From an uncultured Elusimicrobiales bacterium (GTDB lineage: Bacteria; Elusimicrobiota; Elusimicrobia; Elusimicrobiales; Elusimicrobiaceae), in contig CALUVB010000001.1 of assembly GCA_944324115.1 (NCBI GenBank), positions 62,001-126,000 of the forward strand: a stretch of 64,000 nucleotides of DNA. Direction: 5' to 3'. The first letter of the stretch is position 1. Each line of letters starts with the position of its first letter. The notes beneath the pieces are model-generated. The model did not search any database. It was not told where the DNA came from and worked only from the letters and a program-made list of their open reading frames with translations. Below, piece by piece: positions 1 to 64,000 of the stretch. A program made the translations under genes and the position numbers.

Positions 1-3000
1 CGGCCAGCTCACTTCGGCAGTGCCTCCCGCTGGTACGGAAACGCTTTGGGTGCGTTTTTCAATGCCCAGCTTTGCCGCGGCGTCTTGATTATTAAGCAAG
101 ACATCTATTGTTACCTCTGTGGAACGTTTTTTGTCCGTCAAGTTAGTTACTTGCGCCACTAATGTGCTTTTATCTCCTTCGCGCCAGAAACGCGGCAGCG
201 CAAGGCGCACCATTAATTCTTTGCGTGTAATGGTTTGGGCGGTATATGAACCAAAGTCGGCATTTTTAGTTAACGCAAATGCGGCAATATTCCACGATGT
301 TACGCTTTGCGGCATGGTGAAAGCAATAGTTCCTTCTCCGGCCTGCAGCGGCAGCATAGGATTAAAGTAGGCGGTTTCCGAGAAGTCCGTACGGGGAGCT
401 TCATCTTGGGCGGAAGCGCCGCTTTCTGCCGCAGCAGTATCAAACGCTGCGTCAGCTACGACGGATTCTTCTTTCGCCATAACGGCGTCTCTTGCCAGCA
501 TATTGTTTGCCATGGGAGCTGCAGCCGGCATGGTTTTGACGGCTCCTCCTCCGCGGGTGGCAGCCGCATAGGAGAAGAAACGCGGCTGTAAATTCAGCTG
601 CGGCAGTACGGGGGGAGTGATATCTTCTTCTTCCGTTTCTTCCGGTTGGTAAAGAGTGGTGGAGAATACGGAGAAGCCGCTGTCGGTCAATTCCGCCCCA
701 AACGCAGGAGAAGGATACAATCTGTTCAAGGACAGTACGCTCTGTTCTGATGAAACATAATAATCCAATGATTTGTCATATATGCGTATGGAAGCCTGCC
801 CTTGCACTGGAGCGCCGGAGGCTTTTTTGGCGGTTAATTTCCAAGATACTTTCTGTCCGGGTTTAACTTCCGCGGGGATAGCGGCATTGAAAGAGATTTC
901 TTTGTTGTCAAACGGGATATTAATAAACGTTTGGGCGGTATAGAAATGGTAATCCCCCGCTCCGAACCAGCGCAGGTATACTCCGCCTCTCCATTCATTT
1001 TGAATGGGCAACGCATAAATGCCGGCTCCGGGGCCAATCAGCTCGCGCATAGCCAAGAACTTGCCGTCATTATATACTTCTATCCGCTTGGCTCCCGTCA
1101 AGGCTTGCGCTCCCAACAGTATTTTAGCCTGTGTGCCCGGGTAATAGGTGTTTTGTTGTACGATGGCCACTGCGGGCAGTTGCAATCGAGACTGTTTTTC
1201 CGCTACTAAAAACACCAGTTCTACATTATCCGCATTTTTGCCTTGCAGTTTTAATTTATAAATTCCTTCCGGCAAAGCTTCTATGCGCAACGAAGCGTCT
1301 TCTCCTTTTTTAAGAGAAAAAGACTGCTTGGAAATACGCCTCAGCTCTTTATTATGGGAGTAGAGCGCATCTAAATTGGTTTCGCCTCCGGCAGATTCGT
1401 CTGCATAGAGGTCATTTGATGCGGGCAGTATATTTTCCAATTCATAAATTTCAGCCGTAAATTTACCGCTTATGCTTTGTCCGTTTACATCGGTCAGTTT
1501 TACTTGGGCCAGTGGACTGGGTGTTTGGGCGTCATAGAATCCTTTATCGAAAGCCACTTGGAAGAAAGCGGCATGCCGGCTGGCTTTATATGTATGTTGG
1601 GTTTCTATCACGCGGCCGGAGGAGTCCATGACGGAAGCATGTACGGTAAACACACTGGGAAATCCGTTATCCTGGCCGGGCAGAGGGGTGAATTTAATTT
1701 CAAAATTTCCTTCTCTGTCCGTAGTAGTTGTACCTTCTGTGATAAATTCATTCCCTACGGGGAAATATCCGGTGCGCCACCACCAAAAAGGCGGACGGAA
1801 ATAGGTGCGGTGTACAGTATAGCTGACGGAGGCTTTCTCTAATGGAGCGCCAAAATAATAGTGGGCGCTGCCTTGAAGGGTGGTTTCTTTATCATATTGG
1901 AGTTGGGCGGCGTCGGCCAATGTGATTTGGTATTCCGGCCGTTTGTATTCATCTACTCGGAAGTTGGCATAAGCCCGGATATTTTTGCCGGCAGATGTAT
2001 ATGTTATTTCCGCGGTATAATATCCCAACAGTCCGCTGTCGGGCAGGGTAAAAGAATCCTGTGCAGTACCATATGTGTTTAGGGTAAGAGTATTCTCATA
2101 GATTTTGTCATAATTGGCGTCTCGCACAAGCAAGGCCAAGCGGGCGCCTTGATCCATTGTTTGCAAACCTTGGCCTGTTTTCTCAAAACCATATACGGCC
2201 AATTGCACTTTTTGTCCGGGGCGGTAAATGGCGCGGTCGGTTTCCGCATACAGAGAGAAAGGCGCCGCCGCATAATAGTTGAAATATAAAGCGGAAGGCA
2301 TGAATGCCGTGCTGTCGTTTTTTACCGCTTTTGGCAAGATGAAATAACTGTTGTCTTTAGATGTGTTTGTCTGTATTTTGCGCTGCAGCGTAAGCAAACC
2401 ATCCTCATTCGTTTGGCCGCTTTCTGTATTTCCTTTCCAATCCGTATAATAAGTAATATCAGCTCCGGGTACAGGTTCCCCAGTTTTTAAGTTCAGCGCA
2501 TAAATGCGGAAAACATTGGGGGTAAACGTTTTGTTTTGTCGGGAATGATAATCAGCCGGGTTTCCTTCTATGGCTGACGAAGCAAACAAAGCCAGCTCCG
2601 TGTTATTGAGTACCAAGGCCTGTATGGGCGCTTGAGAGGAATTGAATGTGCTATCATGAGAAAACAGAGCTACATAAAATCCGCGTTTATTCAGAGCGGG
2701 CAGTTGTATGTCCGCTTCTGTAAAGGCGTGGGGTTTGTCGTAGCTGACGGGAGTGTCTGCTTCTCCGACGGGGGTGCGCGTCAAAATTTGCGGGATTTGA
2801 GACGCCGGCACAGTCATTAAATAACGCCACGAATTAATAGTGCCCGTGTGTTCTTCTTTATACCACCTTCTTAAATCAGCTTCGCTGGCTGAATAAATGC
2901 GGGTATATACATGCTCTATGTTGCGTGCGGTAAAAGCGATTTTTCCTTCCTCTAAGTTTTGGCTGGAAGCCAAAGGTTTGAGAGTTAACGCCGGCTGCCG

Positions 3001-4035
3001 AATCCCTTGTGCAAAAGCGGCGCAGGCTTGTCCATAATAATCGCTTCCAGAGATTTGAGCGGCATAATCACACACGGCGGCGGCTTGGGCATATTCTTGT
3101 ATGTCATTAAGCAAATAGGCCGCTTGCAAAGCGGCGTATGCCTTGCCGTACGGGGCGGGAGAGGAGAGCAATACTTGGCTGATTTTGGCCAATAATCCTT
3201 TTTCTTTCTGTGAATACCCGGCCAAATCCTGCAACAACTGGGCCGCCTGTAATGTTTGTTTTTCTTTATTTTCAAAGCTGAACAAATGCGAATATTCAAA
3301 GGGCAAATACAGGCGCTGAGCCTGCCATATGATGCGGGCGTTGGCGCGCCCTTTGCCGCCCAATTCGGCGGCTTCTGCTAAGAGAGAAACGGCTTTTTGT
3401 GCGTCATTTTTGATTTGAGAGGGGGATTTGTATTCTGCTGTTAATACGTCAGCGGTGCGCAAAGGAACAGCCACCGGGGAGGAAAGCAGCCGTTTTTTCC
3501 ACTGTAATACCACAAAGTCAAATAAAGTGGGAATTTCCTTTTGATTGGTGTCTTGCAGGTCTATAATTAATGTTTCTTTTTCAATGGGGGCATTAATCAG
3601 AGAGGTGCGCAAATCCCACAACTGTTCATAACTTTGGTCAATTTTTTCATTCCACTGGGTTTTGCTTAACTGGGGGAAAGTGGCATCATCTTCTTCGGAA
3701 CTGGGGAGAACGAGAGCATAAATTTCGCTTACGCGCTGGGCTGTGTAAATGCGGTACAGCAGAAAACGTGCCTTCCAAATAGAGTTGTCGGGTAAATCAA
3801 AGGAGAAGGCGCTTTCTGCTGCGTTTTGATATTTGCCTTGCATATACTGGCTGGCAATTAGACGCAGCTGGACTTGATACAGGTTTTCTCCTTTAGCCGT
3901 TTTAAGCTCTTGTTCGTAATATTGTTGGGCTTGGGCATAATTGCCTGCTTCATATGCGGCGTCTGCCGCTTGGCGGTTTTGCGCTTGAGCCGCAAGGGGG
4001 CACAGGCACAGCAATAAAAATATGATTTTTTTCAT
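1..4035 (-). CDS. Alpha-2-macroglobulin family protein (3' end outside window)
   Basis: An open frame of 1345 codons runs from the ATG at 4035 to the window edge with no stop, so the C-terminal part is missing. It begins with a Sec signal peptide (MKKIIFLLLCLCPLAAQAQ). An alpha-helical, TPR-like stretch follows to about residue 330. Next come macroglobulin beta-domains, with the MG2-type motif TDRAIYRPGQ near residues 599-608. Around residues 1150-1230 is a low-complexity Ala/Met/Glu stretch that may be the bait region. After it comes an A2M-type segment (FSETAYFNP, then TMPQSVTSWNIAAFAL). In the family these are large periplasmic protease traps; the thioester, if present, would lie beyond the window. 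The start has a strong site, GGGAGGAG. It lies downstream of argS on the same strand but is separated from it by a hairpin. No pbpC partner is visible. The family call is confident; the function is inferred. Confidence 0.88.
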   Translation of the reverse strand, partial: MKKIIFLLLCLCPLAAQAQNRQAADAAYEAGNYAQAQQYYEQELKTAKGENLYQVQLRLIASQYMQGKYQNAAESAFSFDLPDNSIWKARFLLYRIYTAQRVSEIYALVLPSSEEDDATFPQLSKTQWNEKIDQSYEQLWDLRTSLINAPIEKETLIIDLQDTNQKEIPTLFDFVVLQWKKRLLSSPVAVPLRTADVLTAEYKSPSQIKNDAQKAVSLLAEAAELGGKGRANARIIWQAQRLYLPFEYSHLFSFENKEKQTLQAAQLLQDLAGYSQKEKGLLAKISQVLLSSPAPYGKAYAALQAAYLLNDIQEYAQAAAVCDYAAQISGSDYYGQACAAFAQGIRQPALTLKPLASSQNLEEGKIAFTARNIEHVYTRIYSASEADLRRWYKEEHTGTINSWRYLMTVPASQIPQILTRTPVGEADTPVSYDKPHAFTEADIQLPALNKRGFYVALFSHDSTFNSSQAPIQALVLNNTELALFASSAIEGNPADYHSRQNKTFTPNVFRIYALNLKTGEPVPGADITYYTDWKGNTESGQTNEDGLLTLQRKIQTNTSKDNSYFILPKAVKNDSTAFMPSALYFNYYAAAPFSLYAETDRAIYRPGQKVQLAVYGFEKTGQGLQTMDQGARLALLVRDANYDKIYENTLTLNTYGTAQDSFTLPDSGLLGYYTAEITYTSAGKNIRAYANFRVDEYKRPEYQITLADAAQLQYDKETTLQGSAHYYFGAPLEKASVSYTVHRTYFRPPFWWWRTGYFPVGNEFITEGTTTTDREGNFEIKFTPLPGQDNGFPSVFTVHASVMDSSGRVIETQHTYKASRHAAFFQVAFDKGFYDAQTPSPLAQVKLTDVNGQSISGKFTAEIYELENILPASNDLYADESAGGETNLDALYSHNKELRRISKQSFSLKKGEDASLRIEALPEGIYKLKLQGKNADNVELVFLVAEKQSRLQLPAVAIVQQNTYYPGTQAKILLGAQALTGAKRIEVYNDGKFLAMRELIGPGAGIYALPIQNEWRGGVYLRWFGAGDYHFYTAQTFINIPFDNKEISFNAAIPAEVKPGQKVSWKLTAKKASGAPVQGQASIRIYDKSLDYYVSSEQSVLSLNRLYPSPAFGAELTDSGFSVFSTTLYQPEETEEEDITPPVLPQLNLQPRFFSYAAATRGGGAVKTMPAAAPMANNMLARDAVMAKEESVVADAAFDTAAAESGASAQDEAPRTDFSETAYFNPMLPLQAGEGTIAFTMPQSVTSWNIAAFALTKNADFGSYTAQTITRKELMVRLALPRFWREGDKSTLVAQVTNLTDKKRSTEVTIDVLLNNQDAAAKLGIEKRTQSVSVPAGGTAEVSWP

Positions 4036-4063
4036 GTCTCCTCCCACAAGTTTCCCTGTAAGA

Positions 4064-4106
4064 CAAAAAATCTCTTTTCGCGGTAAGGCGGATAAGAGAT
4101 TTTTTG
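4064..4106 (-). terminator. Hairpin terminator after argS
   Basis: A 13-bp perfect inverted repeat (4064-4076 with 4094-4106, core AAAAAATCTCTT) is flanked by A and T tracts. It sits between the argS stop and the macroglobulin start, so it probably ends or attenuates argS transcription. Its A/T-rich arms let it work in either direction. Confidence 0.75.
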
Positions 4107-4133
4107 TTTTTTATAGCTTAGGTATAGCAGCGC

Positions 4134-5726
4134 TTACATTTTTTCCGGTGCGCTCACACCTAAAAATTCTAATCCTTTTTTAATGCGTTCGGCCACTCGC
4201 TGGCAGATGAACAAACGGGAACGCGTTTGCGGCAGATTGCCCTCATCAATCACTCTGCATGTGTCATAGAAAGAGTGGAACAATCCTGCCAATTCCGTCA
4301 GATAGGTGGTCAAGTGGTGCGGACTCATGTCGCGCAAACAGTTTTGCAGCACAGGTTTAAACCACACCAGTTTTAAAAGCAGCGCGCGTTCCTGCGGGGC
4401 CAGCGGCGTGATAATGTCTGCTGGCTCCAAGCCTTTTTCTGCCGCGGCGGAAAAAATAGAATGAATGCGCGCATGCACATATTGCACATAATAAACGGGG
4501 TTTTCATTGGACTGTTTTTTGGCCAGTTCAATGTCAAATGTCATTTGGGCATTGGGCGTGCGGCTGGCAAAGAAAAAGCGACACGCATCTGCTCCCACCT
4601 CATCTACCAATTCGCGCAGGGTAATAAACTTTCCAGCGCGTTTGGACATTTTCACTTGTTCGCCGTTGTCTAGCAAATGCACTAATTGGTGAATGATAGG
4701 CACAAATGATTTTTCTTCTTTCCCCAATGCGTGTACCGCCGCTTTCATGCGGGGCACATAGCCGTGATGATCCGCTCCTAAAATATCCACCAACGTGCTG
4801 TAACCGCGGTCATATTTATTTTTATGATAGGCGATATCTGCCAGGAAATACGTCGGTCTTCCGTCAGTGCGCACCAAGACGCGGTCTTTGTCGTCTTTGG
4901 CTTCTTTGTCTTGGGTGGAACCAAACCATACCGCGTCATCTTTTTTATATGCATAGCCGTTTTCTTCTAAGCTTTTTAAAGCAGCTTCCACGGCGCCGGC
5001 TTGGTGTAATTCGGATTCGCGGAACCAGCGCGTAAATTGCACCCGAAAAGCTTCCATATCCTCTTGTTGAGTATGAATTAAATATTCCATGGCCCATTTG
5101 CCATAATCTTTTTCCGCCAAATCTTTAGGCGCCTTTTTTGCCATTTCAATCAGGTAAGAGCCATGGTATCCGTTTTCCGGAGGTTCTTTGCCTTCAAGGC
5201 GGGCTTTTAGAGAATCTGCCAACAGCTGTGCTTGATTGCCGGCGTCATTGACATAGTATTCGCTGTCGCACAAATAACCTAATGCCCTGTGAATGCGCAC
5301 CAAGCTGTCTCCCAATGCCGCTCCGCGGCCTGAAGCTACATGCAGCGGACCGGTGGGGTTGGCGGATACAAATTCAATTAAAATTTTATTCTTGGCGCCG
5401 TAACCGTGGCTGTTTTCTTTGATGCGGCGGTCTTTGGCTGCGGCGATGATGAAAGATTCCTGTAGTTTTAGGTTGATAAACCCGGGCGCGGCCGCCACGG
5501 CGTCTTCAATACCATTTACTTCCCGCAGCAAAACGGCGGCCTGTTTGGCAATTTCCATCGGGTTTTTGCGCAGCACTTTGGCGGCGGACATGGCCCAGTT
5601 GAGAGACAAATCCGCCCCGGTATGTTCCGGTGCGGGCGAAAATTCCGCCGCGGGTAACTTTGCGCCGGCAAAAGCGGGCGCGCTGGAGAGTTTGATTTCA
5701 ATTTCTTTTTTTAAATGGTCAAACAT
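4134..5726 (-). CDS. argS: Arginyl-tRNA synthetase
   Basis: This class I synthetase charges tRNA-Arg with arginine. The 530-residue product has the usual ArgS order. It starts with an N-terminal additional domain, then the block FVSANPTGPLHVASGRGAA, where HVASG takes the place of the HIGH signature. The KMSK loop follows (VKMSKRAGKF, about residue 358), and the C-terminal anticodon-binding DALR-type helical domain ends the protein. It is somewhat shorter than the E. coli enzyme but complete. The start ATG at 5726 lies 2 nt after the rsfS stop, so the two genes are presumably co-transcribed and translationally coupled. Confidence 0.96.
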   Translation of the reverse strand: MFDHLKKEIEIKLSSAPAFAGAKLPAAEFSPAPEHTGADLSLNWAMSAAKVLRKNPMEIAKQAAVLLREVNGIEDAVAAAPGFINLKLQESFIIAAAKDRRIKENSHGYGAKNKILIEFVSANPTGPLHVASGRGAALGDSLVRIHRALGYLCDSEYYVNDAGNQAQLLADSLKARLEGKEPPENGYHGSYLIEMAKKAPKDLAEKDYGKWAMEYLIHTQQEDMEAFRVQFTRWFRESELHQAGAVEAALKSLEENGYAYKKDDAVWFGSTQDKEAKDDKDRVLVRTDGRPTYFLADIAYHKNKYDRGYSTLVDILGADHHGYVPRMKAAVHALGKEEKSFVPIIHQLVHLLDNGEQVKMSKRAGKFITLRELVDEVGADACRFFFASRTPNAQMTFDIELAKKQSNENPVYYVQYVHARIHSIFSAAAEKGLEPADIITPLAPQERALLLKLVWFKPVLQNCLRDMSPHHLTTYLTELAGLFHSFYDTCRVIDEGNLPQTRSRLFICQRVAERIKKGLEFLGVSAPEKM

Positions 5727-5728
5727 GT

Positions 5729-6304
5729 TTATTTGGCACCTTTTTTAGTAGATTTCTTCGTCACTTTGGCGGTCTTTTTGGGTGCCGCTTTTGAGGAGGA
5801 AGTTATTTTCTTGGTTTTTGAGGCCGCCTTTTTGGGGGCGGATTTTTTAACCGCAGTTTTTTTAGCGGCGGGTTTCGGTGTTGTTTTTTTAGTCGTTTTG
5901 CGTACTGCCTTTTTAGCGGCGGGTTTGGCAGAGACGCTTTTCTTGGTGGTTTTGGGTTTTTTGTAATTTAATTCTGTGCCGAAACTGAAAATTTTGTCCA
6001 AGGCATAAAAATCGCGCGCTTCTTGGGTCATAATATGTACTAAAAAGGACCCATAGTCGGACACGCGCCAAATCATGCTTTCTCCGCCGTCGCGGTTAGA
6101 TTTATATATGCCGATTTTTTTGAGCTGGGTGCTGATTTCATCTTCCACCGCTTCCATGTGCGGTTTAGAAGTTACGGTGGCCAATACGATATAATCACAC
6201 AGAGAGGAAAGGCCATTTAGGTCAATGACTTTAATATTTTCGGCCTTTTTGTTATCTGCGTAGCGGGCCGCCAGAAATGCAATTTCTTTTTTATCCATAG
6301 ACAC
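5729..6304 (-). CDS. rsfS: Ribosomal silencing factor RsfS with histone H1-like C-terminal tail
   Basis: RsfS (DUF143/Iojap) binds ribosomal protein uL14 and blocks subunit joining when nutrients are low. Residues 1-115 carry the family hallmarks: LCDYIVLATVTSKPHMEAVEDE, shown here only as its LCDYIVLATVTS start, then SMIWRVSDYGSFLVHIM and ARDFYALDKI. Most family members end near residue 115-130. This one continues with about 70 residues made almost only of Lys, Ala, Thr, Pro and Ser (AAKKTAVKKSAPKKAASKTK), resembling histone H1 or AlgP tails. The tail is in frame with no stop and lies just before argS. The start has GAGGTG 4 nt upstream. The RsfS core is clear; a nucleic-acid-binding role for the tail is inference. 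Confidence 0.92.
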   Translation of the reverse strand: MSMDKKEIAFLAARYADNKKAENIKVIDLNGLSSLCDYIVLATVTSKPHMEAVEDEISTQLKKIGIYKSNRDGGESMIWRVSDYGSFLVHIMTQEARDFYALDKIFSFGTELNYKKPKTTKKSVSAKPAAKKAVRKTTKKTTPKPAAKKTAVKKSAPKKAASKTKKITSSSKAAPKKTAKVTKKSTKKGAK

Positions 6305-6389
6305 CTCTTCTCAAATATATATACCAGCATAGCATTTTTGGGTTGTTTTTACTATATAAAACTGCAATCCCTGCCTCTGCGTAATTTTA

Positions 6390-6395
6390 TATACT
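6390..6395 (+). promoter_or_regulatory. -10 element of rsmI, predicted leaderless
   Basis: TATACT ends 6 nt before the rsmI ATG at 6402. No Shine-Dalgarno-like sequence lies in the preceding 25 nt. With transcription normally starting 6-8 nt after the -10, the mRNA would begin at or within a base or two of the start codon. No good -35 is evident. Confidence 0.6.
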
Positions 6396-6401
6396 AATTC
6401 T

Positions 6402-7109
6402 ATGCTTTCAATTGTTCCGACCCCGCTTGGGAATTTGCAGGATATTACGCTGCGTGCTTTAGAAACGCTTAAAAGCGTAGATTGCGTATTGTGTGAGGAT
6501 ACCCGCCGCACACAGATTTTGCTGATGCATTTCGGCATTTCTAAGCCGACGGTGCGCTATAATGAGAACGACGATTTTTCCTTGCGGCGTTGTTTGGATT
6601 TGCTGAAACAAGGCAAACACTGCGCTTTGGTTTCGGACTGTGGTACGCCGTGTATTTCCGATCCGGGGTGGAAATTGGTCCGGGCGGCTGTGGCTGAGGG
6701 GGTGCCTGTCACTTCACTGCCGGGGCCCAGTGCGGCAGCTTGTGCTTTGGCGGGGGCGGGTTTTACGGGAGGAGCGTTTACTTTTTTAGGTTTTTTACCG
6801 CGCAAAAGCGGCAAAGCTGCCAAATTGCTTAGTGCGGCTTATGAACAAAACCATCCGGTAATTGTGTATGAATCCCCATTCCGGGTAATTAAATTGCTGG
6901 AGCTGGTGAGCAAAACGCTGGGGCCGCATACACCTGTGGTAGCCGCACGAGAGATTTCTAAAATATATGAAGAATGGCTGCGCGGCAGCGCACAGTCTGT
7001 GGCGGAAAATTTGGCCAAACGAAAAAAAGTGCAGGGAGAATTCGTCGTGGTAATTGGTCTGCCGGAGACAAAACAAGAGAATGAAGAAAAGTCTGATTTG
7101 CCCTATTAA
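6402..7109 (+). CDS. rsmI: 16S rRNA (cytidine-1402-2'-O)-methyltransferase RsmI
   Basis: The 235-residue protein belongs to the SAM-dependent tetrapyrrole methylase family and matches RsmI. RsmI 2'-O-methylates C1402 in the ribosomal decoding centre. Visible blocks are the N-terminal IVPTPLGNLQDITLRALETL, then CEDTRRTQILL, SDCGTPCISDPGWKLV with the SAM-site GTP loop, LPGPSAA and the ARELSK-like AAREISKIYEEWLRG. Length fits a version lacking the C-terminal extension. It is transcribed divergently from rsfS. Its last 29 nt overlap the start of tsaC, so the two tRNA/rRNA modification genes are coupled. Confidence 0.95.
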   Translation: MLSIVPTPLGNLQDITLRALETLKSVDCVLCEDTRRTQILLMHFGISKPTVRYNENDDFSLRRCLDLLKQGKHCALVSDCGTPCISDPGWKLVRAAVAEGVPVTSLPGPSAAACALAGAGFTGGAFTFLGFLPRKSGKAAKLLSAAYEQNHPVIVYESPFRVIKLLELVSKTLGPHTPVVAAREISKIYEEWLRGSAQSVAENLAKRKKVQGEFVVVIGLPETKQENEEKSDLPY

Positions 7110-7716
7110 TGCATTAACCTCCCGGCAAATGCGGGAAATTGCAGCCCGACTAGACGCCGGAGCAGTGGCCGTATATCCTACGGATACGGTTTATGGCATA
7201 GGGGCCAACGCCTTTGATGAGCAAGCCATACGCCGTATCTATGAAATAAAACAAAGGCCCGCCGGCTGTGCCTTGCAGTTGTTGATTGGCAGCGTATCCC
7301 AGGCGCGTGAAATTGTGCAGTGGACAGAACAGGCCGAGCAACTGGCCCGGGCGTATTGGCCTGGTGCGCTTACTATGATTTTGCGGCCTAATGAGAAGGG
7401 CCAGCCGCTGCGGCGCGGGTTTGAAGGGCTTGGGCTGCGGGTGCCGGCTTATGCCGCTTTGACGCGGCTGTTGGAAAAATTAAACAATCCGTTAGCTTCC
7501 ACCAGTGCTAATTTGCATGGACAGCCGGTTATTGCTTCAGAAGAGGAGCTGGTCCGTTTTTTTGACGGCAAAGTAGATGTAATCTTGACCGGAGGCACAC
7601 TGGGCACACGGGCTTCGTCGGTTATAGATTTATGCACTCCGCAGCCGCATTTGTTGCGGGAGGAAGCTGTTCCCCGTGCGGCGTTGGAAAAAACCTTGGC
7701 AAAGCCTATAAAATAG
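7081..7716 (+). CDS. tsaC: L-threonylcarbamoyladenylate synthase (TsaC/Sua5/YrdC family)
   Basis: TsaC makes threonylcarbamoyl-AMP from threonine, bicarbonate and ATP, the first step of t6A37 formation on ANN-decoding tRNAs. The 211-residue product has the family core: VAVYPTDTVYGIGANAF near the N-terminus, EIKQRPAGCALQLLI (the KxR...K-type substrate motif), YWPGALTMIL and STSANLHGQP. It is a stand-alone YrdC domain without the Sua5 C-terminal domain. I chose the ATG at 7081 over an in-frame TTG at 7054, because the family begins close to the AARLDAG helix. It overlaps rsmI by 29 nt. Confidence 0.93.
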   Translation: MKKSLICPINALTSRQMREIAARLDAGAVAVYPTDTVYGIGANAFDEQAIRRIYEIKQRPAGCALQLLIGSVSQAREIVQWTEQAEQLARAYWPGALTMILRPNEKGQPLRRGFEGLGLRVPAYAALTRLLEKLNNPLASTSANLHGQPVIASEEELVRFFDGKVDVILTGGTLGTRASSVIDLCTPQPHLLREEAVPRAALEKTLAKPIK

Positions 7717-7723
7717 TTATAAT
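7696..7723 (+). promoter_or_regulatory. Promoter of the histidine kinase, predicted leaderless
   Basis: TTGGCA (7696-7701), a 16-nt spacer and a perfect TATAAT (7718-7723) overlap the end of tsaC. The -10 ends 6 nt before the kinase ATG at 7730. There is no ribosome-binding site in the short gap. This is the best-formed example of the leaderless arrangement in the window. Confidence 0.7.
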
Positions 7724-7729
7724 ACCTTT

Positions 7730-8692
7730 ATGCTAATAGTAGAATATATCAGACAATTGAGTTATCCGATTTATTATACGGTTTTAACCACCGCGCTGTT
7801 GTTGTTGACGTTTTGGATAGCGCGTCGTTTTGCGTTGCGCAAAATGAAGCGCGTCGTGATGAAAGCGGAACATAATTACCAACAGCAAATAGCGGCTTTG
7901 CAGATGCAGCTTTCAGGGAAAGTGAGCATGTTGGAGAGTATGGTAGAAAAGCTCAAGCTTTCCAACCAAGAGCTGAATCGGCTGAGCGAGATCCGTTCCA
8001 AATTCATGTCTATTGTGGCCCATGACCTGCGCCAGCCGCTGACTTCCATTCAGGGGTTTACCTCCGTATTGATGATGGACAGCCCGCAAGGCGGGGGAAA
8101 CAATGATCAAATTGCCTTGAACAATATTTTAAAAGCTACGGACAATATGAACCAACTTATGGCGGACTTGATGGATATCTCCATGATAGAGTCGGGTAAG
8201 TTTAAAATGGATTTCAAAAATTTCAATTTTAACCAGCTTTTAAATGATGTGTTTACCTTACAACAGGTAAATGCACAGAAGAAAGGTATTTTTTTGGCGA
8301 AATATGAATATCCCAATGATGTTACGATTTATGCGGACCGGTTCCGCATTTCCCAAGTGCTGAATAATTTGTTGGGCAATGCTATTAAATTTTCTCCGCA
8401 GGGAGGCCGCATAGAAATACGTTATTTTATACAAAATGGCTGTTTGGTGTGCTACGTTGGTGATGAGGGGCCCGGTATTGCTCATAATGAGCAAAGCAAA
8501 ATTTTTCAAAAGTTTCATCAGTCTGATAATGACCGCTCCGGCCGCAAACAAGGCTGGGGGCTGGGGTTGTCTATTGCCCAGGAAATCATTAATGCCCATA
8601 ATGGGGATATTGGCGTGGAAAGCCCCGGTTTGGGGCACGGCGCATTGTTTTGGTTTCGTATTCCGGTGGAGCCGGCGGCATACAGTATATAA
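7730..8692 (+). CDS. Membrane-anchored sensor histidine kinase, orphan
   Basis: This 320-residue kinase has one N-terminal membrane helix (about residues 13-33), a coiled coil (residues 40-85), a HisKA domain and a HATPase_c domain. The phospho-acceptor is H98 in the H-box AHDLRQPLTSIQGF. The ATP-binding boxes are NLLGNAIKFS (N), DEGPGI (G1), IFQKFHQ (F) and GWGLGLSIAQ (G2). There is no periplasmic sensor domain, PAS or HAMP, so the signal must act through the helix, the coiled coil or a partner. No response regulator gene is next to it. It has its own promoter inside the tsaC end and its own terminator at 8728. The kinase call is firm; the stimulus and partner are unknown. Confidence 0.92.
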   Translation: MLIVEYIRQLSYPIYYTVLTTALLLLTFWIARRFALRKMKRVVMKAEHNYQQQIAALQMQLSGKVSMLESMVEKLKLSNQELNRLSEIRSKFMSIVAHDLRQPLTSIQGFTSVLMMDSPQGGGNNDQIALNNILKATDNMNQLMADLMDISMIESGKFKMDFKNFNFNQLLNDVFTLQQVNAQKKGIFLAKYEYPNDVTIYADRFRISQVLNNLLGNAIKFSPQGGRIEIRYFIQNGCLVCYVGDEGPGIAHNEQSKIFQKFHQSDNDRSGRKQGWGLGLSIAQEIINAHNGDIGVESPGLGHGALFWFRIPVEPAAYSI

Positions 8693-8727
8693 CCCATTAT
8701 AAATAATGAAGAAGTTTTGACTTTAAT

Positions 8728-8753
8728 AAAAGGGCTGCTTCGGCAGCTCTTTT
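8728..8753 (+). terminator. Terminator of the histidine kinase gene
   Basis: AAAAGGGCTGC (8728-8738) pairs with GCAGCTCTTTT (8743-8753) around a TTCG tetraloop, with one G-T wobble. A-tract and T-tract arms make a classic intrinsic terminator. The following 180 nt up to the dacB stop hold no gene that I can support. Confidence 0.85.
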
Positions 8754-8932
8754 GTTGTGTATCTTACAGTTTTCCTACGTTCCAAGTTGCCAGTGTTTCT
8801 CAAGTTCCTTCGTTTTATCCATTGGGAGTAAGACTGGGATATGTGCGCGAAAGGCGTCTGGGAAGGCTGTTGAGCATGTCCCTAGGAAATACCGCGCAAT
8901 CAAGTTCCATATACCGATGGAAAAAAGGCAGG

Positions 8933-10399
8933 TTACTTATTTTCGGGTAGCTGCAGCAATAATTTGAGCAAGTCCTCGTAAAAACGGTTAATGCTTTCGT
9001 CTTTGGAAATTAAGTTGTTGGCGATAAAAGCAAAAGCAATTAGTTTCCCGTTTTTGTCTTTAGCGTAGCCGGCTTGAGCTTTTACGCCGTCAATCGTGCC
9101 GCCTTTTACATGAATATCTTGTGTGCGTTTGAACGGCTGCAAAAAATAACGCAGCAGCAATAAATCCCCGCGGTCATCAGGAGTGGCTAATGATTGATAA
9201 TAATAATTGAAATAGGGCTGTTTGGCCATAAATACCAAAATGTCTACCAATGTCTGGGCGGTAATTTGATTGTCTCTGGAAAGTCCGCTTCCATCGTAAA
9301 TAAGTAATTGTTGGGTGGAGATGGCATTGCGTTGTAAAAATGCGTAGAGCTGGTTGATGCCTGCTTCTACACTGCCGGCTTGGCCCGCCTGCACAGCTAA
9401 CATGCGCAATAACATTTCCGCATAAAAATTAAAACTCCGCTTATTTAGAATATAGATGATATCTTTAAGCGGTACGGATTGGTGCGTAAAGAGCAAATGC
9501 ATGGGAGCATAGTCGGGGGCGGTTTCCAGCAAGATGGCCCCTCCTCCGACGCAGACGCCGTCTTTTTCTAATTGGGCTATCAGCAAGTCGGTCATCAGTT
9601 GGGGGGCGTCTGGCAGTGCGGCCAAGATGCGCTGTCCTTTAAAGCGGGAGACCGGCACCGTACCATAAATCTCCATGTCATATTGACCAGGAGCCGCGTA
9701 TACATAGGCATTGTCGCGTTTGTCCCGGGCGCTGGCTGTTACAAAAGAGCGTATTTTAAGGCCTTGCGTTTCGGGCCAAATTGCTTGGACTGTTACCGGA
9801 GCGCCGTCTAGAGGCTGGGGGGCAAAAAGGATTTCAAATGAATTATCATGAAAAGCCAATGCGCTGGCCGGGGCGGCGAAATAATTGCCCATATTTTGCC
9901 AATTAGTTTTATCCGGCAAAGACGGCCCTGTAAATAATGAAATATCTGCATATACATGGCCGGTAATTTTTTTTATTCCTAAAGCGCGAATCTTGCGGCT
10001 CCATTCTTGGAGTAATTCCTCCGCGCTGAGACTGCCGCTTACGCGCTCCGAACCTAAAGTGGGGTCTGCCCCACCGCGGATATAGAGATTGCCGTTTAAA
10101 ATGCCGTCGGCATCGGGCAGAGCGTCAGCATAAACAGGCGTTTCAAATCGGTACATGGGGCCCAAGGCGTCTAAAGCGGCAGCTGAGGTAAGCAATTTGA
10201 GTGTAGAGGCCGGCGCCAAACGCAAGTCCGCTTGGGCAGAGAAAAGCCTGTCTCCATCTGTATATTGCGCCACTGCGGCCCAAGAGGTTCCCTGTAAAAC
10301 CGGCCGCTCTTGCGCCAAAGAATACACGCGGGCCGTTAAGTCTTCCCCCGCCGCGAAAGAATAAATAAAAAAACTGCAGACTATAAGTACCAAACGCAT
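8933..10399 (-). CDS. dacB: D-alanyl-D-alanine carboxypeptidase/endopeptidase (PBP4 family)
   Basis: This serine peptidase of the S13 family trims peptidoglycan peptides in the periplasm. The 488-residue product has an N-terminal hydrophobic signal sequence ([18 protein letters not shown]), the SxxK active site as S65-T-L-K68, the SxN motif in [11 protein letters not shown], and a KTG-equivalent as VKGGTIDG. The large S13 insertion lies between SxxK and SxN. An in-frame codon at 10519 would add 40 residues with no family match. I prefer the ATG at 10399 because it gives a clean signal peptide and sits 7 nt after TATTCT. Confidence 0.93.
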
Positions 10400-10406
10400 A
10401 TAATTA

Positions 10407-10412
10407 AGAATA
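10407..10412 (-). promoter_or_regulatory. -10 element of dacB, predicted leaderless
   Basis: On the minus strand TATTCT is followed by 7 nt and the dacB ATG, with no Shine-Dalgarno sequence. No convincing -35 was seen. Confidence 0.45.
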
Positions 10413-10474
10413 GCAAACTTGCGGGACCTAAAGAAAGCCGGGGGAAATGCTACAATGAGAGGAAAGGAGCGTTT

Positions 10475-10921
10475 ATGTTGATTATTCCCGAAAAGAAAAA
10501 TATTGCTTTGGTTGCACATGATAATAAGAAGAAAGATTTAATGGAATGGGCGCTTTACAACAAAGGTTCTTTGGTGCGGCATCATTTGTTTGCCACGGGC
10601 ACGACGGGTACTTTGTTGAGTGAAGTGTTGCAATGCCCGGTAGAGTGTTTTAACAGTGGGCCTTTTGGGGGGGATCAGCAAATAGGAGCCGCTATTTCAG
10701 AAGGTAAAATACATGTGCTGATTTTCTTTTGGGATCCGCTCAATCAGTTGCCCCATGACCCGGATATTAAGGCCCTTTTGCGTCTGGCGGCAGTGTGGAA
10801 TATTCCGGTGGCGTGTAACCGCGCGACGGCTGATTTTTTGATTTCTTCTCCTTTGTTTTCCCAAGAATATAAAAAAGTATTACCCGATTATACTCCTTAT
10901 TTAAATCGTTTTAAAAAATAA
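10475..10921 (+). CDS. mgsA: Methylglyoxal synthase
   Basis: MgsA converts dihydroxyacetone phosphate to methylglyoxal and phosphate, a bypass that relieves sugar-phosphate build-up. The 148-residue sequence carries every family block: [20 protein letters not shown] (phosphate loop), [12 protein letters not shown] with catalytic Asp67, [16 protein letters not shown] and [14 protein letters not shown]. It is expressed divergently from dacB. The leader is short, with a TACAAT around 10451 and a clear GGAAAGGAG site. It is a single-gene unit. Confidence 0.97.
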
Positions 10922-11047
10922 TACGATGTGTTCTGACGGGGAGCCTTTGTTTCTGTTTTGGCGTATATATGCCGCGCTGTATCTGCGCTGAACAGGGCGG
11001 AAAAACCGCCGGCAAGCGGCGGCGCCGGAGTACGTTGTTTTAGGCGG

Positions 11048-12619
11048 TTAAAACCACGGATACCATTTGTCCCGGTCCCGGATATTGATAATCAGAGAAG
11101 ATACCAACAAATCTCTGGAGGAGAGTGCCTGGGGCTTATCCATATTGCAGACAAAGCGGTTAAATGCGGCGTGTGCGTTGGTGATAGCGCCTTGGCTGTC
11201 CATCGGCCCTTCAATCAGATAGCTTGCCCGCAAAAATCCCCATAAATGTCCCATCGTTTTCCGCGCCAGTGCACGGAGAGGGGAAACCTCTGTGATATGG
11301 GCCAAGACGTGCCGTTGTTTGTCCAATAACTGCCAGCGGCGTAAAAAGGAGAAACGTTTCCTTTCCAGCAGCAGAATTTCTTTGGATTTGACGAAATACG
11401 CTACATAACATTCTTTTTTCAATCCAAATCCACGCTGCATAACATATACTGCTTTGTGCCCTTTGGCATCGTAAAGGGTGAATTGGCGCAGTACCAACTG
11501 AGACCACAAAAGCCCGCAAATAAAGATGACAAATCCCAATGGAATAATCAACGAAACGGCGGAATAAACCATATTATATGTAAACGCACTTAAAGGTACG
11601 ATATGCGTGCTTTCCAATACACCGGTGCAGGCCATGACCAGTACGGCCCCTACAATCAATATCAGCCCGCCAAAAAGAAACAAGCTGTCCCAACGACTTG
11701 ATAAAGAGATTAATATATTGCCTTGATTATCCCGCGCCCGGAAAATCAAAGAGGGTGTCCCGTAAAGCCGGCGGAAAGAAATAGGATAAGGCGAGTGAGG
11801 GTTGACTTGCTGCGCCGGCTGGGGGGATTTGATAAACAATTTGGCAAATAAAGCCCCCGCTTGTATTAAGACATATAAGAACAGCAAAATAACCAAAACA
11901 TCAAATCCATGCCCCATTTGTTGGATATAAGGCGGCATGTTGCGGGTAACTAAAGTGCGCGGCGTTTGGGTATGGACAACATCAGCCGCGGCGGGGGCCG
12001 CCTCATGAGGCTGGGGCGCTGTTTCCACCGGCTGAAGGGGCTGTTCCGTCAGCAACGATTCTTGGGTAACGGCTGGCAAAGCCTCTATATCGTAGGCTCT
12101 GGTATCGTTTAAATCCATTTCCATAACCGGGGCGTGGGGGAGCGTCTGTTGCACCGGAGAGATTAAAGAAAACAGCAAATCCGTCTGGGCGTATGACAAG
12201 TCCTTAGCCAACACAGAATAGGCGTGCCCGTTGATAAGGAAATAACCGGAGCTGAAATCATTTTTGGAAGTAAAAAAACTGATATAGAAAAAAGGTTCCC
12301 CAGTAGAAAAATCTATCCGTTTGATTTCTTCTCCGGTATAGGTGTTACCCACCACCTGCATCTTTTTGTTTTTAACTTCCACTAAGTCAGCCTGCGTTTT
12401 CTGTTCAATACAGGCTTCCGTCTTGCATTGCGGTACGGATTTAATGTCTATGCGGGAAGAACCTTTTATTACAGACAACACGGCCCCGGAGGCCGGTTTT
12501 TGGGCCAAAGCCCACCCCGAAGGCAGGTCTAAGGTAAAGCGCCCGTCTTCTGATGTAAAAACCGCCGCATTCAGCGCGCCGCTGCAACATAGCAGTAAAG
12601 CGATTAGGAGCTGTTTCAT
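11048..12619 (-). CDS. Membrane protein with secreted N-terminal domain and a possible Tubby/scramblase-like C-terminal domain
   Basis: I do not recognise a named family. The 523-residue product starts with a signal peptide (MKQLLIALLLCCSGALNA). A roughly 140-residue extracytoplasmic beta-rich domain follows, beginning VFTSEDGRFTLDLPSGW, a pattern reminiscent of PsbP/DUF1795-type domains. Then come a Pro/Ala/Gln linker, a membrane helix (DVLVILLFLYVLIQAGALF) and two further helices. The C-terminal segment (YVMQRGFGLKKECY, LLERKRFSFLRRWQLLDKQR) has the strand pattern of LURP/scramblase-like folds. ATG 12619 is chosen over a GTG 24 nt upstream because it gives a standard signal peptide. There is no operon partner. 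Confidence 0.7.
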   Translation of the reverse strand: MKQLLIALLLCCSGALNAAVFTSEDGRFTLDLPSGWALAQKPASGAVLSVIKGSSRIDIKSVPQCKTEACIEQKTQADLVEVKNKKMQVVGNTYTGEEIKRIDFSTGEPFFYISFFTSKNDFSSGYFLINGHAYSVLAKDLSYAQTDLLFSLISPVQQTLPHAPVMEMDLNDTRAYDIEALPAVTQESLLTEQPLQPVETAPQPHEAAPAAADVVHTQTPRTLVTRNMPPYIQQMGHGFDVLVILLFLYVLIQAGALFAKLFIKSPQPAQQVNPHSPYPISFRRLYGTPSLIFRARDNQGNILISLSSRWDSLFLFGGLILIVGAVLVMACTGVLESTHIVPLSAFTYNMVYSAVSLIIPLGFVIFICGLLWSQLVLRQFTLYDAKGHKAVYVMQRGFGLKKECYVAYFVKSKEILLLERKRFSFLRRWQLLDKQRHVLAHITEVSPLRALARKTMGHLWGFLRASYLIEGPMDSQGAITNAHAAFNRFVCNMDKPQALSSRDLLVSSLIINIRDRDKWYPWF

Positions 12620-12795
12620 AACGGAGTCCGCTCGCGGACACAATATAACTTATTATATATAATTTCCCCGGCGGTACGCGCAAGAGGCTAAAATTTGTTA
12701 TGGGTGATTGCGGGTTGGGCTTTTGGGGCCCGTACGCGTTGCCGTGGACTGGGGAAAAGTGTTATTATATTACATAGGGAAAAGGAGTAACGCTT

Positions 12796-13857
12796 ATGGT
12801 CTCTCAACAAAGAATCTTAGAAAAACTAACTGTCTTAAAAGAACAGCTGAAAGAAGAAGGTTTAGACGGCCTAATAATTACAGATAATATTGACCAGTTT
12901 TATATTTTGGGCTTTTATTTCTATCCGGGAGAAACGGTCCTTTTGTTGCATGAAGGAGGACTGGTGTGTTTTACACGCCAATTGTATGAGGCTCCGCTGA
13001 AAGAAAAATTCCCTTTTGTTCAAATTGTAGGTTTAGATAAAGAAAGAGCCGCCGCCGCTGTGGCCCAGGCTGCCCGATTGGGGCTTAAACGGGTGGGATT
13101 TGACGCAGAAAAAGAAAATTATATTACGGGCAGTTTATTTAAAGCTTCTGGTTTTGTAGAAACCGGAAGCCATATTTCTTTATTGCGCCAAGTAAAAGAC
13201 GAGGCGGAAATAGCCGTGCTGCGTGACAGCTGCCGTATTGCATATGAGACGTACGAGTATATTAAACCGCTGATTAAAACCGGAATGAGTGAGTTTGAGG
13301 TGGCGGCGGAAATGGAAAAATTTATGCGTATTAAAGGGGCTTCCGCCACTTCATTTTTGACAATTATCGCCTTTGGAGAAAACACAGCCAACCCACATCA
13401 TGAAACTTCCCACCGCAAGCTGAAAGACAACGAAGCGGTATTGATGGATTTTGGTTGTATTTATAATGGATATTGCTCCGATATTACCCGCGGCTGGTGG
13501 CATGGGGATAAAGAACCGGAAGAATATACTAAAATTTGGCATATTGTGGATAAAGCACGCCAAAGCGGCATTGCCGCAGAGAGACCCGGCGTTGCGGCGC
13601 AAAAAGTAGATGCTACAGCCCGCGGGTTGATTGCTGCGGCCGGATATGGCGATTATTTTACGCATCGTTTGGGACATGGAGTCGGTATGGAAATACATGA
13701 AGAACCTTGTAACGACCAAACCACTACCGCCATATTGAAAAAAGGAAACGTCATTACTGTGGAGCCGGGCATTTATTTGCCGGGTAAATTCGGCGTGCGG
13801 TTGGAAGATACTACAGTAATCACGGATACGGGGGCGGATATTTTAACCCGCAAATAA
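12796..13857 (+). CDS. M24 family Xaa-Pro peptidase, copy 1
   Basis: This is a cytosolic dinuclear-metal aminopeptidase or prolidase acting on X-Pro bonds. The 353-residue product has the creatinase N-terminal domain (residues 1-125) and the pita-bread catalytic domain. All five metal ligands are visible: both Asp in MDFGCIYNGYCSDITR, His in RLGHGVGMEIHEEP, and both Glu in VEPGIYLPGKFGVRLED. The extended His/Glu context is typical of PepQ/YpdF-type enzymes. A TATTAT box and an AAAGGAG site precede the ATG. Copy 2 follows 3 nt later and is clearly a tandem duplicate. Confidence 0.93.
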   Translation: MVSQQRILEKLTVLKEQLKEEGLDGLIITDNIDQFYILGFYFYPGETVLLLHEGGLVCFTRQLYEAPLKEKFPFVQIVGLDKERAAAAVAQAARLGLKRVGFDAEKENYITGSLFKASGFVETGSHISLLRQVKDEAEIAVLRDSCRIAYETYEYIKPLIKTGMSEFEVAAEMEKFMRIKGASATSFLTIIAFGENTANPHHETSHRKLKDNEAVLMDFGCIYNGYCSDITRGWWHGDKEPEEYTKIWHIVDKARQSGIAAERPGVAAQKVDATARGLIAAAGYGDYFTHRLGHGVGMEIHEEPCNDQTTTAILKKGNVITVEPGIYLPGKFGVRLEDTTVITDTGADILTRK

Positions 13858-13860
13858 GAT

Positions 13861-14916
13861 ATGAAAAATCTGAGTGAACAACGTCTAAAAGATTTTCAAA
13901 AAGTATTGAAAGAGGCACAATTAGACGGCTATGTATGTTTAAGCGCACTGGAGTTGCGTTATTTTTCCGGTATAGAGCTGGAAGCGGAAGAAGCGGTTTT
14001 TCTGCTTACGCCGCGTAAGGCCTATTGTTTAACTAAAAAGATGATGGTGCCTAAATTGGCTCCGGCGGCTGATTTCTTTACCGTGAAAGCCGTGCCGGGG
14101 GATATGCTGGGGGCGGCCTTGGAAACGGCAGTGCAAAATAAGCTGACCCGCTTGGCTTTTGATCCTCAGACGGCGGATTTTGCCCGGGGAGAACAATTGT
14201 CCCGCGCCGGGTTGAGCCGTTTAGAAGGCGGTGTGGCCGAGATGCGCAAAGCAAAATATGCCGACGAAGTGGATTTAATCAAAAAGGCCTGCCGTATTGC
14301 TTCAGAAGCATTTGCCGAAGTGAAGCCCCAAATCAAAACGGGTATGAGTGAAGAAGATGTGCGTGTGTTAATGGCGATGGCTATGATAAAACGCGGCGCG
14401 GAAAGCGTGCCTTTTAATATCGTTTGTTTTGGAGAGAATTGCGCCGATTGTCACCATACTCCTTCTGCTAAACGCAAATTAAAAAAGAATGATGCGGTAT
14501 TGATGGATTTTGGTTGTTTTTACAAAGGGTACTGCTCCGATATTACCCGCAGCTGGTGGCATGGAGATAAAGAGCCGGCCGAATATCAAAAAATTTGGCA
14601 TATAGTGGCTATGGCCAAAGAAGCGGCTGCCGGCCTGCTGCGTGCGGGGTTGCCTGTGGCGGCGGTAGATAAAGCCGCCCGTGATGTAATTGAAGATGCC
14701 GGATACGGTCCTTATTATATTCATACCACCGGTCATGCTATTGGCTTGGAAGTGCATGAAGCTCCTATTGAACGCGCCGGAGCAGTGGGCGAAGTGGAAG
14801 AGAACTTTGTTCTTACTGTGGAGCCGGGCATTTATTTGCCGGGTAAATTCGGCGTGCGGTTGGAAGACAGCTATCTGGTTACCAAAACCGGCAGCAAAAA
14901 TTTGACGCAAAATTAA
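13861..14916 (+). CDS. M24 family Xaa-Pro peptidase, copy 2
   Basis: This 351-residue paralogue of the preceding gene has the same domain order. It keeps all metal ligands: MDFGCFYKGYCSDITR, TTGHAIGLEVHEAP and VEPGIYLPGKFGVRLED. The N-terminal domains have diverged strongly, while parts of the catalytic domain are identical even at the DNA level (55 identical bases at 14813-14867 and 13754-13808). That suggests different substrate preference with gene conversion or strong constraint over the active site. It shares an operon with copy 1 and is followed 40 nt later by efp. Confidence 0.92.
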   Translation: MKNLSEQRLKDFQKVLKEAQLDGYVCLSALELRYFSGIELEAEEAVFLLTPRKAYCLTKKMMVPKLAPAADFFTVKAVPGDMLGAALETAVQNKLTRLAFDPQTADFARGEQLSRAGLSRLEGGVAEMRKAKYADEVDLIKKACRIASEAFAEVKPQIKTGMSEEDVRVLMAMAMIKRGAESVPFNIVCFGENCADCHHTPSAKRKLKKNDAVLMDFGCFYKGYCSDITRSWWHGDKEPAEYQKIWHIVAMAKEAAAGLLRAGLPVAAVDKAARDVIEDAGYGPYYIHTTGHAIGLEVHEAPIERAGAVGEVEENFVLTVEPGIYLPGKFGVRLEDSYLVTKTGSKNLTQN

Positions 14917-14956
14917 CGGGCCTGCCCAAAAGGCCGCCCGCAAAGAGGTACAAGTT

Positions 14957-15529
14957 ATGATTAACACCACCCAGTTCCACGACGGACTGATTTTTGAAGA
15001 TGAAAATGGACAAATTGTTGAAATCATTGAGTTTCAGCATCATCGCAAAAGCCAAGCCCGCGCCGTGGTGCGCGTAAAACTGCGCAATATTCACACCGGT
15101 TCTTTGATTGAAACGGCTTACCGGCCCGAAGATAAATTTAAAGAAGTGGAAGTGGAAAAACGCCCGTTTACCTATCTGTATGATGAAGGGGATATGGCCG
15201 TTTTTATGAACAGCGAAAACTATGAACAGGTGTCCGTGCCCATAGAGAAGCTTAAAGACCAGAAAAAATATTTGAAAGATAATATGGAAACGACGGGCAT
15301 TTATATTAATGGACAATTGCTTAATATGGAGTTGCCTATTAAAGTGCCCCTTACCATCGCTTCCACCGTGCCGGGTGTAAAAGGCGATACGGTGGCCAAT
15401 ATGACTAAAATGGCTACGTTGGAAACCGGAGCAGAAATCAAAGTGCCGCTTTTTATTAATGAAGGCGACAAAATTTTGGTGGACACCCGCACCGGTGCTT
15501 ATGTAGAACGTGTGGTGGAGCCCAAATAA
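14957..15529 (+). CDS. efp: Elongation factor P
   Basis: EF-P enters the ribosomal E site and relieves stalling at polyproline. The 190-residue product has the three-domain layout: a KOW-like N-domain, an OB domain (EKRPFTYLYDEGDMAVFMN) and the C-terminal signature (KGDTVANMTKMATLETGAEIKV and GDKILVDTRTGAYVERV, quoted in part). In the tip loop that normally carries the modified Lys (PGKG) or Arg, this protein reads HHRKSQARA. Anchoring on the following VRVKLRN...TG places Gln33 at the modified position. The start is preceded by AAAGAGG. Its close spacing to the prolidase pair, which cleave proline peptides, may be coincidental. Confidence 0.95.
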   Translation: MINTTQFHDGLIFEDENGQIVEIIEFQHHRKSQARAVVRVKLRNIHTGSLIETAYRPEDKFKEVEVEKRPFTYLYDEGDMAVFMNSENYEQVSVPIEKLKDQKKYLKDNMETTGIYINGQLLNMELPIKVPLTIASTVPGVKGDTVANMTKMATLETGAEIKVPLFINEGDKILVDTRTGAYVERVVEPK

Positions 15530-15982
15530 ATGTTTTGGCTGAAGCGCACGCTGGGGCTGGGATTATTGTGTTGTGCAGTACCTGCGTGCGCTTTTACTTT
15601 TTCGTACGGAAATTTGTTTGACGTTAAAGATATAAGGCAGGACAACGGCGTTGTCGTATTGCCGGTGTCAGATGGGAAATATAAAAATGTGAAGGTGTTG
15701 TCTAAGCAAGTATATGATTTCCTGTCTCAGTGTAAAGCAGATTGCCGTTATTCGGCGGACGGGGCGGAGTTTGCGTCTGTCGATTACCGCCAAGCATTCA
15801 CCAATGAACGGCTGCTGATTGCCGATGTGGATTTTAACAGTGAAATAACTTTGACGTTTTTGGTGTTTAAAAATAAAGATGGTTTTTGGGTTAAACCGCC
15901 TAAAGAAGTAGTTTTTAAGGATACGCGCTTGCAAAGCCGAGTTCAGAAGTATTTGATTCGTTTGGCGGAGAACAATTTATGA
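15530..15982 (+). CDS. Secreted protein of unknown function
   Basis: The 150-residue product has an N-terminal signal sequence (LGLGLLCCAVPACAF) and then a mixed beta/alpha domain of about 125 residues with two Cys (QCKADCRY). I recognise no family. The ATG directly follows the efp stop, and its last 4 nt overlap the next gene (ATGA), so it is translated as part of the efp operon. Two near-adjacent Cys in an exported protein could form a disulfide. Confidence 0.7.
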   Translation: MFWLKRTLGLGLLCCAVPACAFTFSYGNLFDVKDIRQDNGVVVLPVSDGKYKNVKVLSKQVYDFLSQCKADCRYSADGAEFASVDYRQAFTNERLLIADVDFNSEITLTFLVFKNKDGFWVKPPKEVVFKDTRLQSRVQKYLIRLAENNL

Positions 15983-16314
15983 AATGCGTGTTAGAAGACG
16001 GCACCGTATTGGCACAGAAAGTAGAGCCGGCCTTTAGCTTTTTTAAACGGCTCAAAGGATTGATGTTTGCTCCTTCGTTGCCGGCGGGCTGCGGGTTGCT
16101 TTTGGCGCCGTGTCCGCAAATACACACCTGTTTTATGCGTTTTGCAATTGATGTTCTTTTTTTGGCAGAAGACGGGACTGTGTTGTATGTGAAAGAAAAT
16201 ATGAAGCCTTGGCGCATGAGCCCTTTCTTCTCGCATGCAGTGCAAACCTTAGAGATGCCGGCTGGTACATTGAAAGGCCGGGTAAAGATAGGGCAACGTG
16301 TGGATTTTAAATAA
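15979..16314 (+). CDS. DUF192 family protein
   Basis: The 111-residue protein shows the DUF192 pattern: RLKGLMFAPSLP, GCGLLLAPC, IHTCFMRFAIDVLFLAEDGTVL (the family's signature strand, quoted in part) and AVQTLEMPAGTL. The family is a small beta-barrel of unknown biochemical role. This copy has no signal peptide. A second, lipoprotein-type DUF192 copy is encoded at 23978-24442. It is the last gene of the efp unit. Confidence 0.85.
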   Translation: MKCVLEDGTVLAQKVEPAFSFFKRLKGLMFAPSLPAGCGLLLAPCPQIHTCFMRFAIDVLFLAEDGTVLYVKENMKPWRMSPFFSHAVQTLEMPAGTLKGRVKIGQRVDFK

Positions 16315-16365
16315 ATGCTTGCAGTTGGGTTGTAGGCAGGTTATACTGAATATAAGAGGAAGTAA

Positions 16366-17115
16366 ATGAAAAAAATATTTTTAACAGTTTTAGCTGTTGC
16401 GGCTTTGAGCCTGCCGGGGCAGGCGCGTAATATTTGGGACGATTTTTCCGCCAATGTGTCGCAGGATAATGTGCGTGCATTTACCAAAGATTTAGGCGGT
16501 CTGATTGGCTCTGGCACCTATACTACCGGCCGGGTATTGGGCTGGGGTGGATTTCAGATTGGTCCGCGCGGTACCATGATTTTTAAAATGAGCAAGGGAC
16601 TCAACGACACTACCCATACCGCCTTAGGGGAACGAGACGAAGTGGGAGAAGTGTTCTACCCGTGGCTGCAGGCAGATATAGGAATGCCCTTTCGTCTAGA
16701 CGGATTTATCCGGGCCAGCAGTTATCAAGGAATGACGATTGCCGGCGGCGGGCTGCGTTGGGGAATTACACGCCCAAATGAAATGCTGGGTTCTTTTCAG
16801 CCGATGTTGGTAATTTCCGGTCATAGCGCCAGCGCGCGGGATTTTTCTGCTACACATTACAATGCCAGTTTAGTGCTTTCTATGAAATTTAAATATTTTG
16901 TGCCGTATATCGGCGGCGGGGTGGACTACACCACTTTGCATATTAATCAAGCCGATAATGCTCCAGAATTGGAAGGAGCCAATGAATATGCCGCTACGGC
17001 GCGTGCTACGGTGGGGCTTAATTTTAAATTGCCTTCCTATTTGGATTTAAGTTTAGCGGCCAACTATGCCTATTATGGCTTGGGTGCGGAGGCGTCTGTT
17101 TCTTTAAGGTTCTAG
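16366..17115 (+). CDS. Outer-membrane beta-barrel-like protein
   Basis: The 249-residue product has a signal peptide ending LSLPGQA and many alternating hydrophobic strands (for example GGGLRWGITRP and YFVPYIGGGVDYTTLH). It ends with a terminal Phe (ASVSLRF), the usual barrel-assembly signature. No specific porin family is recognised. A TATACT box and a GAGGAAG site precede the ATG, so it starts its own unit, and the next secreted protein follows 16 nt downstream. The outer-membrane location is inferred from the C-terminus and strand pattern. Confidence 0.72.
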   Translation: MKKIFLTVLAVAALSLPGQARNIWDDFSANVSQDNVRAFTKDLGGLIGSGTYTTGRVLGWGGFQIGPRGTMIFKMSKGLNDTTHTALGERDEVGEVFYPWLQADIGMPFRLDGFIRASSYQGMTIAGGGLRWGITRPNEMLGSFQPMLVISGHSASARDFSATHYNASLVLSMKFKYFVPYIGGGVDYTTLHINQADNAPELEGANEYAATARATVGLNFKLPSYLDLSLAANYAYYGLGAEASVSLRF

Positions 17116-17131
17116 CGTCAGAGAGGGTAAG

Positions 17132-17746
17132 ATGAAAAAATGCCTTTTTCTGCTTGTTTTTTATCTTGCGGCGGGTACGGCGTATGCTCTCCCCGCGGAA
17201 AACAGCCTGCCTGTTTTAACGGAGAAGAAACAAGTGGAAATGTTAAAGCAGGCGGTTGATGCGCGCCAGGAAATCTTGGTGGATAAACTGAAGCTTAACG
17301 GCTGCCGCCCCATGTGGACTAAATATCAGCAGCAGATTCAAAACATGCCCTCATTGATAGAAAATGCCTGCCAAGCGTTTAAAGAAGCCGGCGGGGATTG
17401 CGCCCACTTGGCCGAGTATGTCTATAACCAAATTCAGCAGGAAATTACCAAGCGTGACGTACGCCGTTTGTTGGCCCAATATAGGCAAGGTTTTCTTACA
17501 GATCCCCAGTTAATAGCTTTGGCTGAAGAGATACAAGTTCATTTAATTTTAGGCATATCTCCTGCGCTTATTGCGTTTATGCCCAAAGAATACCAGGTCT
17601 CTTTTGGACAGCAATATGATTTTTTGCTTCATGTAGATGTTACGAACACTAAAATGTATGATTATATTTGCGGCGCCTCTGTCCCTGCTATGGAGAAGGT
17701 TTTGCGGGAAATGGTCCGCAACAAAGAATATTTAATAGTAAATTAA
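17132..17746 (+). CDS. Secreted helical protein of unknown function
   Basis: The 204-residue product has a signal peptide (MKKCLFLLVFYLAAGTAYA) followed by a predominantly alpha-helical domain with no recognised motif. It shares size, signal peptide and a helix pattern (MPSLIENACQAFKEAG against IPALLEGVLARFREVG) with the product of 17992-18573, so the two may be diverged paralogues. It lies 16 nt after the barrel gene and is probably co-transcribed. Confidence 0.65.
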   Translation: MKKCLFLLVFYLAAGTAYALPAENSLPVLTEKKQVEMLKQAVDARQEILVDKLKLNGCRPMWTKYQQQIQNMPSLIENACQAFKEAGGDCAHLAEYVYNQIQQEITKRDVRRLLAQYRQGFLTDPQLIALAEEIQVHLILGISPALIAFMPKEYQVSFGQQYDFLLHVDVTNTKMYDYICGASVPAMEKVLREMVRNKEYLIVN

Positions 17747-17928
17747 TACAAGCTTCCGGGACAGAAGAAATTAGTTGGCCCGGGTTGTGAACATTCCTGC
17801 AGGATAATCAAATTTGTTTAAAATATCAAAGGGTAATTATCAGTTGCCCATTTTTTATGTGTTTGGGTTTATTTCGCGCAAGCGTGGAAACGGGTCCAAA
17901 TGACCAAGATAAATAGGTCCTTTGGCCC

Positions 17929-17957
17929 TTGAGAATATGGGGGATAAATTCTATCCT
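17929..17957 (+). promoter_or_regulatory. Sigma-70-type promoter for the 17992 gene
   Basis: TTGAGA (17929-17934), a 17-nt spacer and TATCCT (17952-17957) precede the gene. This leaves a leader of about 28 nt with a GAAAGAGGGAG ribosome site, in contrast to the leaderless promoters elsewhere in the window. Confidence 0.6.
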
Positions 17958-17991
17958 ATAGGAAAGAAGTTTGAAAGAGGGAGAATATTTC

Positions 17992-18573
17992 ATGAGAAGA
18001 CTTGTTTTATTTTTAGGCGTATTGTTGCTCAGCAGCGGCGTTTGGGCTGTTTCTGCAGAGGAATTTGAAAAAGCCTTGGAAGTGGCTTCTGTACAAGCGG
18101 TGCAGCGCGTCAAACAGGAAGATGAGTATGCTAAATTTAATCCGCATTTGACGCAGGAGCAACTGGAGGAAATACCTGCTTTGCTGGAGGGGGTGTTGGC
18201 CCGTTTTCGGGAAGTGGGATATGATTATTTAACCGCAGCCGACGTGGTGGTTGCCTTGCAGATGCACTTTGAAGATACTACTTTTGGAGCAAATTATTCC
18301 AACAGCCAAACCACGCGGAGCAGTGACGGAAGAAAAATCATTAATAAAAGAGGAAGTACGTTGCAGCATTCCATGTGGTATGCCTTTTGCAAAGTGATGC
18401 CGAAGTCGGCCCTTCCTGCCGGCTATACAAAAAAGAAATTTGTTCCGGTAACTGATTGGGAAAATTTCCATAATTTGTGTCAGCTACATATGAATCGCAT
18501 TTATGGGATATTGCATGAATTGCAGGATTGCGATTGGGAAGTATTTAAGGATATTTTTATAAATATCATGTAA
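17992..18573 (+). CDS. Secreted helical protein of unknown function, possible paralogue of the preceding gene
   Basis: The 193-residue product starts with a signal peptide (MRRLVLFLGVLLLSSGVWA), then helices containing LTQEQLEEIPALLEGVLARF and a C-terminal part rich in Trp, Cys and His. No family is recognised. I use the ATG at 17992, 4 nt past a purine-rich site, rather than the in-frame TTG at 17971. It has its own promoter and is followed by a strong bidirectional terminator shared with metK. Confidence 0.7.
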   Translation: MRRLVLFLGVLLLSSGVWAVSAEEFEKALEVASVQAVQRVKQEDEYAKFNPHLTQEQLEEIPALLEGVLARFREVGYDYLTAADVVVALQMHFEDTTFGANYSNSQTTRSSDGRKIINKRGSTLQHSMWYAFCKVMPKSALPAGYTKKKFVPVTDWENFHNLCQLHMNRIYGILHELQDCDWEVFKDIFINIM

Positions 18574-18580
18574 AAGAGAT

Positions 18581-18617
18581 AACAAAAAACCCCGGCTTGA
18601 AGCCGGGGTTTTTTGTT
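18581..18617. terminator. Bidirectional terminator between convergent genes
   Basis: An 18-nt inverted repeat (core AACAAAAAACCCCGGCTT) with A-rich and T-rich outer arms lies between the 17992 gene and metK, which converge. It can stop transcription from both sides. Confidence 0.9.
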
Positions 18618-18639
18618 CACTGTATAAGGCACAATATTT

Positions 18640-19803
18640 TTACTTAGCAGCCGCCGCTTGAAGGACTTTTACTTTATCCGTAGCCTCCCATGGAAACTCT
18701 TTGCGCCCAAAATGTCCATAAGCCGCCGTTTGCAAATAAATGGGATTGCGCAATTTGAATTGTTCAATAATCCCGCGCGGAGTAAGCGGGAAAATTTTGC
18801 GCGCTATGTTGGCCAATTTTTCGTCGGGAAGTTTGCCTGTTCCGTCGGTATCTACATAAAATCCTACGGGATCTTCCTTGCCGATGGCATAAGCAATTTG
18901 CACTGTGCATTCTTTAGCCAATTTGGCGGCCACAATATTTTTTGCAATATAACGTGCCATATAAGCGGCGGACCGATCTACCTTTGTGGGGTCTTTGCCG
19001 GAGAAAGCGCCGCCGCCGTGCGGGCAGCGGCCGCCATAGGTATCCACGATGATTTTGCGGCCCGTCATGCCCGTATCGCTCTGCGGCCCGCCAATCACGA
19101 ACTTGCCGGTAGGATTAATTAGCACCTTGGTATCTTTATCTATCCATTTTTTAATGGCGGGGATAATGGCTATGGCCTCAATTTCTTTTTTGGACTTATC
19201 GGTAATTTTTGTGCCGGAGCGGTCCAAAATATCTTCTGTGTGCTGCGTAGAAACCACCACCGTGTCCACTCGTACGGGTTCGCCGTCTTGGTATTCTACA
19301 GTTACTTGGCTTTTGGCATCTGGGCCGATATAAGGCAGGGTTTTTGTTTTCCGGGCTTTTTCTAAATTTTTCAGAATGTCATTGGCCAGCACCAACGGAA
19401 GCGGCATGTATTCCATCGTCTCATCTACCGCATAACCCACCATCAGTCCTTGGTCTCCCGCTCCGCCGATATCTACGCCTTGGCTGATGTCGGGGGATTG
19501 TTTGCCTATTACATTAATAACGGCGCAAGTATCCGCATTAAAGCCGTACTGGGCATCTGTATAGCCGATATCTTTTAAAAGCCCCCGTACCAAATGTTCC
19601 ACATCTACCCATGTTTTGGTGGTAATTTCTCCTCCTACCACCACCAGCCCGCGGGTAATGTAGGTTTCGCAGGCGACGCGGGCAGTTCGGTCTTTCTTCA
19701 AAATTTCATCTAAAATTAAATCGGAAATTTGATCGCAGATTTTGTCGGGGTGTCCTTTGGAGACGGATTCCGAAGTAAAAAAACATTTGCCTTGTTTAAT
19801 CAT
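18640..19803 (-). CDS. metK: S-adenosylmethionine synthetase
   Basis: MetK makes SAM from methionine and ATP and supplies methyl groups for RsmI and the radical SAM enzyme QueE encoded nearby. The 387-residue product has the N-terminal [20 protein letters not shown], the [12 protein letters not shown] motif and [20 protein letters not shown] (the P-loop-like signature). Start ATG 19803 has AGGAG just upstream; an in-frame extension to 19836 is unlikely. No SAM riboswitch fits in the short 74-nt divergent region shared with xth. Confidence 0.97.
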
Positions 19804-19877
19804 ATATTTCTCCTGAAAAAGTCCGCAGGCGGGCAATTTATTATAATACCTATTATACTATTTAAGGAGCTTTCTCC

Positions 19878-20648
19878 GTGCTGACGAAACTGATTTCATG
19901 GAATGTGAACGGCCTGCGTGCCGTGGAAAAGAAAGGATTTGCCGATTTCCTGCATACCTGCGGAGCCGATATCTTGGCCTTGCAAGAAACCAAAGCGTTG
20001 CCGGACCAACTCTCGCAAGCGTTGCGCGCGCCACAGGGCTGGTACAGCTATTTTTGTTCTGCTGAACGCAAAGGTTACAGCGGCGTGGCGGTCTACAGCC
20101 GCCGGGAGCCTTTGCATGTGGAATATGGGTTAGGAAAGGAAGAATTTGACCGCGAGGGCCGTACGTTAATTTTGGAGTATCCCACCTTTTTCTTTTTAAA
20201 CATTTATTTTCCAAACGGAGGGCAAGGACCGCAGCGTATAGATTTTAAGCTGCGCTTTTATGATTGCTTTTTACAAAAAAGCAAAGCGCTTTTTAAAACA
20301 GGCAAAACGGTCATTGTCTGTGGAGACGTGAATACCGCCCACCAGGCTATTGATTTGGCCCGCCCCAAAGAAAACGAAAAAAATACTGGTTTTTTGCCGG
20401 AGGAACGCGCTTGGTTGGACCGATTCTTCAGCGAAGGTTATACAGATGCTTTCCGCCATTTTGTAAAAGACGGCGGCCATTACAGTTGGTGGGATTATAA
20501 GACAGGCGCGCGCAAAAGGAATGTGGGCTGGAGAATTGATTATTTTTTTATAGACACGGGTTCTGTTCCTAAACTCCAAAGCGCTTCCATGCTGTCAGAT
20601 GTTATGGGATCAGATCATTGTCCTATAGAGATTACCGCAGATTTGTAG
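19878..20648 (+). CDS. xth: Exodeoxyribonuclease III
   Basis: ExoIII is the AP endonuclease and 3'-5' exonuclease of base-excision repair. The 256-residue product begins at GTG 19878, preceded by AAGGAG. It has the EEP-fold motifs: SWNVNGLRA, LQETK, GYSGVAVYS, CGDVNTAH, WRIDYFFI and the terminal SDHCP (as MGSDHCPIE). Length matches the family. It is transcribed divergently from metK, with a TATAAT and a TATACT-like box in the shared region. Confidence 0.96.
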   Translation: MLTKLISWNVNGLRAVEKKGFADFLHTCGADILALQETKALPDQLSQALRAPQGWYSYFCSAERKGYSGVAVYSRREPLHVEYGLGKEEFDREGRTLILEYPTFFFLNIYFPNGGQGPQRIDFKLRFYDCFLQKSKALFKTGKTVIVCGDVNTAHQAIDLARPKENEKNTGFLPEERAWLDRFFSEGYTDAFRHFVKDGGHYSWWDYKTGARKRNVGWRIDYFFIDTGSVPKLQSASMLSDVMGSDHCPIEITADL

Positions 20649-20947
20649 AGACAGCCTTGTCAGCCGCTGCGGGCTTATATATGCCATATCGGATACGCAT
20701 CCGCAAAAGCGGGTGCTATTTATTGTCTAGTTTTCCACTCTGGCAGTTCTCTGGGCTGAGGAGAAAGAGTCAACTGACATGTTATTGGTTTCTGATGGCA
20801 TTTTTAATTCTTTTCCATCGGTCAAAAAATTACTTGCCGCTCCAAACAGTTGGCTGAAGGAGTTTATTGCCCGCGTGCTAGCCAGGTGGCCCTATTGATA
20901 GAAAACAGCAAATATCTTGTCGCTAGAGCTGTCAAATTGGTTGTGTG
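20649..20947. other. Non-coding spacer between xth and pilin 1
   Basis: About 300 nt with no open frame showing coding character and no RNA family that I recognise. It carries neither a repeat nor a clear hairpin terminator for xth. Confidence 0.5.
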
Positions 20948-20974
20948 TTGACTCATTTTTTTTTTTGATATCCT
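20948..20974 (+). promoter_or_regulatory. Pilin 1 promoter with poly-T spacer
   Basis: TTGACT (20948-20953) and TATCCT (20969-20974) are separated by only 15 nt, of which 11 form an uninterrupted T run (20956-20966). The transcript would carry a roughly 60-nt leader with CAGGAG before the ATG. Gain of two T residues by slippage would restore a 17-nt spacer. Confidence 0.5.
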
Positions 20975-21042
20975 GTATTGGCCTTAAAAAGAAAAGGCTG
21001 TCGTGTCATATCAGCCAATCTAAACCACAACAGGAGCCCAAA

Positions 21043-21561
21043 ATGCGGAAAGGTTTTACATTGATAGAATTATTGGTTGTCGTGTTGATTATTGGTATTT
21101 TGGCGGCCATTGCTTTGCCGCAGTATACAAAAGCTGTGGAAAAATCACGCGTGACAGAAGCAAAAATATTATTGAAATCTTTGTTAGATGCTCAAAACAG
21201 ATATTGTTTGCAGACCGGATGTATGGATGCAAATGGCGGCGCTGCCGATTTTTCCAATTTGGATATTAATTTACCATATCCCACCACCATGAACCAAGGT
21301 AGAAGCTATGTGCAAACCAAAAATTTTGTCATTTATACAGAAGAATGCACTGGAGGCACCAATGGTTCTTTACCAGGCCATTACTCTTGTTTGTTAGAGG
21401 CGGATCGTTTAGGCAAAAATTATGGGGTACAGTTGGGCGGAGTTAATTATGACGGTTTTAGCGCCGGGCAGAAGCCGGGAGTCTTTTATTGCTACGGAGA
21501 CGATGAAGATTGTGTCGCTGCGGGAGCGGTGAAAGACGACACCGGAAACTGGGTGTTTTGA
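21043..21561 (+). CDS. Type IV pilin-like protein 1
   Basis: The 172-residue product starts with a class III prepilin leader (MRKG, cut before Phe) and a hydrophobic N-terminal helix ([20 protein letters not shown]) with the conserved Glu5. The start is ATG 21043, 6 nt after CAGGAG; longer in-frame starts are not supported. The globular part has two Cys pairs (YCLQTGC, and YCYGDDEDC near the end), as in minor pilins and pseudopilins. PilT is encoded at 51165. The prepilin peptidase and assembly genes are outside the window, so whether it forms a pilus or a secretion pseudopilus is open. Confidence 0.92.
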
Positions 21562-21597
21562 GAGTAATAGATTTGTTACAAGAGTCGTATTTTTGAG

Positions 21598-21628
21598 ATA
21601 AACCCCGGCATTAAATGCCGGGGTTTAT
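21598..21628. terminator. Bidirectional terminator between pilin 1 and mbfA
   Basis: ATAAACCCCGGCATT (21598-21612) pairs with AATGCCGGGGTTTAT (21614-21628). The hairpin lies between two convergent genes and has A/T-rich flanks on both sides. Confidence 0.88.
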
Positions 21629-21643
21629 CTTTTTCTTGTTAAA

Positions 21644-22513
21644 TCAACCTGCTTGTATGCCTGTCAGTGCCTGCAAGAGATAGCCAATACCAAAGCTGAC
21701 CATCGCCACTCCAAAGCTTAATCCGGCCATCTCTAAGAAGCGGTGTTTAAAATTTTCCCCTTTGGCTACCGAATAATAGAAGGTAAACGCTGCGATAACC
21801 AGCAGCGCAAAACACAGCATCAGCCCCATCGCTACAAATACATTCTGTAGCAATACATAGGGGGCGACTAAAAGTGCGACTGTTAAAATATAAGCTCCTG
21901 TGGTATAAATGGCTGCTTTAAAAGGGTGCTTGCCGCTTTCTTTTTCCGTTTTGGAAGAAAGATACTCAGATGAACCCATGCTTAACGCCGCCGCAATACC
22001 TGTGATGGCTCCAGTTAAGGCTACCAGTTTGGGATTTTGTAAGGCAAAGGTAAAGCCAGCCAGCGCCCCTGTAAATTCCACCAGCGCATCGCTTAATCCC
22101 AACACGACAGAACCCATGTAATTTAAACGTTCTTCATTGATCAAGGCAAGTAGAGCGTGTTCGTGTTCTTCTTCTTCCATAGATAATTTTTGTATTTCAG
22201 GTAAATCGCTGTACTTAAAATAAGCGGCGGCGGCTTGGCCTTCATTGCCTTCCATGAGTTTGACGGCAAACGTCAGCCCCAACGTACGCGCCAAAAACAG
22301 GTACCAAGCAATTTTCCACCGGCAGGCGGCGGCCTGCTGGCCGGTTTGGGTGGCGATGATGTCATGATGACGGGCTTCTGCCGCGGCGATTCCTCTTAAT
22401 ACTTGGGCATTATCTTGATTCTTTTCATATTCAGCCAGTTTGGCATAAATCACACTTTCCGTCAGTTCTGCTTGTTGAAACTTCAATAAGTTTTGTTGGG
22501 TTAGCTTGTCCAT
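21644..22513 (-). CDS. mbfA: Membrane-bound ferritin-like VIT family protein (MbfA type)
   Basis: The 289-residue product joins an N-terminal rubrerythrin-like di-iron domain to a C-terminal VIT1/CCC1-type membrane domain. In the di-iron domain, Glu/His ligands appear in ESVIYAKLAEYEKN, AAEARHHDII and MEEEEHEHALL. The membrane domain starts MGSVVLGLSDALVEFTGALA and has about five helices. MbfA-type proteins export iron or manganese and protect against peroxide. ATG 22513 follows AAAGGGA; the longer in-frame start at 22666 would run into the preceding peptidase gene. It is the last gene of a three-gene minus operon. Confidence 0.9.
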   Translation of the reverse strand: MDKLTQQNLLKFQQAELTESVIYAKLAEYEKNQDNAQVLRGIAAAEARHHDIIATQTGQQAAACRWKIAWYLFLARTLGLTFAVKLMEGNEGQAAAAYFKYSDLPEIQKLSMEEEEHEHALLALINEERLNYMGSVVLGLSDALVEFTGALAGFTFALQNPKLVALTGAITGIAAALSMGSSEYLSSKTEKESGKHPFKAAIYTTGAYILTVALLVAPYVLLQNVFVAMGLMLCFALLVIAAFTFYYSVAKGENFKHRFLEMAGLSFGVAMVSFGIGYLLQALTGIQAG

Positions 22514-22529
22514 GATTTTATCCCTTTTT

Positions 22530-23981
22530 TCAGTTAGGCATTGGGGAAGGCGCTGTGTCGCTGGGAGCGGTGATGTCCTGCCCCAAGGCAAAATTATATA
22601 CAACGGCTGTAAAAAAAGCAATTTGTTCTTTGTAATCATTTTCCGAAATATATTCGTCGGGCGCATGTGCAGAGGCGGCTGGTCCTTGCGAATTCATGGC
22701 CGGGCCCAGCCCGTAGGTAATGACGCCCAGCCGGCGCAGAAACTCGCCATCTCCGGAAGCGGGACTCATGCCGGGCACGGTAACCGCCCCGGGCCACATG
22801 CGGGAGGCAGTCTGGGCTAATGCGGCAAATAAGTCATCAGAGCCGTTCATCGGTTCCGGGAAAGGCAGTTGGGGCCGTTCTAAAATTTCCAGAGATAATT
22901 TGTCTTCGTCTGCCAAAAAAGTGCGTAATTGCTCAAAAAAGGCGTCAGGATCTGTCCCGGGGAGTAAACGGACATTGATGATGGCTGACGCTTCCGCCGC
23001 CGCTGCACCGGTATCTGTGCCTGAGGAAATAGTGATGGGATTGACTGTGTCTTTTAGTTGCGTGCGCAAAAAAGGATCTTGCGCCATGATGTCCGCCGCC
23101 ATTTGCTGCGCATGCGGATCATCAGAAAGCAGCAGGCGAATGGTGGTCTGCCCGTCTTCATCTTGTAAAGGGGAGATCCGGCGGAAAAATTCTAAGGTAA
23201 CCGGAGTCAAACGTGCCGGAGGATTAAACTGCGGCAGGCGCGCTAATGCTTGGGAAAGCCGATATACTGCATTATCCGGCACGGGCAAGGAGGAATGCCC
23301 GGCCTCTCCAGAGGCGGTGACTTTTATATCCATATACATTTTGGTGCCTGCTTCGGCAAAGAGGAGGGTTTTGCCTTGCGGAGCGTCTTTGATAATGCCG
23401 CCGCCTTCATTTAGCGCATAACCGGCGTTTATTTTATCCCACTGGGTTTCGCCCAGCCATTTCAAGCCGGTATTACTGCCCGCTTCTTCTCCGGAAGTAA
23501 CCAAAAATAAAATGTCGCGCTGCGGCGGGGTTGCCTTGTCTTTAATGTATGTAAACAAAGCCAAGTGCATGGCGGTATAATTTTTGGCATCGGTAGAGCC
23601 TAATCCATAGATCCGCCCATCTTCCAGAGTAGCCTTGAAGGGGGGGTATGTCCAGCCTTCTCCCGCGGCTTGGGTGTCTAAATGGGAAATAAGCAAAAGG
23701 GGTTTTGCCTGTTTATCCGTTCCCTCAATGCGGGCCAGCAGGTTGGCGGAGCCTTTGCGGGGGGAAAGGAAATCCCAGTCAATATGATGTTTATTGAGTT
23801 CTTTATAGATATAACGTACGGCGGCTGTTTCGTTTGGCTCGGGAGCGGAAGTGTCTATATCAATAAGATGAATTAAATGCTTTTTTGCGCGGTCGTATAT
23901 TTCCTCCATGTCGGGCGTTTGCGCGGCTAAGAGGGAGGCGGCAGTCATAAACAATAGCAACAAACTAAGTATTCTGCTCAT
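22530..23981 (-). CDS. Secreted M20 family metallopeptidase
   Basis: The 483-residue product has a signal peptide (LSLLLLFMTAASLLAA) and the M20/M28 zinc-peptidase pattern: LISHLDTQ (first His and Asp), GLGSTDAKNYTA, SGEEAGSN (catalytic and metal Glu) and a dimerisation domain after GEAGHSSLPVPDNA. It resembles ArgE/DapE/CPG2-type carboxypeptidases but is exported. It overlaps the upstream DUF192 lipoprotein by 4 nt and precedes mbfA by 16 nt. Its presence with an iron exporter is unexplained. Confidence 0.9.
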   Translation of the reverse strand: MSRILSLLLLFMTAASLLAAQTPDMEEIYDRAKKHLIHLIDIDTSAPEPNETAAVRYIYKELNKHHIDWDFLSPRKGSANLLARIEGTDKQAKPLLLISHLDTQAAGEGWTYPPFKATLEDGRIYGLGSTDAKNYTAMHLALFTYIKDKATPPQRDILFLVTSGEEAGSNTGLKWLGETQWDKINAGYALNEGGGIIKDAPQGKTLLFAEAGTKMYMDIKVTASGEAGHSSLPVPDNAVYRLSQALARLPQFNPPARLTPVTLEFFRRISPLQDEDGQTTIRLLLSDDPHAQQMAADIMAQDPFLRTQLKDTVNPITISSGTDTGAAAAEASAIINVRLLPGTDPDAFFEQLRTFLADEDKLSLEILERPQLPFPEPMNGSDDLFAALAQTASRMWPGAVTVPGMSPASGDGEFLRRLGVITYGLGPAMNSQGPAASAHAPDEYISENDYKEQIAFFTAVVYNFALGQDITAPSDTAPSPMPN

Positions 23982-24442
23982 GGCATTACCTGCTCAAACA
24001 GCAGCCGTTGTCCCGGCTGCAAATCATGACGGGCCGCAGTGCCGGCGGCTGTTTCCAATACATAGCGGGCGGGGGCGTGTACAACGGGAATTTGATAATC
24101 CGGCGTATAGGTATAAGTATGCGGCACATTTTCAAATATGGCGTTGATTTCCCCGCTGGGGTTTAAAAATAAAATATCCAAGTCAATCAGCGTGTTTTTC
24201 ATCCAAAAATATTGCTCCGTTTCCTGCTCAAATACAAAGAGCATGCCTTCATTTTCGGGCAAATGTTTAACGAACATGAGGCCTTTTTCTGTCTTTTGGG
24301 GAGTATCCGCTATGCGTGCCCGTATGACAAAGCCGTCTGGTAACGTGATGTCCGTTTCCTGGTATGGCTGGCAGGCGCTTAACAAGCATGTTAGAGCGAA
24401 AAATAAAAAAGCCGATAAATAAGTATGAAATTTGGAAATCAT
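23978..24442 (-). CDS. DUF192 family lipoprotein
   Basis: The 154-residue product has a lipoprotein signal (FALTCLLSAC, lipobox LSAC). It then has a DUF192 domain: TEKGLMFVKHLPENEGMLFV, FWMKNTLIDLDILFL and YVLETAAGTAA. Start ATG 24442 was chosen because it gives the signal peptide and lies 6 nt after TACACT; the upstream extension to 24526 has no such logic. It is the first gene of the operon with the M20 peptidase and mbfA. The DUF192 role is unknown. Confidence 0.87.
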   Translation of the reverse strand: MISKFHTYLSAFLFFALTCLLSACQPYQETDITLPDGFVIRARIADTPQKTEKGLMFVKHLPENEGMLFVFEQETEQYFWMKNTLIDLDILFLNPSGEINAIFENVPHTYTYTPDYQIPVVHAPARYVLETAAGTAARHDLQPGQRLLFEQVMP

Positions 24443-24448
24443 ATATAT

Positions 24449-24454
24449 AGTGTA
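24449..24454 (-). promoter_or_regulatory. -10 element of the DUF192-M20-mbfA operon, predicted leaderless
   Basis: TACACT on the minus strand ends 6 nt before the ATG at 24442. The gap is ATATAT with no ribosome site. Confidence 0.5.
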
Positions 24455-24753
24455 GCAAAAACAACGCTCTATGAGGGAAAGCTTTCCTTCGTTTTCAGAA
24501 TATGTTTTTAAAAAAAGGAAGTACAACGAAGTATATCTGCCGGCAAGCGTTTCCTCTGACGGACTTAATCCAACACCTAAATGGAAAGGAATAGGTGGTG
24601 CCAGGCAGTTTCCGCCAAGGGGCCTAATCCGCCGCTAAGTATTAAGTGGCCTGCGGGTGCAAACAATAATCGGCTTTTTATGGCGCTGTGGAGAAAAACT
24701 GCAGACAACAAGACGGCGCGGAGAGCAGGGATAGACGGGCGGGCCCAAATTGC
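24455..24753. other. Divergent spacer between DUF192 lipoprotein and oppD
   Basis: About 300 nt without a supportable gene. A long open frame reaches into it from oppD (from 24581), but it has no start signals and no family resemblance upstream of 24767. Confidence 0.5.
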
Positions 24754-24759
24754 TATAAT
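24754..24759 (+). promoter_or_regulatory. -10 element of the opp operon, predicted leaderless
   Basis: A perfect TATAAT ends 7 nt before the ATG at 24767. No Shine-Dalgarno sequence is present. A weak TAGACG at 24732 with a 16-nt spacer could serve as -35. Confidence 0.6.
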
Positions 24760-24766
24760 ACTTAAT

Positions 24767-25756
24767 ATGAACGCGAGCGAAGACACAGTACTACAGGTGG
24801 AAGATTTGCGGGTTTGTTTCCGCCACGGGCAGAACCGGACAGAAGTGCTCCGGGGGTTGAGCTACCGCTTGCAAAAAGGAAAAGTTTTGGCAGTAGTGGG
24901 GGAATCCGGCTGCGGTAAAACCGTACATGCCTTGTCTTTGCTTAAATTATTGCCTCCCGGGGGGAAAATTACCGGGGGGCGTATTTTGTATCAAGGAAAA
25001 GATATCCTTTCTCTTTCTGCCGAAGAATTGCGCAAATTACGCGGAGCTGGCTTGTCTATGATTTTCCAAGATCCCATGACCAGTTTAAACCCTATACGCA
25101 CCATCGGCAAACAAATTACAGAAACCATAGAAGCGCATACCTCCTATTCCAATCTGCGGGCCCGGGCCCAGGCGGTGCGGCTGCTTAAAAAAGTGGGTAT
25201 TTCCAATGCACGCAAACGTTTGGAGGAATATCCTTTTCAATTCTCCGGCGGACAGCGGCAACGTATTATGATTGCCATGGCTTTATGCTTGCAGCCTAAT
25301 GTGTTGATTGCCGATGAACCCACCACGGCTTTAGATGTAACTATTCAAGCCCAAATTTTAAAATTAATCAGAGATTTGCAACGCCAAAGCGGTATGGCGG
25401 CGGTTTTTATTACCCATAATTTGGCTATCGTGGCGGATATTGCAGATGAAGTGCTGGTGCTTTATGGGGGATACTGCGTGGAACAGGCCACAGTGCATGC
25501 CTTGTTTTCCAAGCCGTTGCACCCATATACACAGGGGCTGCTGGGGTCGTTGGTGTCTTTGAATAAAAAAGTGGAACATTTGCCCGCTATAGAAGGATAT
25601 CCTCCCGCCCCCGGTATGCCGGAAAAAGGCTGTCCTTTTGCGCCGCGTTGTCCGTATGCGGGGGAAAAATGCCATAGCTGTTTGCCTCCTTTGATTGAAC
25701 AAGAGCAGCATAAAGTCCGTTGTTGGTTAGTGGAAAAAAATGAAAAATCCCGTTGA
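24767..25756 (+). CDS. oppD: Oligopeptide ABC transporter ATP-binding protein OppD
   Basis: This is the first nucleotide-binding subunit of a peptide importer. The 329-residue product has Walker A GESGCGKTV, the Q-loop in IFQDPMTSLNP, the signature FSGGQRQR, Walker B VLIADEPTTALD and the H-loop FITHN. It also has the OppD/F C-terminal domain with the Cys cluster CPFAPRCPYAGEKC found in this subfamily. Start ATG 24767 is set by the TATAAT 7 nt upstream. Its last 17 nt overlap oppF. Confidence 0.94.
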   Translation: MNASEDTVLQVEDLRVCFRHGQNRTEVLRGLSYRLQKGKVLAVVGESGCGKTVHALSLLKLLPPGGKITGGRILYQGKDILSLSAEELRKLRGAGLSMIFQDPMTSLNPIRTIGKQITETIEAHTSYSNLRARAQAVRLLKKVGISNARKRLEEYPFQFSGGQRQRIMIAMALCLQPNVLIADEPTTALDVTIQAQILKLIRDLQRQSGMAAVFITHNLAIVADIADEVLVLYGGYCVEQATVHALFSKPLHPYTQGLLGSLVSLNKKVEHLPAIEGYPPAPGMPEKGCPFAPRCPYAGEKCHSCLPPLIEQEQHKVRCWLVEKNEKSR

Positions 25757-26738
25757 AATTAAAAATTTGTATAAAAGTTACCCGCGCCGCGGCTTGCACT
25801 TATTGAGCAAGCCGGAAGATAAGACCGTACTGCATAACGTAACCATGCAGGTGGCGGAACGGGAAATTGTCGGTTTGGTGGGAGAGTCTGGCTGCGGCAA
25901 AACGACACTGGCTAAAGTCTTGCTGGGGCTGGAGAGCTACCAGGCCGGTTCCGTGAAAGTGAATGGGTTGGAGTTAAAGGATTTAAGCAAAGCCGGATTT
26001 AAAAAATTGCGGCGCCAAGTGCAAGTGGTGTTTCAAGATCCTTATTCCAGCCTGGATCCGCGCCAAACGGTAAGACAAATTCTTTGCGAACCTTGGGACA
26101 TTCATAATATGCACCTAGATCCGGCTGAACGGGAGAAGCTGCTGTGTGCGTTGCTGCGTTCGGTAGGATTGGACCCGCTATATTTAGACCGGTGGCCGCA
26201 TGAATTTTCCGGCGGGCAGCGCCAACGTATTGCGATTGCGCGCGCCTTGGCTTTGGAACCGCAGTTGCTGGTGGCTGATGAACCGGTGTCTGCGCTTGAT
26301 GTTTCCGTGCAGGCACAGATATTAAATTTGCTGAAAGATATTAGCCGTACGCGTGCTTTGAGTATGCTGTTTATTTCGCACGATTTTGCGGTGGCGCGCT
26401 TTTTGTGTGACCGTATTGCCGTCATGTACCGGGGACAAATTTTGGAAAGCGCCCCCACGGAACAATTGTTGCTCAATCCGCAGCATCCATATACGGAAGC
26501 GCTTTTATCGGCGGTTCCCATGCCGGACCCGCATATGCAAAAAGTCCGGCAGCCAATCCCTTTGAAGTATCAACCTAAACGTACCCAAAGTCCTTGCCCT
26601 TATGCGCCGCGTTGCCAGTATTATCAAGCGGCACAGTGCGGCCGTTCCGCGGCGGAAACGGAGATTTCCGCGGGGCATTTTTGCGCTTGCGTGCGTTTGC
26701 CGTTCCAAAAAGAAAAAAGCAGTTACGCTATTCAATAG
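25740..26738 (+). CDS. oppF: Oligopeptide ABC transporter ATP-binding protein OppF
   Basis: The second ATPase subunit, 332 residues. It has Walker A GESGCGKTT, Q-loop VFQDPYSSLDP, signature FSGGQRQR, Walker B LLVADEPVSALD and H-loop FISHD, plus a C-terminal oligopeptide-transporter domain with CPYAPRCQYY. It overlaps oppD by 17 nt. The pepT gene follows after 11 nt with its own strong site. Confidence 0.94.
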   Translation: MKNPVEIKNLYKSYPRRGLHLLSKPEDKTVLHNVTMQVAEREIVGLVGESGCGKTTLAKVLLGLESYQAGSVKVNGLELKDLSKAGFKKLRRQVQVVFQDPYSSLDPRQTVRQILCEPWDIHNMHLDPAEREKLLCALLRSVGLDPLYLDRWPHEFSGGQRQRIAIARALALEPQLLVADEPVSALDVSVQAQILNLLKDISRTRALSMLFISHDFAVARFLCDRIAVMYRGQILESAPTEQLLLNPQHPYTEALLSAVPMPDPHMQKVRQPIPLKYQPKRTQSPCPYAPRCQYYQAAQCGRSAAETEISAGHFCACVRLPFQKEKSSYAIQ

Positions 26739-26749
26739 AAGGAGTGAAT

Positions 26750-27898
26750 ATGACTAAAATTAATGAAAAAAGACTTTTGAATACTTTCTTAAAGCTGGTA
26801 ACTATAGACAGCGAATCATTACATGAGGGCGCCATGCAGGCCTATTTGGTCGGCGAATTAAAGAAATTGGGCTGTACTGTTTGGGTGGATAAAGCCGGCA
26901 AGAAAATCGGCTCTGACGCCCAGGGTAATATTATCGCCACGTTTAAAGGACCGCGTGCCGGCAAAGCGTTTTTGCTTTCTTCTCATATGGATACCGTAAA
27001 ACCGGGCAAGGGCGTAAAGCCGCGGGTACAAAACAACCGCGTGACCAGCGACGGCACCACCATTCTGGGGGCAGACGATAAATCCGGCTTGGCGATTATT
27101 TTGGAAATTTTGCACACGCTCAAAGAAACCAAGCCTGTCCATAATACCATACAAGTCGTGTGTACGCTCAATGAAGAAAACGGCATGGCAGGCGCTAAAA
27201 ATTTGGACTATAGTAAACTTAAAGGGTGCGACGGATTGATTTTGGATAATGAAAGCGTGACGGAATTGCTGGTACAAGGGCCGGAAGTGAGTGATTTTAA
27301 AGTTTGCATTAAAGGGGTGGCTGCCCATGCGGGGGTTTGTCCGGAAAAAGGAATCTCCGCCGTGGAAGTGGCGGCAAAGGCGCTTTCGTTGATGAAGATA
27401 GGCCGTATTGATAAACAAACGGTATGCAACTTCGGTATTATACAAGGCGGCGGCGCTACCAATGTGGTAATGCCGCAGCTGGAACTGAAAGGCGAAGCGC
27501 GCAGTTTGTGTCCTAAAAAGCTGGATAAGCAGATTAAACATATGAAAGATTGCTTTGCCAAAGCTGCCAAGGCCTTTACAAAACGGGTAGATGGTCGTAT
27601 CATTAAACCAGAAATTACGATAGAGACGCCGCGCCGTTACGGTACGCTGAATGTACCTAAAAACGCTCCGGCGGTTAAGTTGGCGTTGGCTGCCGCCAAG
27701 AAAAACGGGGTCAAATTGAAATTGGCGGCTTCTGGGGGCGGCTGTGATGCCAATGTGATGTGTCAGCACGGCTTGCTGATGCCCAATTTGGGGTTGGGAG
27801 TGCAGAAGTGTCATACTACGGAAGAATATTTGGATTTAAAAGAATTTGCCCAAGCGGCCGCCATTGTGCTGGATACCGTATTGGCTTATGATAAATAA
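26750..27898 (+). CDS. pepT: M20 family tripeptidase, PepT-like
   Basis: The 382-residue cytosolic enzyme has the M20 zinc-site pattern: SSHMDTVKPGKG, GADDKSGLAI (bridging Asp), LNEENGMAGAKNL (catalytic Glu) and the dimerisation domain around GVAAHAGVCPEKG. It ends with the C-terminal His in GVQKCHTTEEY. Inserted between the ATPase and permease genes of a peptide importer, it presumably hydrolyses the imported peptides. ATG 26750 follows GAAGGAG at ideal distance. An in-frame start at 26594 lies inside oppF and is rejected. Confidence 0.92.
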   Translation: MTKINEKRLLNTFLKLVTIDSESLHEGAMQAYLVGELKKLGCTVWVDKAGKKIGSDAQGNIIATFKGPRAGKAFLLSSHMDTVKPGKGVKPRVQNNRVTSDGTTILGADDKSGLAIILEILHTLKETKPVHNTIQVVCTLNEENGMAGAKNLDYSKLKGCDGLILDNESVTELLVQGPEVSDFKVCIKGVAAHAGVCPEKGISAVEVAAKALSLMKIGRIDKQTVCNFGIIQGGGATNVVMPQLELKGEARSLCPKKLDKQIKHMKDCFAKAAKAFTKRVDGRIIKPEITIETPRRYGTLNVPKNAPAVKLALAAAKKNGVKLKLAASGGGCDANVMCQHGLLMPNLGLGVQKCHTTEEYLDLKEFAQAAAIVLDTVLAYDK

Positions 27899-27925
27899 GT
27901 TAAACTGTTTATAAGTATCAAATTT

Positions 27926-28954
27926 ATGCTGCGCTATATTTTACGAAGACTTCTTTTATTGCCGCTGGTGGCGCTGGGGGTTACATTTTTGTTGTTTTTC
28001 TTAACCCAGCGCCTAAGCCCGGAGATGCGTGCGTCTTTATATATCAAAGACCCGCGTCAGATGGGGGCATTGGAAGAAGTCATAGAGAAATATGGTTTGC
28101 GCGATAATGTATTTAAGCAATACGGGCGCTGGCTTTCCGGCGCTCTGCGGGGAGATTTGGGCTATAGCCAAAGCGCCAATATGCCGGTGGCGCAGGCTAT
28201 TAAGGAATACCTGCCCGCTACGGTGCAGTTGGCTTTGGTTACCATGGTGTTGGTGGTGTTTTTCGGGGTTTGGTTTGGAGTGGTGTCTGCCGTCAAAAAA
28301 GATAAGTGGCAGGATATAGCCGCCCGGTTGGTATCCGTAGGGGGGTTTTCTCTGCCTATTTTTGTGCTGGGTCTTTTGTTGCTCATGCTGTTTTACGGGA
28401 AATTAGGCTGGTTCCCTCCGGGTGGGTTTTCTATTTCCACCGATGTGACCATTCACTCCCCGTCTTTCCATTCTTATACGGGATTTTTGCTGATAGACTC
28501 TTTATTAAACGGCAATTTGAAGGTTTTTTGTGATGTGTTGCGTCATTTGGTCTTGCCGGCATTGACGCTGTGCATCGGCTCTTTTGCGTTAATGGTGCGC
28601 GTTATGCGTTCTTCTATGTTGGAAGAGTTGGGCAAAGATTATGTGCGCACCGCCCGCGCCAAAGGCTTGCCTGAACATGCCGTGATATACCGCCATGCCG
28701 GTAAAAATGCCATTATCCCCGTCATTACGCTGGCGGGAATACAGTTTATCCGTCTTTTGGGCGGCACGGTAATTGTGGAAACGATTTTTGATTATCCCGG
28801 TATAGGCCGCTTTGGCGTGATGGCCGCCCAGCAGCTTGACATAGCGGGAATTATGGGGTTTTCTTTGATGGTGGCGGTATTGTTTGTGTTGGGAAATTTA
28901 CTTTCCGACGTATTGTATACGGCGGTGGATCCGAGGATTAAATTAGGTGAATAA
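27926..28954 (+). CDS. oppB: Oligopeptide ABC transporter permease OppB
   Basis: The 342-residue inner-membrane permease has six predicted helices and the N-terminal pattern MLRYILRRLLLLPLVALGVT. The EAA-type cytoplasmic loop reads YVRTARAKGLPEHAVIYRHA, with ETIFDYPGIGRFG near the end. It overlaps oppC by 8 nt. With OppC it forms the translocation pore. Confidence 0.94.
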   Translation: MLRYILRRLLLLPLVALGVTFLLFFLTQRLSPEMRASLYIKDPRQMGALEEVIEKYGLRDNVFKQYGRWLSGALRGDLGYSQSANMPVAQAIKEYLPATVQLALVTMVLVVFFGVWFGVVSAVKKDKWQDIAARLVSVGGFSLPIFVLGLLLLMLFYGKLGWFPPGGFSISTDVTIHSPSFHSYTGFLLIDSLLNGNLKVFCDVLRHLVLPALTLCIGSFALMVRVMRSSMLEELGKDYVRTARAKGLPEHAVIYRHAGKNAIIPVITLAGIQFIRLLGGTVIVETIFDYPGIGRFGVMAAQQLDIAGIMGFSLMVAVLFVLGNLLSDVLYTAVDPRIKLGE

Positions 28955-29819
28955 TCGTATTTTTAAGCGGATTTTGCAAAATAAGGCGTCTTTGGCCGGT
29001 TTTGTGCTGGTGGCGTTGTTTGCGCTGGTGGCTTTGCTGGCGCCGGTATTGGCGCCGGTGCATAATCCTCACGATCCGTATCAGCTGCCTCAAAGCAGTT
29101 ATAGTATGACGCCGCAGCCTCCTTCTGCTGAACATATTTTTGGTACAACCGAACAGCAATACGATTTATATTACGGCGTTGTGTGGGGAACCCGGCTGGC
29201 CTTTAAAATAGGCATTACGGTTACGTTTTTTGCTTTTTTAATAGGGCTCTTTCTGGGGGCGGCGGCAGCTTATTTTGGCGGTATGATAGATGAATTAATT
29301 ATGCGCTTTACAGATGTGGTGTTTGCCGTGCCCTCACTGGTGCTGGCTATGGTTATTGCCGCGATGTTGGGGCCGGATACGCATAATATGATGATTGCCT
29401 TGACGGCGGTGGCTTGGCCTTCATATGCGCGTTTGGTGCGCGGAGACATTTTGTCTGTGAAACAGCGGGATTTTGTTACGGCCTCGCGCGCTTTGGGGGC
29501 CCGGGGGCCGCGCCTGCTGTTAAAACATATTTTGCCTAATTCCATTTATCCGTCAGTGGTGGTGGCCAGTTTGGATATAGGTTATATTGTGCTGACGGCG
29601 GCTTCTTTGTCTTTCTTAGGGTTGGGCGCCCAGCCTGGAACTGCCGACTGGGGACAACTGATTGCTATGGCCCGCAACTGGGTGCTGGGCAGCAGTACGA
29701 ATACCTTTGCCTATTGGTACACCGTAGTAGTGCCGGGGGGAGTAATCTTTTTATTTGTGTTAGGCTGGAACCTGTTGGGAGATGGTTTTAGAGATATTTT
29801 AGACCCCCGGCAGGGTTGA
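28947..29819 (+). CDS. oppC: Oligopeptide ABC transporter permease OppC
   Basis: The 290-residue second permease begins at GTG 28947 inside the oppB end. It has the long first periplasmic loop of DppC/OppC proteins (HIFGTTEQQYDLY), then an EAA loop (DFVTASRALGARGPRLLLKH) and the tail LLGDGFRDILDPRQG, where DGLRD-like and DPR are diagnostic. No peptide-binding protein gene (oppA) accompanies the operon. Confidence 0.94.
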   Translation: MNNRIFKRILQNKASLAGFVLVALFALVALLAPVLAPVHNPHDPYQLPQSSYSMTPQPPSAEHIFGTTEQQYDLYYGVVWGTRLAFKIGITVTFFAFLIGLFLGAAAAYFGGMIDELIMRFTDVVFAVPSLVLAMVIAAMLGPDTHNMMIALTAVAWPSYARLVRGDILSVKQRDFVTASRALGARGPRLLLKHILPNSIYPSVVVASLDIGYIVLTAASLSFLGLGAQPGTADWGQLIAMARNWVLGSSTNTFAYWYTVVVPGGVIFLFVLGWNLLGDGFRDILDPRQG

Positions 29820-29870
29820 TTTAAGTTACAATGAAAGAAAGGATACTTTATTTTATCGGTTGAGGTTTTT

Positions 29871-31496
29871 ATGATCCGCAGAAAAGATTTATATACTTCG
29901 TTAAGTGACAGCGCTTACCGCTTCCCGCAGAAAGTGGCTTTGGTGGAGGCCGGTACCGGCAAAAAACTGACCTATCTGGATTTACTCATGCAGGTGGACC
30001 GTGCCGCGGATATGTTTTGGGAACATGGTATCCGCAAGGGTGACCGCGTGGCTATTGTGCACCGCAATGCCATAGATGTGGTGGTGGCCAGCTACGGACT
30101 GTATAAAATAGGAGCGGTATGTATCCCGATGAACTTTATGGTTACCAAGCAGGAGGAAATCCAGTTTATTCTAAACAACTCCGGCGCCAAAGCCATTGTA
30201 ACGCAGAGTGAATTTATCCGTCATTACCTGAAGGCGCAGCCGTCATTGCCGGATTTAAAGTATATCTTTTCCACCGATACTATCCCGGAGTCTGCCCAAG
30301 ATAAACCTTTTGTGCAAAAATTTTGGGAACAGATAGAAAAATCCACCTATCATGATGAAACAGCCGGCCCTTGCGCCCGTACGGAAGACGATGCTTTTAT
30401 CCTCTATACTTCCGGTACGACTGGGCAGCCTAAAGGAGCGATTATTACCCATGGCAACTTGGCTAGTAACGTGATTTCCTGCGCCCAGATTTTTAAAATT
30501 AACGATGATGATTGTTTCCTTTGTCTGTTGCCGATGTTTCATTCTTTTGCGTGGACAACCTGCGTGGTCATTCCGTTATATTTGAATTTAAAAGTAGTTA
30601 TCGTGGCCAATGTAATGCCGGCGAAAACATGGCTTTCTGCGATGGGAAGCGAAAATGTGACGCTGATTTTGGCTGTGCCGCAAATTTTGGCGGTATTGTC
30701 TAAGGAAGCCAAAGGCTTTAAGCGGCTTTATTTGCAATTTTGGCCGTTTAAAAATGTACGCTTTGCTGTTTCCGGAGCGGCGCCGCTGACTCAAGAAATA
30801 AAAGATCGCTTTGAACAAAAAATCGGCGTAAAGATTTTGGAAGGATATGGTCTGACAGAGACCAGCCCGGTGGTCAGTGTAAATACCGAAGAGCTTCAGA
30901 AAATTAAATCCGTCGGCCCGGCCATTCCTGCCGTCAGCACCATTGTGCTTGATGAGGAAGGCAATGAGGTGCCCCGCAATCAAGAAGGCGAGCTGTGCGT
31001 CAAAGGGCCCAATGTGTTCCGCGGGTATTTTGGCAATCCGCAGGCCACGCGTGACGCCTTTACCAAAGACGGCTGGTTTAAAACCGGAGATATTGTGTCG
31101 GTTGATGACGACGGGTTTATTTTTATAAAAGACCGCAAAAAGGACATGATTATTATTAAAGGTCTTAAAGTGTTTTCCGCCCAAGTGGAAGCAATTATTA
31201 ACTCTTGCCCCGGTATTGAAGAATCTGCCATTATTGGAGTGCCCGACGGCAAGGGCGGGGAGTTTATTAAATGTTATGCCGTCAAATCGAAAGATTCTTC
31301 CTTAACTGACGATCAATTCCGTAAGTTTTTAAAACAAAATCTGGACAACTATAAACGCCCGCGCGACTTTGAATTTATGAAAGAGCTGCCCAAAAACAGT
31401 TTGCGCAAAGTACTTAAACGCAAATTGCGTGAAGACGCATTGGAAAAAATGAAACAACGTACGGTAGCCACTTCTGCGGAAGAGGCTGCGGAGTAA
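29871..31496 (+). CDS. Long-chain acyl-CoA synthetase (AMP-forming)
   Basis: This ANL-superfamily enzyme activates carboxylic acids, most likely fatty acids, as acyl-AMP and then acyl-CoA. The 541-residue product has the P-loop-like ILYTSGTTGQPKGAI, the GYGLTETSP motif, GWFKTGDIVSVDDDGFIFI and the hinge DRKKDMIIIKGLKVFS. The C-terminal lysine is in the segment NSLRKVLKRKL. A TACAAT at about 29828 with a leader of about 35 nt precedes the ATG. It lies in tandem with the tRNA nucleotidyltransferase (1-nt gap), an arrangement without an obvious metabolic link. Confidence 0.9.
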   Translation: MIRRKDLYTSLSDSAYRFPQKVALVEAGTGKKLTYLDLLMQVDRAADMFWEHGIRKGDRVAIVHRNAIDVVVASYGLYKIGAVCIPMNFMVTKQEEIQFILNNSGAKAIVTQSEFIRHYLKAQPSLPDLKYIFSTDTIPESAQDKPFVQKFWEQIEKSTYHDETAGPCARTEDDAFILYTSGTTGQPKGAIITHGNLASNVISCAQIFKINDDDCFLCLLPMFHSFAWTTCVVIPLYLNLKVVIVANVMPAKTWLSAMGSENVTLILAVPQILAVLSKEAKGFKRLYLQFWPFKNVRFAVSGAAPLTQEIKDRFEQKIGVKILEGYGLTETSPVVSVNTEELQKIKSVGPAIPAVSTIVLDEEGNEVPRNQEGELCVKGPNVFRGYFGNPQATRDAFTKDGWFKTGDIVSVDDDGFIFIKDRKKDMIIIKGLKVFSAQVEAIINSCPGIEESAIIGVPDGKGGEFIKCYAVKSKDSSLTDDQFRKFLKQNLDNYKRPRDFEFMKELPKNSLRKVLKRKLREDALEKMKQRTVATSAEEAAE

Positions 31497-31497
31497 T

Positions 31498-33018
31498 ATG
31501 GGGAGTTCGTTGGCGGATATTTTGCGGCAAGCGGCTCCTGATGCCTATTATGTGGGCGGTGCCGTGCGTGACAGCTTGCTAAAAAAATATTCCGGCGATA
31601 TTGATTTGGCCCTGCCTAAAGAACGCGTCAAACCGGTTGCGCTGTCTTTGGCAAAAGCACTGAAGGCCGCGGCATTTGAAATGGATCCGCAATTCGGCGT
31701 GTGGCGTTTGGTAAGCCGAAAAGAAAACCTGCAGCTGGATTTGACGGCCTTTCAGGGGAAGAATTTAAAAGAAGATCTGCGCCGGCGGGATTTTACGTTT
31801 AATGCGTTGGCCTATCCAGTCTCCGCCCCCGTCATACTGGAAGTGAAAGCCGTAAAAGGGCAAAAAGCCAAACTGCGGCTTAAAAACCTGCAAAAAAAAT
31901 TCCTAATAGATTTAAAAGGCGGCGTGGCGGATTTGTCGGCTAAGACAATCCGTCTTAACGGAACGCATGTTTTTGTGGAAGATCCGCTTCGCATGCTGCG
32001 GGTGTTCCGTCATGCGGCAGAGCTGAATTTTGTTATTGCTCCGTCTATACTAAAACAGATAAAAAAAGACGCCCCTCTGATCGTGCAGAGCGCCGGGGAG
32101 CGCGTGCAGGAGGAGCTAAGGCGTTTGTTTAATACTCCGCGCGCTTATGCGCAACTAAGTCTTATGGACAGTACGGGATTATTAACGGCTTTGTTCCCCG
32201 AACTGGAACCGCAGCGCACCTGTGCTGAATGCTACTATGGAAAAGGCGGCGTACTTAAACATACGCTGGATTGTTTCAAACGGGAAGAATGGCTTTTGGA
32301 AAATTTGTCCAAGGCGTTCCCTAAATATCATAAAAAATTGGCTGTTTTGGCGGAGAATAAATCCTTGTTTAAAATGGCGGTGCTGCTGCATGATGTGGCT
32401 AAACCCGCCACCGCCAAAATGGTGGGAGAGCGCCTGCGTTTCTTTTATCATGAGCAAAAAGGTGCGCATATGGCGCGCGAAATTTTGGAGCGTCTACATT
32501 ACAGCAAGGCGGACAGCCGGCTAATTGGCGCCATGATTGGGGAACACTTGCGCCCCAGCAATTTGGCCAGCAATGATGTAATTACCGACCGCGGGGCCTA
32601 TAAATTTTTTCGGGATTTAGATACGGCCGCATTGCCGATGCTTCTTTTGTGTTGGGCCGATTATACCAGTTATATTACGGACTCCCAGTTGAGACGCATC
32701 TTGCCCCGCAGCGCAGACAAGCTGATGAGCTTAGAAAAAGCCAAAAAAACCGCTAATATTGGCAAGACACTGCGTCATATGCAGGTGTTGTCTTTGCTGT
32801 TGCAGAAATATTTTGATTCTCCTAAAAAAATAAAACCGGTGAAGCTGATAGACGGACAAGAAGTCATGAGGGCGCTGGGGGTGCCTCCGTCGCCGTTGGT
32901 AGGACAAATTTTGGAAGCGGTGGCCTTGGCGCAAGTGGAAGGAAAAGTGACTACCCGTGCTGAGGCGTTGGCTTTTATTCGCAGTCATTTCTGCGGGAAA
33001 GAGGCGGCTGAATCCTAG
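31498..33018 (+). CDS. cca: tRNA CCA nucleotidyltransferase / poly(A) polymerase family protein with HD domain
   Basis: This class II nucleotidyltransferase of 506 residues has the head-domain motifs YYVGGAVRDSLL and DIDLAL (catalytic Asp pair), the RRDFTFNA motif C, and EDPLRMLRVFRHAAEL. An HD domain follows (AVLLHDVAKPA, then FYHEQKGAHMAREIL). The two tRNA genes in this window do not encode their 3' CCA, so a CCA-adding activity is required and this gene is the obvious source. tRNA-Gly is 228 nt downstream. Poly(A) polymerase activity cannot be excluded by eye. Confidence 0.88.
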   Translation: MGSSLADILRQAAPDAYYVGGAVRDSLLKKYSGDIDLALPKERVKPVALSLAKALKAAAFEMDPQFGVWRLVSRKENLQLDLTAFQGKNLKEDLRRRDFTFNALAYPVSAPVILEVKAVKGQKAKLRLKNLQKKFLIDLKGGVADLSAKTIRLNGTHVFVEDPLRMLRVFRHAAELNFVIAPSILKQIKKDAPLIVQSAGERVQEELRRLFNTPRAYAQLSLMDSTGLLTALFPELEPQRTCAECYYGKGGVLKHTLDCFKREEWLLENLSKAFPKYHKKLAVLAENKSLFKMAVLLHDVAKPATAKMVGERLRFFYHEQKGAHMAREILERLHYSKADSRLIGAMIGEHLRPSNLASNDVITDRGAYKFFRDLDTAALPMLLLCWADYTSYITDSQLRRILPRSADKLMSLEKAKKTANIGKTLRHMQVLSLLLQKYFDSPKKIKPVKLIDGQEVMRALGVPPSPLVGQILEAVALAQVEGKVTTRAEALAFIRSHFCGKEAAES

Positions 33019-33215
33019 TTCTCTTGCCGGGGCGGACAAGAAGCTTATAGGGCGGTTGAAACGGCCTATGCCAAGGCTGGACCGTATATGAAGCGGAGAA
33101 GATGCGGTTTTCTGTAAGGGAAGAAGTGAAACAGATTTGACGAATAGAAACCGCTTTCCGGCTGAATGTAAAAGGAACACTTACAGAAGCTGTGCAAAAA
33201 AAGCATAACAATTGC

Positions 33216-33221
33216 TATAAT
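33216..33221 (+). promoter_or_regulatory. -10 element of tRNA-Gly
   Basis: A perfect TATAAT lies 25 nt before the tRNA 5' end. No strong -35 is seen; the rest of the 33019-33246 spacer shows nothing else. Confidence 0.5.
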
Positions 33222-33246
33222 ATAAACGCAGCGTAAGACTAATTTT

Positions 33247-33317
33247 GCGGGCGTGGTTCAATGGTAGAATGGGAGCTTCCCAAGCTCTAGACGAGGGTTC
33301 GATTCCCTTCGCCCGCT
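33247..33317 (+). tRNA. tRNA-Gly (anticodon CCC)
   Basis: A cloverleaf can be folded by eye. The acceptor GCGGGCG pairs with CGCCCGC. The D-arm contains GGTTCAATGGTAGAA. The anticodon stem GGAGC/GCTCT encloses loop TTCCCAA, and the T-arm is GAGGGTTCGATTCCCTT. The discriminator is T and the genome continues CTTTTT, so CCA is not encoded. The sequence closely resembles bacterial glyU. The T run after it can act as terminator, although the next gene starts 18 nt later. Confidence 0.95.
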
Positions 33318-33335
33318 CTTTTTAAGGTACTTCCT

Positions 33336-33989
33336 ATGGCAGAAGAAAACAAAGACGTTCCCGAAATAGCAGAATTTGAGGCCAAAACTCCCGCTTTTAG
33401 CGGCAATAAAGATGTGTGGCTGTTTTTGATTATCGTGGACGTAGTGTTTTTGTGTGTGTTCGGATTTTTCTTATATAAAAATCTTTCTGCCCGTTTGTTG
33501 GCTCCGGCGGAGAATGTGCCGGCTGAAGTGGTTGTGACGCAAGAAGAAGAAACCCAGCTGCCGCCCGCTCCACAGGAAGAAATTATAGTGGCGGAAGAGA
33601 CCGTCAGCGTAACAGAATCGGTGCCGGCTGCCCAGCCTAAGGAAGAAAAACCCGTAGTGGCAGAGGTAGTTTCTCAGGCCCAGGCACAACAGACCGAAAA
33701 GCAAGTGCAGCCGACGGAAAAGAAAGAAAGTATTCTGATTAAAACTAATCCTAAAAGCAAATACCGCCAAGTGACCTTCCGCTATTTTGGGGAGGGGGAC
33801 AACGTGTCGGTTGTCAGCGGTTTTACCATGGCTAAACCGCGTGCTTTAAAAAAGAAAAACGGTTATTGGGAGATTACCTTGGGGATTGCGCCTGGAACGT
33901 ATAAGTTCCTCTATATTGTTGACGGCGTGCAGACATTAGATCCGTATGCGGAAGAAGAAGATGGCCGCTCGGTAGTGGTAGTAGAATAA
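33336..33989 (+). CDS. Membrane-anchored protein with C-terminal CBM48/AMPK-type glycogen-binding-like domain
   Basis: The 217-residue product has a short acidic N-terminus, one membrane helix (VWLFLIIVDVVFLCVFGFFL, residues 27-46) and a roughly 70-residue linker rich in Glu, Pro, Val and Gln. The beta-sandwich domain of about 85 residues reads VTFRYFGEGDNVSVVSGF, then GYWEITLGIAPGTYKFLYIV and LDPYAEEED. The W, the PGTYKFLYIVDG turn and the DPYA motif are typical of isoamylase-N/AMPK glycogen-binding modules. It presumably binds an alpha-glucan at the membrane. Orientation and ligand are inferred. It follows tRNA-Gly and has its own terminator. Confidence 0.8.
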   Translation: MAEENKDVPEIAEFEAKTPAFSGNKDVWLFLIIVDVVFLCVFGFFLYKNLSARLLAPAENVPAEVVVTQEEETQLPPAPQEEIIVAEETVSVTESVPAAQPKEEKPVVAEVVSQAQAQQTEKQVQPTEKKESILIKTNPKSKYRQVTFRYFGEGDNVSVVSGFTMAKPRALKKKNGYWEITLGIAPGTYKFLYIVDGVQTLDPYAEEEDGRSVVVVE

Positions 33990-34006
33990 CTGCTCTTGTT
34001 TTTTAG

Positions 34007-34038
34007 CCCGCGTTTCCGAATAGAAACGCGGGTTTTTT
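34007..34038 (+). terminator. Terminator after the CBM48-like gene
   Basis: CCCGCGTTTC (34007-34016) pairs with GAAACGCGGG (34023-34032), followed by TTTTTT. Confidence 0.9.
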
Positions 34039-34039
34039 A

Positions 34040-34353
34040 TTTATATACGCCGGTCATGATAACAGGGGAATTCTGGGCAAGCATCATAATATTTATGTAA
34101 CTTGCGGACAGGCTTGCTCTCAGTATACTGGGTGATGGATATTGTCAGAAAAACAAGAAAATGTCTGTTCAGTGGAGAAAGCTGTCAAAAAGGAGCCTTC
34201 TTGTTGTCCTGGGCAACACGGCCCCGGTCTTTGTGTTAACATGCGGCGAGCCCACTTGCATGCAGAGGAAATACAGCTTCGGGTGGGTGGAGAATGTTCG
34301 TCTGCCAGGGGAGTAATCTGCGGGATAAATGAGGGGCAGGAGCGTAGAGAAAT
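34040..34353. other. Non-coding spacer
   Basis: About 310 nt. The only open frame (34142-34405, from TTG) runs through a terminator and has no family resemblance or ribosome site. I see no RNA gene. Confidence 0.5.
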
Positions 34354-34380
34354 AAAAAACCCCGCTTGTAAGCGGGGTTT
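34354..34380 (-). terminator. Terminator downstream of the OmpA-domain genes
   Basis: AAACCCCGCTT (34357-34367) pairs with AAGCGGGGTTT (34370-34380). Read on the minus strand, the hairpin ends in TTTTTTATT, 17 nt after the stop of the 34398 gene. Confidence 0.85.
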
Positions 34381-34397
34381 GAGGGTACAGAATTGTT

Positions 34398-34820
34398 TTA
34401 TTTGACCAGTAATTCCATTTCTACGCGGCGGTTTTTCTGGCGGCCTTCTTCCGTATCATTAGAAGACACGGGGGCAGCTTTTCCATAGCTGGAGATAACA
34501 ATGTTATTTGCGGGTATGCCGCGTTTGAGCAAGGCGTCTGCCACCGCTTGTGCCCGGCGGGCAGAAAGACCCATATTGTAGGCGTCAGTGCCTATGTCAT
34601 CAGTGTATCCGTTCAAGCGGACAGATGTTTTGGCATCTTGGCTGATGGCTTTAGCCAGCATATCCAGTTTTTCATTGAAAGAAGGGGCAATCTCGGCGCT
34701 ATCAAATTGAAAGAGGATAGGGTCTTTATAATCAATGATATACAGCACAGGATCTGCTGGAGTTGAAGTTATACAGAAGTCTTCATAAAAAATGCGGCGT
34801 TTTTTCTGTTGCCGTGGCAA
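34398..34820 (-). CDS. OmpA-domain protein lacking a signal peptide, 5' end uncertain
   Basis: About 140 codons encode an OmpA/MotB-type peptidoglycan-binding domain (ILFQFDSAEIAP, NGYTDDIGTDAYN, LSARRAQAVADAL, EGRQKNRRVEMEL). In frame the only start is TTG at 34820, and no signal sequence or lipobox precedes the domain. A hydrophobic start (ATG near 34864, MIQYFTLFSFI) is found upstream in another frame but stops after 11 codons. The copy may therefore be a damaged tandem duplicate of the next gene, or it may start differently. The domain itself is intact. Confidence 0.65.
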   Translation of the reverse strand: MPRQQKKRRIFYEDFCITSTPADPVLYIIDYKDPILFQFDSAEIAPSFNEKLDMLAKAISQDAKTSVRLNGYTDDIGTDAYNMGLSARRAQAVADALLKRGIPANNIVISSYGKAAPVSSNDTEEGRQKNRRVEMELLVK

Positions 34821-34912
34821 TCAATTCTAAATAAAGGAAAACAAAGTAAAATACTGAATCATTCTAACTCTTTTTTTAATTACCGGAAATCCTCTTGTGG
34901 ATTAATCAGAAA

Positions 34913-35341
34913 CTATTTATCAGGGTAGGGAAATTCAATTTCCACCCGGCGGTTTTTTTGACGGCCTTCCGGTGTCTTGTTAGATACAATAGGTTTTTCG
35001 GAACCGTACCCCTTAGCTTTAATGTGGTCTTGGGGTACCCCGCGGATTTGTAATGCTTTGGACACGCGGTCGGCGCGTTTTTGGGACAAGCGCAGATTAC
35101 TCTTTTCATTTCCGCTGGAGTCTGTATAACCGCGCACTTCCATAATGACGGAAGGATCTTTTTGATATACTTTTACTGCTTCGTCTATCAGCTTATAGGA
35201 AGACATTTCTATTTCGTCTCCATTCACTTCAAACGTAATAGTGGAAAAATACATTTGCCCTACGCGGCCGGGCTGCGTATTGCCCGTATGACAGGCAGCC
35301 GCCATAAGTACTGCTCCGCAAAGCAGCAGTAATTTTTTCAT
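34913..35341 (-). CDS. OmpA family lipoprotein
   Basis: The 142-residue product has a lipoprotein signal (LLLCGAVLMAAAC) and an OmpA C-terminal domain (TITFEVNGDEIEMSS, VRGYTDSSGNEKSN, LSQKRADRVSKAL, EGRQKNRRVEIEF). This is Pal-like, although no tol genes are nearby. It tethers the outer membrane to peptidoglycan by family precedent. ATG 35341 has GAGGAGA upstream. It follows folK by 39 nt on the same strand and may be co-transcribed with it. Confidence 0.9.
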   Translation of the reverse strand: MKKLLLLCGAVLMAAACHTGNTQPGRVGQMYFSTITFEVNGDEIEMSSYKLIDEAVKVYQKDPSVIMEVRGYTDSSGNEKSNLRLSQKRADRVSKALQIRGVPQDHIKAKGYGSEKPIVSNKTPEGRQKNRRVEIEFPYPDK

Positions 35342-35380
35342 GCTGAAAATCTCCTCAATATCCATCTAATTTTTATTATT

Positions 35381-35872
35381 CTACAAAATTTTACACGTTG
35401 CCGCCCCTTTATTTCGCATTAATTCCCGGTATAGGGCGGTAATTGTTTTGCCTAATTTGGGGTGTATGTAGTCGGGCAGCAGGTAATTCAGGGGCTTTAA
35501 TACAAATTCCCTGTCCTGCAGGCGCGGGTGGGGGACAAAGAGCATGGCTTGGTCGTCAAAAATAATTTGGTCATCATAAAATAAAATATCCAAATCAATG
35601 ACGCGCGGGCCGTCTTTAAATGTAGGCACACGGCCCAGCTTTGTTTCCAGCTCTTTGAGTTTCCGCAACAAATCAGCCGGCTTGTATGGGGTGGACAAAA
35701 GCACTACTGTATTCACGAAATCCGGCTGCGCGTCATAGCCTTCCGGTTTGGAAAGGATATAGGGCGCAGTTTCTTTGACTTGGCCCAAAGCGCTTAAAGC
35801 TTCTATGGCCCGGTCCAAATTTTGTTTTGGGTTTCCTTGGTTGCTGCCCAGTCCCAATACAGCCAGCGGCAT
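35381..35872 (-). CDS. folK: 6-hydroxymethyl-7,8-dihydropterin pyrophosphokinase
   Basis: HPPK transfers pyrophosphate to 6-hydroxymethyl-dihydropterin, the substrate of FolP. The 163-residue product shows VLGLGSNQGNPKQNL at the N-terminus, and the signature PRVIDLDILFYDD with the two Mg-binding Asp, followed by VPHPRLQDREFVLKPL. Its ATG shares one base with the stop of the preceding PTPS-like gene (TAATG), so the two are translationally coupled. It is the last gene of the folate set. Confidence 0.96.
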   Translation of the reverse strand: MPLAVLGLGSNQGNPKQNLDRAIEALSALGQVKETAPYILSKPEGYDAQPDFVNTVVLLSTPYKPADLLRKLKELETKLGRVPTFKDGPRVIDLDILFYDDQIIFDDQAMLFVPHPRLQDREFVLKPLNYLLPDYIHPKLGKTITALYRELMRNKGAATCKIL

Positions 35873-36222
35873 TATTCTTCTCCTCGGTATTCCACCCAGC
35901 GGTCTTCGGCTTCCGCTACTTTAACGCTGTAGAGTTTTGGCATTTTGGCCTTAATGCGGTCATAAAGCCAAATGGCCAAAGATTCAGCGGTAGGGAATGG
36001 AAGAAAGGTGGTTAAGTCGGATCCGTCTAACATTTTTTCCAATTCATTTTTAAACATTTGGCTGATTTGGCGGAAATCTACCAAAAAACGTTCTTCGTTA
36101 ATATCTCCGTAAAAAGTGGCTTCGTAGCGGAAAAGATGTTTGTGTAAGGGTTCCGCCAAGGTGCCGTCATGGCTGTGCATGGCGGTAAATGATCCGGCTT
36201 GGGTTAAATAGACTTTGCTCAT
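35872..36222 (-). CDS. 6-pyruvoyl-tetrahydropterin synthase paralogue, PTPS-III type (probable FolB replacement)
   Basis: The 116-residue protein belongs to the PTPS/QueD family (COG0720) but contains no cysteine at all. Zinc ligands are H16 (SFTAMH) plus H27 and H29. Glu24 lies three residues before H27, giving ExxHxH. In the family this pattern in place of CxxxHGH marks PTPS-III enzymes. These convert dihydroneopterin triphosphate directly to 6-hydroxymethyl-dihydropterin and replace dihydroneopterin aldolase (FolB). It lies between folP (ATGA overlap) and folK (1-nt overlap), exactly where folB would be expected. A true QueD with Cys is separately encoded at 38326. The assignment is strong but not tested. 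Confidence 0.85.
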   Translation of the reverse strand: MSKVYLTQAGSFTAMHSHDGTLAEPLHKHLFRYEATFYGDINEERFLVDFRQISQMFKNELEKMLDGSDLTTFLPFPTAESLAIWLYDRIKAKMPKLYSVKVAEAEDRWVEYRGEE

Positions 36223-37013
36223 GAGTTGGCCTCCAGTTCTAAAAAGAAATTGATGACTTTCTTGGTTTCTTTTACGTCATGTACACGCAAAATATCCGCT
36301 CCGGCACGCAATGCGGCAAAGTGAGCGCACAGCGTTTGTGTTTTCCGTTTGGGCGGTTTTTCTGCCGGCTGGCTTAGGAACTTTTTATGCGAAAGTCCAA
36401 TTAGCAGCCGTACTCCCATATTAGTAAAAAAATCCGCATGCGCCAAGAGGTGATAGTTCTGTTCGCGCGTTTTGGCAAAACCGAAGCCGGGGTCTATGAT
36501 GATTTGTTCGTTGGTTAACCCGCATTGGCGGGCTTGGGTTATTTTAGCGGAAAGAAAATCTTTGATTTCCTGCAAGAGGTCGTCATATTGCGTCATCTCC
36601 TGCATGGTTTGCGGCGTACCGCGGCTGTGTGTGATGACGATTTGCGCACCGAAATCTTTTACCAGTTTGAACATTTCCGGATCGGGGGTGCCGCTGATAT
36701 CATTGACCATATTTATGCCGGCTTTAAGCCCTTCCAGCGCGACGGGTATTTTGAATGTATCTTGGGATAAAGTTATATTGGGCCAGCGCGAGCGGGCTTG
36801 TTTAATAAGTTCCAGCGTGCGCACCAATTCTTCTTCCGCGCTGACGGGGGTGGCGCCGGGGCGTGTGGATTCCCCGCCAATATCCAGAATATCCGCTCCG
36901 TCAGCTATATGCTGGTTGCATTTGGCAAGCAGCTTGTCTAAATTATTCTGCGGATCTCCGTCATAAAAAGAATCGGGAGTGGCATTGACGATACCCATAA
37001 TTTGCTTGGTCAT
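36219..37013 (-). CDS. folP: Dihydropteroate synthase
   Basis: FolP condenses hydroxymethyl-dihydropterin pyrophosphate with p-aminobenzoate and is the sulfonamide target. The 264-residue TIM-barrel has MGIVNATPDSFYDGD, DILDIGGESTRPGA, NDISG, IIDPGFGFAKT and IGLSHKKFL. The HGV-type end reads LRVHDVKETKKV. AAGGAAA lies before ATG 37013. A 142-nt gap separates it from folE upstream, and it overlaps the PTPS-III gene by 4 nt. Confidence 0.96.
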   Translation of the reverse strand: MTKQIMGIVNATPDSFYDGDPQNNLDKLLAKCNQHIADGADILDIGGESTRPGATPVSAEEELVRTLELIKQARSRWPNITLSQDTFKIPVALEGLKAGINMVNDISGTPDPEMFKLVKDFGAQIVITHSRGTPQTMQEMTQYDDLLQEIKDFLSAKITQARQCGLTNEQIIIDPGFGFAKTREQNYHLLAHADFFTNMGVRLLIGLSHKKFLSQPAEKPPKRKTQTLCAHFAALRAGADILRVHDVKETKKVINFFLELEANS

Positions 37014-37155
37014 AGTCTTTTCCTTAGGTTTTGGAGCTGCCGGTCTGGGCTGTTTGTAAGGTTTTGCCTTCTGACCGCCTCATCAGCATTTGTTTGTTCC
37101 CGCTGCGGTTGTCTGATATTATGTATTTGGGGGAGCGCGCAGCTCAGCGCGTATT

Positions 37156-37776
37156 TTATTTTATCATCTCTAAAAATTCATTGCGTACTTCCATCTTTTT
37201 AAATGCGCCTCGTATGGCGCTGGTTACCATAACCGCATTGTGTTTTTCAATGCCGCGCGAGCTGATGCACATATGTTTGGCTTTACACACCACCATAACG
37301 CCGTGCGGCTGCAAAGTTTCCATTAAACTGTCTGCAATTTGGGCCACCAGCTTTTCTTGAATTTGCAGCCGTCGGGCAAATACTTCCACCAAACGGGCCA
37401 ATTTGGAAATGCCCAGCACCCTTCCTTTAGGCAAATACCCTATGCTGATGGATCCGAAAAATGGCTGTAAATGATGTTCGCAGGTGGAGTAAAATTCTAT
37501 ATCTTTAAGTACCACCATTTCATCGCAGGAACCTTCCGTAAATGTTTTTAATACGTCTTGCGGGCGCATTTTATAGCCGCCGAACAATTTCTCCCAACTG
37601 CGCAAAATGCGTTTGGGGGTTTCCTGCAAGCCTTCGCGGGTAGGGTCGTCTCCGATATAGCTTAAAATTTCGCGCAGGTTTTGTAACACTTTTTCTTGGG
37701 TTATTTTATGTGGGCCAACTTGTGTGTTTGCAGGCTGAGTCTTAGAAACGGATTTTGTTTTATTATTTTTACGCAT
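37156..37776 (-). CDS. folE: GTP cyclohydrolase I
   Basis: FolE opens GTP to 7,8-dihydroneopterin triphosphate, the common precursor of folate and queuosine here. The 206-residue product has DDPTREGLQETPKR, EFYSTCEHHLQPFFG (zinc Cys and His), KLARLVEVFARRLQ, and CKAKHMCISSRGI with the second zinc Cys. The first 25 codons overlap the end of queE by 76 nt in another frame, and no later Met start exists before the conserved core. An AGGAG lies about 11 nt upstream. Confidence 0.96.
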   Translation of the reverse strand: MRKNNKTKSVSKTQPANTQVGPHKITQEKVLQNLREILSYIGDDPTREGLQETPKRILRSWEKLFGGYKMRPQDVLKTFTEGSCDEMVVLKDIEFYSTCEHHLQPFFGSISIGYLPKGRVLGISKLARLVEVFARRLQIQEKLVAQIADSLMETLQPHGVMVVCKAKHMCISSRGIEKHNAVMVTSAIRGAFKKMEVRNEFLEMIK

Positions 37777-38291
37777 AAATCTATATTCTCCTGTTGATTG
37801 CTTTGTGGCTGCAAGCAGACGGCGGTGCCGGCGCTTGCGTATGGGAAATATGTTTTTAATTCTTCTAAATCGGTGTCCTGTCCAACTACGATTTTTATGG
37901 CATGCGCTTTGGCAAGCATTTCTTTATTGACGTGTTTTTTGGGGGATACGACCAAAAAGTCTATGTCGGACACGTCGGCATTTTGGGCGCCGTTGCTTTC
38001 CATATGCACGGTCCAGCCGCGTTGTTTAAGCAACCGTGCCAAAGGCGCAAAATTTTGCTCTGTAGGTTCTCCGCCCGTGATGATGACATTACGACAGGGG
38101 TATTGCTCCAGCTCTTTTAAAATATCATTGTAAGTCATATCTCGCCCGTGGGAAAAAGCATAGCGGGTGTCGCAAAAAGAACAATTCATACTGCAGCCAG
38201 CCAAACGCAAAAACACCGCCGCTATGCCGGTATAGGGTCCTTCACCTTGCAGAGAATAAAAAATTTCATTTACCTTTAGCATACTGTTCAT
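37701..38291 (-). CDS. queE: 7-carboxy-7-deazaguanine synthase QueE
   Basis: QueE is a radical SAM enzyme that contracts 6-carboxytetrahydropterin to 7-carboxy-7-deazaguanine. The 196-residue product has the substrate motif FYSLQGEGPYTG and the iron-sulfur motif CSMNCSFC (CX3CX2C). ITGGEPTEQN, HMESNGAQ and VVSPKK follow. It is a compact version of the family. It lies between queD and folE, overlapping folE by 76 nt. QueC and QueF are not in the window. Confidence 0.94.
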   Translation of the reverse strand: MNSMLKVNEIFYSLQGEGPYTGIAAVFLRLAGCSMNCSFCDTRYAFSHGRDMTYNDILKELEQYPCRNVIITGGEPTEQNFAPLARLLKQRGWTVHMESNGAQNADVSDIDFLVVSPKKHVNKEMLAKAHAIKIVVGQDTDLEELKTYFPYASAGTAVCLQPQSNQQENIDLCVKIIKQNPFLRLSLQTHKLAHIK

Positions 38292-38325
38292 GCGTTTTGT
38301 ACTCTTGGCGTGCGTCTTGCTGGGG

Positions 38326-38673
38326 TTAGCGGCCTTCCCACACGGCGGCTGCGCTTTCGTTTTCCCATAATTCCAACGTTTTCAGCGTTAGCCCCAGCGG
38401 TTTTAGGGCGGCGGCAGTTTTGTTAAATAAATACGGGGCCAAATTTTCCGCTGTTGGATTTTCCAGTAAATCATTTAAATAACAATGATCCGGCAGCTGC
38501 TTGTCCAGCAATGGCTTTAGCTTCTTAAAATCGCTCACCATGCCATCTGCTTGTACGGGGCCTTCTATCAGAAAGACCACTTTCCAGGTATGCCCATGCA
38601 AATTATGGCATGGACCGTCATAGTGCGGCAGGTGGTGGGCAGAGCTGAATTTGCGAATAATTTTTAAAAGCAT
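38326..38673 (-). CDS. queD: 6-carboxytetrahydropterin synthase QueD
   Basis: The 115-residue protein is the canonical member of the PTPS family: zinc His in FSSAHHL, and CHNLHGH with catalytic Cys22 and zinc His26 and His28. The late Glu is in the LELWENESAA segment. It produces 6-carboxytetrahydropterin for QueE. It differs clearly from the Cys-less paralogue at 35872. It lies 2 nt after the DUF1189 gene and 34 nt before queE. Confidence 0.94.
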   Translation of the reverse strand: MLLKIIRKFSSAHHLPHYDGPCHNLHGHTWKVVFLIEGPVQADGMVSDFKKLKPLLDKQLPDHCYLNDLLENPTAENLAPYLFNKTAAALKPLGLTLKTLELWENESAAAVWEGR

Positions 38674-38675
38674 AA

Positions 38676-39419
38676 TTACCTCTTTTCTTCAGTAAACCAA
38701 TTGAAAATCTGCTGTGTATACATCATAAATAAAATAAACAGACCAAACAGAAACAGGGGTATCCCCCAAAACAAGTTTACTAGCCACAATGTCAATGCCG
38801 GTCCTTGCAGCAAAGCGGCCCAGCGCCATACAACTGTAAAAGGCAGCAGCTTGCGTCTCCACCCGCTCCATAAATAAACGACTGAAACAGCCAAACAAAA
38901 CGAGAAAAATAAAAAGAAAATCAACCCCAAGGCCGACCCCAAAAAAGCCGTTCCCTGTAAAGTAGAACGAATAATGGGAGTATGTTGGCGCAGCCAATCC
39001 TGGGTAATGGAGGCGGTAAAAGAAGCGGGGATAGTTTGGCTGTTTATATTGGTGGTGGAAGGAGTATAAATTTTATTTTTTGTAATGAAAGCGAGTATGT
39101 GTTTGTCTAAAAATTCCTGCCGGGTGGGTATTTGCTTGGCAGATGCGTCAAATACGATGTTTAGATCTATTTTCGGAATAGAAACAGACACGCTCTTGTC
39201 CGGTGCGGTTAAAGTGCCTGTTTCAAAAGTTAGCTCCGGTATATTCTGCAAAAAGACGGGAAGCTTCTGGCGGGCTTGTAGCGCAAACCATATATTAAAA
39301 GCCAGCAAGCCCAACAGCCATATATATACGACAAAAAAAATCGTTTGCCACTTACCCAATGTGCGCAAGCGGTGATAGGCGCGAAAAGAAAAAACAGATT
39401 GCAAATAGAGAGCCAACAT
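38676..39419 (-). CDS. DUF1189-like membrane protein
   Basis: The 247-residue protein has one N-terminal membrane helix, an external domain of about 110 residues, and three to four C-terminal helices. The pattern (QSVFSFRAYHRLRTLGKWQT, an early helix, then a late membrane cluster) resembles DUF1189 proteins. The function is unknown. The ATG at 39419 sits 6 nt after TATACT. It is the first gene of the transcript that continues into queD-queE-folE with a 2-nt gap, so it may simply carry the operon promoter or act in uptake of a pterin or deazapurine; the latter is speculation. Confidence 0.72.
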   Translation of the reverse strand: MLALYLQSVFSFRAYHRLRTLGKWQTIFFVVYIWLLGLLAFNIWFALQARQKLPVFLQNIPELTFETGTLTAPDKSVSVSIPKIDLNIVFDASAKQIPTRQEFLDKHILAFITKNKIYTPSTTNINSQTIPASFTASITQDWLRQHTPIIRSTLQGTAFLGSALGLIFFLFFSFCLAVSVVYLWSGWRRKLLPFTVVWRWAALLQGPALTLWLVNLFWGIPLFLFGLFILFMMYTQQIFNWFTEEKR

Positions 39420-39425
39420 ATTATT

Positions 39426-39431
39426 AGTATA
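39426..39431 (-). promoter_or_regulatory. -10 element of the DUF1189-queD-queE-folE operon, predicted leaderless
   Basis: TATACT on the minus strand, then AATAAT and the ATG at 39419. The gap is 6 nt with no ribosome site. No preQ1-riboswitch-like sequence lies upstream, and a leaderless transcript would leave no room for one. Confidence 0.6.
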
Positions 39432-39856
39432 TAAAATAAAAGGCCTCAACCCCCAGAAAAGCCGCCGAAATAGACTAGGAAATCCTAGGCTAAGCCCAAT
39501 TTGTGGAGGAGCAAGAAAGGCATATGGCCGCTGGGGCCTTTTGAAAAGGAGCGGTCTGTATAATATATACCTTGGATCGTGTCAGCTGGACAATCAACTT
39601 TATGCCGCGGCTGGTGCAAAAGAAAACTATAAATCAGTTGTGGGGAGCGTGGCGGCGGTAAGGAAAAACAAGGGCTGATAGCGGAAAATGCGGGGAAAAC
39701 GGCTCATAAATCGTGTGTGCTGGGCGACAGGAACGTATTTTGTGTTAAGAAAAATGCGGAGAACGGGTCCGACTCTGATGGAAAGTATCCAAAGCTTTTT
39801 CTGAGTGGGAGGCCGGCGGCAGACTAACCTACTTACCGGCCAAACAATGGATTTAC
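39432..39856. other. Non-coding divergent spacer
   Basis: About 425 nt, the longest gene-free stretch in the window. It contains an isolated TATAAT (39559-39564) without a matching -35. I cannot fold it into SRP RNA, 6S RNA, RNase P RNA or tmRNA by recognition of their conserved cores. Confidence 0.5.
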
Positions 39857-39862
39857 TACAAT
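39857..39862 (+). promoter_or_regulatory. -10 element of the MFS gene, predicted leaderless
   Basis: TACAAT is followed directly by ATGTAT and then ATG (39869). The 6-nt spacing seen at the other leaderless genes selects the second ATG as the start. Confidence 0.5.
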
Positions 39863-39868
39863 ATGTAT

Positions 39869-41116
39869 ATGAATACTATTCGCCGTGCTATGATTTCGGT
39901 GGCTGTAGCAAATGGACTGTTGTTGTTTGGCTATGGCCTTTCTTTGCCGTTTTTTACTGTTTATCTTATTAGTCAAAAAGGACTTTCCGCCGCTATGGCG
40001 GGATTGGTGATTGCCCTTTCCGCTTTCAGCCGCAGTTTTGCCAGTGCGTTGGCCGGGGAACTTTCTGACGCTTTCGGCCGCAAAAAAATTATGCTGTGGG
40101 GGTTGGCGCTGGAAGTGGGCGCTATGTTGGCGCTGGGATTATGCATTGAGTGTAATGTCCAGACGGGGTGGCTGTTGCTGTGTTATTTTTTAACTACATT
40201 TTTAGGAGCGGTGTTCCGCCCGGTTTCCAATGCTTGGGTTACAGACAATACGTCAGCCAAACAGCGGGTGGAAGCTTTTGGTATTATTCGGGTAGGGGTT
40301 AATTTGGGGTGGGCGCTGGGTCCGGCGGCGGGGGGCTTTTTGGTGCGGTTTTCTTACAGTTATGCCTTTTACTTTACGGCGTTGGCGTATGCGTTGACGA
40401 TATTTTATTTAAACCACATTTTAAAAGAAGATGCGGCTGCTCTGCGTACTGGCCGGCGCCGGCCCCAGTTTGTTTCTCTGCTTTTGTCATTGAAAGACAA
40501 ACGACTGGCAAAAATGTGTTTTTATGTATTGCTGATTACGGCTGTTAATTCTCAGCTGGTGGTGGGGCTTTCGGTGCATTGTAACACTTATTTGCATATG
40601 CCTGAATATTATATTGGCTGGTTTTTTACGATTAACGGGCTGGCGGTGGTCTTTCTGCAATATCATGCCAGTCGGCTGATGACCCGCATGCGCCTTACTT
40701 CCGCGATGTTGCTGGGGTGTATATTGTATGCGTTGGGGTATGGCTCGGTGGGATTTTTAGGCAGTTTTGCGCCTATTGCGTTTGGGGTGCTGTTGGCGGC
40801 TTTGGGAGAATTGATTGTGGCGCCGGGGGAACAGACATTGGTGTCTAATATTGCTTCTGCACAGACGCGCGGGCGGTATTTGGGTATGTTGATGGTGTTT
40901 TATAATATGGGTTCTTCGCTGGGGTTTTTTGCGGCGGGCTGGCTGGGACAATATGTGGCTCCGGTTTATTTACCCGGTCCTTGGCTGATTGTCGGTGCGG
41001 TGGCGCTGCTGGCCGGGTGGGGATTTTACCGCTTACGATGGGATTTGACAGACGAAGAAGACGGTAAATTTATAACGCCCGTTCCCATTAAAAAAGATAC
41101 GGTTACCTTGCATTAA
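39869..41116 (+). CDS. Major facilitator superfamily transporter
   Basis: The 415-residue protein has twelve predicted helices in two bundles. Its MFS loop 2-3 signature reads GELSDAFGRKKIMLWG, and PVSNAWVTDNTSAKQRVEAFGI lies in loop 4-5. The charged cytoplasmic centre loop is LKEDAAALRTGRRR. It resembles drug or small-molecule exporters of the MdtG/YfcJ kind, but the substrate cannot be deduced. An alternative start 6 nt upstream (ATG 39863) would fall directly against the -10. The next gene follows 60 nt later with its own site. Confidence 0.88.
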   Translation: MNTIRRAMISVAVANGLLLFGYGLSLPFFTVYLISQKGLSAAMAGLVIALSAFSRSFASALAGELSDAFGRKKIMLWGLALEVGAMLALGLCIECNVQTGWLLLCYFLTTFLGAVFRPVSNAWVTDNTSAKQRVEAFGIIRVGVNLGWALGPAAGGFLVRFSYSYAFYFTALAYALTIFYLNHILKEDAAALRTGRRRPQFVSLLLSLKDKRLAKMCFYVLLITAVNSQLVVGLSVHCNTYLHMPEYYIGWFFTINGLAVVFLQYHASRLMTRMRLTSAMLLGCILYALGYGSVGFLGSFAPIAFGVLLAALGELIVAPGEQTLVSNIASAQTRGRYLGMLMVFYNMGSSLGFFAAGWLGQYVAPVYLPGPWLIVGAVALLAGWGFYRLRWDLTDEEDGKFITPVPIKKDTVTLH

Positions 41117-41176
41117 AATGGTTGTTTTTGCACACGCGGACCAATTTATATTACCATTATAAAGAAAGGAGATATC

Positions 41177-41395
41177 ATGAGAGGAATTGTTTTTGCTGTA
41201 TTGACATTAGTCGTAGGCGGCTTAATAGCTTTAGGTTTAGAATGGCTGGCTGCCTTTTTGCCGGCCCAAATGGCTGGGGCTTTAAACCGGGTGTACCCTA
41301 TTGGCATTCATCCGCTTTCTTTGCATATTAGCATTTGCGGCGCAATAGGCTTGGTGTGCGGTTATTTGGTGATTTCCAAATTTGTGCGTAAATAA
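41177..41395 (+). CDS. Small two-helix membrane protein
   Basis: The 72-residue product has two hydrophobic helices (IVFAVLTLVVGGLIALGLEW, and ISICGAIGLVCGYLVISKF) and a basic C-terminus. A strong AAAGGAG lies upstream of the ATG. It ends just before maf. No family is recognised with certainty. Small conserved membrane proteins of this form occur widely in Gram-negative phyla. Confidence 0.65.
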   Translation: MRGIVFAVLTLVVGGLIALGLEWLAAFLPAQMAGALNRVYPIGIHPLSLHISICGAIGLVCGYLVISKFVRK

Positions 41396-41396
41396 T

Positions 41397-41960
41397 ATGA
41401 AACTGGTCTTGGCTTCTCATTCGCCGCGCCGTATAGAAATACTCAAAAAGCTGGGTTATTCTTTTACGCTTTGCCCGGCGCAGAGACCGGAGCGCACACC
41501 TTATAAGCGCCCGCATTTAAAGGTAGTGGATTTATCTGCCCAAAAAGCATTGGAAGCGGCACAAAAATACCCCGATGCGCTGGTGGTCGGCGCGGATACG
41601 TTGGTATTTTGTAAGGGAGAAGTCATCGGTAAACCGAAAGACGAAAGAGACGCTTTGCGTATTTTGCGCAAATTAAATGGTTCTTGGCAAACGGTATATA
41701 CCGGCATGACGTTGATTCATTTAAAATCCAAAAAAATAGTGCGCGGCGTAGAGAAAACCGCTTGTAAAGCGCGTCTGCTTCCATTGGAACAGCTGCGCGA
41801 AATGGCCGGAAAGCATTTAGACAAAGCCGGGGCCTATGCCGTGCAGGATACAGATGACCATTTTATAGAAAAAATACGGGGCAGCCGCAGTAATGTGGTC
41901 GGTTTCCCTGTAGAATTGTTTATTCAAATGCTGAAGGAGTTTAATTATGAAGCAAACTGA
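41397..41960 (+). CDS. maf: Maf family nucleotide pyrophosphatase
   Basis: Maf proteins hydrolyse non-canonical or modified NTPs (dTTP/UTP or m7GTP type). The 187-residue product has the signature LASHSPRRIEILKKLGYSF, VVGADTLVFCKGEVIGKP with the catalytic Asp, LRKLNGSWQTVYTGM and GAYAVQD. ATG 41397 immediately follows the stop of the small membrane protein gene, and its end overlaps trxB by 14 nt. Confidence 0.94.
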   Translation: MKLVLASHSPRRIEILKKLGYSFTLCPAQRPERTPYKRPHLKVVDLSAQKALEAAQKYPDALVVGADTLVFCKGEVIGKPKDERDALRILRKLNGSWQTVYTGMTLIHLKSKKIVRGVEKTACKARLLPLEQLREMAGKHLDKAGAYAVQDTDDHFIEKIRGSRSNVVGFPVELFIQMLKEFNYEAN

Positions 41961-42873
41961 TTTGCTTATTATCGGCGCCGGGCCGGCGGGCTGCAGCGCC
42001 GCCGTATATGCTGCGCGTGCGGGAGTGAAAACTATAATTGCCGGCGGAGCGATGCCCGGCGGACAGCTTTTGCAAACAAACGATATTGAAAATTATGCCG
42101 GTTTTGTTAACCCGGTGCCTGGGTTTGAACTGATGGACAATATGCACAAGCAGTGCAAACGCTTGGGGGTGGAGATTGTCAGTGATGAAATTGTGAAATT
42201 GGAAGGAGCGAAATCTCCTTTTACCCTCATCGCCGCCGGCGGGGAGCAGTATCAAGCGCAGACTGTAGTGATTGCCGCCGGAGCCAGCGCCCGTTGGCTG
42301 GGAGTGAAAGGGGAAGAAGCGCTTAAAGGACATGGCGTATCAGCCTGCGCCACATGCGACGGGTTCTTCTTTAAAGGGAAAGAAGTGATTGTCGTGGGCG
42401 GCGGGAATACCGCCTTTGAAGATGCTCTTTTTCTCTCCCAAATTTGTCCTAAAGTCACCTTGGTACATCGCCGTGAGGGTTTCCGCGCCGATGCAGTAAC
42501 AGTGGCAAAAGTCAAAAATACGCCTACTATTTCTATGCGCTTAAACTGCGTGGTGGAGGAAGTGCTGGGGCAAGAGAGTGTGAGCGGGGCAGTCTTGCGC
42601 AATGTGCAAACACAGGAAAAAACGCAAGTGCCTTGCGCCGGTATTTTTGTGGCGGTGGGTGCTGTCCCGCAGACAGGTTGGCTGCGGGGAAGCGGTGTGG
42701 AATTGGAAGAGAACGGATTAGTGAAGACAGATGAACACCAACGTACAAACATAGAAGGTATTTTTGCTGCCGGAGATTGTACGGAAAGTGAATTCCGCCA
42801 AGCAGTCGTAGCCGCCGGAAGCGGCGCCAAAGCCGGCATTATGGCGGCGGCTTATGTTAATTTGCATCGTTAA
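41947..42873 (+). CDS. trxB: Thioredoxin reductase
   Basis: This NADPH-dependent flavoprotein reduces thioredoxin. The 308-residue product has the FAD site IIGAGPAGCSAAVYAARAG, the redox-active CATC (ACATCDGFFF), the NADPH site VVGGGNTAFEDALFL with HRREGFRAD, and the closing FAD motif GIFAAGDC. GGAG precedes the ATG inside the maf gene. A strong terminator follows. Confidence 0.95.
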   Translation: MKQTDLLIIGAGPAGCSAAVYAARAGVKTIIAGGAMPGGQLLQTNDIENYAGFVNPVPGFELMDNMHKQCKRLGVEIVSDEIVKLEGAKSPFTLIAAGGEQYQAQTVVIAAGASARWLGVKGEEALKGHGVSACATCDGFFFKGKEVIVVGGGNTAFEDALFLSQICPKVTLVHRREGFRADAVTVAKVKNTPTISMRLNCVVEEVLGQESVSGAVLRNVQTQEKTQVPCAGIFVAVGAVPQTGWLRGSGVELEENGLVKTDEHQRTNIEGIFAAGDCTESEFRQAVVAAGSGAKAGIMAAAYVNLHR

Positions 42874-42886
42874 ATGACAGCCCTTT

Positions 42887-42917
42887 AAAAGCCGCCCGCG
42901 CAATCGGGCGGCTTTTT
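42887..42917 (+). terminator. Terminator after trxB
   Basis: AAAAGCCGCCCG (42887-42898) pairs with CGGGCGGCTTTT (42905-42916) around a 6-nt loop and is followed by T. Confidence 0.92.
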
Positions 42918-43139
42918 ATATATAGAAGTTTTTATCCGCAGCGCAGGATAATGAGGTATGGTTGATCTCTTGGCGGCAAAAGACAGCCCCGGGGAGCTTG
43001 GAAGCGTCTTTGTTATTTATCTATTTAGTCGGAATCAATATAGTTTGCGCCGGGCCGTTTTATGCAAGGCCTTCCTTTGTTTTCTGAAAGACACATTCAA
43101 TGGTATTAAAATTTGCTAATATGCGAAAAAGGAGGGGTT

Positions 43140-43646
43140 ATGAAAGAAATGGAATTTGATGAACAGGCACGGCAGGTGCTGCAGATTCTCAGACAAGGCG
43201 CTTTTCTGACGACATGCGCCGGGGAAAAGACCAATACGATGACTATCGGCTGGGGGTATTTGGGTTGGGCCTGGCGCAAGCCGGTATTTGCGGTTATGGT
43301 GCGGCACAATCGTTTTACCCATGAACTCTTAGAACAGAATGGGGAATTTACCGTTACCCTTCCACAGGAAGATATGAGCAAAGAACTGGCTTTCTGTGGT
43401 ACCAAATCCGGGCGGGATACAGATAAAATAAAGGCTTGTGATTTTAGTTTAATTCCAGGGAAAACAGTTTCCGTACCGCTGATTGTTTGCAAAGCGTTTC
43501 AGTATGAGTGCAAGGTGGTGTGTAAGACGGAAATGCCGCCTGAGGCCTTGGACTCTGCTTTGCGCCAACAATGGTATGATAAAGCTCCGGGCGATTATCA
43601 TACTTTTTACTTTGGGGAAATTACCGACTCTTATATCACGCAATAA
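43140..43646 (+). CDS. Flavin reductase-like FMN-binding protein
   Basis: The 168-residue protein has the split-barrel flavin-reductase pattern: GAFLTTCAGEKTNTMTIGWG, PVFAVMVRHNRFTHELL, EFTVTLPQ, FCGTKSGRDTDK and FGEITDSYI. Such proteins bind FMN and act as NAD(P)H:flavin reductases or electron-transfer partners. AAAGGAGGGG precedes ATG 43140. It is a single-gene unit with its own terminator at 43673. Confidence 0.88.
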   Translation: MKEMEFDEQARQVLQILRQGAFLTTCAGEKTNTMTIGWGYLGWAWRKPVFAVMVRHNRFTHELLEQNGEFTVTLPQEDMSKELAFCGTKSGRDTDKIKACDFSLIPGKTVSVPLIVCKAFQYECKVVCKTEMPPEALDSALRQQWYDKAPGDYHTFYFGEITDSYITQ

Positions 43647-43672
43647 ATTTATTTTGTTCAGTTCCCTTTTAC

Positions 43673-43697
43673 AAAGACCCGCACTGACGGGTCTTTT
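43673..43697 (+). terminator. Terminator after the flavin reductase-like gene
   Basis: AAAGACCCG (43673-43681) pairs with CGGGTCTTT (43688-43696) around CACTGA. Confidence 0.85.
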
Positions 43698-43874
43698 GCT
43701 GTTTTTATTCAAGATATGCTGCTCGGATAGGGACAGTTGGCCCATGTGGATATAGGTCCTTTTTTCCAAGTAGATTGGGCCTAAATTCCCTTGTTCGTGT
43801 TTGCGTTTTTTCTTACCATTATTAAAGAGGAAGCGAATTTGAGCTTTTGTGAAATGAAAAAAGGGGAAAATAAT

Positions 43875-45170
43875 ATGAAAAACATAGTAGCAGCCGTTAT
43901 GACAGTCTTGTTACCGCTGGCGCTTTGCGCCCAAACCACTGCGGTACCTACACAACCTGGCACCAAGGCTCAGGCCAGACGCCAGCTCAGAGAACTGAAC
44001 GAGCAAATCCGCCATCAAATCTCTGCTCATATGCGCCAAGCAGCCACTCAGGAGCTGTTGGATTTCTTAAAATCTCCGCAAGCCCAGCAAACGGACAAGC
44101 TGCGCAAGCATGTCCGCCGTTTAGTAGCGCAAGGAGCCGATGTGAACGGACAGGATAAAGACGGAAACCGCGTATTTACGTTGGCGTTGCGTACTGGAGA
44201 TGCGGAAACTGTTAAATTTTTGGTACGTCAAGGAATTCAGTTTACCAATTTGGCCTGCCCGTCTGCCGGTGGTGACTATTTGACCGCTTTGGCTCAAAAA
44301 AGCGTTTGTGTTAAAGGAAAAGCCCTGCGTGAACCGTTGCAATTTGAAAATGATGTAGAGTTGGCCAAGTTCTTCCGCGGCCGTTCTGAGTTTGCCGCCC
44401 AGCCCAGTATGAAAGCATTGGCTGAAGCCGTAGACGCGGATAATAAGCCGTTGGCTAAATACTATATTGATTGGTTTGGCGTTAATATTACCCAAAAAGG
44501 CGACAAACGCACAGCTCTGCATGAGTTAGCCAGCCGCGACAATATTATGGGTGTAGTATTCTTGTTGGAACAAGGCGCCAACCCGGTAGCGAAAGATATT
44601 AACGGCAAAACGCCGGCTGATTTGACCAAATCTGCTAAAGTGCGCCAAATCATTAAGTACTTGGGCGGAGAATGGAATGAAAAATTTCCTTTGCACCGCG
44701 CTATCAGAAAAGGCGATATGGAAAAGGCGATGTCCTTGATTTATGCCGGTGCAGACGTAAATGAAGGCTTGTCTTCCGACGGCCGCACCCCGCTGATTGA
44801 AGCCGCGCGTTTTAACCAGAAAGATATGGCCCTGCTGTTAATTAGCAAAGGAGCCGATCTGAATAAAGGCGCCGCCAATGGGTTCTCCCCGCTGCATTTC
44901 ACGGTATTGCAAGGCAAGCTGTCTATGGTGAAACTGCTGGTGGAAAAAGGAGCCGATGTGAACGTGGTTGACGCTGAAGGCAATACGCCTCTGCATTATG
45001 CGGTGAAATTCGGACGCGGCGGCGTCGCCCAGTATTTGAAAAAACATGGCGCCCGCGTGGACATTAAGAACAAAGAAGGTCTTTCCGTAGCTCAAATAGA
45101 ATCGCAAGATGCTATGGAACGTAATCAGGCCTATGCCCAGCAAGTAAAATTGAACTTGCACTACCAGTAA
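43875..45170 (+). CDS. Secreted ankyrin-repeat protein
   Basis: The 431-residue product has a signal peptide (MKNIVAAVMTVLLPLALCAQ), a basic helical stretch, and about seven to eight ankyrin repeats. The clearest are GADVNGQDKDGNRVFTLALR, DKRTALHELASRDNIMGVVF, GRTPLIEAARFNQKDMALLL, GFSPLHFTVLQGKLSMVKLL and GNTPLHYAVKFGRGGVAQYL. It probably acts in the periplasm as a protein-binding scaffold. ATG 43875 follows a GGGGAA site; an in-frame start at 43791 would bury the signal peptide. A terminator follows at 45188. Confidence 0.9.
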   Translation: MKNIVAAVMTVLLPLALCAQTTAVPTQPGTKAQARRQLRELNEQIRHQISAHMRQAATQELLDFLKSPQAQQTDKLRKHVRRLVAQGADVNGQDKDGNRVFTLALRTGDAETVKFLVRQGIQFTNLACPSAGGDYLTALAQKSVCVKGKALREPLQFENDVELAKFFRGRSEFAAQPSMKALAEAVDADNKPLAKYYIDWFGVNITQKGDKRTALHELASRDNIMGVVFLLEQGANPVAKDINGKTPADLTKSAKVRQIIKYLGGEWNEKFPLHRAIRKGDMEKAMSLIYAGADVNEGLSSDGRTPLIEAARFNQKDMALLLISKGADLNKGAANGFSPLHFTVLQGKLSMVKLLVEKGADVNVVDAEGNTPLHYAVKFGRGGVAQYLKKHGARVDIKNKEGLSVAQIESQDAMERNQAYAQQVKLNLHYQ

Positions 45171-45187
45171 CCCCAGCTTTTTTGCTG

Positions 45188-45219
45188 ACCCGCTCTGTAT
45201 AAAACAGAGCGGGTTTTTG
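45188..45219 (+). terminator. Terminator after the ankyrin gene
   Basis: ACCCGCTCTGT (45188-45198) pairs with ACAGAGCGGGT (45204-45214), followed by a T run. Confidence 0.9.
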
Positions 45220-45308
45220 TTTCACCTCATCGGCGGGTAATGGACTGTCATACGAAAAAGTGCCGATAGCCTTTCGGCGCAAAGCATACGATGACGTAAA
45301 AAATCAAG

Positions 45309-45314
45309 TACAAT
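45309..45314 (+). promoter_or_regulatory. -10 element of era, predicted leaderless
   Basis: TACAAT, then ATACAT (6 nt), then ATG. No Shine-Dalgarno sequence is present. Confidence 0.55.
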
Positions 45315-45320
45315 ATACAT

Positions 45321-46235
45321 ATGAGCACACAAACAGAACATTTTCGCAGTGGCTTTGCCGTGTTGGCCGGACTGCCAAATGCGGGGAAGTCCACCCTGTT
45401 AAATGCCTTGGCGGGGGGCTTGCTTTCCGCCGTTACCGACAAACCGCAGACTACCCGCCAAAATATTTTGGCGATTAGTGAAGGACCGCAATATCAAGTG
45501 GTGTTTGTGGATACGCCCGGTTTTTTGAATCCGCGTTATAGATTACAGCAGACAATGCTTTCTTGTGTGGAGCGGGCAGTGGGGGAAGATGCCGATGTGC
45601 TTCTTCTGTTGGTTGATGCGTGTTCATTTGATGAAGCGGCCCATCAAGATTTACTGGAGAAGATTTCCCATGTGTTTTGCCCGGTGTATTTGGTGTTTAC
45701 CAAAACCGATTTGGTAAAAGATCCTGCCGCGTTTGCTGAACTGGAAAAGAAAATCCGCCAAAAATTGCCTTCTGTCAGCCGTGTATTCCGGGTTTGTGCT
45801 CCCCGGGAGCAAGGAGTGGCTGAACTGAAAGAGGCGGTAGCGGAAGCAATGCCTTTGAGCCCGGCTTATTTTCCGCCAGGCCAGTGGACAGACCGATGGG
45901 AACGTTTTTATGCGGCGGAATTTATCCGGGAACAGATCTTTAAACTATATCAAAAGGAAATTCCCTACAGCACCCAAGTGGAAATTGAAAAATTTACCGA
46001 AGATTTGGGAAATAAAAATTATATACGAGCCTTGATCCATGTGGAACGGGAAAGCCAAAAGCCCATTTTAATAGGAAAAGGGGGGGCCGCTATCGCCAAA
46101 CTGCGCCAATGTGCCCAAAAACGCATTGAAGAATTTTTGGGCCGGCCATATCGTTTGGAATTGCAAGTAGTAGTAAGCCCCAATTGGCGCGATGATCCAC
46201 AATTTTTGGAACGTTTCGGATATTTAGAGAAATAA
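45321..46235 (+). CDS. era: GTPase Era
   Basis: Era binds 16S rRNA and assists 30S assembly. The 304-residue product has G1 GLPNAGKSTLLNAL, the switch I region KPQTTRQNIL, G3 DTPGF and G4 TKTD. The C-terminal KH domain contains the block GKGGAAIAKLRQCAQKRIEE. Length is standard. It is transcribed alone from a predicted leaderless promoter, and the hairpin terminator overlaps its stop codon. Confidence 0.96.
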   Translation: MSTQTEHFRSGFAVLAGLPNAGKSTLLNALAGGLLSAVTDKPQTTRQNILAISEGPQYQVVFVDTPGFLNPRYRLQQTMLSCVERAVGEDADVLLLLVDACSFDEAAHQDLLEKISHVFCPVYLVFTKTDLVKDPAAFAELEKKIRQKLPSVSRVFRVCAPREQGVAELKEAVAEAMPLSPAYFPPGQWTDRWERFYAAEFIREQIFKLYQKEIPYSTQVEIEKFTEDLGNKNYIRALIHVERESQKPILIGKGGAAIAKLRQCAQKRIEEFLGRPYRLELQVVVSPNWRDDPQFLERFGYLEK

Positions 46236-46262
46236 AACCCCGCTTAAAAGCGGGGTTTTTTC
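46234..46262 (+). terminator. Terminator overlapping the era stop codon
   Basis: AAAACCCCGCTT (46234-46245) pairs with AAGCGGGGTTTT (46248-46259), followed by more T. Confidence 0.92.
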
Positions 46263-46552
46263 TGTTTAAATTCTTTTTGGTAGAGAGTTGGGAAAGGCGA
46301 GGACAGGCGTTGCTATAAGCAATTCGGCTAATTGGGGTGTTTCCCGGCGATGTGAACCGTGATAAAAAGGGAATTGTTGCTGTGAAACCGCCGAAAGTCT
46401 GTGCAGAATTTGACTTTGCTCAGACTGTATATGCTGTGTGAGAAGCTCTCCGTTATATGAGAAAGTTTTTTGGCTAGCGGTGAGAGGACATAAGATAAAA
46501 TTTGCCGCTCTCTATAAGCTGGCGGCGGGCTGTATGGGGGCGGATAATTTGC
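46263..46552. other. Non-coding spacer before smpB
   Basis: About 290 nt. Because it adjoins smpB I looked for tmRNA; no tRNA-like ends or ANDENYA-type tag frame were seen. No gene can be supported. Confidence 0.5.
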
Positions 46553-46558
46553 TATCAT
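46553..46558 (+). promoter_or_regulatory. -10 element of smpB, predicted leaderless
   Basis: TATCAT, then ATACCC (6 nt), then ATG 46565. No ribosome-binding site is present. Confidence 0.5.
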
Positions 46559-46564
46559 ATACCC

Positions 46565-47035
46565 ATGACGAAAAAAGAAGGCATTTTAGTCGTGTGCAGC
46601 AACCGCAAAGCCTATCACGATTATTTTATTTTGGAGACCTTTGAGGCGGGGATTTCTTTATTGGGGCCGGAAGTAAAATCTGTGCGGCAAAAAGAAGTCA
46701 GCTTGGAAGGGACTTTTGTGCGGGTGGAAAATGGGCAAGCTTCCATTCTTAATATGTATGTTAAACCCTATAAATTTAATTCTTTGTCTGAACCGGATCC
46801 CACTCGTTCCCGCCAGTTGCTGTTAAATAAACGTGAAATACGCAAGCTTTATGCCGGTGCAGAAATTAAAGGGCAAACATTGGTGCCTTTGGAAATTTAT
46901 TTCAAAAATGGGTGGGCCAAAGTCAAAGTGGCTTTGGCGAAAGGGAAACATTTGTATGATAAGCGGGAGAGTTTAAAAAAGAAAGATTTAAACCGCGAAA
47001 TGGAGAAGGGATTTAAAAATTCTATTCGTTTTTAA
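46565..47035 (+). CDS. smpB: SsrA-binding protein SmpB
   Basis: SmpB delivers tmRNA to stalled ribosomes. The 156-residue product shows NRKAYHDYFILETFEAGISL, GPEVKSVRQKEVSLEGTFV, RSRQLLLNKREIRKL and the C-terminal basic tail GKHLYDKRESLKKKDLNREM. ATG 46565 is preferred over an in-frame upstream codon at 46502. It marks the start of the family core and fits the promoter spacing. pyrR follows 21 nt later. Confidence 0.96.
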   Translation: MTKKEGILVVCSNRKAYHDYFILETFEAGISLLGPEVKSVRQKEVSLEGTFVRVENGQASILNMYVKPYKFNSLSEPDPTRSRQLLLNKREIRKLYAGAEIKGQTLVPLEIYFKNGWAKVKVALAKGKHLYDKRESLKKKDLNREMEKGFKNSIRF

Positions 47036-47056
47036 AAGGAAACGGGGAGGAGCGCC

Positions 47057-47602
47057 ATGGAAAAGATGATTGCCACAGAGGCTGATGTGGCAGAATTGTT
47101 AAATAAATTGGCCAGAGAAATAGTCCAAAAATATCCGAATACAGCTGCCTATTGTTTGATAGGTATCAAAACACGCGGGGCCCATATTGCCCGGCGCTTG
47201 CAGGCGCGTATTGAAAAGCTGACAGGTTCTTTGCCGCAGCTGGCTGAGCTGGATATTTCTTTTTACCGAGACGATTTGACCCTAGTAGCCCAAGACCCGC
47301 TACTTAAAACGACTTCGTTGGGGGTGGATATTAATGGAAAAACGGTGGTTTTAACAGATGATGTGTTATACTCCGGGCGGACTGTGCTGTGTGCCTTGAA
47401 TGCGCTGGCTTCTTTTGGCCACGCTCAAAAAATAGAATTTTTGACTTTGGTGGACCGCGGGCATCACTGTCTGCCGTTGTGCGCTGATTTTGTGGGTATG
47501 AATGTCGTGACGGCGGCGGAAGATATTATCCATGTGCATTTGAAAGAAAAAGACGGCGATGATTGTATTATGCATAACATCGGCGGCCAGCTTGCCCATT
47601 AG
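47057..47602 (+). CDS. pyrR: PyrR-type uracil phosphoribosyltransferase / pyrimidine regulator
   Basis: The 181-residue phosphoribosyltransferase has IGIKTRGAHIARRL, the SFYRDDLT loop typical of PyrR, the PRPP site VLTDDVLYSGRTV, and LVDRGHHCLP. PyrR proteins bind pyr mRNA leaders and convert uracil to UMP. No pyrimidine biosynthesis gene or attenuator lies next to it here; smpB is directly upstream. A GGGGAGGAG site precedes the ATG. Confidence 0.92.
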   Translation: MEKMIATEADVAELLNKLAREIVQKYPNTAAYCLIGIKTRGAHIARRLQARIEKLTGSLPQLAELDISFYRDDLTLVAQDPLLKTTSLGVDINGKTVVLTDDVLYSGRTVLCALNALASFGHAQKIEFLTLVDRGHHCLPLCADFVGMNVVTAAEDIIHVHLKEKDGDDCIMHNIGGQLAH

Positions 47603-47765
47603 ACGCAGACGGATAATATAGAACCTGCCGGGAGAACCAGACTCTTGGGCGTGCCGTGCCCACACAGCCGACAAACAAACACCTATTCTGCCGTGTTTGT
47701 CTGCCGACGGGGAAACAGGGCTCCTTGCAAAAGCCGGTACAATTTTCTAAAATATATCCTGTGAT

Positions 47766-47848
47766 GGGCGGGTGGCGGAATGGCAGACGCGCACGGCTCA
47801 GGACCGTGTGGACGAAAGTCCTTAAGGGTTCAACTCCCTTTCCGCCCA
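47766..47848 (+). tRNA. tRNA-Leu (anticodon CAG)
   Basis: A class II tRNA with a long variable arm. The acceptor GGGCGGG pairs with TCCGCCC (one G-T pair). The D-arm is TGGCGGAATGGCAGACGC. The anticodon stem CACGG/CCGTG encloses loop CTCAGGA. The variable arm is TGGACGAAAGTCC, the T-arm is AAGGGTTCAACTCCCTT, and the discriminator is A. CCA is not encoded. A T-rich run follows, and ftsQ starts 24 nt downstream. Confidence 0.95.
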
Positions 47849-47872
47849 TTTTTTCTTTCTTAGGTCTGCGGC

Positions 47873-48694
47873 ATGAAAAAGTATGATTACTATCGTCCTT
47901 CGGCTTCTTCTTTAGGCCGGAAGAAAAAGGTCCGCCGGACTTCTACAGTTACTTTCCTAAAACCATTTGTTTTTTTCTTACTTTTCGTAGGATTATGCTT
48001 TGCCGCATATGTGGGCGCTTCCAAAGCCTATGCGGCTTTCTCTGCTTCCAGACTGGGGAAATGGCAACCTGAAGAAGCCGTGATTAGCGGTGTAGAGGGT
48101 GTTTTGGCCAAAGAGTTGCAACAGGCGGCGGACAAAAAAATAAAAAAACCGTTTTCCGTTTCAGATTCCGTATCTTTTCAAGCGGAGTTGGCAAAAGCGT
48201 ATCCCCAGCTGCAGCATGTTGCGGTAAAAAGGGGGCTGCTGTCCGGAAAACTGAAAGTAAACGTCTCACGCAGAGAGCCGGTGGCTAAATTTTTGTTGCC
48301 TAATGGCAATATTCGTTTTATTGATTCGGACAGCACAGTCTATACGGATCCCTATCCCGATCCGCTGGCGGAAGTGCCTTTTGTAGAGCTGGAAGGAAAT
48401 ATCCCGCAGAAGCTGGGGGGAGAATTTGTAGATTTGGTGCAGAGTGCCTTAAAACTAAAAGACCAGCTGGATTTCGCTTTTTTACGTTTCAATACGGACA
48501 AAGACACGGTACGGCTTTATTTGCCTGACGAAAGCGTGATAGATTTCGGTCCTGCTCAAAATTTGCGTGCCAAAGCCCGCCGCGCCGCCCAAATAGAGGC
48601 TTTGGCGGATAAACAGGGCCTTGGGCGGCCGCATGAACTCAATTTTGCTTATTTTGATGACGGCAAAGTTTTTTTGAGACAGATACGCAATTAA
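47873..48694 (+). CDS. ftsQ: Cell division protein FtsQ/DivIB
   Basis: The 273-residue protein has a basic cytoplasmic start, one membrane helix (PFVFFLLFVGLCFAAYVGA), a POTRA-like domain and a FtsQ beta-domain. The latter contains the VAVKRGLLSGKLKVNVSRRE PVA-type pattern and a late FLRFNTDKDTVRLYLP segment. FtsQ bridges early and late divisome proteins. It is identified by the combination of this topology with ftsA and ftsZ directly downstream. No murB, murC or ddl gene is attached. Confidence 0.88.
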   Translation: MKKYDYYRPSASSLGRKKKVRRTSTVTFLKPFVFFLLFVGLCFAAYVGASKAYAAFSASRLGKWQPEEAVISGVEGVLAKELQQAADKKIKKPFSVSDSVSFQAELAKAYPQLQHVAVKRGLLSGKLKVNVSRREPVAKFLLPNGNIRFIDSDSTVYTDPYPDPLAEVPFVELEGNIPQKLGGEFVDLVQSALKLKDQLDFAFLRFNTDKDTVRLYLPDESVIDFGPAQNLRAKARRAAQIEALADKQGLGRPHELNFAYFDDGKVFLRQIRN

Positions 48695-48736
48695 TTTTTA
48701 TAATATACATAAAAGACTGGTTAATGCAGGTGATTT

Positions 48737-49987
48737 ATGGCTAAAACGAACATTATTGCGGGGCTGGATGTGGGCAGCTCTAAGTTGACGGCGGTTGCCG
48801 CAGCTCATGATTTTGAAACAAATACATTGCAGATTTTGGCAGGCCGCAGCATACCCTGTAAGGGCGTGCGCGGGGGAGTGGTATCCGATATACGGGAGAC
48901 TTCCACCGCAGTTACGCAGCTGTTGGGCGGCTTGGAACGGGAACTCAATAAAGACATAGGCAGTCTATTCGTCGGCGTGCGCGGCGCGCATTTGGAGTCG
49001 TTTTGCAACCACGGCACTTATAATATTTCCCGCATGGATAAAGAAATTACCCAAGCGGATATGGAATTGGCGGTGGAAAATGCAAAAGCGATGCCGATGA
49101 AAAACGAGAATGAAATCGTTAATGTCATTACGCAGGGGTTTGCTATCAATAAACTGCGCGGTATCAGCAATCCCGAAGGAATGGAAGGTTCTTTGCTGGA
49201 AGTGGACGTGCATATTACCACCGGCTCCACCACCCATTTAAACAATTTGACAAAAGCCATACAGCGGCCGGGTTATAAAATTGACGGCACGTTTTATGGC
49301 CTAGTGCCGCTGGGCGATTGCGTGTTGAGCCAAGAAGAAAAAGATATTGGTGCCATGGTGGTGGATTTGGGCGGAGAGACGATGTCTGTGGGAATTTATA
49401 TCGGCGGCGTACTGAAATTTTCCAGAGATATTCCCTATGGGTGTGATTTAATCACCAGCGATTTGTCCCGCTTATTGCATACGTCGCGTCCTAATGCCAA
49501 AGAAATTAAAGAAAAATATGGCGTGGCGTTCCCGACGTTTTTAGATGAAGAAGGGGAAATCCCGGTGCCGTCTTTAGATGGGCGCAGCACCCATAATATT
49601 AAAAAAAGCTATATTTTAGATATTATCCAGCCACGGGTGGAAGAACTTTTTGAACAAATACAACATTGTGTGGCCACTTCGGGATATAAAAATTTTCCCG
49701 TAGTGGGTGTGTTGACTGGCGGCGGCAGCCAAATGCCGGGTATGACGGATCAGGCCGTTAATATTTTGGGACTTAAAGAAGTGCGCTGCGGCGTGGTGCA
49801 GCGGGATTTGGTAACAGCAGCTGATGAATTTTTTGACCCGGTGTATAGTACGGCGATGTCCTTGGCTATTTATGCCTCGGAAAATACGGGTTATGAGGAA
49901 TACAGCCGCAGCGGATATGACAAAGGCGGCTCCTTCTTTAGCAAAATAGGCCGTATGTTGAAAGGAATAGACATTTTTGGCGGCTAA
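48737..49987 (+). CDS. ftsA: Cell division protein FtsA
   Basis: FtsA is the actin-like membrane tether of FtsZ. The 416-residue product has IAGLDVGSSKLTAVAA (phosphate 1), GGVVSDI, the 1C domain, VVDLGGETMSVGIY (phosphate 2), GVLTGGGSQMPGM (adenosine motif) and a C-terminal amphipathic helix (FFSKIGRMLKGIDIFGG). A TATAAT near 48699 suggests an extra promoter after ftsQ. Confidence 0.95.
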   Translation: MAKTNIIAGLDVGSSKLTAVAAAHDFETNTLQILAGRSIPCKGVRGGVVSDIRETSTAVTQLLGGLERELNKDIGSLFVGVRGAHLESFCNHGTYNISRMDKEITQADMELAVENAKAMPMKNENEIVNVITQGFAINKLRGISNPEGMEGSLLEVDVHITTGSTTHLNNLTKAIQRPGYKIDGTFYGLVPLGDCVLSQEEKDIGAMVVDLGGETMSVGIYIGGVLKFSRDIPYGCDLITSDLSRLLHTSRPNAKEIKEKYGVAFPTFLDEEGEIPVPSLDGRSTHNIKKSYILDIIQPRVEELFEQIQHCVATSGYKNFPVVGVLTGGGSQMPGMTDQAVNILGLKEVRCGVVQRDLVTAADEFFDPVYSTAMSLAIYASENTGYEEYSRSGYDKGGSFFSKIGRMLKGIDIFGG

Positions 49988-50003
49988 GACCCCGGGAGAG
50001 CGT

Positions 50004-51155
50004 ATGAGTGATTTGTTTGTGCCGGCTGATTTGTTTGAAACGAAAAAGGCCAAAATTAAAGTAATCGGTGTAGGCGGCGGTGGTGGAAACGCCATCAACC
50101 ATATGGTTAGCGCCGGACTGAAAGATATTGATTTCATTGCCGTGAATACTGATGCACAGGATTTGCGGCGCAACAAAGCCCCTTATTTGGTGCAGGTGGG
50201 GGAAAAAATTACCAAAGGATTAGGCGTTGGCGGAGACCCGGAAAAGGGCCGTCTGGCGGCGGAAGAATCTAAAGAAAAGTTAAAGCTGATTATCGGCCAA
50301 AGCGATTTGCTTTTCATTACGGCCGGCATGGGGGGCGGCACTGGTACCGGCGTAGCTCCATATTTGGCCAAACTGGCCAAAGAGCTTTATAAAGACGAAT
50401 TGTTGGTCATAGGCGTAGTAACCCGGCCTTTTAATTTTGAGGGATACGTGCGTGAAAAGCAAGCCGATGAAGGCATTAAGGAAATGCAGAAGTATGTGGA
50501 TTCCATGATTATTGTGCCGAACGAAAAACTCTTCGCCAATATTGACCCGGAAACATCTTCCAAAGATGCTTTTAAAATGGTAGATGAAGTGCTGCTCCAG
50601 GCGGTTAAAGGGATAGCGGAAGTTATTACCAAACCTGGGGAAATGAATATTGATTTTAATGATATACGCAAGGTGATGTGTAATTCGCACAAGTCGCTTA
50701 TCGGTATCGGAGAAGCCAGCGGCCCGGGAAGGCATTTGGCGGCGGTAAAGAAAGCCATTTCTTCTCCGCTGTTGGAGAATGCGGATATTCGTGGAGCAAA
50801 AGGATTTATCGTACACTTTTTGGCAGATGAGAACTTAACGCTGATGGAACAAGGCGAAGTGATGAATTTAATCCGTCAGTATGCCAGCAATGACTCCATT
50901 GTCATGTTTGGCCATTCTTATGACAGCAGCTTGAACGGTATGTTTAAAGTGACTGTTATTGCCACCGGCTTCAGCCCAGAAAAGGCCAATGTGTTTAATG
51001 CGCGCCGGCCGATAGAATCGCCGGTGACGGAGCCGTATGATTTGAAGAAAAATGTATTTGCTACATTTGATGAGTTGAAAGCGCCGGAAGAGCCGGAAGA
51101 CAGCATGCTCATTCCTGCTTTTTTACGCCGCAAAAAAACGGCAAAAACCCGTTAA
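50004..51155 (+). CDS. ftsZ: Cell division protein FtsZ
   Basis: FtsZ is the tubulin-like GTPase of the division ring. The 383-residue product has IKVIGVGGGGGNAINHM, NTDAQDL, the tubulin signature AGMGGGTGTGVAP, the T7 loop DFNDIRKVM and a C-terminal tail ending in the FtsA/ZipA-binding peptide LIPAFLRRK. The start is ATG 50004 with GGGAGAG upstream; an in-frame TTG at 49977 is rejected because it lies inside ftsA. It is followed 9 nt later by pilT. Confidence 0.97.
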   Translation: MSDLFVPADLFETKKAKIKVIGVGGGGGNAINHMVSAGLKDIDFIAVNTDAQDLRRNKAPYLVQVGEKITKGLGVGGDPEKGRLAAEESKEKLKLIIGQSDLLFITAGMGGGTGTGVAPYLAKLAKELYKDELLVIGVVTRPFNFEGYVREKQADEGIKEMQKYVDSMIIVPNEKLFANIDPETSSKDAFKMVDEVLLQAVKGIAEVITKPGEMNIDFNDIRKVMCNSHKSLIGIGEASGPGRHLAAVKKAISSPLLENADIRGAKGFIVHFLADENLTLMEQGEVMNLIRQYASNDSIVMFGHSYDSSLNGMFKVTVIATGFSPEKANVFNARRPIESPVTEPYDLKKNVFATFDELKAPEEPEDSMLIPAFLRRKKTAKTR

Positions 51156-51164
51156 GGAGGGAGT

Positions 51165-52250
51165 ATGGCGGTAGGATTGCAAAGTTTGCTTAGAACAGTG
51201 GTGGACAACAAGGCCAGCGGCCTGCATATCCGCGGTAATTCTAATGCGTATGTGCGTTTGAACGGCAAGATTAAACCGATTGACGATTCCTTTGTCTCTA
51301 ACGAAGAAGCCAAAAAGATGGCGTATGCGTGTATGGGAGAGCGCGAACGCAAAATTTTTGAGCAATACAGTACGGTGGACTTTTCATTAGATGCCAAATC
51401 TTACGGCCGTTTCCGTTTTAACGTGTTCCGCCAGTCAGCCAAAGTGGCGATGGCTATCCGTCATATTCCGCTGAAAATTCCTTCTTTTAAAGATTTAAAC
51501 CTGCCGGAAGAAGTGCTTAAGAAAATAGCAGACAATCGCCGTGGGCTAATCATTGTAACCGGTATGACCGGTTCGGGGAAAACGTCTACCTTGGCGGCGA
51601 TGATGGATTATATTAACCGCACGCGCAACGGACATATTTTAACCATAGAAGACCCCATAGAGTTTATTCATACGGAAAATCAGTGTATTATCAGCCAGCT
51701 GGAGCTGGGGGTGGATACGCCTTCTTATACCGGGGCGTTGCGTGCGGCTATGCGTCAAGACCCAGATGTGATTATGATAGGCGAACTGCGCGATGCAGAA
51801 GTCATGAAAGCCGCCATTGCCGCAGCGGAAACAGGCCAGTTGGTGCTTTCCACTATGCACACGGTTAACGTGACGCAGACTTTGTCGCGTTTGACGGAAG
51901 CTTTTCCTATTGAACAGCACCAGCAGGTGCGTTTGCAGCTTTCCGAATTGACCAAAGGTATTATCTGCCAACGTTTGTTGCCTACTATTAAACCGGGTAT
52001 GATACCGGCATTGGAAATTATGGTCAGTACGCCGCAAGTGCGCAAACTGATTTTGGAAAACCGCTCCAGCGATTTATATAAAGCCTTGCAGACCGGTGAT
52101 TATTACGGAATGAATACCTTTGACCAGTCTTTGGCTGCGCTGTACAAGGAAAATAAAGTGGATATGGAGCAAATTATGGCGGCTGCCTCCAGCCCGGATT
52201 CTTTGATGATGGCTATTCGGGGCGTTACGGACAGCTTGGAGGACTCGTGA
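51165..52250 (+). CDS. pilT: Twitching motility ATPase PilT
   Basis: PilT is the retraction motor of type IV pili. The 361-residue product has an N-terminal PAS-like domain, Walker A VTGMTGSGKTSTLAAM, the Asp box TIEDPIEFIH, Walker B DPDVIMIGELRDAE and the His box LVLSTMHTVN. In the retraction-critical AIRNLIRE region this protein instead reads ALQTGDYYGMNTFDQSL. Its placement inside the division operon (9 nt after ftsZ, 4-nt overlap with cmk) is unusual, since pilT normally stands with pilus genes. Confidence 0.92.
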   Translation: MAVGLQSLLRTVVDNKASGLHIRGNSNAYVRLNGKIKPIDDSFVSNEEAKKMAYACMGERERKIFEQYSTVDFSLDAKSYGRFRFNVFRQSAKVAMAIRHIPLKIPSFKDLNLPEEVLKKIADNRRGLIIVTGMTGSGKTSTLAAMMDYINRTRNGHILTIEDPIEFIHTENQCIISQLELGVDTPSYTGALRAAMRQDPDVIMIGELRDAEVMKAAIAAAETGQLVLSTMHTVNVTQTLSRLTEAFPIEQHQQVRLQLSELTKGIICQRLLPTIKPGMIPALEIMVSTPQVRKLILENRSSDLYKALQTGDYYGMNTFDQSLAALYKENKVDMEQIMAAASSPDSLMMAIRGVTDSLEDS

Positions 52251-52930
52251 GCCGCTTAAAAGGATTAGTTGTTGCCATAGACGGAACCGCGGGAACGGGA
52301 AAATCTTCCGTAGGGCGTGCTGTGGCGCAGCAGTTGGGCTATGGCTTTTTGAGCACGGGCGGTTTATACCGTGCACTGGCCTATCATGTATTTGCCCAAC
52401 ATGTTGATGCGGCGGACTCGCAGGCTGTGCTGTCAGTGGCTAAGCGGTTGGATTTCGTTTTTGAAAGACAGCCAGACGCCACACTGAAGATGTGGGTCAA
52501 CGGCGAATATTTGGGCAATAAACTAAACCTAGATGAAGTGGCGCAAACAGCCAGCAAAGCTTCCACTCACGCTGCGGCCCGCGCGGTGCTGACCGAGAAA
52601 ATGCGTCAAGCCGGCAAAGACGGAGGCATCATTTTGGAAGGGCGGGATATCGGTACGGTGGTTTTTCCCGATGCGGAAGTGAAGATTTATTTGACTGCCG
52701 CCCCTGAAGTACGTGCGGACCGCCGCGTCAAGCAGCTGCAGGCACAGGGCGTAGCAGCCGATTACGGGCAGATTTTGGCCTCTATTAAAGAGCGCGACTT
52801 GCGTGATAGTACCCGTGCGGCCTCTCCATTAAAGCCGGCACCAGACGCGGTGCAGATAGATACTTCCCATATGAATATGCAGCAGGTTATAGACGCCGTG
52901 ATAAAGGAAATTAACAAGTATGCTGCTTAA
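52247..52930 (+). CDS. cmk: Cytidylate kinase
   Basis: Cmk phosphorylates CMP and dCMP. The 227-residue product has the P-loop IDGTAGTGKSSVGRAVA, FLSTGGLYRALA, GRDIGTVVFPDAEVKIYLTA and RDLRDSTRAASPLKPA. It starts with GTG overlapping the pilT stop (GTGA) after GGAGG. The order cmk-plsC-rpsA is a common bacterial arrangement. Confidence 0.95.
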   Translation: MSRLKGLVVAIDGTAGTGKSSVGRAVAQQLGYGFLSTGGLYRALAYHVFAQHVDAADSQAVLSVAKRLDFVFERQPDATLKMWVNGEYLGNKLNLDEVAQTASKASTHAAARAVLTEKMRQAGKDGGIILEGRDIGTVVFPDAEVKIYLTAAPEVRADRRVKQLQAQGVAADYGQILASIKERDLRDSTRAASPLKPAPDAVQIDTSHMNMQQVIDAVIKEINKYAA

Positions 52931-53513
52931 TTTGGTAAAATTTAGTGCAAGGGTGTTCTTTAAAACATGCTACGATTTCAAAGTGGAAGGGTTGGAAAAT
53001 ATTCCCCCGACCGGCGCTTTGATTATTGCAGGTAACCATTTGTCCAATGCCGATCCCCCAGCTATAGGCGCTTTTGCCGGGCTGGTGCGCGATTCGCGCT
53101 TTATGGCTAAAAAAGAGCTTTTTGCGGTACCGGTGCTGGGTTGGTTTTTCCGCCGATGCGGCTATATTTCCGTGGACCGTAAGCGTACGATAGGCGATTT
53201 TGGCGCTTTAGAAGGCGCCATAGCCGCGCTGAACCGGGGGGAAAGTATAGTTATGTTTCCTGAAGGTACCCGTTCCAAAACCGGGCAGCCTCAAAAGCCG
53301 AAAAGCGGAGTGGGTTTTCTTGTTTATAAAACAGGCGCCCCGGTGTTGCCCGTGAAAGTGCAGGGTACTTTTGGTTGGCCGTGGGTGCGCAAAATACGCG
53401 TTAAATTTGGCCAACCTTTTGTCTTGGAAAAGGATCCGACAGCGGAAGCCAAAGCGCAGTATAAACAATTTGCTAATGAAATCATGGAAAAAATAAATTC
53501 AATTACTATCTAA
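52920..53513 (+). CDS. plsC: 1-acyl-sn-glycerol-3-phosphate acyltransferase
   Basis: PlsC adds the second acyl chain to make phosphatidic acid. The 197-residue product has the HX4D motif as NHLSNADPPA, the acceptor motif FPEGTRSKTG and an intervening FRRCGYISVDR. It overlaps cmk by 11 nt. No obvious N-terminal membrane helix is needed in short PlsC forms. Confidence 0.93.
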   Translation: MLLNLVKFSARVFFKTCYDFKVEGLENIPPTGALIIAGNHLSNADPPAIGAFAGLVRDSRFMAKKELFAVPVLGWFFRRCGYISVDRKRTIGDFGALEGAIAALNRGESIVMFPEGTRSKTGQPQKPKSGVGFLVYKTGAPVLPVKVQGTFGWPWVRKIRVKFGQPFVLEKDPTAEAKAQYKQFANEIMEKINSITI

Positions 53514-53561
53514 ACGGAGGGAACGCGCCCGCCCTGCGGGGTGTGGCGTAAATAAGGACTT

Positions 53562-54752
53562 ATGACTACGACTAACGAAGAAATCAAAAATACAGAAGAA
53601 ACAACCAACGAGCCCGAGATGACGATGGACGAGTTGATTGCCCAACAAGAGTCTTTATCGGAACATCTAAACAAACGTGAGATTGTTGAAGTAACTGTTG
53701 TACAAATTACCGGCGACTACATCTTAGTGGATACCGGCGCCAAGAAAGAAGGAGCTATCGCCGTGTCCGAATTTGACGGGAAAGCATTGCCGGCGGTGGG
53801 GGATAAAGTATCTGCCGTGCTGGTCAAACGCGGTAATGACGAGAGACATTCCATTTTGTCCCATAAAAAAGCACTGGAAATGCAAGGCTGGGATATTTGC
53901 AAACAAGCTTATGAAAATAAAGAACGCGTTAAAGGCGTAATTTTGCAGACGGTAAAAGGCGGCTATATCGTAGATGTATTTGGCGTAAGCGGATTTATGC
54001 CGTTGTCTTTGTCTGAGCTGCATACGGCATATAAACATTATTTGCCGGTGGGGGCCAAGATTAAAGCCGTCATTGTGGAATTTTCTAAAGAAAAACAGAA
54101 ATTGATTGTTTCGCGCAAACAAGTGTTGGAAGAAGACGAAGCGGTCCGCCGTACCGAAGTGTTGGGCGAAATTAAAGAAGGAGACGTTCTCCGTGTAGTC
54201 GTAGCCAAAGTGGATAAAGACCGCCTGTTCTTGCGTTTCCACGGCATTGAAGGCGTGGTAAATATGGAAAATATCGCTTGGAAAGAGCCGGAAGCTTCGT
54301 TAGCCAATTTCCGCCGCGGTCAGCGCTTGAAAGCCAAATTGCTTAAACTGGATAAAGAAGCCCAAAAATTGGAATTTGGCCTCAAACAGCTTTTCTTAAA
54401 TCCGGCCGATGCGCTTAAACGCCGCTATCCGTATAAGAGCTCTGTAAAAGCCACAATTACTAAAGTAGATGCCGAAAACGGCGTAGAATGCACCATCGGC
54501 AAGAACAACACCAAGGCTTATATCAGCCCCTTTGAAATGGGCCGTGATTTTAGCGCCAATGTGGGCGATGTTATAACGGCTTTGGTAGTTGGGGTGGATC
54601 CGGAAACCTTTACAGTCAATCTCTCTGTAAAGAAATATGACCAAGTGCAAAACCGAAAAGTCGTTGCGCAGTATTTGAAACAAGCCCCGCGCCCGACGTT
54701 GGGACAGCTCTTGGAAGATTCTTTTAATACGGAAGAATCAGAAGAGAAATAG
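53562..54752 (+). CDS. rpsA: 30S ribosomal protein S1 (four S1 domains)
   Basis: The 396-residue product contains four OB-fold S1 motifs in tandem, at about residues 40-110, 120-190, 205-275 and 285-355. Characteristic strands are GDYILVDTGAKKEGAIAVSE, GGYIVDVFGVSGFMPLS, DRLFLRFHGIEGVVNMEN and VECTIGKNNTKAYISPFEM. The acidic tail ends NTEESEEK. E. coli S1 has six domains, so this is a shorter, Firmicutes-like form. S1 helps unwind mRNA leaders. In a genome with predicted leaderless transcripts a reduced S1 is worth noting. Confidence 0.9.
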   Translation: MTTTNEEIKNTEETTNEPEMTMDELIAQQESLSEHLNKREIVEVTVVQITGDYILVDTGAKKEGAIAVSEFDGKALPAVGDKVSAVLVKRGNDERHSILSHKKALEMQGWDICKQAYENKERVKGVILQTVKGGYIVDVFGVSGFMPLSLSELHTAYKHYLPVGAKIKAVIVEFSKEKQKLIVSRKQVLEEDEAVRRTEVLGEIKEGDVLRVVVAKVDKDRLFLRFHGIEGVVNMENIAWKEPEASLANFRRGQRLKAKLLKLDKEAQKLEFGLKQLFLNPADALKRRYPYKSSVKATITKVDAENGVECTIGKNNTKAYISPFEMGRDFSANVGDVITALVVGVDPETFTVNLSVKKYDQVQNRKVVAQYLKQAPRPTLGQLLEDSFNTEESEEK

Positions 54753-54767
54753 TTTAGATTGTAATTG

Positions 54768-54796
54768 AAAAGCCCCGCCCAAAGCGGGGCTTTTTG
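54768..54796 (+). terminator. Terminator after rpsA
   Basis: AAAAGCCCCGC (54768-54778) pairs with GCGGGGCTTTT (54784-54794), followed by T. Confidence 0.92.
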
Positions 54797-54825
54797 TTGG
54801 CGGATTCTGCTGGTTTTTAAATGAC

Positions 54826-54860
54826 TTGCATTGTTTTTTTTTTTTTTATTAATTTTGAAT
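54826..54860 (+). promoter_or_regulatory. Poly-T promoter region of pilin 2
   Basis: A TTGCAT (54826-54831) is followed by an uninterrupted run of 14 T (54834-54847) and a TATTAATTT segment that could supply a -10. The ATG follows at 54861 with no ribosome site. The layout parallels the T-tract spacer of pilin 1, but the -10 is uncertain. Confidence 0.4.
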
Positions 54861-55439
54861 ATGAACAAAATTTATCAAAAAGACATTCCTTTTGTTAAAA
54901 ACCACTTTAAATGCGTTTTAGGCGGTTTTACGCTGATTGAACTTTTGGTAGTAGTGTTAATTATTGGTATTTTGGCAGCCATTGCACTGCCGCGATATCA
55001 AGCGGCAACAGATAAAGCTGCTTTAAGTTGTATCATGCCTATTTTGAGAACGTTAAATGATGCGCAGGAAATTACGGCTATGGAGAAAGGTTACCCTGCT
55101 TACGTGGAGGGAGACCCCGTCGCCAGCTACTTTCATTTTGAAGACTTACCAGTAAAAGTCCCAACTACTGATTGGGAAGAATGTAAAAATACGGATATAT
55201 GTAATGTATCCTGCGCAGGAAGGAGATTTAATCTGGTGTTGCGCAATGACAACACTTGGGCTAATTTCTCTTGGGGCTCTAATGGAGAACTGAAACGTTT
55301 GGGTTACAGAGGAGATAAAACCGATAAAAAATTTACCCTGCAGTGCCCGCCTGACGACAGCCGCTGCAATCGCTTAGGGAAAAACCTGGGGACCCCTTGT
55401 ACTTGGTTTGTTGGAAATTATAATTACTATTGTTTTTAG
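54861..55439 (+). CDS. Type IV pilin-like protein 2 with long leader
   Basis: The 192-residue product carries the same prepilin core as pilin 1 (GG then [20 protein letters not shown], Glu5 present) but after a 22-residue leader ([20 protein letters not shown] then GG). Leaders of type IVa pilins are usually about 6 residues, so the leader is unusual. No closer Met exists. The globular part has six Cys, including [11 protein letters not shown]. It lies alone between rpsA and queH. Confidence 0.88.
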
Positions 55440-55529
55440 ATAATTAAAAGCAGGCAAAGTTTTCCCATTTTTTACTTCGCCGTAAAGCGGAGTTGTCTGA
55501 TGTTTTGGCGTGGGGTATGTTGTAATTGA

Positions 55530-55535
55530 TATAAT
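55530..55535 (+). promoter_or_regulatory. -10 element of queH, predicted leaderless
   Basis: A perfect TATAAT, then TTGTAT (6 nt), then ATG 55542. TTGGCG at 55505 could be the -35, but with a 19-nt spacer. Confidence 0.6.
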
Positions 55536-55541
55536 TTGTAT

Positions 55542-56090
55542 ATGGAAAAACTGCTCCTTTTGTCTTGTTGTGCGCCGTGCTCGTGCGGAGTGATTGAGAA
55601 GTTAGCCCGGCAGGGACGCACTTTTACTGTGTTGTTTTATAATCCCAATATTGATACGGAATCGGAATACCAGAAGCGTTTGGCGGAAAATAAACGCGTT
55701 TGTGCGCGTTTTGGCGTACCGTTTGCGCAGCTGCCATATGAGCCGGAAGTGTGGCAAAACGCTGTCAAAGGCTTGGAAGCAGAGCCGGAACGAGGCAAAC
55801 GCTGTTCTGTCTGCTTTGGTCTGCGTTTGGCGCGCGCTGCACGCTATGCCAAGGAAAACGGGTTTACTGTTTTTTCCTCCGTATTGGGTATTTCCCGTCA
55901 TAAAGATTTGGCGCAAGTCAATGAACAGGCGTTGCAAGCGGCGCAAAAAGAAGGTATCCCGTACGATTTAACTAACTGGCGCAAAGGGGGCACGGAACAA
56001 GTGAAAACAGTCCTAATGCGGGATATGCAGATTTATAATCAGACCTATTGCGGCTGCCCCTACAGTCACCGTACAAAAAATAATTCCTAG
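55542..56090 (+). CDS. queH: Epoxyqueuosine reductase QueH
   Basis: QueH (DUF208) is the cobalamin-independent enzyme for the last step of queuosine synthesis on tRNA. The 182-residue product has the paired Cys motifs LLSCCAPCSC, GKRCSVCFGLRLARAARYA and TYCGCPYS, plus FYNPNIDTESEYQKRL, all typical of the family. The start is ATG 55542, set by TATAAT 6 nt upstream; an in-frame TTG at 55536 is rejected. It complements queD and queE at 37701-38673. Confidence 0.93.
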   Translation: MEKLLLLSCCAPCSCGVIEKLARQGRTFTVLFYNPNIDTESEYQKRLAENKRVCARFGVPFAQLPYEPEVWQNAVKGLEAEPERGKRCSVCFGLRLARAARYAKENGFTVFSSVLGISRHKDLAQVNEQALQAAQKEGIPYDLTNWRKGGTEQVKTVLMRDMQIYNQTYCGCPYSHRTKNNS

Positions 56091-56382
56091 TATCGTTGCG
56101 CCGCTTTTGCCGGTTGCACAAGGCCGCTGCCCGGATAATAGGGGCTGGAAAAATGTTTTGTGTATTGGGCCCCGGTGGGGGAGGCGGCATTTTTTGCAGG
56201 GGGACCTTTTGCCACGGGATTTCTTGGCCCCTTACAAGTCCGCCCGAGCAGCAATTGAGTGGCACGGAAGTCCCTTTCTGATTTGGAAGTGTTTGAAGGA
56301 AAAGAATGAATATGGGGTAGAAATATGCGGAGATACGGATTTTTTGTCGGAAAAAGGGCTGAATTTGCCCCGCATGTTACCA
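56091..56382. other. Non-coding spacer after queH
   Basis: About 290 nt. Several overlapping open frames exist on both strands, but none has a start signal or family resemblance. Nothing else recognised. Confidence 0.5.
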
Positions 56383-56408
56383 AAAACCCCGCCGGTAGGC
56401 GGGGTTTT
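56383..56408 (-). terminator. Terminator after the POT transporter gene
   Basis: AAAACCCCGCC (56383-56393) pairs with GGCGGGGTTTT (56398-56408) around GGTA, between convergent queH and the POT gene. Confidence 0.9.
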
Positions 56409-56421
56409 GATTAGTAAGAAT

Positions 56422-57873
56422 TTAATGCACGCCGTGCATCCATTTTTTAATGCCTTTCATGCTGATAATCAGTATGCCCGATACCAGCAACGGCACCACC
56501 ACCAGCCACAGGAAAAACTGCACATTGCTGATTTTCTGAAAGTAGCCGGAATAAACGCCCGCCAGCTTATTGGCAGCCGCATTGGAGAGAAACCATACTC
56601 CCATTAAGAGCGACACAAAACGCGCCGGGGCCAGTTTGGTTACCATGGATTTTCCCACCGGAGAAATGCAGAGTTCTCCAAATGTATGGAACAAATAAGC
56701 AAATGCCAAATAGAACAGACTGATTTTGGCATTGCCAATTAATGCAAACGCGCCCAACAGCATGACGGCAAATCCCGCCGCCAAGAGCCATAAAGATACG
56801 ACGAATTTGGCGGGAGTGGAAGGTTCTTTTCCTTTACGAGCCAGGCTAATCCACAGTTTGGAAAACAAAGGCGCAAAAATGACAATATAGAGCGGATTTA
56901 ATGATTGGAACCAGTTGGCCGGTATTTCCCAGCTCCACGAGCCCAGCGTAATAACACGGTTTGTATATTCATAGGCGAATAAATTCAATGCCGCTCCTGC
57001 CTGCTCAAACGCCGCCCAAAAGAAAATAGTAAAAAACGCCATGATGGCAATGACGGCGATTTTTTGTTTTTCTTCTGTTGTCAGCGGAGCTTGATTTTGC
57101 GTCTGGGGGGGTTGGCGGGTTTTCATATATGTGATATAGAGCGCCGCCAGTACGGCCGCACAAATCCAAGCCGTCGTTTGGCAGCCTTTCATATACAATG
57201 CAATTACTCCCGCGCCCAACAAAATAGCCCACAGGGCCGGATCTTTGTAAAACACGGGTTTTTCTGTGGGCGGGAGCCCTTTGCCGGACAAGAATTTCTT
57301 TTGTCCGAACACAAAAGTCGCCAGTCCCAGCAACATGCCCACCCCGGCAATCCAAAACGCTGCTTGGTAATTGTTTTGAGAGGCGAAATATCCTACCGCC
57401 AACGGCCCAAAGAATGCGCCGATATTGACGCTCATGTAAAAAATGGTAAATCCGCCGTCGCGGCGCGGGTCATTTTTTTCATATAATTGTCCGACGATAG
57501 CTGTTACGTTGGGCTTAAAAAACCCATTTCCTAAAATCAGCAGCCCCATAGCGGCATAGAGCATGCCTACGGTAGGTATACTCATGACAAACATACCTGC
57601 GGCAATCAGCACGGAGCCTAAAATAATAGACCAGCGCTGTCCTAAATAGCGGTCTGCCAGAAATCCCCCCAGCAGTGTGGACAAATATACCAAACTGGTA
57701 AACGTACCGTACACATTGGCGGCGCCGGTTTTGTCCATTTGCAGCAAATACACCATATACAGAATGAGGATACTGCGCATGGCGTAGTAGCTGAAGCGTT
57801 CCCACATTTCAGTGAAGAATACCAGCCACAAGGCCACGGGTTGTTTTTCTTGAATCACTTGGTCTTGCGTCAT
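56422..57873 (-). CDS. Proton-dependent oligopeptide transporter (POT/PTR family)
   Basis: This 483-residue membrane protein imports di- and tripeptides with protons. It has the POT signature in the first helix as EMWERFSYYAMRSILILYM (ExxERFxYY), the loop GGFLADRYLGQRW, and a second family motif GNGFFKPNVTAIVG. FTIFYMSVNIGAFFGPLA follows. Start ATG 57873 has AGGAGG upstream. Together with the Opp system at 24767 and several peptidases this points to peptide-based nutrition. Confidence 0.94.
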   Translation of the reverse strand: MTQDQVIQEKQPVALWLVFFTEMWERFSYYAMRSILILYMVYLLQMDKTGAANVYGTFTSLVYLSTLLGGFLADRYLGQRWSIILGSVLIAAGMFVMSIPTVGMLYAAMGLLILGNGFFKPNVTAIVGQLYEKNDPRRDGGFTIFYMSVNIGAFFGPLAVGYFASQNNYQAAFWIAGVGMLLGLATFVFGQKKFLSGKGLPPTEKPVFYKDPALWAILLGAGVIALYMKGCQTTAWICAAVLAALYITYMKTRQPPQTQNQAPLTTEEKQKIAVIAIMAFFTIFFWAAFEQAGAALNLFAYEYTNRVITLGSWSWEIPANWFQSLNPLYIVIFAPLFSKLWISLARKGKEPSTPAKFVVSLWLLAAGFAVMLLGAFALIGNAKISLFYLAFAYLFHTFGELCISPVGKSMVTKLAPARFVSLLMGVWFLSNAAANKLAGVYSGYFQKISNVQFFLWLVVVPLLVSGILIISMKGIKKWMHGVH

Positions 57874-57984
57874 GCTTCCTCCTAAACACAAAGATAGTAC
57901 ACTTTACTAAATTTTGCCGTTTGAAGGGGGGAGATTTTTTGATTTCAATCCCTGTTGCGGGGCCGCGCATATATGCAAGCGCAT

Positions 57985-58013
57985 AAAAAAGCCCCCGTTT
58001 GCGGGGGCTTTTT
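57985..58013 (-). terminator. Terminator after the MBL lipoprotein gene
   Basis: AAAAAAGCCCCCG (57985-57997) pairs with CGGGGGCTTTTT (58002-58013) around TTTG, 1 nt beyond the gene's stop on the minus strand. Confidence 0.92.
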
Positions 58014-58014
58014 G

Positions 58015-58728
58015 TTACTTGATTGTTATATTGGGACCGACAGCGGATTGCAGTTTTATTTTATCCACATTTTCATAATGGTAGGGATAAAGCACTTTGG
58101 GCTGCAGCCGTTTGGCAGCATCTACAAACATTTCATCTGTCATGGTATAGGGCAGATTTTTGGGCAGGAAGGCCACATTCACGCCGGCAATATCTGCCAT
58201 TTCGGGGATATTTTCCGTATCTCCCGCCAAATAAAGGCGCCAATCCCCAAAGTGCAAAACATAACCATTCCCCCAGCCTTTTGGGTGCCAAAATTTGCCG
58301 TTAGGCTGTTTGTGCACTATATTGTAAGCTGGTACGGCTTCTATTTGTATATCCTGCCACTTGAATGTTTGTCCGTTTTCTAATGCCGAAGTTCCTTGCG
58401 GTAGTTCTTTGGCGGCAGAAACGGAAGCCACGAAAGCAGTATTTTCTTTTTGGGTTTCTTTCCATGCTTTTTGATCCAAGTGGTCATAATGGTCATGTGT
58501 AATGAGGACCAAGTCCGCTTTGGGCAATGCCGTATAGTCTGCAATTGCGGAATACGGATCCACTTGAATAGTCTTCCCATTCCAGCTGATTTGCACCGAA
58601 CCGTGCCCCAGCGGCAATACATAAACATCTCCGACAGATGTCTGGTATAGATCTCCTTGTGGTGTCTGCATAGTACAACCTCCCACCATGAAGAGCAATA
58701 TCCCTGCAAGCAGGGCCATTGGTTTCAT
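58015..58728 (-). CDS. Metallo-beta-lactamase-fold lipoprotein (UlaG-like)
   Basis: The 237-residue product has a lipoprotein signal (LLAGILLFMVGGC) and an MBL-fold hydrolase domain with THDHYDHLD (HxHxDH zinc motif), a middle His in NIVHKQPN and YLAGDTENIPEM, and a late YPYHYEN. It resembles UlaG/YtnP-like MBL proteins. The substrate is unknown. ATG 58728 follows AAGGGGGA. It is 10 nt after the nucleoside phosphorylase gene and probably co-transcribed. Confidence 0.88.
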   Translation of the reverse strand: MKPMALLAGILLFMVGGCTMQTPQGDLYQTSVGDVYVLPLGHGSVQISWNGKTIQVDPYSAIADYTALPKADLVLITHDHYDHLDQKAWKETQKENTAFVASVSAAKELPQGTSALENGQTFKWQDIQIEAVPAYNIVHKQPNGKFWHPKGWGNGYVLHFGDWRLYLAGDTENIPEMADIAGVNVAFLPKNLPYTMTDEMFVDAAKRLQPKVLYPYHYENVDKIKLQSAVGPNITIK

Positions 58729-58738
58729 GAATCCCCCT

Positions 58739-60052
58739 TTATTTAATAATACTGTGTACCAAGCGGTACGGTTTCGGTTTGGCAGCTGTAATTTTAACGG
58801 CCTGCGCAAACAATTCCGCCCCCGCCTCTAAACGTTTGGGGTCAGAGGCGTACAGCGTGGCGATGACATCGCCTTTTTTTACGGCATCGCCGGCTTTTTT
58901 GTGCAGCCAAATGCCCGCACCGTAGTCAATTTCATCTTCCATGCGGTCCCGGCCGGCCCCCAACAATACCCCGGCGCGGCCCGTGAGTTTAGCGTCAATG
59001 AATCCGACATACCCTTTCTTGTCTGCTTTAAATTCATAAGAAAGCTTGGCGTTTTTAAGGTATTTTTCGGGCTCGTCTGCCACATGGGGGTTGCCGCCTT
59101 GCCATTTGACCATTTGGCGGAATTTTTCCAGCGCGCTTCCATCGGCTATATATCCTTCCAATAGTTTTAGCGCTTTGTCCAAATTCGTTTCCCGGCCGCT
59201 GATTACCAACATATGGGCGCCCGTTTCAATTACGGCTTCATAAAAATCTGGGGCCAATTCTTTGTGCCCTTTCAGAATTTGTATTGTTTGGTACATTTCG
59301 TTGGCATTTCCTATGGCGCGGCCTAAAGGCTGGTCCATATAAGTAATCAGTGCGCGGCAGTTTAAGCCCAGCATTTTGGCGGTGGCTACTAAAGCTTTGG
59401 CCAGCTTCTTGCTGTCTTCTAATTTTTGCATGAATGCGCCAGAGCCGTATTTAACGTCCATCAACAGGCTGTCCACTCCTTCGGCATATTTTTTAGATAA
59501 AATGCTGGCCACAATCAGCGGGCGGCTTTCTACTGTACCGGTAGCGTCACGCAGGGAATAAAGTTTGCGGTCGGCTGGGGCCAAGTCTTTGGTTTGGCCG
59601 AACATACAAACGCCCAGCTTCTGAATCTGGCGGTAAATCAATTTGGAGGGAATGCGGATTTCAAAATTTTTGATAGATTCCAATTTGTCCAGTGTTCCGC
59701 CCGTATGTCCCAGCCCGCGGCCGGACATCATCGGCACAGCCACTGAAGCGCAAGCCACCAGCGGAGCCAGCGGCAAAGATACGCCGTCTCCTACACCCCC
59801 TGTGGAATGTTTGTCCACTTTTGGCATATCAACGTCTGAAAAATCCAACCGCGCGCCCGAATGGGCCATTGCCTTGGTGAGCAGGGCGGTTTCTTTATCT
59901 GAAAGCGGATTTAAAAAACAGGCCATTAAAAAGGCCGACAGCTGATAATCCGGAACGGTTCCATGGGCTGCGGCCTGCGCGACAAAATTAAACTCTTCTG
60001 CGTTTAGTTGCTTTCCATTGCGTTTCTTTATAATGATATCAATCATTCTCAT
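58739..60052 (-). CDS. deoA: Pyrimidine-nucleoside / thymidine phosphorylase
   Basis: The 437-residue enzyme cleaves pyrimidine nucleosides with phosphate. It has DIIIKKRNGKQLNAEEFNF, the phosphate-site block DKHSTGGVGDGVSLPLAPLV, the family signature SGRGLGHTGGTLDKLESI, and DVKYGSGAFM. The C-terminal PYNP domain includes the biotinyl-like GIWLHKKAGDAVKKGDVIAT. Start ATG 60052 follows GGAGGAGG; the in-frame extension to 60091 is rejected. Bacillus-type PyNP specificity for uridine as well as thymidine is possible. Confidence 0.93.
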   Translation of the reverse strand: MRMIDIIIKKRNGKQLNAEEFNFVAQAAAHGTVPDYQLSAFLMACFLNPLSDKETALLTKAMAHSGARLDFSDVDMPKVDKHSTGGVGDGVSLPLAPLVACASVAVPMMSGRGLGHTGGTLDKLESIKNFEIRIPSKLIYRQIQKLGVCMFGQTKDLAPADRKLYSLRDATGTVESRPLIVASILSKKYAEGVDSLLMDVKYGSGAFMQKLEDSKKLAKALVATAKMLGLNCRALITYMDQPLGRAIGNANEMYQTIQILKGHKELAPDFYEAVIETGAHMLVISGRETNLDKALKLLEGYIADGSALEKFRQMVKWQGGNPHVADEPEKYLKNAKLSYEFKADKKGYVGFIDAKLTGRAGVLLGAGRDRMEDEIDYGAGIWLHKKAGDAVKKGDVIATLYASDPKRLEAGAELFAQAVKITAAKPKPYRLVHSIIK

Positions 60053-60201
60053 AAGTACGGCCTCCTCCACCGAGGGGTGGACTATCAGCATAGCATATTA
60101 AACCTGCTTTGAGAAGCCCCCCGGCAAGGCAGAATGTTTTTTATGTTAAAATAAAAGAGTCAATATGCTTGTTTTGCAGTTTCAAACAGAGGAAAATGAT
60201 T

Positions 60202-62205
60202 ATGAATACAGAGGAAACTATTAAGCAAATCGCTACTTTAATAAAACAAGATTTATCCGCTGCGCAAGCCGCTTGTGATGCTGCATTGGCGCAAGACCCC
60301 CATAATGCCGTATTGTATTATTTGAAAGCCGCCATTATGTGGAATGCGAGCGAAGGGGCCAATTTGGACCAAAAAACTTTTTTCTCTCTTTTGGAACAAG
60401 CCATAAAGTTAAATCCCAATGACAGTCAGTCTTATAAATTGGGAGCCTATGTCCACAGCGTCTTTGGAGATTTTGACGCGGCGGAAAAAGGCTTTGCGCG
60501 CGCTTTGGAAATAACGCCCAATGACTGGGAACTTTATTTAATGCGGGCTAAACTAAGAATGCAGCAACATAAATTTCCACAAGTCCTAGAAGACTGCAAC
60601 GTTATGTTGGCCAAACAAGAAAATGACGCCGCTTATGCGCTGCGTGCACGGGCTAAAGAGGAGATGAAAGACTATGCCGGTGCCATACAAGACGCGGATA
60701 AAGCCATGGCGCTCAATCCCCAGTATGGGGGAGGTTTCTTGATTAAATGCAATTGTAAACTGTCTATGGGAGATGAGGCCGGTGCGCTGGAGGAATTGAA
60801 TAAGGGCGTACAGCTTTTCCCCAAAATGGCGGATTTTTATGAAATACGCTGTGCCATTAAACAGAAGTTAGGGGATTGTCAAGGTGCCATAAATGATGCC
60901 CAAGAAGCAATGAAACGTGGGAAAACAACGGAGATGCTGTTTCTTACGCAAGCCCAATGCAAGCTGGTTTTGCGGGATTTTGCCGGTGCGGTGGAAATTT
61001 GTACGGCGGGACTGTCCTCTTTTGCTCAAGATGCGTCTTTATATGTATGCCGGGCTATTGCGCAAGAACAATTAAAAAATTATGCCGCAGCCGTTCATGA
61101 TGCAGCAGCGGCCACCAAATTGGGGAATACCACCTATCCTGCTTTTCTTATACAAATCAGAGGTAAACTGACGCTCAAGGACCCTGCTGGAGCGGTGGCC
61201 GTGTGTGATGAAGCCCTAAAGTTTTGGCCGCAGGAAGAAGAAATTTATTATTGCCGCGGCGATGCCAAAATACAGCTCAATGATTTGCCGGGAGCATTGA
61301 AAGACGTGCAGCAAGTTTATCAGTTGAAGCCCAATGAAACTCATCGGCAAGTTTTGCAATCGTTGCAACAGGGAATATTACAGAGGCTTCCCGCCGGTAC
61401 GGAAATTTCACGCTGTACACTGCCAAATGGGCAGCAAGTGGAGCAGGTAATGTGGAATGGGGAAACAGTAAATCTTTGGGTGTTAGACAAGGCGCCGGCG
61501 CCTTCGGCCCCAGCCCCGGCTACAGGGCCTTCGGCTCCAGCCTCTGCTCCGGCCCCAGCCCCAGCTACTGGGCCTTCGGTTCCAGCCTCTGCTCCGGCTC
61601 CAGCTGCTTCTGCGCCTTCAGCAGCGCTGGGTCAGCGTAAAACGTATACCCAAGGAGTAAATATACACGCTGCCAAGCCAGCCGCGAATACAGTCTCCCC
61701 AAGTAATAAGATACTGTTATCAAAAAAAGCTACCGCACTGATAACAGCCTGCAAATGGGGAAAGAAAGAGGAAGTGAAAGCCTTGTTGGGAAACAAAGCG
61801 ATTTTAAGAATGGAGAATTTTGGAGAAACTCCCTTAATAGCCGCCATTAAGGGAATGCAGGCGGAAGTGGTTGAAATACTGCTTAAAGCGGGGGCTGATG
61901 TAAACCAAAAAAATAATCAAGGAACGCCTCCTTTGGTTGTTTCCGCTCAAAAAGGAAATCTGCCAGTATTGCAACTTTTATTAGCCGATTCTGCACGGGA
62001 TATAGAAGCAGCAGACGCGAATGGAGAGACCGCTTTTATTGCGGCTTGCGCGGCCGGACATTTGCCTGTCGTGCGGGCTTTGGTGATGGCTGGAGCCAAT
62101 ACGCAGGCCAAAAATAAAAGAGGCCGTTCTGGATTTGCTTTGGCGCAAGAAAGATATCATAATGGTGTTGTGGAATACTTGACTTCTCTGGGTATAGCAC
62201 AATAA
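60202..62205 (+). CDS. Cytosolic TPR - Pro/Ala/Ser linker - ankyrin repeat protein
   Basis: The 667-residue product has about ten TPR units at residues 20-410 (for example SQSYKLGAYVHSVFGDFDAA, AYALRARAKEEMKDYAGAIQ and EIYYCRGDAKIQLNDLPGAL). A roughly 50-residue linker of Ala, Pro and Ser follows, built from a 15-residue repeat. About four ankyrin repeats end the protein (residues 505-665; TALITACKWGKKEEVKALL, GETPLIAAIKGMQAEVVEIL, GETAFIAACAAGHLPVVRAL). No signal peptide or catalytic domain is present, so it is probably a cytosolic scaffold. The start is ATG 60202, 9 nt after AGAGG, rather than the in-frame ATG at 60196. Confidence 0.88.
   Translation: MNTEETIKQIATLIKQDLSAAQAACDAALAQDPHNAVLYYLKAAIMWNASEGANLDQKTFFSLLEQAIKLNPNDSQSYKLGAYVHSVFGDFDAAEKGFARALEITPNDWELYLMRAKLRMQQHKFPQVLEDCNVMLAKQENDAAYALRARAKEEMKDYAGAIQDADKAMALNPQYGGGFLIKCNCKLSMGDEAGALEELNKGVQLFPKMADFYEIRCAIKQKLGDCQGAINDAQEAMKRGKTTEMLFLTQAQCKLVLRDFAGAVEICTAGLSSFAQDASLYVCRAIAQEQLKNYAAAVHDAAAATKLGNTTYPAFLIQIRGKLTLKDPAGAVAVCDEALKFWPQEEEIYYCRGDAKIQLNDLPGALKDVQQVYQLKPNETHRQVLQSLQQGILQRLPAGTEISRCTLPNGQQVEQVMWNGETVNLWVLDKAPAPSAPAPATGPSAPASAPAPAPATGPSVPASAPAPAASAPSAALGQRKTYTQGVNIHAAKPAANTVSPSNKILLSKKATALITACKWGKKEEVKALLGNKAILRMENFGETPLIAAIKGMQAEVVEILLKAGADVNQKNNQGTPPLVVSAQKGNLPVLQLLLADSARDIEAADANGETAFIAACAAGHLPVVRALVMAGANTQAKNKRGRSGFALAQERYHNGVVEYLTSLGIAQ
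61506..61595 (+). repeat. Two tandem 45-bp repeats encoding the PAS linker
   Basis: Units 61506-61550 and 61551-61595 differ at only a few bases and each encode APAPATGPSAPASAP (Val for Ala in the second). A degenerate third partial copy follows to about 61625. The unit is a multiple of three, so copy number can change without a frameshift. Confidence 0.85.
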
Positions 62206-62227
62206 CAAGCGACCGTTTCTGTTTTCG

Positions 62228-62261
62228 CCGCCCCTTAGCCTATGGGCTTGGGGCGGTTTTT
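62228..62261 (+). terminator. Terminator after the TPR-ankyrin gene
   Basis: CCGCCCC (62228-62234) pairs with GGGGCGG (62250-62256), with an inner AGCC/GGCT extension and a following T run. Confidence 0.75.
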
Positions 62262-62429
62262 GGGGACATGTAGCGTCTGTTGGGCGGGAGTGAAATCAGA
62301 ATTGGCGTTACCAAGAAAAGGAAAAACCGTCTCTTTTTAAAAAATATCTCCGCCTGTCAAATAAATGTGTTCGGAGACTTATAAAATAGCGCACCCGCAG
62401 AAGCCTGTATGTTATATAAACAAATTTTC

Positions 62430-62435
62430 TATAAT
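62430..62435 (+). promoter_or_regulatory. -10 element of ileS
   Basis: TATAAT lies 31 nt before the ileS ATG. The leader of about 25 nt contains AAAGAGAG and is too short for a T-box; no T-box consensus appears in the spacer 62262-62466. Confidence 0.55.
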
Positions 62436-62466
62436 ATAACCATATCCTTAATAAAGAGAGAAAAAC

Positions 62467-64000
62467 ATGGCTAAAAATAAATATTCTTCCACCGTTTTGT
62501 TGCCCAAAACGGATTTTCCTATGCGCGCTGGTTTATCACAAAAAGAACCCAAGATTTTAGATTTTTGGAAAGAAATAAATCTCTATGAAGCGATTTTAAA
62601 GAAAAATGAAGCAGGCAAGCATTTTGTTTTGCACGACGGGCCCCCGTATGCCAATGGGCAAATTCATATTGGGCACGCACTGGACAAAACCATTAAGGAT
62701 ATTATTTTAAAAAGCCGCGCACTGATGGGTTTTTATACGCCGTATGTGCCGGGGTGGGACTGCCATGGCCTGCCTATTGAGCAAGCCTTGATGAAAGAGC
62801 TGAAAATAGATAAAAAACATGTGACCAATGTGCCGGAATTTCGCCAAAAGGCGCGTGCCTTTGCCGCAAAATTTATTGATTTGCAGCGCCAGGGCTTTAA
62901 ACGTTTGGGCGTGCAGGGCGAATGGGATACCCCTTATTTGACGATGGACAAACGCTATGAAGGCATTACGATTGCCGTGTTTTTGGATTTGATTGAAAAA
63001 GGCTATGTCTATAAAGGGCAGAAGACTATTACTTGGTGTTCTCACTGCGAAACGGCGCTGGCTGACGCGGAAACGGAATACAAAGATGTGGCTTCTTCAT
63101 CTATTTATTTGCGTTTTAAATTGGTCAATCCCACCGAGAAAGTGTTTGGCGATTTGGACTTTACCAAGCCGGTTTCTTTGGGCGTGTGGACTACAACACC
63201 ATGGACTATCCCTTCCAATATGGCTGCTGCCGTAAGCAAAGAAGAAGATTATGCTGTTTTGCAAGACGCCAATACGAAGGAATATTATATAGTGGCGGAC
63301 AAATTGGCTGAAGAATTTTTGAAAAATACCGGCTTGACGGCTCAAAAAGTGAATAAGGTGCGCGGCGAGAATTTGGTAGGACTGAAATATTTCCACCCGC
63401 TGACGCAGAAACAAAATCCGATTATTTGGACCGACTTTGTAACTATGGATACCGGTGTGGGGATTGTGCATATCGCTCCGGGCCATGGGGAAGACGATTT
63501 CCGCGCCGGCAAACAATGGGGGCTGGAGACATTTTGCCCCGTAGACGAAAAAGGCTGCTACACCAAAGAGGCGGGCGTGTTTGAAGGAATGCACGTTTTT
63601 AAGGCCAATCCGCTGATGGTAAAAAAATTAGACGAACTGGGAAGCCTAATTAAAGAGCAGGAAATTACCCACAGTTATCCGCATTGTTGGCGCTGCCATA
63701 ACCCCATTATTTTCCGCGCGACGGAACAGTGGTTTATGAGTATAGACAAAGACGGCCTGCGCGAAAAACTGATGAAGAACTTGGACCATGTTAAATTCTA
63801 TCCCGCCGCCGGGCAGGAGCGCATGCGCTCTATGATTGGCCTGCGGCCGGATTGGTGTTTGTCTCGCCAACGTTTCTGGGGTACGCCCGTGACTATTTTA
63901 TACTGTAAAAAATGCGGCAAACCCCAGGTGGACCACAAACTCTTTGAGTTTATCAAAGAGCGGGCCATGAACGAAGGGTCTGATTTTTGGTTTACCGACC
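62467..64000 (+). CDS. ileS: Isoleucyl-tRNA synthetase (3' end outside window)
   Basis: The first 511 codons are present and run off the window. IleS charges tRNA-Ile and edits valine. Visible motifs are FVLHDGPPYANGQIHIGHAL (HIGH site) and YVPGWDCHGLPIE. The CP1 editing domain contains WTTTPWTIPSN, then GTGIVH-like DTGVGIVHIAPGHGEDD and HCWRCHNPIIFRATEQWF. The KMSKS loop would be beyond the end. AAAGAGAG precedes ATG 62467. Confidence 0.97.
   Translation, partial: MAKNKYSSTVLLPKTDFPMRAGLSQKEPKILDFWKEINLYEAILKKNEAGKHFVLHDGPPYANGQIHIGHALDKTIKDIILKSRALMGFYTPYVPGWDCHGLPIEQALMKELKIDKKHVTNVPEFRQKARAFAAKFIDLQRQGFKRLGVQGEWDTPYLTMDKRYEGITIAVFLDLIEKGYVYKGQKTITWCSHCETALADAETEYKDVASSSIYLRFKLVNPTEKVFGDLDFTKPVSLGVWTTTPWTIPSNMAAAVSKEEDYAVLQDANTKEYYIVADKLAEEFLKNTGLTAQKVNKVRGENLVGLKYFHPLTQKQNPIIWTDFVTMDTGVGIVHIAPGHGEDDFRAGKQWGLETFCPVDEKGCYTKEAGVFEGMHVFKANPLMVKKLDELGSLIKEQEITHSYPHCWRCHNPIIFRATEQWFMSIDKDGLREKLMKNLDHVKFYPAAGQERMRSMIGLRPDWCLSRQRFWGTPVTILYCKKCGKPQVDHKLFEFIKERAMNEGSDFWFTD

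What the first reader, a model, noticed from the sequence alone, without database searches (positions are those of the whole stretch)
35872..36222. Cysteine-free PTPS paralogue sits where folB should be
The protein between folP and folK is a PTPS/QueD homologue with no cysteine and an ExxHxH motif (Glu24, His27, His29). In COG0720, ExxHGH marks PTPS-III enzymes that make 6-hydroxymethyl-dihydropterin directly from dihydroneopterin triphosphate, replacing FolB. Here Lys replaces the Gly between the two His. A canonical Cys-containing QueD is encoded 2 kb away, so both family branches share the FolE product.
Basis: partly seen in the sequence, partly recalled or inferred. Interest (0 to 1): 0.55.

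Follow-up and report, generated by a model that had tools for sequence, protein, structure and literature searches.

The report
Unusual enzyme replacing FolB in folate synthesis
A bacterium in which no folB gene could be found very probably makes its folate precursor with a modified relative of a queuosine-pathway enzyme, and comparison with its relatives suggests that one active-site glutamate marks the enzymes that can do this job.

Summary
Window 35872-36222 (minus strand) encodes a 116-aa PTPS-fold protein with no catalytic cysteine and the motif E24-x-x-H27-K28-H29, between folP and folK, 2 kb from a Cys-type QueD. PF02152 (FolB) found nothing in its genome or in a 121-genome sample of its order. 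I judge it a FolB-replacing, PTPS-III-like 6-hydroxymethyl-dihydropterin synthase (0.86); no assay exists. The glutamate and three zinc histidines are invariant in 68 of 68 orthologues read; folK follows directly in 68, and six are fused to FolK in one ORF. In 212 Elusimicrobiota genomes, a Glu-type PTPS occurs in 160 of 162 with folK, no FolB and PTPS read, and in 0 of 8 with FolB. Of 176 folK+ genomes, 102 carry a CExxHGH enzyme; in the window's clade the roles look split: QueD kept Cys, this paralogue kept Glu. It departs from the published signature: Gly is lost in 67 of 68 and no orthologue keeps Asp-His, so it is a variant, not a textbook PTPS-III. Exceptions: G186, G191; six folK+ genomes had no readable PTPS.

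The parts
35872..36222 (-). PTPS-III-like paralogue (called PTPSX here): Cys-less, Glu24-x-x-His27-Lys28-His29, His16, Glu104; proposed 6-hydroxymethyl-7,8-dihydropterin synthase replacing FolB
   Evidence: PF01242 2e-16; invariants; model pLDDT 95.6
35381..35872 (-). folK (HPPK), overlaps the paralogue by one base; fused to it in 6 of 68 orthologous loci
   Evidence: TIGR01498 119.8 bits, above cut-off 54.1
36219..37013 (-). folP (dihydropteroate synthase), overlaps the paralogue by 4 bases
   Evidence: TIGR01496 288.7 bits, above cut-off 162.6
37156..37776 (-). folE (GTP cyclohydrolase I), makes dihydroneopterin triphosphate
   Evidence: TIGR00063 230.5 bits, above cut-off 181.6
37701..38291 (-). 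queE-like radical SAM protein (7-carboxy-7-deazaguanine synthase)
   Evidence: TIGR04322 1.9e-37, 128.9 bits, below the curated cut-off of 200
38326..38673 (-). queD (PTPS-I): CHNLHGH with Asp-His dyad, no Glu after Cys
   Evidence: PF01242 1.4e-26; TIGR03367 78.9 bits, below the cut-off of 89.25

Best explanation
The protein is the FolB-replacing enzyme of this bacterium. It takes the FolE product, dihydroneopterin triphosphate, at a zinc site (His16, His27, His29) with the pterin anchored by Glu104. It uses Glu24 in place of the PTPS cysteine to cleave the side chain to 6-hydroxymethyl-7,8-dihydropterin, which goes straight to FolK. The neighbouring QueD keeps Cys and the Asp-His dyad and makes 6-carboxytetrahydropterin for queuosine. 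Many relatives in the phylum appear to do both jobs with one CExxHGH enzyme; in the window's clade the jobs are split between two genes. SHOWN: gene order, fusion to FolK, no PF02152 match, conservation, exclusion pattern, fold prediction. INFERRED: substrate, product, residue roles.
For: FolB not found: own genome, order sample 0 of 121. folK directly downstream in 68 of 68, folP directly upstream in 66 of 68; one-ORF fusion with FolK in 6 of 68. Glu24, three zinc His and the anchor Glu 68 of 68; catalytic Cys 0 of 68. Partner QueD: residue after Cys never Glu, 63 of 63 readable in two-copy genomes. Among folK+ genomes with PTPS read: FolB- have a Glu-type PTPS in 160 of 162, FolB+ in 0 of 8. 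Single-PTPS rows of the order: Glu in 33 of 33 folK+, 8 of 22 folK-; simulation along the gene tree reached this in 0 of 4000. Strong purifying selection. The model matches QueD and PTPS folds at Z 16-18. In Plasmodium PTPS the Glu at this site is needed for 6HMDP: the Glu38Cys, Glu38Gln and Glu38Leu variants gave none (PMC2229834, section read).
Against: No assay. The strict ExxHGH signature is not met, and the Asp-His dyad kept by the archaeal ExxHGH protein 2dj6 is lost. G191 (folK+, 99% complete) has neither FolB nor a Glu-type PTPS; G186 has only a sub-threshold FolB hit (22.8 bits) and no Glu. Six folK+ genomes had no readable PTPS, and 11 of 25 folK- genomes with PTPS read keep the Glu. 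G128 (83% complete) has a PTPS match of the paralogue's strength (5.9e-16, not read) but no folK found. The starred-branch independent-pairs test had only 4 pairs and was not significant. In eukaryotes a published survey saw no PTPS/folB pattern (PMC4224340, passages).
Confidence: 0.86

Rival explanations
1. It makes 6-hydroxymethyl-dihydropterin, but from dihydroneopterin monophosphate or dihydroneopterin, after a phosphatase, rather than from the triphosphate.
For: PMC5041015 (section read) says that archaeal PTPS-III members might use the monophosphate; the closest PDB sequence match is archaeal PH0634. The loss of dyad and Gly could reflect another substrate.
Against: FolE, the triphosphate producer, is in the same cluster; none of the six genes scanned is a phosphatase (further neighbours were not scanned).
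Confidence: 0.2
2. The paralogue is a second QueD or PTPS-II enzyme (6-carboxytetrahydropterin or biopterin branch), and folate comes from an undetected aldolase.
For: Same fold; the best VIA matches are QueD and PTPS chains. Aldolases other than PF02152 were not searched for.
Against: No Cys at the catalytic column and no Asp-His pair in 68 of 68; a Cys-type QueD is already present; FolK fusion; FolB not found.
Confidence: 0.05
3. A decayed or non-catalytic paralogue, perhaps a structural partner of FolK or QueD.
For: Loss of the Asp-His dyad and of a Gly that is present in all 188 Cys-type rows of the alignment (three proteins entered twice).
Against: dN/dS 0.003-0.094; all zinc ligands, Glu24 and the anchor Glu kept 68 of 68; no PF02152 FolB to do the step.
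Confidence: 0.05

Closest known systems
PTPS-III (COG0720; Plasmodium PTPS, PF1278-type archaeal and bacterial enzymes)
   Same: PTPS fold, Glu in place of the catalytic Cys, three zinc His, folate gene context, FolB not found
   Different: Gly of ExxHGH replaced (Lys here; non-Gly in 67 of 68) and Asp-His dyad lost; fused to FolK in some species
PTPS-I/III hybrid (CExxHGH)
   Same: Found in the same phylum; the same Glu; tracks folK
   Different: The hybrid keeps Cys, Gly and the dyad and would serve both pathways with one gene
QueD (PTPS-I, CxxxHGH)
   Same: Fold, zinc ligands, anchor Glu; encoded in the same cluster
   Different: No Cys, no dyad; Glu present
FolB / DHNA (PF02152)
   Same: Proposed product, pathway place, T-fold (VIA Z about 8-10)
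   Different: No PF02152 match

Membership tests
PTPS / COG0720 (PF01242) | Profile match above curated cut-off and PTPS fold | tested here: met
   60.5 bits vs 22.4; pLDDT 95.6, VIA Z 18.1 to 2oba
PTPS-III | Strict signature ExxHGH | tested here: not met
   ExxHKH in the window; non-Gly in 67 of 68 orthologues, HGH kept in G114 only; L243, outside the 68, also keeps HGH
PTPS-III | Glu at the active site instead of the catalytic Cys | tested here: met
   Glu 68 of 68, Cys 0 of 68
PTPS-III | Folate gene context and locally missing folB | tested here: met
PTPS-III | Makes 6HMDP from DHNTP / complements a folB mutant | not testable with these tools
   needs experiment
QueD (PTPS-I) | CxxxHGH with Asp-His dyad; TIGR03367 cut-off | tested here: not met
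   no Cys, dyad reads DG; 35.2 bits vs 89.25. The operon's own QueD also misses this cut-off (78.9), so the motif is the better test
PTPS-II | CxxxxxHGH | tested here: not met
   no Cys in the protein
PTPS-VI | Subfamily signature of the original papers | not tested
   the two original papers tried are not held
FolB (DHNA) | PF02152 match | tested here: not met
   not among the Pfam hits of the protein up to E 0.1

The most novel reading that the evidence does not exclude
This clade carries a rewired folate-type PTPS. Released from the Cys-dependent queuosine reaction, it has discarded the Asp-His half of the PTPS catalytic triad and the Gly between the zinc histidines, and has fixed its own set (Glu24, His18, Arg51, each 68 of 68). 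The triad would then be needed only for the Cys chemistry, and side-chain cleavage to 6HMDP would need only zinc, Glu and perhaps His18.
Probability: 0.45. Interest if true: 0.62.

Novelty: new variant of a known kind. Interest (0 to 1): 0.5.

Why it matters
Annotation based on the strict ExxHGH motif would miss nearly all of this clade of proposed FolB replacements. The phylum offers three natural states: FolB with a Glu-less PTPS; one CExxHGH enzyme that may do both jobs; and two split enzymes. Together they make the role of a single active-site Glu, and the need for the Asp-His dyad, directly testable. If right, it also fills the missing step of folate synthesis in a lineage that one search shows mainly as metagenome assemblies, many from gut and rumen.

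Tried and rejected
A hidden PF02152 FolB: no evidence. A degenerate gene: unlikely.

Origin left open. The tree put the paralogue with WOR-3 ExxHGH proteins (99/95), which suggests lateral gain, but those proteins were found because they resemble it. A common clade with the family's QueD was not rejected (AU p 0.134; 0.288 with the G093 hybrid).

The independent-pairs test was uninformative (4 pairs). A first motif script missed 20 of 55 rows because its pattern required 30 residues upstream; it was replaced. The two papers on COG0720 promiscuity and archaeal PTPS-VI, identifiers recalled, are not held. Print: in the listed results (20 of 71 papers; 8 of 8; 12 of 31; 12 of 45; 8 of 8; 15 of 233) I saw no title or abstract start on this locus or on PTPS in Elusimicrobiota; (12 of 78) was a general genome search. 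Only open-licence papers are held and I saw only listings, so this is weak evidence of novelty. Passages of PMC7546909 were looked at for the dyad in Plasmodium PTPS and did not settle it.

Rows dropped or doubled: one search left out the ~200-aa PTPS of G219 and G228 (G191's was not in that set) and holds three proteins twice (G093, G095, G099), so its 188 Cys-type rows are 185 proteins. In one search a second chance match in G185 was ignored. In one search the Glu state of 19 genomes and of G191 was entered by hand. The FolB listings show only the first rows, so that the same genomes were scanned as rests on the equal sample sizes and tallies.

Full report
OBSERVATION. The ORF at 35872-36222 is on the minus strand, starts with ATG and encodes 116 aa. 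It matches PF01242 (PTPS) at 2e-16 but scores only 35.2 bits against the QueD equivalog (cut-off 89.25). Order on the minus strand: queD 38326-38673, queE 37701-38291, folE 37156-37776, folP 36219-37013, the paralogue, folK 35381-35872. It overlaps folP by 4 bases and folK by 1.

FOLB. PF02152 has no match up to E 10 in the window's genome (96% complete). At E <= 0.01 it has none in 61 genomes of relatives, 90 of the family, 51 of them at least 90% complete, or 121 of the order, 87 of them at least 90% complete; each set includes the window's genome. The same search rang in 10 of 14 control genomes (12 at the looser limit). In 149 genomes of the phylum, 11 match and 8 exceed the cut-off, all eight in other families of the same class; the three weak ones (G186 22.8, G156 17.2, G177 16.8 bits) I count as FolB-. 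No other kind of aldolase was searched for.

CONTEXT AND FUSION. I read the paralogue in 68 genomes: 55 of 57 genomes of the window's genus searched for PTPS (G013 and G122 had no match), 11 of 12 of g12 (G128 not read) and 2 of 2 of g13; further members of these genera seen were not searched for PTPS. folK is directly downstream in 68 of 68 and folP directly upstream in 66 (within 300 bases); the two g13 genomes keep only folK beside it. The full six-gene set lies in one fetched stretch in 62 of 68. In six genomes (G004, G015, G019, G022, G032, G066) the paralogue and FolK form one uninterrupted ORF of 285-334 codons, stop to stop. One search gave 58 loci: 50 from records titled Elusimicrobi-, 4 'uncultured bacterium', 4 WOR-3. 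L193 is assembly UBA1436, whose contig length equals that of G118 of the window's genus. G067 is a single contig of 1,643,562 bases; I recall this as the size of Elusimicrobium minutum Pei191, but no call names it.

ACTIVE SITE. In an alignment of 260 PTPS rows, the 68 paralogues keep all three zinc His and the anchor Glu, always have Glu24 and never the catalytic Cys. Of 188 Cys-type rows (three proteins entered twice), all 188 have the Gly and the Asp-His dyad. Among paralogues Gly remains in 1 (G114); 16 keep the Asp, 4 the His, none both. L243, outside the 68, also keeps Gly. His18 and Arg51 are fixed in 68 of 68, where Cys-type rows have mostly Tyr (175 of 188), and Thr or Lys (150 of 188). 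dN/dS to five chosen relatives is 0.003-0.094 by an own script. The AlphaFold2 model from 41 sequences has mean pLDDT 95.6 and pTM 0.87. Its best VIA matches are 2oba (Z 18.1, rmsd 1.4, 113 aligned), E. coli QueD (Z 17-18), 2dj6 (Z 16.4) and Plasmodium PTPS (Z about 13). 2dj6 has an ExxHGH motif and keeps Asp-His.

NATURAL EXPERIMENT. In the order sample, 55 genomes outside the two-copy genera have a PTPS match; 54 were read (G120 not), giving 55 rows (G087 has two). The residue after the catalytic Cys is Glu in 33 of 33 rows from folK+ genomes and in 8 of 22 from folK- genomes. Fisher p is 7e-8 without regard to descent. Otherwise the residue is A, G, K, R or S. On the PTPS tree the Glu needs 8 changes and folK 9; pairs on well-supported branches were too few for a test (4). 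A two-state simulation on that tree, kept at 12-16 non-Glu rows (4000 of 19335 runs), gave none with all 33 folK+ rows carrying Glu; the tree comes from the same protein and is midpoint-rooted. Over 212 genomes, the order sample and the rest of the phylum sample: folK+ and FolB- with PTPS read, 160 of 162 carry a Glu-type PTPS (102 CExxHGH, 58 as a Cys-less paralogue); folK+ and FolB+, 0 of 8. Fisher p 3e-12, again without regard to descent, and the FolB+ genomes are all of one class. folK- with PTPS read: 11 of 25. The two exceptions are G186, which has a sub-threshold FolB hit near its PTPS, and G191, unexplained. Six folK+ genomes had no readable PTPS (G013 has a contig end beside folK; G195, G199, G229, G237 no match; G201 a fragment). 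Two genomes of family f4 (G181, G213) show a separate split pair, CKYLHGH plus DEPLHGH, the latter also without the dyad.

SPLIT. In the two-copy genera the residue after the QueD Cys is never Glu (63 of 63 readable, one more truncated), whereas family members with folK and a single PTPS have it (G093, G099) and the one without folK does not (G095). G093 has queD-queE-folE-folP-folK without the paralogue. So the resident enzyme seems to have lost Glu once a dedicated enzyme stood beside folK. Whether that enzyme came by duplication or transfer is open.

LITERATURE. The signatures (PTPS-I CxxxHGH, PTPS-II CxxxxxHGH, PTPS-III ExxHGH, hybrids CExxHGH) come from PMC5041015 (passages; its COG0720 section read). 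The role of Glu38 comes from PMC2229834 (passages; two sections read), where only the wild type made 6HMDP. PMC4224340 (passages) found no clear PTPS/folB pattern in eukaryotes. PMC4674097, PMC3223725 and PMC7546909 were seen as passages.

VERDICT. The enzyme most likely works like PTPS-III and replaces FolB (0.86). By the strict signature it is a variant outside the published definition. Substrate, product and residue roles remain to be measured.

Noticed in passing
L122 (G063, genus g12): The folP-paralogue-folK part resembles the window's genus (69/60/54% to the window, against 44-47/36-38/41-45% in two other g12 genomes) while its QueD groups with g12: likely lateral replacement of this module.
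   Followed up: partly
L071, L074, L075, L078, L095 (family f2): FolK is continuous in one ORF with what reads as a FolC-type Mur ligase; recognised by eye, no profile run.
   Followed up: no
G063:C3:15212-15631 and G082:C1:352839-353258: A third, distant PTPS homologue of 44-46 bits in two genomes that already carry QueD and the paralogue.
   Followed up: no
L346 (G191): A 99% complete genome with folK but neither a FolB match nor a Glu-type PTPS; its PTPS frame is 197 aa. Another enzyme may fill the step.
   Followed up: partly
window 34398-35365: Two neighbouring minus-strand ORFs that look like OmpA-type peptidoglycan-binding domains (by eye, no profile run), just downstream of folK; the one at 34398-34820 is listed with a TTG start.
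   Followed up: no
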